A DNA stretch of 33,015 nucleotides, from the NCBI GenBank assembly GCA_018398765.1, contig JAHBMJ010000601.1:11398-44412 (forward strand), written 5' to 3'. Positions 1 through 33,015 of this stretch are shown here, one piece after another. The notes under the pieces were generated by a model, which made no database searches, was not told where the DNA came from, and saw only the letters and a list, made by a program, of their open reading frames with translations. Every line of letters begins with the position of its first letter. Position 1 is the stretch's first letter. The position numbers and the translations under genes are program-made. This DNA comes from Chromera velia (lineage: Eukaryota > Sar > Chromeraceae).

Positions 1-40
1 TGTGTGTGGATGTGCGCACGCGCGCGCGAGCCTGTGTGCG
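1..40. repeat. TG/CG dinucleotide-rich tract in kinesin intron
   Basis: Alternating purine-pyrimidine sequence (TGTGTG, GCGCACGCGCGCGCG, TGTGTGCGCACAC) inside the intron preceding the first visible kinesin exon. Such tracts can form Z-DNA; no function is shown. Confidence 0.7.
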
Positions 41-120
41 CACACTCCGACAATAGCTTCTTCACCATTGTGTTCTGACGAGCTGAACAAGTTTCCCCTC
101 GCTGTTGTTCGTGCGTGCAG

Positions 121-1212
121 GTCGGACAGCTGGACAGAAACCTGGAACAATTGACAATCATGTACCACAAACTGGTCAGTCAGTCACGCAGTCAATTGCT
201 CCTGTTCTTTAGCGCAACGGAGCTTCTCAAAGAATTTCTTTTTCCTTCCGCCCCTGTGCCGTCAAAATCGAAGACAACTAATTGTTCCGTACAGACTCAA
301 GCATCTATGTATTCCGAGCCATAAAAGAGGAGCACCAGGCTGAAAGAATCCCTTTGGGCAGCCCCTCGGTCTGTCTGGTGCTTTCCTTTCCGCCTGCCCG
401 TATGGATTCTGGAGTCTACATCGGACAGTTAGAGGAGAGGAGAGGAGAGGGGCGTAGAGCCAAGCTTCCTTCCTTCCTGGGTGCATGCATGCCGGTCCTG
501 CTTTTGCCTCGATTTTCCGTCCGCCTTCGAGCACCTTCGTTTCAGCATATGTGTTTGTACTTGCATATGTCTGTACACATTTATGCTTCTATCCCTACAG
601 AAGCGAGCCAAAGAAAGAAACGACGGAAAGGAAGAACGAACGGTGAATAAAGAAAACTTACCCCGTGAAAGAGGCCCCAGGAGGCTAAAGACTTGGCTGT
701 CATTGCCTTAATTGGCGGGAACTTCTCATCCTCTCTCCCACCTTTCTTTTCTTTGTATGTTGTGCCCCAAGTTTCTTTCAAACAAACTGTCCCCTTCCTT
801 CCTTTCTTTCTTTTGCCTATTTGTCTGTGCTGCCTGTCACGTGCAGGTGAGTCAAAACAGCGGTCTGAAGGTCGAGTGCCAGGTGAACGAGAAAAAGCTG
901 GCACGGAAGGAGCAGCGCATTGCCAATTTGGAGAAGTCTCTCGAGACTGCCAAGGCAAAGTACGAGAAGCTTCTTCAGCAGTGCGCGAACCTGACCAGCA
1001 CGGTCGAGTCCATGTACAAGTCAGGAGCAGCGGCACAGGGGCGAAGGCAAAACATGCAGAAGCCTTTGAGAGGAGGAGGGCAGAGACAGAGAGGGTCCAT
1101 CTGCATGGCCTCCGCCGACCACGCAAAGCTGGCCCTTGAGGCTGCACGCCAAGCAGACGAAGACGCAGCAACATTGGAAGTTTCGTCGATGCAGGAAACA
1201 CCCGTGGACTGA
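121..1212 (+). CDS. Kinesin-1 heavy chain, C-terminal tail (last two exons, partial)
   Basis: Two exons, 121-174 and 847-1212, joined by a phase-0 intron (175-846, donor GTCAGT, acceptor GTGCAG), ending in TGA at 1210-1212; the gene starts upstream of the window. Joined, the peptide reads across the junction as NLEQLTIMYHKLV then SQNSGLKVECQ. From memory this matches the conserved tail coiled coil of kinesin-1 (animal KIF5: NLEQLT..HKQLVRDNADLR), and the next stretch KKLARKEQRIANLEK continues the heptads. About 50 residues further, QNMQKPLRGGG aligns with the autoinhibitory QIAKPIRPG (IAK) motif. The family moves cargo toward microtubule plus ends; this tail region binds cargo or light chains and folds back on the motor. 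The motor domain is not in the window. The first 120 bases are intron with TG/CG-rich repeats and a pyrimidine-rich end. Family assignment is by motif recall, not by search, but two exons agree in phase and order. Confidence 0.8.
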
Positions 1213-2450
1213 GTTGAGTTGTTTTCTTTCTAAACTGCGTGCGTGCGTGCGTGTGTGTGTCTGCATGTTTAATTGACGAATGTGATTGAGGGAGGGGAGT
1301 GGGCGTGCACTTCATCGGGAACAGTGGTGGGATTCTAGCAACTGGGATGGAACGAGGGAAGGAGAATTCAGGGGGATGGGGGGGGTACGTTGAGCGTTGG
1401 TGGTGCGCTCAGAGAGAGAGAGTGAAGACAAAACGGAAAAGGAGTCGATCGTTAGTCGAGCTGGTCATCCGGCCATTCGATGAGTGACTGATTGATTGAT
1501 TGCTGTTGTGGGGCTGCTGCGGCTCGTTGTTTCTTTGTTGACTGATGCCTTGTCTCCTCCTCCGTCTGTGCGTGAGTGAATGCTTACAATGAGATGCAGA
1601 TAGAACGATACAGGGAGAAGCGGGGGGGGATGGGAAGTGAGGGAAATTGAAGAAGCAAAACAGTAGTTGCAGAGAAAGGGAAAGGGTACAGGGCAATTTG
1701 ATAATCGGGTATGGGGTTTCAGAAGAGACCAAACGAATTCGCATACATCAAACGGCAGACGGGCAGGGAAGGATGGGGCGAGGGAGGGAAAAGACCTTGA
1801 ATTAAGCTGGCCTGCTGGTCAGTTCGCGAGAGAGAGAGAGAGAGAGCGGGTTGTTAGCTCCGGCGTGCGTCTGTCTGCTGCCTTTTGTCTGAGAGGAGGG
1901 AAGAAAGGGGAAGGGAAAACCTAAAAGGAAGGTGATACGTTTCCGTCGCCTTCCACCATGCCGAAGGGGACTGTCTGCGTTTTTGTCGTGAGGTTTGGTT
2001 GTCTCCCTTCCTCCCTTCCCGTCTCCTTCAATGTGAAAAGCCAAACAAACAGCCTCCATCCTCTTCCTGCAGCTCCCTGTACTTTGCCATGCCTGTTCTG
2101 CCCTCTGTCTGTCTACGCCTCTGAAGAGGAACTCTCTCCCCGCGGCCTTGATCCGCGTCCCCGCCCCATCCTGCTGCATCTAGGTGCTGCTACTGTGACT
2201 CGATCACACACAATGAAGGGGACTTGCAAATCGAATAGAAAAGGCAACAACGGGAAAGGAGGGGTGGATCGAACTTGGGTGAGTGGAGGGGAGTCATGAC
2301 GGGCAGACTGACTGCCAGGGCTTCCGTTGTCCTTGTGGAAAACATTGATGGGTCTAGAAATGGGATGGGATGAGGCCGCCAGCAAGGGAGAATGCACATG
2401 CAAAGAAACTTGTGTTTTCTTCTAATGAAGCCTTCCGCGTGGCAAAGCAT
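1213..2450. other. Kinesin 3' flank; no supported gene
   Basis: The stretch is GC-richer than what follows and holds purine- and pyrimidine-rich runs (GGGGGG near 1379, an AG repeat near 1830-1846, CTCCCTTCCTCCC-type tracts). It may be the kinesin 3' untranslated region. One ORF at 1958-2299 starts with ATG in a good context (ACCATG), but its peptide is low complexity, matches nothing I recognise, and is overlapped by equally long ORFs on the other strand. I do not call it a gene. Confidence 0.5.
1237..1260. repeat. GCGT/GT microsatellite after kinesin stop
   Basis: Short run of GCGT units passing into GT units, 25 bases after the kinesin stop codon, probably in the 3' untranslated region. 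Confidence 0.8.
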
Positions 2451-2785
2451 TGAAAGGCAAAATATGGCTTAAATTGTGTGCGAAAATGTGAATGCCAGTG
2501 CTTCTGATTTATACATAATGGTATTTTCCAGGGTATTTTAGATAAAACTAGTACTTTGCATCATTATTGCATGGCCACTACAATGTGACTACATTTTCAA
2601 TTCAATTTAGCTTACACTTTATTCTAGACTTTATTGATCGATTAAAAAAAAAATTAATTGACTATAAGCCGGTAAGGCCATGCACTTTGTTAGACATCTA
2701 GCTAGCTAGACATATTTATGATTAAAATTTTCAGAGATAGACATACTGGGAAAGCCTAGTGTGGAACATATCTATCAATCCCAGT

Positions 2786-2823
<38 letters not shown>

Positions 2824-3335
2824 TAAATTTATATTAAATACGACTACTTCGCACATGTTGCCCCACACTACGTCAAAGAAAGCTGTTGGCGTCACCCTTT
2901 TGTTTCTTTTCATTTCTAATTGCGTTGGGCTTGATGCTGTTTGTAGTTGTTGGTGTTTGTATGAATTGATCGTTTCAATGTATGTCGGTTGCACTGCTCA
3001 GGCTTGCTGCTGATTCAATTATGCATGTATGTCTTACGATGTTTGCATTTCGTTTGTGATTGCTTGGTCACTAGTGCAAACAATGAGTGGTTTAAGGCAT
3101 CCATCTTCGCCACGTTGGCATCATGTATAGCGAAAGTAATCTGCGCGCGCACGTTGGCATACAAAAAATTCAAGCAGCGATCAGTGTATGGATGCACGCG
3201 ATGCCTGATGTCAGCGTTTGAAAATTGATTAGGGATCGAATAAGCATATGCATGAGAGTGGTTTCTTGAACTTCTGTATTATAAGTGGTGTGTTGGTCTT
3301 CTTCCCCTTGTTAGTCAAATGCTGAAGGCAAAGTG
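2451..3335. other. AT-rich intergenic DNA with (TCAA)n microsatellite
   Basis: Base composition drops to AT-rich at about 2450. About nine tandem TCAA units occupy 2786-2822. No ORF here has a recognisable domain, and I see nothing else to annotate. Confidence 0.6.
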
Positions 3336-3339
3336 ATAA

Positions 3340-3664
3340 GAACCATGTTGGTGCATGATCGACTAGTGGGCTTAGCGGACAGATTCATGTACGTTGGACT
3401 CCATCAGTCAGGAGGAATGTCAGTCCAGTACCAAGCATAATCACTAGACAAAGACAACGATCATATTCTTTGGGTGTGAGGATGCACATCAATCAATCAG
3501 TCGCTGCATGCCAATGAAGGCAATAGGCCCGCATGCCTGCCATCTGGGGCCGACTGACAGGCACTGCAGGGGTGGTGCACTGGTTGTACCACAAGGTACG
3601 AGGCTGACCCGCGACGCACACAAGCACACACAAGCCAGATGTTAGGTATGAACCAGGGTGGTTC
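3340..3664 (+). mobile_element. 325-bp inverted-repeat (MITE-like) element, copy 1
   Basis: Begins GAACCA and ends TGGTTC, a perfect 6-bp terminal inverted repeat, with ATAA immediately outside both ends (3336-3339 and 3665-3668). The same 325 bp, ends and ATAA flanks recur at 6219-6543 with about six substitutions. Close to the right end is a perfect hairpin, ATGAACCA-GGG-TGGTTCAT. There is no transposase; the longest ORFs are 60-100 codons and unremarkable. The flanking ATAA may be a target-site duplication or part of the element. Best read as a recently moved non-autonomous DNA element; a promoter-type or other short dispersed repeat cannot be excluded. Confidence 0.7.
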
Positions 3665-3668
3665 ATAA

Positions 3669-3763
3669 TATACATCCCTTTTCTTTTTCTTTGAAATTCT
3701 TTCTTTCTTTTCCCTTTTCTTTTTCTTTCTTTCTTTCTTTCTTTCGTTTTTTTTTTTTTTTTA
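3669..3763. repeat. CTTT-rich pyrimidine tract
   Basis: Imperfect (CTTT)n and CCCTTTT units ending in a run of about 16 T, directly beside the right end of the 325-bp element. It also lies beyond the 3' end of the minus-strand gene at 4518, where it reads as a purine tract. Confidence 0.8.
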
Positions 3764-4517
3764 TCACGGACGGCTGTGTTGTAAATACGAATAATGAAAG
3801 AGATTGACTGATAAAAAAGAAACGTCTGAAACGAAGGGAAAGGAAATGGAGGAAAACGCTTGAGTCAAACAGACTGGGGACCAGCGAAGGTCTCTCGCAG
3901 TGTAATCAGACCAAACGATGAGAAGGAGAGACGGAGTGGCTAGCGATAGGAGGAAAGGATGAGGGCAAACGCAAAAGGAAATAGTCACACAATGGCGAGG
4001 CTCTAAAGAAGATACAGAGGACAAATGAGGAGCAAGACGTTTTTCTGACTTTCTTTTCTCTTAAACTTTAGACCAGGTGTTCTCTTTCTCTTTCTCTAAA
4101 GACATGATAACAACACCAGACAAAAAGCAAGGTGGGTACATATGAAACGCATGCCGATACAAGAGGAAGTCGCTTATTGCAGAGACAGAGGAGGAATATG
4201 CCATTAGAAAAGAGGTCCGTACTGTGGGTAGCACTGGAGACACAGACTGCTACACAGTAAAGGTTACACTCAATGTACTGAACGCAGGCAGACCCGTAGA
4301 ATCAGATGTTCGAAAAGAAAAACGAAAACAAATCGGCTAGCAAATCGGCTTGTCAACAGAATGATAAAACAAATAAAAGAAGACAAAAAGTTTTTACGCT
4401 TCTGACTTATCGACGGAGATACCGCAACACCTCTCGATTGATGCCCCTCCCCCCTCTTTGGCTCAACGCCGTCTGCCAGGAATCTCGAAAGGTTCCCCAG
4501 TACTGGTCGTCTGACTC
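3764..4517. other. 3' flank of the Ser/Pro-rich gene; no supported gene
   Basis: Purine-rich on the plus strand and probably includes the 3' untranslated region of the minus-strand gene ending at 4518. Small ORFs in several frames have no recognisable motif. Confidence 0.5.
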
Positions 4518-5870
4518 TTAGATTGGGGGACCTCCAGGTTGAGGTAGAGGGGCATTCGGGGTCTCTGTTGTTTCTTCATGTTGCTTGGGAACATCCTCTG
4601 TCGGAGATGCAGGGGTGGCACAACCAGTGGGGTCACTTCGGAATTGCCACCAGTGTAGTTTGTCTACACCCCCTTTCTTCTGCGCCTTGCGAGCTTGTTG
4701 CTTTTCTGTTTTCTTCTGCCATTTTGGAATGCATGTGGCAGGAGAAAAGGGAGGCAACGCTGTGCTACTGTTAGGCTCAGGCATAATCTGTTGGGTAGCT
4801 GGGAAAGGGGCACGGCTCTCGTCTCTCACCTGAGCGGTCGGAGACGGGGAGACAAACGCACTCTCAGTCATGGTTGCAGATGACTGTGCTAGTGGCACTG
4901 GTGGGTCCACCTGGTCATTTGGATTGGAAAGACTGGGAGAAGCTTGCAATTTGGATTCACAAGCGGTTGCGGGTGCAGCAGAGACGGTGGAACAGTGAAG
5001 TCCCTCTCCATCTTCATCAACTGCAACAGGGGAGACGGCTTCAGGCTGGTCATCAGATCGGATACAACGAGGGACGTCTTTGCATGGCGAAGGATCGGAT
5101 GGGGCCCTTGCATTTGGGTGACTTGCGTCGGGGCTGGAAGAGGAGGCAGAGATGCTTGCCTCTGGCTGGATTTCTTCTGGCACGCATGTTCGACTACGTG
5201 CACGACGATGCGCACTGGGACGCGCCTTCTTTTTCTTTTTCTTCGATTCCTCTTGGAGGGGAAGAGGGGTACTCTGCTGGGAGGGGGGGAAGACAGGATG
5301 CTCTTTCATGCGTGAGGGCACCTCTTCTTTCACCTCAGTCGCCTCCTGGGGCATAGGAGATGGCTGCCCTACCACGCTGTCACACCGGACAGGGGAACGT
5401 ACAGGGCTGAGAGATGGGGTAGGGGCAGAGCCACGGCTACCTCCGTTCTCGGTTGCTGGGGGCTGCTCACACGCAGCGTCAGAGGAAGAAAGTTTAACAG
5501 AAGGAAGAGAGGGCATCACCTTAACCTCAACGACGGTGGAAGGAGATTCTGCACCAACTTGGGCAGGAGCTGGATACTGGAGTCTGTGTGGGGGGGCGGA
5601 TGTCAAACACAGAGGATCAACGTAGGGGGGAAGGGTAGTCTCGTCTTTATCACTCCCATCTGCATCTGCAGTCTCACCCTTCATATTATTAACTGCTTCT
5701 GCAACACAGACGTCTTCAATGGTGGAAGAGGATGGGGCACGGGAACGCTGTTTTCCCCGGCGGGTCTTTTTCGGTTTTGTCTTTGTCTTAACACCGGAGC
5801 GGGCCACAAAGGAAGTCTTCTGCAAGACGTTCAAAAATTCTTCGGCCGCACGCAGGAGGTCCAAGAACAT
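4518..5870 (-). CDS. Ser/Pro-rich hypothetical protein with basic clusters
   Basis: Uninterrupted frame of 450 residues from the first ATG (5868-5870) to TAA (4518-4520). The frame stays open upstream to about 6002 without another ATG, and that stretch reads as a plausible hydrophobic helix (VLASVGNLQQACALVLLSPV), so a spliced upstream exon is possible; a candidate acceptor CTACAG lies near 5921. The N-terminus (MFLDLLRAAEEFLNVLQ) looks helical. Most of the rest is low-complexity Ser, Pro, Ala, Glu and Thr, expected to be disordered. Three Lys/Arg clusters resemble nuclear localisation or nucleic-acid binding signals: KTKPKKTRRGKQRSR (residues about 30-44), KKKKKKARPSAHRRARSR (middle) and KWQKKTEKQQARKAQKK (near the C-terminus). 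I recognise no family. The length of the open frame and skewed composition argue for a real gene. It sits between two direct copies of the 325-bp element. Confidence 0.6.
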   Translation of the reverse strand: MFLDLLRAAEEFLNVLQKTSFVARSGVKTKTKPKKTRRGKQRSRAPSSSTIEDVCVAEAVNNMKGETADADGSDKDETTLPPYVDPLCLTSAPPHRLQYPAPAQVGAESPSTVVEVKVMPSLPSVKLSSSDAACEQPPATENGGSRGSAPTPSLSPVRSPVRCDSVVGQPSPMPQEATEVKEEVPSRMKEHPVFPPSQQSTPLPLQEESKKKKKKARPSAHRRARSRTCVPEEIQPEASISASSSSPDASHPNARAPSDPSPCKDVPRCIRSDDQPEAVSPVAVDEDGEGLHCSTVSAAPATACESKLQASPSLSNPNDQVDPPVPLAQSSATMTESAFVSPSPTAQVRDESRAPFPATQQIMPEPNSSTALPPFSPATCIPKWQKKTEKQQARKAQKKGGVDKLHWWQFRSDPTGCATPASPTEDVPKQHEETTETPNAPLPQPGGPPI

Positions 5871-6218
5871 CCCCTCACACACAATCACCGGAGAGAGCAG
5901 GACCAACGCACAGGCCTGCTGTAGATTTCCTACAGACGCCAGAACGCGAGGAAGAACGGAAGTTATTTTCTTAAGGGAAATTTCAAAGGAGACGGGAAAA
6001 AGTCAGAGGATCAAATTAAAATGGCCGAGTGCCCAAGAGATAAAAAGAGAGTGCCCGAGAGCGAAGCAATGGAAGATGCACCGATAAGAAACAGCGGGCT
6101 TTCAGGACGCGGCTCAGCTGCACTGTAAATCGGGCACACAACTCTGACTACTCAATCAGGTTACCTCCTATGGAGTCCTTCTGTCACGCCCACATAACCA
6201 GGACTGCTACCATAATAA
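5871..6218. other. Upstream region of the Ser/Pro-rich gene
   Basis: Contains the in-frame open extension of the gene (to about 6002 on the minus strand) and then about 200 bp with no ATG in frame. No TATA box or first exon could be fixed. A pyrimidine-rich stretch on the minus strand before CTGTAG and CTACAG (about 5921-5950) could be an intron 3' end. Confidence 0.35.
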
Positions 6219-6543
6219 GAACCATGTTGGTGCATGATCGACTAGTGGGCTTAGCGGACAGATTCATGTACGTTGGACTCCATCAGTCAGGAGGAATGTC
6301 AGTCCAGTACCAAGCATAATCACCAGACAAAGACAACGATCATATTCTTTGGGTGTGAGGATGCACATCAATCGATCAGTCGCTGCATGCCAATGAATGC
6401 GATAGGCCCGCATGCCTGCCATCTGGGGCCGACTGACAGGCACTGCAGGGGTGGTGCACTGGTTGTACCGCAAGGTACGAGGCTGACCCGCGATGCACAC
6501 AAGCACACACAAGCCAGATGTTAGGTATGAACCAGGGTGGTTC
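6219..6543 (+). mobile_element. 325-bp inverted-repeat (MITE-like) element, copy 2
   Basis: Same length, orientation and ends (GAACCA...TGGTTC) as 3340-3664, again with ATAA at both sides (6215-6218 and 6544-6547). Only about six differences by eye (for example AATGAAGGCAATAGG versus AATGAATGCGATAGG), so the two copies separated recently. Together they bracket a 2.55-kb segment carrying one hypothetical gene. Confidence 0.7.
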
Positions 6544-6924
6544 ATAATACAAAGAGGCAAAGAAACAAAGACTGCCTGCGCAGTGAAGGCAGAATCAGAT
6601 AAAAAGCCAGGATATAAAAACTTGAAGACTTTTAAAAATATGTAAAAAATGATATTAACAGTCTATAGATACTAGGCACACTTTATAAGCCAAGTTGAAC
6701 CATACCAGCAAGGACCGTGACCAAAACGGTGAAATGGTGAAACCAGACCAAGCCGTGCAGCGCTGCTTGATTCTCTCCGTCGTCTCCGACGAACTCAGTC
6801 GGCCGGCGACTGAGATCCTCAGAAAAAAATCCCAAACCGAACGTACCACACCGCGAAGCGCTACATTTTTTTTTTTTTCTAACCCTTATTACCGAAGACC
6901 AACATCAATCTGCAGACACCATAA

Positions 6925-7102
6925 CGGACAAGCCAGACTTGAACAGGAAGAGAACCAGAGATAAGCACAGATATGACCATGAAGTGCTAAAAGAATCTCA
7001 AACAACCCAGAGTCGGACAAGCCGGACTTGAACAGAAGAGGAAACCAGGAGCAAGAACGAACCCTACTACGAAGTGCTGCAAAATTTGAAACACCAGCGA
7101 AA
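6925..7102 (+). repeat. Two-copy tandem block, 89-bp period, in the Gypsy leader
   Basis: CGGACAAGCCAGACTTGAAC at 6925 recurs with one change at 7014, and both copies run to GAAGTGCT. A related phrase (ACATCAATCTGCAGACACCATAA at 6902) also recurs near 7149 in altered form. This is in the untranslated leader ahead of gag. Confidence 0.65.
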
Positions 7103-7263
7103 ACTTTGCTTTAAAGAAACAGGAACTAACCTGCAGGCAAAACCCCGGACATCAACCTGCAAACACTATAATGAGCAGAGTGAAAACACCAGGACCAAAC
7201 ACAGTCCTGTGTAGGCGTTCACATGACTAGTAGTACTTGATCCAAGACCCGGAAGAGAAAGCA

Positions 7264-8345
7264 ATGGAGGTGGCAGAGAGGACACTGGAAGTTAACTTTG
7301 CCTTCATTCAGACTACTGAAGGTCTCAAAACCTTCATACTGGATCAGGACGTTTCCCACTTCCTGGTGTATCACCGGCTCTCCAAATAAATCCATCAAGC
7401 TCTGGCTCTGGACAACCAAACCCAAAAGAGAGTCTTATCAACTTACTCCCACCTCCTACCTATCTACATCGAACCGAAAGACCAATACGTGTGCCCAGTG
7501 ACTGACTGTGCATCCTGTCTGGCTAAAGAAGTATCCCAGAATGCCTCTTGGAAACGCAAGCACAAAAGCGAAGGCCAAAGTAGGCCAAAGCAAATACGAA
7601 AAACAACCCAGCAGTAGCAAAGGCGAAAGCGAAGGCTAAGGAGAAATGCCAGCTGAAAGCTAAAGCAGCACCCCCACATGAACCTAACCCTAAAATACCT
7701 GAGGCCCATCCCGAATAGCAAAACTCTTTGCCAAACCCACAGAAACAACTACATCAGCAAGAATAGCAGCAGGACGTCATGGAGATGATGAACGCAGATA
7801 AGCCCCAACCCGCACATAACCACCAGAACCCGAACCCACCTGCACAAAACTTGAATGAAAACCCCGCCACACCCAGTCTGCCCTAGAGCCTCTCAGACGT
7901 AGACTCCCAGATGTTGATGGAACTGCAGAGACAAGGGATATCCTTTAACATCAACAAGAACGGCCAGCTATATCCTGTCCCACTAGAAGAAAGAAGAACA
8001 GCAACAAAGGAAAATAGGGACCTGGGTCTGAAGATAAAAACCGACCTCCCAACATACGCAGGGGAGCACGCTCAGGCGTAGACTTACTGAACCCGAAGCA
8101 CTCATCTATATGAAAGGATGAGGTGGAGCTTCATAGACTTCAGAGACATTCACTTCCCCTCTACCCTGACTGGAAAGGCAAAAGCATGGTACGACCAGTT
8201 ATCTCAGGAAGAGATCCCCCAGATAGATATGATGGACAAACTGTCAGAAGAATTCAAACAGGAATTCGCTCTCATGGCGGAGGATCGGGATTTTGGCGAA
8301 GAGAAATCTTTTTACTCAGACATAGAAACTGATAGAGTCTCTTGA
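7264..8345 (+). pseudogene. Gag-like polyprotein of the Gypsy element (broken)
   Basis: Starts at an ATG (7264) but meets TAA at 7387; reading continues in pieces and other frames. Visible parts: an N-terminal region with EVNFAFIQTTEGLKTF, a lysine/alanine-rich linker (KAKAKAKEKCQLKAKAAP, about 7620-7670), a Pro/Asn-rich stretch, and the conserved capsid signature LTGKAKAWYDQL with EEFKQEF (about 8175-8262), typical of retrotransposon gag proteins that assemble the particle. Stops include TAG where a Trp would be expected (QA-stop-TY near 8078). It is non-functional, with moderate confidence in the exact extent. Confidence 0.75.
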
Positions 8346-8770
8346 CGACTTCGCTTCTTGTTACAGAACTCTCTGCAAAGAAAATGGAAAGAGTGCAAAT
8401 ACATCTCAGACAATGAGATACTTCATCTAACTTCATCAAAGGGTTAAACGATGGGGTGGTGAGGGTGACTTTACAGGTGAAGGCGCATGACTCCTTAATT
8501 CCAGGGCTTCATACAGGAGGCTAAGCGTTGCCTCTCTGTTGTGACCCCTTTTACATATGAAGTTGTATCTTTAGGATATAAGGAAGAAAAGGCAGGAGGG
8601 AGAAATGAGAACTTAGACAGCAATCACCATCGATTCGAACCCGCCTCCAACCACCTCCATCAGGAAGGAACCTAACCCTAAACTGACAAATCACATGAGT
8701 CATATCAGCTTTCCTTTCAGGCCACCCTTGAGCCCTTCTATGGAAACGAAGCCGTAACCATATAGCCAAC

Positions 8771-9466
8771 ATGAGAGCAGGAACCATAAAAAGCAGAATG
8801 GAGTGCGATCGGTATGGGGGAAATTGTCTTCATACTCCAGAGGGATGCACGGTCGCCTTTAACATCAAGTGCAACTACTGCCATCAAAAAGGGCACATCC
8901 GGGCAGCCTGTAGAGCACTGAAACGGGATCAAAGACTGCGGAAAAGAGAAAGAAACGAAAAAAAAGAGCCCACACGGGACTATCAGAGAAGGAATGAAGC
9001 CCATCTTTATCTGAGCTTCCGCCCCAGAGACTACTGGGCCTGGCTTTTCGATAGTTTGCGAAGAAGAGAAGGCCTCTGCCTGCCCAGCCATCGGCCCGCT
9101 TCCCACAACCTGCCCAGCGAGGCAACCTTAACAACCGGAGAGGACCGAGACCAGAATATCCTGTCCGCGCACCGTTTCAGCCCACAGGAGGAAACCACAG
9201 TCTTTTCCCTTTCCCTCCACTCCTGCAGAGTAAAAGATAGGGCGCTTGTAGAAGCGGGGCAACCTGGGCTGATTGGAAAGTGCACATACTGTCACACCTA
9301 CATGGATGATCTACTGGTATTCTTGAAAATTTTTCAGGAACACCTCCTACATGTAAAGGAGAATTTGGAGCGTCTAAAGAAAATAGGAATCTGCCTATTA
9401 AGTAAACTTCAGGAAGTGCGCTGTTGCATGAAGGGAGATGACATACATCGAGTGCATGATCAATGA
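8771..9466 (+). pseudogene. Nucleocapsid zinc knuckle joined to the RT motif C region
   Basis: A 231-codon open frame that joins two distant parts of a Gypsy polyprotein. Residues about 34-47 form a CCHC zinc knuckle (CNYCHQKGHIRAAC, 8870-8911), the nucleic-acid binding finger of gag. Residues about 177-216 contain YMDDLLVFLK (YMDD at 9299-9310) followed by EHLLHVKENLERLKKIG, the RT catalytic motif C and thumb start. Normally the protease and RT motifs 1 to B, about 1 kb, lie between; they are absent. An internal deletion is the simplest explanation. The frame is open but cannot encode a working RT. Confidence 0.8.
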
Positions 9467-9481
9467 GAAAAGAATTTCATC

Positions 9482-10100
9482 TAGTAAAGAAAAGACAGAG
9501 GCCATTTAGATGATAGTCCATCCAAAGATGGTCCAAGAGGTCCGTCAGTTCCTGGGCCTCATAGGTTACTAACGGTGGTGGATGGAAGGATATTTAGCGA
9601 TAGCCGGACCTCTCTTCGAGCTGACCAAAAAAGGAACAAAATTCAATTGGGAAACGGCACAGCAACAGAGCTTCGAAAGGCTCAAATAGATCCTTATCTT
9701 TTTCTTACCCTGTTTTTGGTTACCCTTGATAGGACGCTCCCTTCATTCTGTCTACTGACGCTTCGTCCTTCACAGTCTCCGCCATTCTGTCTCAAAAAGA
9801 TCCTGCAGGAAGAGAGTACGTAATTTCTCACTCATTTAGAAGACTTACATCTATAGAAAGGAACTATATGGTGACCGAGCAAGAAGCTCTGGCCATCATT
9901 CACGGGTGTGAAAAATTCAGGGACTGGCTGTGAGGAAGGAAGCTTGTTGTACGAATGGATGACAAGGCACTGGAATGGATTCAAAAACAGAGAGACACGA
10001 ATCCATATCTAATAAGAATGTCCCTCTAGCTGGCACTGTTTTAATTCACAGTACTCTACAAGAAAGGGAAACTAAATATAAATGCAGATGCTTTAACGTG
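9482..10100 (+). pseudogene. RT thumb and RNase H region of Gypsy pol (broken)
   Basis: VQEVRQFLGLIGY (about 9529-9567), then IAGPLFELTKKGTKFNWE, is the connection between RT and RNase H in Ty3/Gypsy. The RNase H part shows STDAS (about 9751), TEQEALAIIHGCEKF (about 9871) and DDKALEWI (about 9961), which carry the expected D-E-D acidic residues, and ends with KKGKLNINADAL. Frame changes and stops interrupt it, for example TAA after LIGY and TGA after FRDWL. It would degrade the RNA strand of the replication hybrid in an active element. Confidence 0.8.
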
Positions 10101-10526
10101 AAATCGTGCTACCCACCGAGAGAAAAGAGCAACTCCGATGACTTGGTCATTGTGGCGGCAGCCCAAGTAACATGGAAAAGGTAAAAAGGGAGAGAAGAAA
10201 AGGATGAGGAAACAGTAGAAACAGAGAAGGAATAGAAACTCATTGTGCCTCTCTCTACCCCTCTCCTGACAGCACCAGACGATTTAAAAGAGGTGAAAAA
10301 GGCACAAAGAGAAGACAAGGAAACGAGTTTGCTTATTAACAACCTCGAAAATTTAAAGAGGAGATTCCTCCGGAATCAACCAAAAGGAGAGAATGAACCT
10401 CTTCTCCCTCGCTCATCTTCTTATGCGCGACAACGGTATTCTCCTTCACTGTCTTTAACCTGCATCAAAGCACAAATTGGGCGTTTGATTTCTATTAGCC
10501 ATTCTGAGAGGAGTGAGGGAGGCAGT

Positions 10527-11336
10527 TCTGAAAGATAGACACAAACATCTTATTAGCGGACACATTAGACTAGAAAGAATAATCCAATCACTGTCAGAGA
10601 AATATTGGTAGGCGGGACTGCATACAGAAGCATATCAGTTCATGCGATCATACAAATAGTATCATAGGAGGAAGAAAGGAAAAGCTAGGGGAATATCAGT
10701 ATGAACCACAAATTTTAACAGACGCACCACTTGAGAGTTTCTGTAATGACTTGATTGGCCCGCTGTGCCTGACGGAAGACAGAAAGCGCTTTATTCTCTC
10801 TATTATATGCACGATGAGCCGCTACCTTTCTTTGGTCCCCCTCCAAAACCAAAAGACCGAGACCATCGCAAGAGCACTCATAGAGAACCTCATTTGCGTA
10901 TACGGGGCACCACTGAAATTGCAATCAGACAGGGAAACAAACTTGCCCGAGCCAGTCATCCAGAGCATCAACGATCTCTGTCACTTAAAAAGAGTGATCA
11001 GCTTATATCAGCTCAGTTTTTGTACCTATTACAAATAGCCAAATCGAGAGAATCAATGCAGACATCAACACAGTCTGCCTGTTTTTATCAAGGAAGCAAA
11101 AAAAACGTGGGATTGGTACGTCAAGTTTACAGTATGGACACACAACAGCACTTACTAGAGCTAGATTAGTCAAACACCATACAAACTCGCATATTGAAAA
11201 AAACCAGCCAACCCTTTTCGTCTTCTTTCTGGCCTGACAGAAGACAAATCTCGCCGACTACGTACAGGTACTGGCTGATTTGCGAAAAGAAAACAAAGTT
11301 AAACATGCAGCAGTATTTGCTTTTTCAACTGATGGG
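10527..11336 (+). pseudogene. Integrase, zinc finger and catalytic core (broken)
   Basis: KHLISGHIRLERIIQSLSEKYW (about 10538-10610) is the N-terminal HHCC zinc-binding region, with the second half mutated. The core begins LESFCNDLIGPL (about 10732), where the Asp is the first catalytic residue, and includes LQSDRETN (about 10920) with the second; the third acidic residue is unclear. ADYVQVLADLRKENKVKHAAV (about 11257-11320) is the linker preceding the C-terminal domain. The open part at 10751-11038 is only a fragment. The sequence stops at the inverted repeat starting at 11337. Confidence 0.8.
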
Positions 11337-11379
11337 ACTTCCAATCTGAACCTTTGTCCTGAGAAGTGACTTTTAATTT
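11337..11379 (+). repeat. Left 43-bp terminal inverted repeat
   Basis: Identical to the reverse complement of 15346-15388. Beyond 43 bp both ends stay AT-rich and only loosely similar. Confidence 0.9.
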
Positions 11380-11882
11380 AACAGTTTTTAAATATTTTTT
11401 TACGCTTTTATAACAAGTAAAAAAGCTTTATTCGTTTGTGAAACATTAATTCTAGTTGTTGGTGTTGCAAAAGATGAAGAGTGTGTTAAAAATAATGATG
11501 CCGCAAGGATAGAAGGGCAACTGAGCGTTGATGTAGGCAGCAGTTATTAACTTATTGAAAGGAGTGTTCCCCCTTCTTTTCCCGACTAAAAATGAATGCA
11601 ACAAACCCAAAAGACGTCAAATCGCTTCTATAGAGTATTTCTAGCTGCTCGGTGTAGAAAGAACGGCTCCCAGACTAGCTTCTAGATATACAGGGAATGT
11701 AAAGAACCGACGTCTGAAACGTGACACCTGAGAAGGCCAAAGACGCTTTCCTCTACTCAAAAGTCGAGAAAGGGCTACGATGCATCAATAATGATAAAAG
11801 GCATACCAACACAGTCTATAAAGACCAGGGAGCTCAGTTCTAACAAGGGATCAAAAATGGTTGCGGTACAGTGGAAGTTCAT
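11380..11882. other. Interior of the 4-kb insertion, left part; no gene seen
   Basis: AT-rich at first, then mixed composition. Conceptual translation in all frames is full of stops and has no recognisable domain. The last 8 bases (11875-11882, AAGTTCAT) are the target duplication of the next element. Confidence 0.5.
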
Positions 11883-12654
11883 ATAGGGGTGTAAAATCTC
11901 TTTTGGATGGGGAGGGAGGACCCCGTCGGCGGGGCAGGCAGGAGCCTGCCCGACGGGGGGGGCCCGTCCTTCGGACGGGGCCGCAGAGCGCGAACGGGGG
12001 GGGGAACCTGTCGGATCGAACNNNNNNNNNNNNNNNNNNNNNNNNNNNNNNNNNNNNNNNNNNNNNNNNNNNNNNNNNNNNNNNNNNNNNNNNNNNNNNN
12101 NNNNNNNNNNNNNNNNNNNNGGGGGGGGGGGCGCGTGGAGTTCGTGTGCGCAATCAAAATTAATTTTTCGAGTCTGTTACTGAATGATTCACCTGCCCCG
12201 CCATGCCCTGCCTTCTGTGAACAGTCGCTTTCTTGTATGGTTGTTCTGTTTTCTCTTGCCTTACACGGCTGCTGACTGTGATGCTCTCACACCACTCACT
12301 GCTGCTGATTCTGCTGCTCAAGCCCGGACCCCATTGAGATCGCTGATCCGTTGCCGACCATTAATTGTTTCTGTTCAGAAACAGATAAATGCCCCCCTTC
12401 TCTCTAACTTTCTGTTCTGGGTTTTCAGAAGTTTAAGTATGTTTTAAGTTAGAGTTGAGAATAGTTTAGGCTTCATGAAGGTCATCTAGATTGTCTTCAT
12501 GACTTAGCACTTTTTCTTACCTAGAGCTCTCTGAACGGGGGGGTCCCCGTTCACAGGGGTCTGATCTCCCTAGAGCTTAAACGGGGGAGACCCCGTCAGA
12601 TCTGGAGTCCTAAGAGCTCGAACGCACCCCTCCCCCCCGTTCTTACACCCCTAT
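11883..12654. mobile_element. hAT-like non-autonomous element with 8-bp target duplication
   Basis: Terminal inverted repeats ATAGGGGTGTAA (11883-11894) and TTACACCCCTAT (12643-12654) match perfectly over 12 bases. They are flanked by AAGTTCAT (11875-11882) and AAGTTAAT (12655-12662), an 8-bp target duplication with one mismatch. Eight-base duplications and TAGGG-type ends are typical of hAT transposons. The interior has no transposase. Both subterminal regions are very GC-rich with strong hairpins, such as CCCGTCC-TTC-GGACGGG near 11967, and the gap falls in the middle. Confidence 0.75.
12022..12120. other. Assembly gap (99 N)
   Basis: Run of N flanked by G-runs and GC-rich hairpins of the hAT-like element. 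The gap size is probably arbitrary, so the element length of 772 bp is uncertain. Confidence 1.
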
Positions 12655-13602
12655 AAGTTAATCAACAAGTCTGCTCAGAAGCACAAAAATACACTCTCGA
12701 GGTCTGCCTATCTGAAATTGCTGGAAAGTCTTTATCCTTTTTGGGCGCCTCCAACCTGCATCTAGCGCTCAAAAATACTGGCCAACACTCATGTAATCAT
12801 GCCTAGAGGGAATAGACAAGACAGGACCACCTTTCAGGGGAATTGAGGATCAATAAATAGTCCGGAGACGTTATTTCACCCCAAAAAAGAGACAAAACAA
12901 TCTTACCTTCCCATAACCATCAGACGCACTAGAAACCCATCCTACGGCTCTAAGAGGATGTCAGTAGACAAGAAATAATTGCTGAAATTGCTAGGAATCG
13001 ATTTCGGTCCCTCCTGGTGAAAAGCAGGAATCTAGGAAGGAATGTTGATCGGGAGGCCAGAAGGGCCGCAGTGACTTCCTGACCGGTGCAGACTGAAACT
13101 CTCAAATCCATCTAAGCAGAGTCTGACCAACAATGTGCATCCAAGGATAAAGGAAGGAACCTGCCCTGTTTGCTTTCAAACGAAGCGATGTTGGTGTACT
13201 GATACAGTTTTTGGAGCCTCCTGGGTTCAGCAGTATGAGGAGTTAGACAGAATTGTCCAGATATATATGTTTTTTAGCACCTGAAAAGCCAATTTTGAGC
13301 TTCGAATAGCCAAATAGTTAGGGCGGTCGGTCCCGCAGGCCGGGCCTGGACATTCTGGCACCGCAGTTTGCTGTCCCGGCCTGTACACCCCCGTGTATTG
13401 CTTCAGAGTGGCTCATTTTATGCTCCTTCTTACCAAATTGACCGTAGGTCTGAAACCCTGGTATTTTTGATCCAGCTTTCAGTAAAATTGGGCATGACAC
13501 CATCAATTAAAGAAAACTCTCTGTCAAAAGTTTTCTTTTATCATGAAATGATTTGTGATAGAGCGTTTTTTGTGAAAGGACACCTCCGGGTAAAAGTTGT
13601 TT
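12655..13602. other. Interior of the 4-kb insertion, middle part; no gene supported
   Basis: Begins with the right 8-bp target duplication. An ORF at about 13368-13604 (78 codons, ending RAFFVKGHLRVKVV) looks slightly protein-like but has no family I can name. No splice signals tie it to another exon. Confidence 0.4.
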
Positions 13603-13940
13603 GACCCAGGAGGGAGGTCTACTTCGGTGTATTTGGACCTTCCATCTGGGTCTGAAAGACTGGTCTCCTAGACCCAAGCCGAAGGTTGGGTCCGACCTGT
13701 GACTGAAATGCCAGGGCCTTCAAAACATCTTCTGGCCTTCAAAACATCTTCCGAGAGACTCTTTGAAGATGTTTTGAAGGCCCATTCCAGTCACAGGTCG
13801 GACCCGACCTTCGGTAGTCTCTCTGAAGATGTTCTGAAGGCTCATTCCAGTCATAAGTCGGACCCGACCTTCAGCTTAGGTCTGGGAGACCGATCTTTCA
13901 GACCCAGATGGAAGGTCCAAGTAGACCTTCCTTCTGGGTC
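13603..13940. repeat. Foldback (long imperfect hairpin) with internal duplication
   Basis: The left arm starts GACCCAGGAGGGAGGTCTAC and the right arm, read in reverse complement, GACCCAGAAGGAAGGTCTAC. The arms stay similar inward through TGGACCTTCCATCTGGGTCTG, the GGTCCGACCTGTGACTG block and CTTCAAAACATCTTC. The right arm carries the block GAAGATGTT.TGAAGGC.CATTCCAGTCA twice (about 13765 and 13825), and the left has a short CTTCAAAACATCTTC duplication. The transcript of either strand would fold into a long hairpin. No TSD found. Confidence 0.75.
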
Positions 13941-15345
13941 TGGCTGCATTCAGATTCTGGCGTCTGCGTGTCTTCGTGCTCCTTCTTTCTTGCTCACAGA
14001 TCTCTTTGATTGACAGAGAGCCAGCGCTTTCCTCGAGATCGCCTTCGGTAGGGCATTAAAAGGCCAAGTAAGTCTTCTTCTTTCCCTTCCGTCTCTTTTT
14101 ATATCTTTCTATTGCTCACCTTTCTCTTTCTTTTTTTGATGCCTGCAGGCCATTGTTCCAGCTCTAGAAGCTTTCTGGGAGTGATCTTTGTGTCTGGAGA
14201 GCTGGAGAAGCCTTCGGTCAGCCTGCTTCTAGCTCTTTTTTATATATGGTGATGATTTTTGCCTTGCATGTCTATCTATGAAAGTGCGTATATGTACCCC
14301 TTTGCCTTCCTAAACAGGGTAGCCATTAATCCTATTCAAGCGCCACGATCACGAATTCCTCTTCTAGCATATCTGCGTGCAGCCTGTCAGATACCTTCTT
14401 CACTGAAATGTTGATGCTTCGCCAGATCGCATGGCAGTACCTTCCTGATCCTGCCCGCTTGACTGCCTGTCCCCCTTTCTTCCTCTGTCTACCTGTCTGC
14501 TGGGCTTGACAGTGTCTGCATGGCTATACACATCTCAACACATGTGTACCTGTCTATCTGTGCTGCCTTTCTGGATGTCTGACCGTTGCTTGCTTAAGAA
14601 ATAGAAGGACAGAAAGGGAGAGAGATGTAGAGAGCCGAGATGCAGTGCCACGCTTCTTGGAACGCCTCTCTTTTTTAAATGACTACTTGCACTTCGAGAT
14701 GAAGTCAATGCATTATAAATGCCAGCAGCACTTTGTTGGTTACCGTTTTGCTTTGCACCCTTCCGGATCTTCCATATGTCTTCCTCCTAGGGCACGTGAG
14801 GCCGCACTCGCACCACTGCGTCGAACACCCTCTGCACATTCCTATCTAATATGAATTGGGATGATTCTCATGCTGATCTTATTCTTAAATTGTTATTTTT
14901 TTCTGCGTGCTTTGATTCTTAGAGGAGATTCTGTATTCGCGTGACGTTCTGCATGCAGATAACCATCAGCTTCTATGGGGTAACCCTCTGGTCCGGGGGT
15001 ACCATCTTCCCAAGCTTCCGTTAGCCAAGGGCGTATGAGCAGTAAACGACGTCCACTCTTTGAATTTATACATTCAATTGAAATGTATGCAAAGCATTGT
15101 GTATGTTTTAAACTGCTGGTGTGCAAGCTTCTAAGCAAGCTTACTGTGGTGTATGTTAAATTTACAGTTAAAATTGATTAGAATGAACCATGTAATAAAA
15201 TGTTTGCCAGTATAAATAATAAATAATCATAGTTCAATCATTTTATTTTACTTTAAAAGTTAAAACACGTTTTTAATTTGATTTCAGGGTTTGTATACAT
15301 TAATTTACCATTTTAAAAGCTTCTAAAGCTTAGTATGATATTTAA
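13941..15345. other. Interior of the 4-kb insertion, right part; no supported gene
   Basis: Pyrimidine-rich CTGCCTGTCTG-type sequence to about 14580, then mixed and finally AT-rich DNA. Small ORFs at 14645-14854 (+) and 14893-15138 (-) have no recognisable motif and no support from splice signals. Confidence 0.45.
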
Positions 15346-15388
15346 AAATTAAAAGTCACTTCTCAGGACAAAGGTTCAGATTGGAAGT
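15346..15388 (-). repeat. Right 43-bp terminal inverted repeat
   Basis: Reverse complement equals 11337-11379 with no mismatch. Perfect identity beside heavily mutated Gypsy sequence suggests a later insertion or gene conversion. Confidence 0.9.
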
Positions 15389-15404
15389 GTTATCAGTTTT
15401 TTAA

Positions 15405-15669
15405 GAAGCTGCGATTCAGAAGATGAGGGCAAAACTCAAGAAAGACCTAAAAAGAATCAAATCATTTAAGCAAAGAGATTGGTGTTGGTTGGAAAAAGGG
15501 TTTCACGGCAAAGGACAATCAAAAACTCTATATGTTGGATCAGGAGAGGCCGTATTTGGTAGTCACAGCCAGACTTAATGGCAGCCATCAAGTAAGGAAG
15601 AAAGAAGGCAAAGCGGCATCAAGCACAGACTTGCCGAAGAAACAAATGATGAAGGGTAGACGGACTTGA
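15405..15669 (+). pseudogene. Integrase C-terminal (GPY/F-like) domain of the interrupted Gypsy element
   Basis: Resumes the integrase after the 4-kb insertion. One frame gives AAIQKMRAKLKKDLKRIKSF then KQRDWCWLEKGFHGKGQS; after a one-base shift the next frame gives KLYMLDQERPYLVVTARLNG followed by SHQVRKKEGK and a stop near 15666. This follows the usual order K..GDwVWl ... KL....GPY.VV..lng...vR...gk of the Gypsy integrase C-terminus, with the GP of GPY changed to RP. The domain contacts chromatin in some elements. One frameshift and the expected lack of a 3' LTR show decay. Confidence 0.7.
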
Positions 15670-15722
15670 TTCTCATGGTAGCAAGCCGCCAAGCAAGCAT
15701 TTTAAGGAACACATATGGACCT

Positions 15723-16040
15723 TCAATTTATTATAGATCCTGGTCTGAGATCTTGGCACCTCCGCCTGCCTCTGATAAAGCCTCTGGAAGTTTTTTTCCA
15801 TGTCTTGATAGGCCTGGAGAGTCTGTTCCGCTTCTTCTTGTAGATATGGTCGTACGAAGACCATGCTCGCTCCGCATAGCCAGACGTGTTGGCCTGGCTG
15901 AACACAATCTCAGCCAGTTTGGCGTTCTTTGGGGCGCACTCAATCATATCGTCCATTTCCCACCAAGAGAGGGAGTCAATGTTGGCGGAGATCTTTGTGA
16001 GCTTCTCCAAAATCCGTGCCTCCTTGACCATCTTCATGAG
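15723..16040 (-). pseudogene. hAT transposase C-terminal (dimerisation) remnant
   Basis: The minus strand reads DSLSWWEMDD (WW at about 15960-15965), NAKLAEIVFSQANTSGYAER, then AWSSYDHIYKKKRNRLS. This follows the hAT family dimerisation signature WW....(P).L..La..ilsq...s...ER.WS.y..Ih.kkRNRL. After RNRL the frame is lost; other frames continue with YLQEEAEQTLQAYQDMEKNF. Upstream, the catalytic part of the transposase is not recognisable. It lies just beyond the Gypsy remnant and is opposite in strand. The hAT-like short elements elsewhere in the window could have been mobilised by relatives of this enzyme, but their ends cannot be linked to it from this sequence. Confidence 0.65.
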
Positions 16041-16142
16041 CAGCAGCAGCGAGCGGTGGATCCGGACGTCCGATGACGGATGGATGGGGAGGGACCAGTA
16101 TGAGCTGCTGGGTAATCTGGGTGTCGTTGCCAACGGGAATTC

Positions 16143-16480
16143 GTGGCGTGCCCCAACACCGGAAAGTGCTGGTTTGTGTTCCTGCAGTCCTTTCAAGCAT
16201 ATGCGCAGAAAAGTTTCTTGTTGGGGACCTTCTTAAGGAACATGAAGCGGAGCTTCGACGGTCCCTCCAACCCCCTCCTCATCCATGTGAGGCATGGTCT
16301 ATACCTTCTTGTGGGTCAAGCGGGCAAGATGTGCACACACTGTGGTGACGTGTCGGCCTTGATGATGCGGTGTGCTGGGTACAATTATATCCGTTACTGT
16401 TCGAGGAGGTGCTAGAAGAAAGACTGGTCCCGCTTCCATCGTGCGGTGTGCCCTGTCCTCCAGAGGGCATTGGCTGACTG
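16143..16480 (+). pseudogene. MYND-type zinc finger fragment, broken
   Basis: The plus strand reads KMCTHCGDVSALMMRCAGY, then NYIRYCSRRC, a TAG at 16413-16415, then KKDWSRFHRAVCPVL. This is the MYND pattern C..C...RC..C....YCS..CQ..DW..H...C (16332-16451) with two defects: the fourth Cys is Tyr (TAC for TGC) and the conserved Gln after YCSxxC is a stop (TAG for CAG). Both are single transitions. MYND fingers bind proline-rich peptides and occur in many chromatin and signalling proteins. Upstream in frame is AQKSFLLGTFLRNMKRSF, unassigned. The hAT remnant is on the opposite strand just to the left. Confidence 0.65.
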
Positions 16481-16504
16481 ACTGACTGACTGACTGACTG
16501 ACTG
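16474..16504. repeat. (GACT)n microsatellite
   Basis: About eight GACT units with imperfect continuation to about 16545 (GATTGATT-like). It begins within the last codons of the MYND frame. Confidence 0.9.
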
Positions 16505-16545
16505 AATAACTGACTGACTTGATCAATTGATTAATTGATTGACCG

Positions 16546-17007
16546 CTCTGTATATTTATAAAGCTTTATGATTAATGCTTCATGATTATGCTGCTTAACT
16601 ATATTAAATTCCTGTATAGATTCTCTAAAAGTTAGATCAGAACTGTATAGATTTTTCTAGGAAAGTTCTAGGGCCAACTATGAAATCAAATTAGGAATCA
16701 ACTTAGGATCGACCTATAGTACTTCCTGTATTATCTTATTGTAGCATGCGATAGTACAATGTACTATCCTATGGCAACTATGCTAGGCTTGAAACGCCCT
16801 CACTATAATCCTGACATAAGCTTTCTTCCCATCGTAGAGAGAGATAGAGGAAGTTGCATGCCGCCAGGCAAGATAAAGATGGAAAGCTAGGATGGAAAGA
16901 GATGGTACACCACTTCATGAATCAAACCATACCAGCCATGAACAAAAGATGACAGACAAACAGAGCTGCTACGCATAGTAGAAAGCCGCCAACAAAAAAA
17001 AAGACTG
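16546..17007. other. AT-rich DNA; nothing recognised
   Basis: AT-rich to about 16800, then a mixed stretch before the inverted duplication. No ORF or motif of note. Confidence 0.5.
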
Positions 17008-17934
17008 TCTGCCTGCCGACCAAAAAAGAGAACATAGGCTTACGTTAGCTTTGGCTTCGGTGTAAGCCCTTTTCTCTTCCCCAGTCATCCCCTCCATCGA
17101 ATCTGCCTAGCTGCACGGCATCTGTGCAAGTAAGAAAGGTGCAGTGACGAACACCCAAAAATGAAAAGAACTCAACAACTCTAAATCCTTGGAGCAAACC
17201 TGTTGTGCTACTTGATTGGCTTTAAGTGATCATATCGGTGGACTCTGCATGGCTTTTCCGGTTCTGCTGACTACAAAAGCAGACTCTTGTGCGTACCGGC
17301 TTAAGACTTTCTTACCTTGATGTAACTGCAGATTTTTACAGATTTTTTCAGAGGATTGAGACAGCTTGGAGAATGCAGAATATTGTGGATGGAAATCAAA
17401 TTGCGATCCCTCAATTGAGTGAAATCGCGATTGATTTGATCATCAATGATCATCATGCATGCACGTAATATATTGCCTAGTATATTGCATAAATAATTAA
17501 AGGAAAAATCCATACATACATGCACATGCATCTCCTTAAATAATTAATAATTGTACAAAAAATTAATTTCGATTTACAGCCAATCTCCCGTCTCAATCCT
17601 TTGAAAAAATCTGCAGTTTCATCAAGGCAAGAAAGTCCTAAGCCGGTATATACAGGAGTCCACTTTTATAGTCAGCAGAACCGGAAGAGCCAGAGTCCAC
17701 CAACACGTACGATCACTCAAAGCTAATCAAGCAGCATAGCAGGTTTGCTCCAAGGATTTGGAGTTGTTGAATTCTTTTCATTTTTTGGTGTTCGTCACTG
17801 TACCTTTCTCACTTGCACAGATGCCGCGTAGCCAGGTAGATTCGATGGAAGGGATGACTAGGGAAGAGAAAAGAGCTTACACTCAAGCCAAAGCTGACGT
17901 AAGCCTGTGTTCTCTTTTTTGGTTGGCAGGCAGA
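17008..17934. repeat. Long inverted duplication (about 350-bp arms) containing a first exon
   Basis: The left arm 17008-17362 is the reverse complement of the right arm 17590-17934, similar over almost the whole length (roughly 85-90 percent by eye, small indels), with a 227-bp AT-rich spacer. Each arm contains the same unit: pyrimidine-rich stretch, CTTGCACAG, ATGCCG start, EGMT.EEKRAYT and a GTAAGCC donor. The right copy has an open exon, whereas the left copy has TAG after four codons. Outside the arms the sequences are unrelated. It may be a head-to-head duplication of a gene 5' end. Confidence 0.8.
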
Positions 17935-18217
17935 TGGGTTTTTTCTGAAGATTGTCATGTGGCTGCATATGTATATGATCTTTTTGTGTCGATGCAATGC
18001 TGCAGTCACTGATTGACTACGTCAAGCTTTGTAAGATTGAGAACTCACATAAGCAGCCCAACCAAGACAACCTGTAAGTCAATTACTGTACATCCTGAGC
18101 GATGTTTGATTCAGATTGAAGAGGGGCACTGTATGCCAATTAATGTTCTACTCCTGGCTGAAATCGAACGTGTTTCAGAATTTAAGTGAAAACAACATAC
18201 GCTCTAGAGGCAGTTAG
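17821..18217 (+). CDS. Candidate small spliced gene, function unknown
   Basis: Exon 1 (17821-17898) starts at ATG directly after TTGCACAG, encodes MPRSQVDSMEGMTREEKRAY and six more residues, and ends at a GTAAGC donor. Exon 2 (18006-18073) follows ATGCTGCAG, encodes SLIDYVKLCKIENSHKQPNQ, and ends at GTAAGT. A third exon from 18115 (acceptor GATTCAG) would continue in phase to TAG at 18215-18217, giving about 83 residues; its 41-bp intron is short. I recognise no family. If exon 1 follows another exon, the ATG may be internal. Support is the two good donor and acceptor pairs and the duplicated, inactivated copy of exon 1 at 17008-17362. A real transcript is needed to decide. Confidence 0.35.
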
Positions 18218-18240
18218 AGGCAGTCTAGAGAGAACCTTAA

Positions 18241-18651
18241 TCGCTTTCGAGGCAAAGGCTGTGCTCCGCCCTGCATATATATGCATACAGCAATTCCAAA
18301 GCAGGACACGATGACACAACAGCAGGGTCAGAGTCCGCCGTTGACAAAGCTCTTATAAAACAAAAGTTTAACTCGTTGTTCGGTGAGCAGACTCAACAAA
18401 TTCTAGATCCGGCTAATATGCTCTATGTGAAGGACCTTGACAAGATCACATTGCTCGACGACGACGCCTAAGAAAAGTATATTGATAGCCTTTGAGGGGC
18501 AAATGCCATTAAGCTGCGCCTGACAATATATACGGAGGTCCAAATGGTAGTGAACAACAAGTTCTTTAGCGTCAAGATCAAAGGCGACCATAAGAAAGTC
18601 ATCAAGGTTAAGTGTTTTGGTAAAAAACATTTTAAGGTCACCGTGAAGTGA
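18241..18651 (+). pseudogene. Broken ORF, unknown family
   Basis: One frame runs through two stops (TAA at 18469, TGA at 18496) to TGA at 18649-18651. Before the first stop it reads ESAVDKALIKQKFNSLFGEQ and NMLYVKDLDKITLLDDDA; after the second, AIKLRLTIYTEVQMVVNNKF and GDHKKVIKVKCFGKKHFKVT. The amino acid composition looks protein-like (charged and hydrophobic mix, no low complexity), unlike nearby frames. I cannot name a family. It could be further exons of the candidate gene at 17821 with retained introns, or an unrelated pseudogene. Confidence 0.35.
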
Positions 18652-19549
18652 AGCAGGAGGGAAGGAAAGAAGGAAAGAAAGAAAGAAGGAAGGGTCTGTC
18701 TTCGTCCCCTTAGTCACTCTCCCTACAGTCCCTCAAACTGGCCCGTACAAAGGCCAAGGCAGAGGGGATAGAAGCATTAGCAGTCGTACTGAAAGCAAAG
18801 AAAACGACCTCTCTGTAGACCCTCGACGTTGCAGAGAACAAAATGAGAGGAAATGCAGAATAGAAATGAAGCAGCCCATGTCTATGAGCAGGCAGGGAGA
18901 AGAAGTGGCGAAAAGAAAGGAGTTGAGGGAAGAAATTCAGTGGATTTTCACTACCATAGTCTGTCAATGTCTTAATATATCTGTCAACATGCAGCAGGCA
19001 GGTCTTTGTAAACAATTGTATGTGAATTGATACACATGCATTTACATTGATCTCCTTCCTTTTTGTTGCACTATAGCTGCTAGCTATATAATACTAATCA
19101 CTGGCATACACTCGTTTATGTACTATGATGATGCTAGCTAATCTAAATACTATAGTTTATATAGATTATATTCACTTTAGTACGTATTTACCGTGTGACT
19201 ATTATAGTAGTATTGGTGCTTTTAATCTAGCTTTTAATAATATTGTCTGACACAAACTGTATAATCAGTTTATATAATCTCATATAGCTTTAGCACTTCT
19301 TTTTAGAGACTGTCACTGTCTCCCAACCTATAAATTTTAAGTAACAGTTGATATCGAAACACAGATAAATTTCAACCTAAAATGAAATTTAAATCTGAAA
19401 AACAACTTATTTAAGTTAGTTTAATTTATATTTAAATCTAAGCGACGCACAGTGGTAAAAAAATAATTAAAAAAAAACTGGAAAAGTCTATTCTTTTTTT
19501 TTATTATTATTATTATTTTATTGAAGATGATGATTAGGGCTCAACGCTA
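18652..19549. other. Purine tract then AT-rich DNA; no supported gene
   Basis: GGAAGGAAAGAAAG-type tract at 18652-18692, then a short exon-like piece after CCCTACAG (18729 on, SLKLARTKAKAEGIEALAVV) that soon meets TAG. From 19030 the sequence is AT-rich. GCGACGCACAGTGGTAAAAAAA at 19442 matches, in reverse complement, the end of the repeat at 29144. Confidence 0.45.
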
Positions 19550-19782
19550 GATAGCAGGTGCAGCAGGGCTAGTATAATGTAATGGGGCTCATAGTAATGA
19601 AGTTCTATCACCTACAGTTCGTACTTTTATCCAGTTTTCTCACAGAAGTCTACAGACTAATTTTAAACTGAAAAGAATCAATTGCATGCATACGCATATT
19701 AAACTGAACAGCATATATGGATACGTATACGCTTGGCATGTGTGTTCACCTTAGGCTTGCCTGACATTAACTTCACAATATA
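19550..19782 (+). repeat. 230-bp dispersed repeat, copy A
   Basis: Runs from GATAGCAGGTGCAGCAGGGC to CTTCACAATATA and matches 26271-26493 in the same orientation with scattered substitutions and small indels (about 85 percent by eye). No terminal inverted repeat and no ORF. Class unknown; could be a SINE or a solo fragment of a larger element. Confidence 0.75.
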
Positions 19783-19816
19783 CAACGTGCCTCCTCCCCT
19801 TTAACAGGATGAGGAA

Positions 19817-20062
19817 CTAGGTGCCGGCTAGAGAAAAAAAAAAGAAAAAAAAAATAAGCGATTTGAGGAGATCTTTTTTCTTTTTTTCTTTTTTTTTCAC
19901 TTTTTAACCTTGAACAACACTTAGCAATAGTTGTGCAATACACAAACAACACTTATACAACACTTGAACAACAGTTGTTTGACTGAATCAGATACAGAAA
20001 AAAAAAAGAAAAAAAGTAAAAGGTTTGGGGGGATCTTTTTTTTTTCTCTAGCCGGCGCCTAG
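19817..20062. mobile_element. 246-bp inverted-repeat (MITE-like) element
   Basis: Ends CTAGGTGCCGGCTAGAGAAA (left) and, in reverse complement, CTAGGCGCCGGCTAGAGAAA (right), one mismatch in 20, followed by A-rich tracts on both sides. The middle holds repeated AACAACACTT words. No clear target-site duplication. A related single end, CCTAGGCGCCG...AGAAAAAAA, appears at about 29820. Confidence 0.65.
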
Positions 20063-20063
20063 G

Positions 20064-20582
20064 TAGGGAAAAAGGTAGGTTATGAGGTCAAATTATAGTT
20101 TATTGGCCCTCCAGTTATAATAACCGGTCATAATTGGCGGTTAACCAAATTAACCGGTAAGAGCTGATAAAAACGGCTTTATGGGTAGAAATAACTTGAA
20201 AAAAGCAAAAAATTACTAAAAATATAATAAAACGGTTGCAAAACTTAGTTATGACAACTGAAAAGATATGAAAAATTATGTGTTTCTTACTATGTACCAT
20301 GTGGACTATAAACACCATTAAACACCTAGATAAATACAATCAAACAAGTGGTTATATGAATAAAAAATTTTTTTTCATTATGTTTTAGTCGTCTTTCATA
20401 TTCGTTTTCTGTATGCTAGTCTGTATGTCGCATCCCGTTTTTACAGTGGAAAGTTTTAAATTCAGTGATAAAACGACCTTTAGACTTTAAAAAGGTTATA
20501 TAACCAATAGGTTAACCAAACCGAAACATTTTTTAATGGCCAAGTCGGTTTGGTTCGGTTAATAACCTATTTTCTATCCCTG
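20064..20582. mobile_element. Possible hAT-like element with imperfect ends
   Basis: Left TAGGGAAAAAGGTAGGTTAT and right (reverse complement) CAGGGATAGAAAATAGGTTAT are similar over about 20 bases, and both subterminal regions carry AACCGGT or GGTTAACCAAA words in opposite orientation. No 8-bp duplication is visible, perhaps because the left end abuts the previous element. Weak call. Confidence 0.35.
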
Positions 20583-22500
20583 CCCTCTAAGTGTCGTCCC
20601 GACACTTGAGAATCAAAAGAACTTATGCCCACAAATACGAGCAAAAGAAAGAACACATAAAACTAAAACAAGGCGTCTGGCACTTTGCGAAGGTCAGGAC
20701 TAGGTTTTATTGCTTGACAATGAGCATTCATTGAACCGTAAATTTAAAGCGCACAGAGGAGTAAATTATTGACTTCATGTCATAAAACCAGCTCAACAAG
20801 ACAAGCTCAATCACTCCTATAAACCTTTCGGCCATGATCTTCACTCTTTAAAGATGAGGCATCTTTAAAGCAAAACAAAACAAACGAAGACTGCAAGTAA
20901 ATCGATTGCGTCTCTTTTCTGTTTCTTTCAGCTTCTTCTTATTCCATTTTGTCCTTAATTCTTCTCTTACATGATCTTATGACATACAGTGTCATTCATA
21001 TCACCAGTATTACATCTATATCACACCTTTATCACACCTACATGGCATTGCCCACTCCTCCCTAACCGCGTCTTCGCGGTCTAAGATAGACCATGAAGAA
21101 CGTCAAAGAGGACAGGTCTTCAGAAAAAAAAAAAATGGCAAAGAAGTGTGAAAGGACAATGAACACACAACGATAACAAGAGTCTGATGGCAAGACAGCA
21201 AGACAGACAGTCAAACAGATAGGCATAAACTGACTGTACTGACAATTGAAACTTTTATACCAGAAAGTGACTTTTAATTTTCTATATATCACACTAAATT
21301 TTATATAAATAACTAAGTCTTTAAAGCACTTAGAATGATTCTATTTATTATTTTTTACCTGCATGAAAGTATGGACAATTAACTTTTAAAGATAAGGTTT
21401 AATAGGTTTGTGGTGTGTATGTTGGAAATTGTTGGACGTGAATGAGGTAAAAGAGTTATAGTATGTTGATATGTCGAAGAGTGATTGCAGACTCTGTAGG
21501 CATGTGACAATGCGCAGTGTAATGCACAAACAACCTAACTTTTACTTCTAATGGAATATGCCGAATCCGCACACTGATGTAAGGAGGGAGTACACAGCGG
21601 CCACCCCCCATGAAAGGTAAGAATGAATGTCTGCAAACAGATCTGCCGATTTGACACCCACAGAAAGCAGTTCAACCAAACAAATGTTGAGCACTATGAC
21701 CGTGTAAGAGGTAAATGCTTAGCTTCTGAAAAGCTGATCGATCCATGGCCTCTAGCTAGAGGGCCTTGCCCACGACCAGCCATCATAGCGTTCTTGTTTT
21801 TTCTGGGTGAGGCCCGGCACTGGCCACCGGGTCTTAGTTCACCCACTGGCAGGAGCCTTACCTCCAAATTCTCATGCAAACAAGAGCTGCGCCTCACTCC
21901 CACAACTTCAGATCACCCAAGATTACCAGCCGTAATGCTTTCTCACGAAACCCAAGCATCAACAAACAGTGTATTGAACAAATAAATTGTAAATAAATTG
22001 CTTTGACTAGTTTGATGCAAACAATTATTACAATAGTTGCAATTAATAGATAATTTTTTCAGTAGTCTCTTTTTTCAGCGATTGTGAGACCAGGAAAACT
22101 GAATAGAAACTCAACATGTTTTGAAACCAACGCTTCTCGTCAGGAAGAATTCAGTTCCTTTTCTCGTAACAGAGGTCCTAAATAGTGAAACCAATGTTCT
22201 ACAACAATCTTCACTCCTTTTCTTGTTTATGTCACCTTTGACATAGACAAAGAAGAAAAGAGTGTATCCAAACTACAGGCGTCTGTCAAGACGCGGAGCC
22301 ACTTTTCACATTTTTCAATTTTTTATATTATCTGCAAACAGTTTTTTAAAAAAAAATTAAGAAAAAATATGATTAAGATAAAATAAAATAGAATAGAATG
22401 AAGAGTCTCGTTCTGAAAAGAATAAAAAATAAAAAATGAAAATAGAAAATAGAAAAAAATTAAAAAATTAAAAATAGGAAATAAAAAATAGGAAATTTCT
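20583..22500. other. Intergenic DNA; diverged copy of the 43-bp terminal repeat; no supported gene
   Basis: At about 21255-21275 AGAAAGTGACTTTTAATTTT repeats the inner half of the 43-bp repeat of the 4-kb insertion, with weaker similarity on both sides. An ORF at 21623-21985 (120 codons) has ATG but a peptide I do not recognise. 22320-22500 is a long A-rich tract of AAAATAGAAAATAG-type words. Confidence 0.45.
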
Positions 22501-22508
22501 TTAGGCCA

Positions 22509-22577
22509 CCCAGGGGATGATACTATCAAAAGATCTTTTAATTCTTCCTGCAGGAAGAATTAAAAAAATCCCCTGGG
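22509..22577. repeat. Nested perfect palindromes
   Basis: The 30 bases 22536-22565 form an uninterrupted palindrome (TTTTAATTCTTCCTG and its complement) centred on CTGCAG. Around it CCCAGGGGAT (22509-22518) pairs with ATCCCCTGGG (22568-22577). Together they make a cruciform or hairpin of about 70 bp. Confidence 0.9.
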
Positions 22578-24320
22578 GGCAAAGGATTTAATAATCAAGA
22601 AGACTTGCAATGAGACGGCGACTTGGTTGAAAGTTTCTCTTGAAATCTGGTCAGATTAGGTCGGATTCAAGTGACCACTGGCTGTGTTAAAGAATGAATT
22701 CAAACAAGTTTAGGCATGAAAACGGTTTTTCCATGCTTTTTTGAACAGAGAGAAGATGTTTGGAGGGTTCTTTCTTGCGGTAAGGATGCGAAACAAAGTT
22801 TTCATTCCCAATTTCTTTCTAATTACTTTTGCTACCGGATCGACTTGTCGATTTCCGCGAACTTTAAAGAAAAGAGATCGGGAATGAGAGAACCGAACAG
22901 ACCCCTTTAAGGGATTTTGGCTGAACTGAGTTGCATCTGCTGCTTCTCACTTGAGGCGGTCGACTGAGCAGAGTACCTTTCTTCTCTCTTTGTTTCTCAT
23001 TTCAAACTTCACTTCGTTCGAGACCCTCAACACACACTTGAGTGAGTATCCCAATGAAAACATCCATGCAATCGATCATGCAATAGTAGAAACGAGAAGA
23101 CACGAAGGCCACAACGTTTTTATGCATCACTCAGTATCATTTATGAATCAAGAAAACGTATTAAGGCATGCAATTTTGTGAGTATGCACCGTGCGTATGC
23201 TTAATCGCTTTGGCGCGCTATAACGCGCGTTTGGCCTTGTTGTTCACTAGTTTTGAGCCCAATAAAACACCTCAGACTCTCAATTTTGAAATTGTATACA
23301 ATTATTGCAATGAATTGCAATGAGCTAAGAGCTTATAATGAATTATTGCTCCCAATTATTTGCAATTATTGCAATTATAATTATTGCTTTCAATGCACGG
23401 TCAACAAACGGTCCTCCGAGAAAGGCTCAGTCTAACCTACAGTACAGATATGCAAAAATTCATAAAGTGGCTCACCTTCTGGCCACCCAGAGCTGGCCCC
23501 CTTATTCAGAAAGCCTTTCCAGCTCCTTATCTAGAGCTTGTTAGAGCGCACGCATGGAAAAGATTCAATGGAAGCTTTACTGGGGCAACTTCGTAGGCCC
23601 CTTTGCATGGAGACGGGCTGTGCCCTTCGTGATGGAAGATTGAAATTGCCCTCTCAAGGCAACCAATAGAGTGAATATTATAAACTCAAGAAAAAGCAAA
23701 GAAGCCAATCCTCTGAGCTTTTGAAAAGCCTACTTTCATCGCTGGAGAGCAAGTCTGTGTGATGGGAGAGAGGCGGCACTGGGTTGTGCTCTGATCGACT
23801 TGAAACATTCGACGGAAAGCCGATTTTGGGAGCCGATTTTAGATCGGCCAACCATGTGACGGTCCCGGAAGGCAAGCTACGCGTTGCAAGCCAGGGCCTG
23901 GCCGGCCACCAAGGCCAAAAAGTACTTCCCGGCTGCGCGCTGACCCATCAAAATGCCGATATGAAAAATTCTCAGTTAGGTCTTCAGAAAGTTCTCCTCC
24001 AGTCAGAATTCAAAGTTGGGTCAACAAAATGGGCCTCTATCCACAAAATCTCATTGTCAAGCGTTCTATTGGATTGTATTGGAAGGCTTGACAACGACAA
24101 AATTGTGTTCAGCTTGTTATTCCAGAACCTCATTTTTGGAGGGGTTACAGATTCGGGAGTTTCGTCCCTCTCCGGTATCTGTATTGGCTGGACACCTCTA
24201 GTAGCTCGTGCAAGTGGTTGCTTCGGTGCAAAGGAGTTGTACGACAACTAGAAGGGTTGCCGGGCTGGTTTGGATCGTTCAATCAGGTCAGTTCATTTTG
24301 TGTCGTTCCACCAGCAACAA
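22578..24320. other. Intergenic DNA with one weak ORF
   Basis: The longest open stretch, 23784-24251 (+, about 155 codons), lacks an ATG near its start and overlaps an 87-codon minus ORF. Peptides on both strands look protein-like but match nothing I know. AATTATTGCAATTATAATTATT-type repeats occupy 23290-23390. No splice-supported gene. Confidence 0.4.
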
Positions 24321-24545
24321 GGGGGGGGTAGACCCTCTCACAGGGGTACAAAACAACCGAATTTTGTATTTCTGGTAGAGGGGGGGAGTCCGACCTGCTC
24401 TACAGGTTTGTATTCAAAATGTGTCTAGGAAACACTCCTAGACACATTTTGAACACAAACCTGCAGAGCAAGTCGAACCTCCCCCTTCCACCAGGGGTAC
24501 AAAATTCGGTCGTTTCGTACCCCCGCGAGAGGGTTCACCCCCCCC
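24321..24545. repeat. 225-bp foldback hairpin with 5-nt loop
   Basis: The whole stretch is one imperfect palindrome. The apex is perfect: GTGTCTAGGA (24421-24430), loop AACAC, TCCTAGACAC (24436-24445). Arms extend outward about 100 bp each through CAGGTTTGT.TTCAAAAT, GGGG.AC..AAC.ACCGAATTTTGTA and ACCCTCTC to runs of eight G (24321-24328) and eight C (24538-24545). Roughly 85 percent paired by eye. No ORF and no clear target duplication. Confidence 0.85.
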
Positions 24546-24913
24546 TCCCAGTGAGAGAATTGAAAAAATCTTGTTTGCAGAGATGAGCCTTCTTGGTGCA
24601 TGCAGAAGGCTTTGTACGATGTCTGTAAGTGTTCTTGTATGGTTACAACCTGGCCATTGTGGTTGTTGAGTGACTGACCGGTCTGCCCTTGGCAAGGCAA
24701 AAAACTGCCGTCTCCCTTTGCGTATGTTGTTCACCCTTCCCCCCCTTCTCTGCTCTTTGCGGTCGTTGGTCTCATTTGAGAGATGTTTATTCTGGGTCTC
24801 AGGCTTGCTTCAACTCCTCTAGAGGTAGGTCTTTGCATCTTTGTTGCGGCCGCAGTCTTCAGACTGCAAAAGGGAGCAGCACCCATACGTGCCGAGCCTG
24901 TGTTTTTTTCTAC

Positions 24914-25580
24914 CAGCCTGACTACCTCCGAAATTTCGCCCTTCTTGCCTGTTTGACTGCCCTTTAGCTTTCAGCTTTTCTGTTTAGCTAAATGCTTTCC
25001 CAATTTTGGCCTTTCCGCCCGCCCTATTGCCTTCCTAATTTCGGCGTTCGCCGTGTTCCCAATTTTAGTCTTCCTGCCTGCCCGATTGCCTTCCCAATTT
25101 CGGCCTTCTTTCCTGCTTGACTGCCTTCCAGAGTTTTGCATTCCTTCCATGCTGACTGCTTTCCTATTTCGGCCTTTTTGCCTACCTGACTGCCCTCTAA
25201 ATTTCAGTTTTTCTGTCTGCCTCAATGCTTTTTAAATTTTGGCCTTTCTATTTGCCTGACTGACTTTGCAATTTCGGCCTTCCTGCCTGTCCGGTTGCCT
25301 TCCCAATTTCGGCTTTCCTGCCTGCTTGATTGTCTTCCCTATTTTGGCCTTCCTTCCTGCCCAAGTTTTCTCTTAACACTTCCTAATTTCGGTCATCCTG
25401 CTTGCCTGATGGCCTTCCCAATTTTGTTCTTCCTACTGGCCCGACTGTCTTCCCAAGTTCGGCCTTTTTGTGTGTCTGACTGCCTCCCAAAGTTCGTTCT
25501 TTCTGCCTATATGCCTGCCTTCTAATTTTGGTCTTCTTGGCGGCCTAACTGCTTTCCAATTTCGGCCTTCCTGCTAGCTA
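24914..25580. repeat. Imperfect minisatellite, period about 35 bp
   Basis: About 18 diverged units of the type GCCTTCCTGCCTGCC, TGACTGCCTTCC, CAATTTCGG. The AATTTCGG or AATTTTGG landmark recurs at about 25036, 25098, 25236, 25271, 25306, 25385, 25421, 25456, 25491, 25523 and 25557. The period is not a multiple of three, and open frames through it are incidental. Confidence 0.8.
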
Positions 25581-26270
25581 ATCAACCAGTCTTTTGAGCA
25601 CATTTGAGCAGATTTGCACAGGAGTAACGATTTTAAATGCTTTAAAAGGCTCTAAATTGCTTCAAGTAACCTAGTTTTACTTTATAATGAAGCTAGAATA
25701 TAGTAAATTTAAAAGTTACTTTGGATTCCACTAAGTCCTACTTTGGAGTCCACTCGGTTTCTCTCTGGGGCTGTCTTTGAGATTTGTAGCTGCAGAATGC
25801 TGCATGCAACCACTGCCTTACAAAAAATTTTGGGCTCCTTCGACATTTCTTTTTCTTCTTTCCTTCTCCCACTTTTTAGGTTTTGCTCTTCTGCTCTGGT
25901 CTCTCCCTTCTTTTCTGTTCAGAGAGTCCTTCAGATGACCAAGGAAGACAATTTGCTGCAATCTCCCTCAAGTCGGTGCGTATAGTGTCGTAGTCAGCCT
26001 CTACAATGGAAATGCCTTCAAATTTCTTAGCCTTCTTATAACCATGAGAGCGACTGCCTTCAGAGCATCCCTTATTCCAGCTTCTGGTTCCATGCTGACA
26101 CAAGACAAGGAGAACTAACGAAACGACAAGATCATTGCACTATGAAAAATTTTGTCCTTTGTGCGAACGACATTGCCTGCACTGCTGTTCTAACCGACAC
26201 AGTGAGTCAGTCACTGATCAGACATCGAGCAAGGCCTTCAAGTTGAAACGCCAGCTCTGCTACCACACTG
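25581..26270. other. Intergenic DNA; no supported gene
   Basis: A 243-base ORF at 25743-25985 contains a pyrimidine-rich FSSFLLPLF-type stretch and no domain. A minus ORF of 75 codons overlaps it. Nothing further recognised. Confidence 0.4.
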
Positions 26271-26493
26271 GATAGCAGGTGCAGCAGGGCTAGTATAACG
26301 TAACGGGGCTCATGGTAATGAAGTTCTGTCATCTACAGTTCGTTCTTCGATCCAGCTTTCTCACAAAAGTCTATAGACTGATTTCAGACTGAAAGGAATC
26401 AATTGCATGCATGCGTATTAGACTGAACAGCATGTGCGTACACCCGGCATGCGCGCGCACCTTAGGCTTGCCTAACGTTGACTTCACAATATA
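26271..26493 (+). repeat. 230-bp dispersed repeat, copy B
   Basis: Same start (GATAGCAGGTGCAGCAGGGC) and end (CTTCACAATATA) as 19550-19782. CpG-containing words here (TATAACGTAACG) correspond to TATAATGTAATG in copy A, that is C-to-T differences. Confidence 0.75.
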
Positions 26494-26639
26494 ACGCTCA
26501 AACAAGCGAAAAACTTATGAGTTACTTATGGTTTATGCTTTAGGACCTAGTTTAGGACGGCCTTGGACTAGGCCTTGGAGGGGGAACAAAAAAAAAAAAA
26601 GAAAAAAAAAAATTGTCAAGGTCTATTCTTTTTTTTTTT

Positions 26640-26795
26640 TACATCACCCCTGAAACTATTTAGTTTTGACCCTACCTAACCAGGTCTGGCGACTGGATTT
26701 GCTCCCCCACTCCCCCAAGAAGGATCAATTCATAAATGACCTACCTAGGTCCTTTCGGGCAAACTCGTCCCCCACTCCCCTGGAGGTGGAGGTAA
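26640..26795. repeat. Repeat with CTCCCCCACTCCCC blocks, copy 1
   Basis: Starts near CATCACCCCTGAAACT and contains GCTCCCCCACTCCCC and CGTCCCCCACTCCCCTGG. The reverse complement of 28989-29144 has the same order of landmarks (ATCACCCCTGAAACTTTGAC, then blocks of GGGGAGTGGGGGAG). A third partial copy of its outer end lies at 19442. Confidence 0.5.
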
Positions 26796-27257
26796 GAGGC
26801 AGCCCCAAAGCACAACAAAAATGACCATAGTACAAGAAAATCTACAATTGGTTCTTGTGGGGGCGGCAACCCGCGGCGATCTATAAGTGATGATGTGCCA
26901 GTGTTTTAGGCCAGTGCTCCTCTCAATGCTCCCAGAGATGCTTCCCAGTATTGTGCATGCAGTCAACACGCATAGAAAGGTAAAGAAGCGAGCCAGATCT
27001 GGCAGATTGAGCGCCTCTAATGACCTGCACAAAAAGAAACTTCATGCACACGAATTGCTTTGAGATTAAAGCCCCCTCAAAGCTACTTACTGGTGACACT
27101 GTGTACTTGCATTGCCCACAAACGTCCCACAAGGCGAACTGAGTAGCCAAAAAGAGGAAGCCGCAAATGGCTAGGCAAATGGCGAGGCAACACAAGTGGT
27201 ATGTAGCATTACGTCGGACTCTTTTGATCTTTAAATCATTCACGCACAATAGATGGC
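26745..27257 (-). pseudogene. Possible membrane-protein gene remnant
   Basis: A minus-strand exon-like piece (27257-27091) after CTCTGAG encodes RNATYHLCCLAICLAICGFL then FLATQFALWDVCGQCKYTVS, a likely transmembrane helix, and ends at a strong GTAAGT donor. A second piece from 27024, after TTTTTGTGCAG, contains LARFFTFLCVLTACTILGSI, a second likely helix, in a frame that runs to TAG at 26745. The two hydrophobic frames are not in phase through that intron, and the last 50 bases overlap a repeat. It may be a decayed two-helix or four-helix membrane protein, or coincidence. No family recognised. Confidence 0.25.
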
Positions 27258-27919
27258 CTCAGAGGGGCCTGGCAGCTGTTTTTGATAGAGAGATTGTTGA
27301 GAAAAGAAGATACACAGTTGTCTATCTGTATAGAAGACGCTCATAAGGCAAGCCTACCACCAGACGGTCTCTCGGATTAGTGTGTATGAGGAAGGACAAG
27401 CAGACTGAACCTAGGACTGAACGCCGGTTTGGACGTTGTGTAAGTAAAAGCTGCAATGACCGAAACTTGTCTTCTACTACATAGCAGTCGCACTGTCGAG
27501 AGGTCGTCTATGACTTTGAGCTCTTCCTCTGCAGAGCCGTTTTCGATCTGCTTTCAGATTGTATATAGTTCGCTCTCATACAAATGTCAGACAAAAGTAG
27601 CGTGAAGCAGCAAGGTAAGACATTTTGAGTACGTTCGAACGCACACTACTTATTTTTGCTTAACTTGGGGGGCACTTTTGTTGCATGCCCCTCAAGCGAT
27701 AATCGGAGTGCGCGCGAAAGTGCATGCATGCGCCGCGCGTGTCTGACCTTCATGCAAGTTGTTATCTTGGTTCCGACTTGCTTTCTGGAATTGTCATTGA
27801 AGCAAGCTTATATATATCTGAAAGCATTCCAACAACAGATAGATATCAGCACAGCACAGTGGAAGGCTGCCAATGCAGTTCTGAAAGGAGAGATGTCACA
27901 TTGCATCGAAAGGAAAGCG
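27258..27919. other. Intergenic DNA; possible short first exon at 27584
   Basis: ATG at 27584 opens MSDKSSVKQQ and meets GTAAGA at 27615, which could be a small first exon. I cannot find its next exon; downstream DNA is foldback repeat. The ORF at 27656-27934 has no recognised domain. Confidence 0.3.
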
Positions 27920-28341
27920 CTATACTGTATATAGTTCAAATTCACAAATTTGCGTTTGCATTTGCATTTTGACAAAAAAAAAAGTGTTCCGGGCCAGGTT
28001 TTTTGAGTTGCCCAATGTTTCTAATAATATTTTCGAAGTGTAGCTAAAATTTTAGGGCCGTATCCCTTACCGTTCGTGAATGACAAAATTAGCAAAGAGC
28101 ATAACCATACGCTTGAATTTGTGTATAGGTTCAGAGTGTCAGAAAAGGAGACGGCTCGAATTTGTCATTTGCGAACGGTGAAGGATACGACCCTGAAATT
28201 TTAGCCACACTTCAGGAATATTATTAGAAACATTGGGTAACTCAAAAAACCTGGCCCGGAAAACTTTTTTTTTTTGTCAAAATGCAAATGCAAACGCAAA
28301 CGGATCACCCTGTTTGCGAATTTGAACTGTACATGGTATAA
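27920..28341. repeat. 422-bp foldback element
   Basis: Left arm 27920-28090 and right arm 28157-28341 are reverse complements at roughly 85-90 percent by eye. Landmarks in both: AGTTCAAATTC, GCATTTGCATTTTGAC, a run of about 10 A, CCGGGCCAGGTTTTTTGAGT, CCAATGTTTCTAATAATATT and GTATCC.T.ACCGTTCG. The loop is about 66 bp. No ORF. Confidence 0.85.
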
Positions 28342-28581
28342 GTAAGGGAAGATACTTGTATATTATTTTGCCGTCTCCAGTCCTTCTCCTCAACTCCAAC
28401 CCATCTTCTTTTTCTAACTTGGACGGCTTCCATCAGATTTGATACCACAACGGGAATTAGGGCTCTAGCTAGGGCTATAAGAAGACTTTGACGTCGCTTT
28501 ACTTTGCTTTTCGACTTGATTCTTCATCCACTCTGACACTTCTTCATACTTCTTCATCAACTTGCTTCCCCTGGACCACCT

Positions 28582-28988
28582 ACCTATACCGCGTACACTT
28601 GAATTTTGCAATTTCGTTACAGAATGCGATTCGGGATTTATTTTTTTTTTTTTTAAAAAGTTTTCAGATGTATGCTGGGGGCCCCCAACATGTTGGGCAA
28701 GGGGCCTCGACACTCCACTTCCACGCCCAACGACTTTCCAGGGCCCGATTCAATTGGTTCGAAATTTAGATTCAAATCTCACGAAATTCAGTCTGTCAGA
28801 TCTGAATCTGAATTTCGAACAAATTGAATCAGGCCCCGGAAAGTCGTTGGGCATGCAAGTGGAGTGCCGGGGCCCCTTCCCCAATATGTTGGGGGCCCCC
28901 AGCATACATTTCAAAACTCATTTTTTTTCGTTCAAAATTAATCTGAATCAAGTGCACTATGCAAATTTCAGCTGAATGCGGTATAGGT
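28582..28988. repeat. 407-bp foldback element
   Basis: Arms 28582-28779 and 28798-28988 pair, with an 18-nt loop. Ends read ACCTATACCGC (left) and GCGGTATAGGT (right). Inside both arms are ATGCTGGGGGCCCCCA, AACATGTTGGG or AATATGTTGGG, CGACTTTCC and ATTCAATT. GGGGGCCCCC is itself palindromic. It begins 240 bp after the previous foldback. Confidence 0.85.
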
Positions 28989-29144
28989 CTTTCAGGCTGG
29001 ATCGCTCTCCCACTCCCCTGGGGTACCAGGTCAGCTGGGTGTCCGACCTCCAAACTGCCGAATCACTCCCCCACTCCCCTAGGTTGGTCGTCGTGTATCA
29101 GAAGTCAAAGTTTCAGGGGTGATTTTTTTACCACTGTGCGTCGC
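28989..29144 (-). repeat. Repeat with CTCCCCCACTCCCC blocks, copy 2 (opposite orientation)
   Basis: Reverse complement begins GCGACGCACAGTGGTAAAAA, identical to 19442 onward, continues with ATCACCCCTGAAACTTTGAC and two GGGGAGTGGG blocks, and directly abuts the foldback at 28988. CAGTGG-type ends occur in hAT elements, but no second end or target duplication is seen. Confidence 0.5.
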
Positions 29145-29325
29145 CTATAGATTCAAATATTTAAAATCTGTTCTGTTCTAGGTTTTGTTATATAATGTGT
29201 CTACTTTTTTTTTGGCTAGTTTTCTCTTCATCGCGCTTTGTAGGATCCTTAGCTACATCTAGAGCTGCATGAAACACAACGGATAAAGAAGAGGCGGAGG
29301 AAAAGCTAGAAGAGGATGAAGACGC

Positions 29326-29702
29326 TAGGGATATAGCTATCGTATCGATATCGTATCGTATCGGTATCGGTATCGAAGTATCGGCTATCGGTTCTTTCTC
29401 GAGCGGCCGAATATTAGTTAGTATCGGCCTGTTTAGAGCTTGTAAATATTTATGAAGGACTACTATATGGCCAGGCGCGCGCCGGGCCGGGCCTTGGTAC
29501 TCGAAGACCGGGTGCGGCTTCAGGCCCAGTAATACGTATACCATCCCTAACCGGCTCCATACATTAAAAAATACGGAACCGGCTCCATACGCTAAAAATT
29601 TTATGTTAGTATCAAAATAATCGATGATACCCTTTTTTTTTGGAACGTTAAATTCCGATACGATACCGATTCAATACCGATACGATACGATAGCTATCCC
29701 TA
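29326..29702. mobile_element. hAT-like non-autonomous element with perfect 8-bp target duplication
   Basis: GAAGACGC occurs immediately on both sides (29318-29325 and 29703-29710). Between the copies the ends are TAGGGATATAGCTATCGTATCG and, in reverse complement, TAGGGATAGCTATCGTATCG. Both subterminal regions are built from TATCG, GATACG and GGTATCG words in opposite orientation, a pattern I associate with hAT elements in other eukaryotes. An internal duplication of AACCGGCTCCATAC (about 29550 and 29578) is present. No transposase. Confidence 0.85.
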
Positions 29703-29710
29703 GAAGACGC

Positions 29711-30158
29711 TTGCTCAACCACTTGTATTGTTCGCTTTCTGAATCTAGTAACGATAATTGACTGTATATTGCTGGCTGTACTGATATGAAATATGACGGA
29801 ATGCGACGTTCATTAGGACCTAGGCGCCGCACATAGAAAAAAAAAAAATGCATTGATCAATTGTATTTTCTGACGTCCATGCACCCTGTCAGACGTTTGC
29901 GGAGTATCAGCTTTCAACATCCTCTGCAGGAAGCGAAAAGATTGAACGGTTTCGATCCAAAGGGCCTGCATGCGAATTGTTGAAATCATAGGCAAAGTAC
30001 ACATTAATCTCGGATGGCCCATGCATGCTAACTCACACAAATGCATGCCAATGCTACAAAAACAAATGCATGGCAGGCTGCGGACGAAAGCAAAACAGCG
30101 GCGCATGGCGCACGCCCGCCCTTCACCATGCGCCAACCAATATAAAATTGCAGCCGCC
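29711..30158. other. Region downstream of the GIY-YIG/RT frame; no supported gene
   Basis: Would be the 3' end of the minus-strand retroelement, but its boundary is not visible: no T-run on the plus strand directly follows, and no target duplication can be paired without the left part of the element. Several ATGCATG words lie near 30020-30070. Confidence 0.4.
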
Positions 30159-33015
30159 CTAAGTGCAGCTATAAAACTCAAATTTTCTCCTTCAAAACCA
30201 ATCGCGAAGGTGACCAAGACTGGCTGCTAAAAGTAAACCAAAAGTGATGCGATGGATGTCATGCAAAAGAAAACCGCACTCCTGCAATTCTTTCCAAACA
30301 CCACATAAAACTACAACAAACAAAGAATCAGAACATAATGAAAAAAGAAACGCATGCAAAATATGAGAACGCAAAGTGTCAAGAAGACTATGTGCAGGAA
30401 CAGCTGATTGTGCATGAGCATAGCAAAGAAGAGGAAGAGGAGCTTTCACTCTACTAGCTAGCAAAGAAACACGACAGCGATTGGGGTCCTTTGGCAACAA
30501 AAACAAGCGGGTACAGCAGTCGCATGGACGAAGCTCAAACTGCAGAAAAGTGTCCAAGTTTTGCTCCTCAAACACACATTCAACAGCATAAAAATCCTCC
30601 CTGCGAAGACTTGTACATATGTGATCTTTTTCTAAAGCAAAGGGAAGGCGAGCAACCAGGAGCCAATCATCTATCCATCTTCGCACCACACGCGTACTGC
30701 CCGAGAAGGAGCTAATCCCCTGGGCTGTGGCCCAATCACGTTCGACCAAAGCCGCACTTCTATTCGTAAGGGCCGGTGACAGAGGAGAGCCTTGTGCAAA
30801 CCCCTGCCGCTGCCACACATGACGATTCCCAATAGCTACAAAGCAGGTCGCAAAGTCCAATTTCACAAAATCCAGAATTTCGTCAAAAGAAAGTGCCCAT
30901 GCATTCTGGAATCGGCCGTGTGTTGAAAGAAAAGCTGTAGGCCGAGTGTGACCCTTGGGCGTCCACTTTCTCCCTCCTCTCCCCATGATTGTGGCAGAAT
31001 GAATCCGAACACCTCCAACAGAAGAAAAAGGCAATACCAAAAAAGAATACCGACGAGATGCATGAAGCTCATCAAACACACAAGAAAGTAAATGAAGAAC
31101 CAATGCTCGGGGAATTGAAGGATAAAAGTTCTTAATGTCCTCGACATGAACGAAGATCTGACTAAAATGCGAAACAGACGGTAACATCCTTCCCTGAACA
31201 GCAGTAAAATGGGCGCATTCAATATCTCCTGACCCCTCATTAAATTTTCCGATGTCTCACATAGAAGTAAACGGTGAAAACAAGGTCGCATGCGGACTTA
31301 AAGTGGAAAGCAATCCATTCAACAACCGACATACAATCGAAAAGGGCTTTCTCCATGCGTGCCTCGCATACAACACCAGTGGGCGCCACTTCAGTTCAGA
31401 AAGCTGTTTAGGGTGCCCGTCTCTAAACGATTTTGCTTTCAGCCACACAATCCCTTGCCCAAATGCATAACACCCACGAGACTTTCTTCCCATTTTCTCC
31501 CCTAACTCCCCAATCCCTTTTCCTTTTCCAAAGAGCTTTTCTACTGCTTCTTCTTCCATCAACTGAGTACACAAGACATAGTCAAGATTCTTTACGAATA
31601 AATTTTTCACTGCATTTGCATAAACCTGAGGACACACAAAGAAAAGGTCCCCTCCTGACCGATCCAGCTGCCCAATGACTAATTTACTACGCAAGTCTCT
31701 CACCACTGCTCTAGGTGGCACAGAGCAGAACCTCCAGGCCTGAGCTATAAAGAACAAAGAATTGCTAAGGCAGTACGTTAATTCTTTCTTCCATTCACGT
31801 TTCCTTTCTCCTCCTTCCTCCCTCCACTTCCGTCCCCACACCCTCGATCAAGCAAGCCTTTGGCTAAGTGTTGCTACTATACGGTTAGCGACCTCATTTA
31901 TTAAAGGAATAAAACGAGATCGAGAGTTCCAATTCTTGGGAGTCGCAAACAGGCGCTGCAAACCAGAGGCTGTCGATCACTTATCCACCACATGCCCCTC
32001 CACCAGGTGCAACCCGAACCTACGTCCAATGTCTGCACATGTGCACGGAACTAGCAGCAGCTCTCTCTCTGACCAACGTAAGCGCGTAGTTGCCTCTTTC
32101 TCATTTGAAAAGAAATCCCTGAGAGTCGTTCCCTTTTCTGCTCGCAAACGAAGAAACACCTTCTTTTTCCTTCTTATCCCTGCACCACCTCCCTCCGCTG
32201 CCCCATGCATGAACGAATTAAAAAATGAACGAATTCACAAATGTAATACAACGCGCACAGACTGGAAAGCAAATAAGGGAACGTGAATTTCCTGATACCA
32301 CACTTGCGCTCGGACCAAAGCCCAGTCGAATCCTTTTGCCTTACATAGCCGAGAGAGGTTGCTGATAAAAATAGATCGAAAGAACAAATCCGATGCCACC
32401 CGAAGAAAATGAGAGTATAATGCCACCACGTCCTCAAAAATCAACGATGTCTTTTTGAGCTGAGACGTTGGTCGGGCCTTACGGGCCAACCAAGCGTAAA
32501 ACCACGTGCGGAACCAGTGTACCCCTGCCCCATGCCTTACTCTCAGGCGATCTGCTTCCTCCTTGAATTGATTTCTCTGAGCTGTCTGAATGTTGCCACC
32601 AGATAACAACGAAAAAAGACCGAAGGGAAGAAAAGAACGCACCCCTTTCCCCGCTCCCGTCTTTCCGCGAATATTCAGGCTCGGTCTTATCGCATCAATC
32701 AGATGTAGCTCTACCGCATGCAATAAATGTTTATTCAAGTCCCCCCCCCCTGTCCAAATCCGACAAACAGGCAGCATGATGAATTCATGTAAAGTCCTTT
32801 GATTCATGACTTCGTATAAGTCCCCCCCCGCCCCCTTCCTGGCCTTGCTGGTCCTTTTCCGATCTCCCTTTGCAACTGTCACATGCCCATCCCATCTCAG
32901 TGATGGTACTGCTTAGGTTGAACCAAGATACAAACCATGCCGGAATGGAGAGAAAATAAGATATATGATGCCCCCCTCTGGTTCCATCAGCCCCTCTTGT
33001 ACTCTTTCCCCGTAT
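30159..33015 (-). pseudogene. Retroelement ORF: N-terminal GIY-YIG endonuclease fused to a reverse transcriptase (partial, six in-frame stops)
   Basis: One minus-strand frame from the window edge to TAG at 30159-30161, about 950 codons. Residues 15-34 read GIIYLIFSPFRHGLYLGST, the GIY and YIG motifs; Arg and His follow (SLRWDGH) and AVELHLIDAIRPSLN (about residue 100) supplies the usual Glu and Asn. After a basic linker, KLVIGQLDRSGGDLFFVCP and KWRPLVLYARHAWRKPF resemble RT finger motifs. Motif A is VEDIKNFYPSI (Asp 626, 31137-31139), motif B QGFAQGSPLSPALTN (about 737-751), motif C RWIDDWLL (DD at 30666-30671). A Cys cluster CDCC lies in the thumb. The family copies RNA to DNA after the nuclease nicks the target. 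Stops: TAA 32913; TGA 32235, 31977, 31848, 31257 and 30192. No frameshift seen. The order matches permuted Penelope-like elements (Naiad/Chlamys); the exact lineage is uncertain. The start lies outside the window. Confidence 0.85.

Follow-up and report, generated by a model that had tools for sequence, protein, structure and literature searches.

In a permuted group of Penelope-like elements, which comprises Naiad and Chlamys and was reportedly described by Craig and colleagues in 2021, a GIY-YIG endonuclease stands on the N-terminal side of the reverse transcriptase (RT). Members of this group are said to have a CxC linker, pseudo-LTRs and an insertion in the RT fingers (IFD) and to be without a hammerhead, and the endonuclease of Chlamys is reportedly also without a CCHH cluster. 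Chlamys elements are known from green algae, and permuted Penelope-like elements have an insertion bias for microsatellites. Like the elements analyzed here, canonical Penelope and Poseidon elements combine GIY-YIG with RT and display pseudo-LTRs and 5'-truncated copies, but their GIY-YIG domain is C-terminal. Pseudo-LTRs have been described for Penelope-like elements (PMC11167929, PMC3846280). In the model outlined for the Poseidon element of Anolis, the protein binds the RNA of its own element, cleaves AT-rich DNA and begins reverse transcription at that site, the later steps being presented as unsettled (PMC11167929). An older rule divides Penelope-like elements into those with a single, endonuclease-bearing ORF and those with two ORFs and no endonuclease (as stated in PMC6431247). 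A table in a paper on Ectocarpus lists PLE/Chlamys with a 3 in its first column, taken here as the number of families, and a statement in the same paper holds that Penelope-like elements had not previously been reported in TSAR (PMC12477816).

The window, that is, the whole stretch of 33,015 nucleotides of Chromera velia DNA analyzed here, carries a GIY-YIG nuclease, a CxC linker and an RT in this order in a single frame on the minus strand (33014-30192). The earlier note had placed both domains in one frame with GIY-YIG at the N-terminal side, and all motifs were indeed located there. The frame comprises 940 codons and a final TGA stop at 30194-30192, and it is interrupted by five internal stop codons, a TAA at 32915 and TGA at 32237, 31979, 31850 and 31259. 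No frameshift separates the GIY-YIG and RT motifs, and over 33014-30192 the coding frame contains 6 stop codons vs 31 to 43 in each of the five other frames. The endonuclease domain extends over 32673-32972, with the motifs GIIYLI (32972-32955), LYLGST (32933-32916), R..H (32903-32883), E (32720-32697) and N (32687-32673); the in-frame TAA (32913-32915) falls within this domain. In the linker, the CxC motif (32045-32037) is followed by EGHV (together 31989-32045), and a QLDRSGGD stretch ahead of RT motif A (31647-31670) can be aligned in all families of relatives described below. The longest open stretch (30192-31256) holds RT motif A, DIKNFYPSI (31113-31139), motif B, QGSPLSP (30774-30794), motif C, RWIDDW (30663-30680), and the thumb with its CDCC cluster (30513-30524). 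All of these features lie on the minus strand, as does the 3' untranslated tail (29848-30191).

The extent of the element differs from the span of 30159-33015 first proposed for it. Based on the limit of the sequence common to other copies, after which the flanks are unrelated, its 3' end lies at about 29848. The 5' part is missing because the contig stops at the last base of the window. Hence, the decayed copy occupies 29848-33015 on the minus strand, with 93-95% DNA identity to other copies. It is inactivated, and its protein is no longer made.

Profile searches of the frame, as suggested in the earlier note, recovered both domains, though below curated cut-offs. At E up to 1, Pfam gave GIY-YIG with E 0.026 and 15.2 bits (cut-off 22.6) and RVT_1 with E 0.0072 and 16.5 bits (cut-off 29.6); no other family was matched, and two of the four window pieces had no match at this threshold. 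For the relatives, GIY-YIG was matched in three of four family segments (best E 5.8e-4, under the curated cut-off) and RVT_1 in 5 of the 13 RTs searched (best E 2.2e-4), and five of the nine longer frames were without any Pfam match at E up to 0.1. Against NCBIfam, a frame of family D gave a weak match to a group I intron endonuclease (E 0.035), and the sole match of the nuclease frame of L015, a family A copy, was unrelated (E 0.079). The GIY-YIG alignment profile found zero PDB chains at E up to 10, and a PDB search with the 844-residue L020 frame likewise gave no match. Across the four family segments, the nuclease residues Y (of GIY), Y and G (of YIG), R, H, E and N never vary; the first G of GIY is present in families A and D only, as GxxY. 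We accept the GIY-YIG and RT domains as real because these nuclease residues are invariant in four families.

The RT motifs A and B could be aligned with RTs in PDB by profile search. These RT profiles gave weak matches to group II-like, GsI-IIC and retron RTs and to no chain named telomerase at E up to 10, and group II and retron RTs were also what the RTs matched in NCBIfam. In seven relatives and in the window copy, motifs A and B are 112-115 residues apart, compared with about 62 residues, taken from the profile alignment, in the group II-like RT 9d4s_A. This long spacing would fit an insertion in the RT fingers. The telomerase RNA-binding domain PF12009 was not detected in the host genome in a search in which the controls also gave no signal. 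Single-sequence structure models of the GIY-YIG region and the RT of the window copy were unusable (pLDDT 41.2 and 32.2).

A protein search of the host genome gave at least 116 RT matches (115 of 277 candidates scored), which merged into at least 107 RT places. Among them were full-length relatives (e.g. L033 and L034); the earlier note had proposed a search for full-length, intact copies. A match to the GIY-YIG side, defined as matches to L015 1403-2152 or L029 954-2333, both containing the nuclease domain and some rows being partial, lay on the same strand and no more than 2.5 kb upstream of the RT in 51 of the 107 places. Unlike in canonical Penelope and Poseidon elements, it was downstream, within the same distance, in none of the 107. 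This count rests on all 168 GIY-YIG-side rows and bears out the permuted order that had been claimed for the element. The gap between the GIY-YIG side and the RT was 1079-2094 bases, with a median of 1237 (51 places). In one further place the GIY-YIG-side match was on the opposite strand, and for the remaining 55 places none was listed, which may reflect 5' truncation and the search's own limits. No relatives were confirmed in IMG/VR or in GTDB contigs. The host genome also gave 58 matches to light-harvesting proteins, and the one compared with PDB (L011) was closest to chains with names such as LHCI, XLH, FCPI and ACPI, which suggests a plastid of the red type. A RuBisCO large subunit was not detected in it, nor was a 20-base 18S pattern.

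Judged from fetched members only, the relatives were sorted into four families. Family A includes the window copy, and its fetched copies had 93-96% DNA identity; family B had about 40-48% protein identity to family A, and families C and D 29-34%. Family D comprises at least three subfamilies, D1, D2 and D3. The domain order and the linker were the same in families with RT identity down to 29-34%.

Common to the families are a CxxC..CxC cluster, GIY-YIG, a conserved linker stretch, CxC followed by [ED]GH, a DRS/DKA/DRA..GD motif and the RT motifs. The CxxC..CxC cluster lies upstream of GIY-YIG and was found in all four families: in family A in L013 and L041, with partial loss in L040 and L043, and further in L019 (B), L024 (C), L028 and L029 (D1), L036 (D2) and L037 (D3). 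Each of A, B, C, D1, D2 and D3 includes one or more copies with the linker CxC, and L003, L019, L021 and L027 have lost one of its cysteines. The linker of roughly 280 residues, previously read as a mark of divergence, is conserved and has the CxC that would be expected. Motif C reads RW[MI]DD in A and B (decayed copies excepted); the C copy examined has RWIDN, and copies of D have RYMDD. Of the two Trp in motif C of the window copy, the one preceding IDD is common to A, B and C (with a stop there in one A copy; Tyr in D). The final one, a trait likewise offered as divergence, is private to the window copy, as the seven other family A copies read at this site have Arg after DD (contigs C1767, C2165, C2084, C3429, C3708, C3833, C2759). 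The thumb cluster, also read as divergence, is present, but as CxCC it occurs in families A and B only. By eye, no CCHH cluster was seen in the aligned endonucleases of families A, B and C, and a single Cys pair lies in this region of the D segment.

The ends of the copies were informative on how they arose. Ten distinct family A copies (14 rows) had the same 3' end followed by unrelated flanks, and the 5' ends varied between copies. The D1 copies L033 and L034 were 94.6% identical across 6140 bases, and in both the 3' tail was repeated ahead of the coding part (332 bp at 96.4% in L033, 339 bp at 95.3% in L034). The junction between the 3' end and the 5' region was identical in L033, L034 and L026, and a different one was found in L037 and L038. 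Within each of the pairs L033/L034 and L037/L038 the outer flanks were unlike, and L026 begins at a contig end. In family C, L039 also had a tail match upstream, and in family B, L019 had a 574-base repeat at 97.9%. These repeats are pseudo-LTRs as known for Penelope-like elements, and the relatives that carry them belong to families B, C and D. None was seen in family A, and the window copy itself is without its 5' end.

The hammerhead that the Anolis Poseidon element bears (PMC11167929, PMC3846280) was not found in the host loci. Ten loci gave zero Rfam matches at gathering score, with models that may miss minimal forms of the hammerhead, and none of the eight Rfam matches in these loci at E up to 5 was a hammerhead. 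The 3' ends of the family B copy L019 (at 998 and 4999) carry a short palindrome, CTCTAG-CCTC-CTAGAG. By eye, no clear target-site duplication was seen in 12 junction pairs, and only L021 has a 10-base word on both sides. The 5' flank of L027 resembles by eye a LINE protein in its C-terminal portion. Apparent tandem copies in L017 (near 4448) and L028 (near 2960, both in element orientation) were rejected as likely scaffold artefacts, given 100% and 99.9% identity between the repeats that flank one undetermined base. A 2086-residue frame on C3383 was likewise set aside, as it passes through N.

By analogy with Penelope-like elements, the protein of an active relative would bind its own RNA, its GIY-YIG domain would nick DNA, and its RT would copy the element RNA starting at the nick. 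Copying that stops early would leave 5'-truncated copies, and a partial copy placed head-to-tail ahead of a full copy would give a pseudo-LTR. The common 3' ends and truncated 5' ends in the host genome agree with this mode of copying.

In copies of D1, D2, D3 and C, a frame of 310 to 546 codons that is open or close to it (0 to 3 stops) lies between the pseudo-LTR and ORF2, the frame with the endonuclease and RT. The ORF1 of D1 and that of D2 are homologous, with 43% across 192 residues at E 2.6e-41, the best of the reversed controls reaching E 0.27. The match of D3 to D1 was weak (E 0.004) and the frame at the ORF1 position in C gave nothing significant; homology of the C and D3 frames to the ORF1 of D1/D2 could not be demonstrated. 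No Pfam family was found for ORF1 (L033-L038), one match at E 0.16 being disregarded. L019, the only full B copy, has about 400 bases at the ORF1 position and no clear ORF1, and in family A no ORF1 was seen in four fetched 5' regions of possibly incomplete copies (L040-L043), the longest shared stretch there extending 477 bases from the inner piece end. A literature search whose scope left out the original Naiad/Chlamys description gave no report of a two-ORF permuted element. The upstream ORF1 of D1/D2 and the CxxC..CxC cluster ahead of GIY-YIG in four families are possibly novel.

The substitutions in family A point to how the copies decay. Of the changes private to one of six copies (window 29848-33015, L013-L016, L018), 237 of 272 were C>T or G>A, with rates of 7.2% at CG, 4.8% at CA, 2.1% at CC and 2.2% at CT. 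Such a bias, strongest at CG with CA next, suggests methylation or a RIP-like process. The final Trp of motif C in the window copy is most likely part of the same decay. Differences between pairs including the window copy were not enriched at third codon positions, as for copies decaying without selection. Other repeat remnants occur elsewhere in the window: LTR-type retroelement-like fragments on the plus strand (8732-9466 and 10583-11038), comprising a zinc finger with an RT end (RVT_1, E 0.0033) as well as an integrase core (rve, E 2.3e-4) and scoring under the curated cut-offs throughout, and a hAT transposase C-terminal dimerisation region on the minus strand (15723-16232, E 3.2e-7, above the cut-off). 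A run of 99 N occupies 12022-12120.

Taken together, the constant order in families A to D, the CxC linker, the pseudo-LTRs and the lack of a detected hammerhead fit the permuted Penelope-like class. The window feature is very probably a 5'-incomplete, inactivated copy of such a retrotransposon, with N-terminal GIY-YIG, CxC linker and RT. The broken state of the copy and the other repeat fragments in the window might suggest that GIY-YIG and RT pieces of two unrelated elements came to lie side by side by chance; this reading, to which we give next to no weight, is refuted by the order and gap kept at 51 of 107 places and by the location of both domains in the same frame. The earlier note had also considered that a different kind of RT, group II-like or LINE-like, separately captured a GIY-YIG domain and so converged on Penelope-like elements. 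The matches in PDB and NCBIfam are to group II-like and retron RTs and not to telomerase, as such a capture would have it, but the CxC linker and the pseudo-LTRs match the permuted class, and the long A-B spacing would fit it. Together with a domain order and linker shared by four families as diverged as these, they make separate capture very unlikely.

Within the permuted class, the elements most likely belong with the Chlamys group, a likeness of described traits rather than of sequence. They share with Chlamys the N-terminal GIY-YIG, the CxC linker followed by RT, the pseudo-LTRs, the lack of a detected hammerhead and an algal host, as well as an endonuclease in which no CCHH was seen in families A, B and C. 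Naiad elements are alike in the permuted order and the CxC linker, but are said to be animal elements whose endonuclease has CCHH. The ORF1 of D1 and D2 and the Cys cluster before GIY-YIG may set them apart from Chlamys, and would be compatible with a distinct deep lineage, sister to Naiad plus Chlamys rather than within Chlamys. We consider this placement, which overlaps with the preferred reading since both lie within the permuted class, rather unlikely, as nothing tested conflicts with Chlamys. The proposal of a new Penelope-like lineage was not upheld, the tested traits fitting the N-terminal-endonuclease group, with Chlamys known from Ectocarpus. The results fit a known kind of element and not a new capture, what is new being the host and its diverged families and, possibly, a variant in the sister families.

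With two ORFs, D1 and D2 resemble the endonuclease-deficient Penelope-like elements described in PMC6431247, which, unlike them, have no endonuclease. Tentatively, the host may contain diverse permuted Penelope-like elements that are partly of a two-ORF type, with an ORF1 and an ORF2 bearing an N-terminal Cys cluster before GIY-YIG. Such endonuclease-bearing elements would have a separate ORF1, possibly nucleic-acid-binding like that of LINEs, and could form a lineage beside Chlamys. In any case, the host, which judging by its light-harvesting proteins probably lies outside the green lineage, adds several highly divergent families to the permuted Penelope-like elements. If the ORF1 of D1/D2 holds up, it would break the rule of one ORF with, or two ORFs without, an endonuclease for Penelope-like elements, and would provide material on the role of a second protein in telomerase-related elements.
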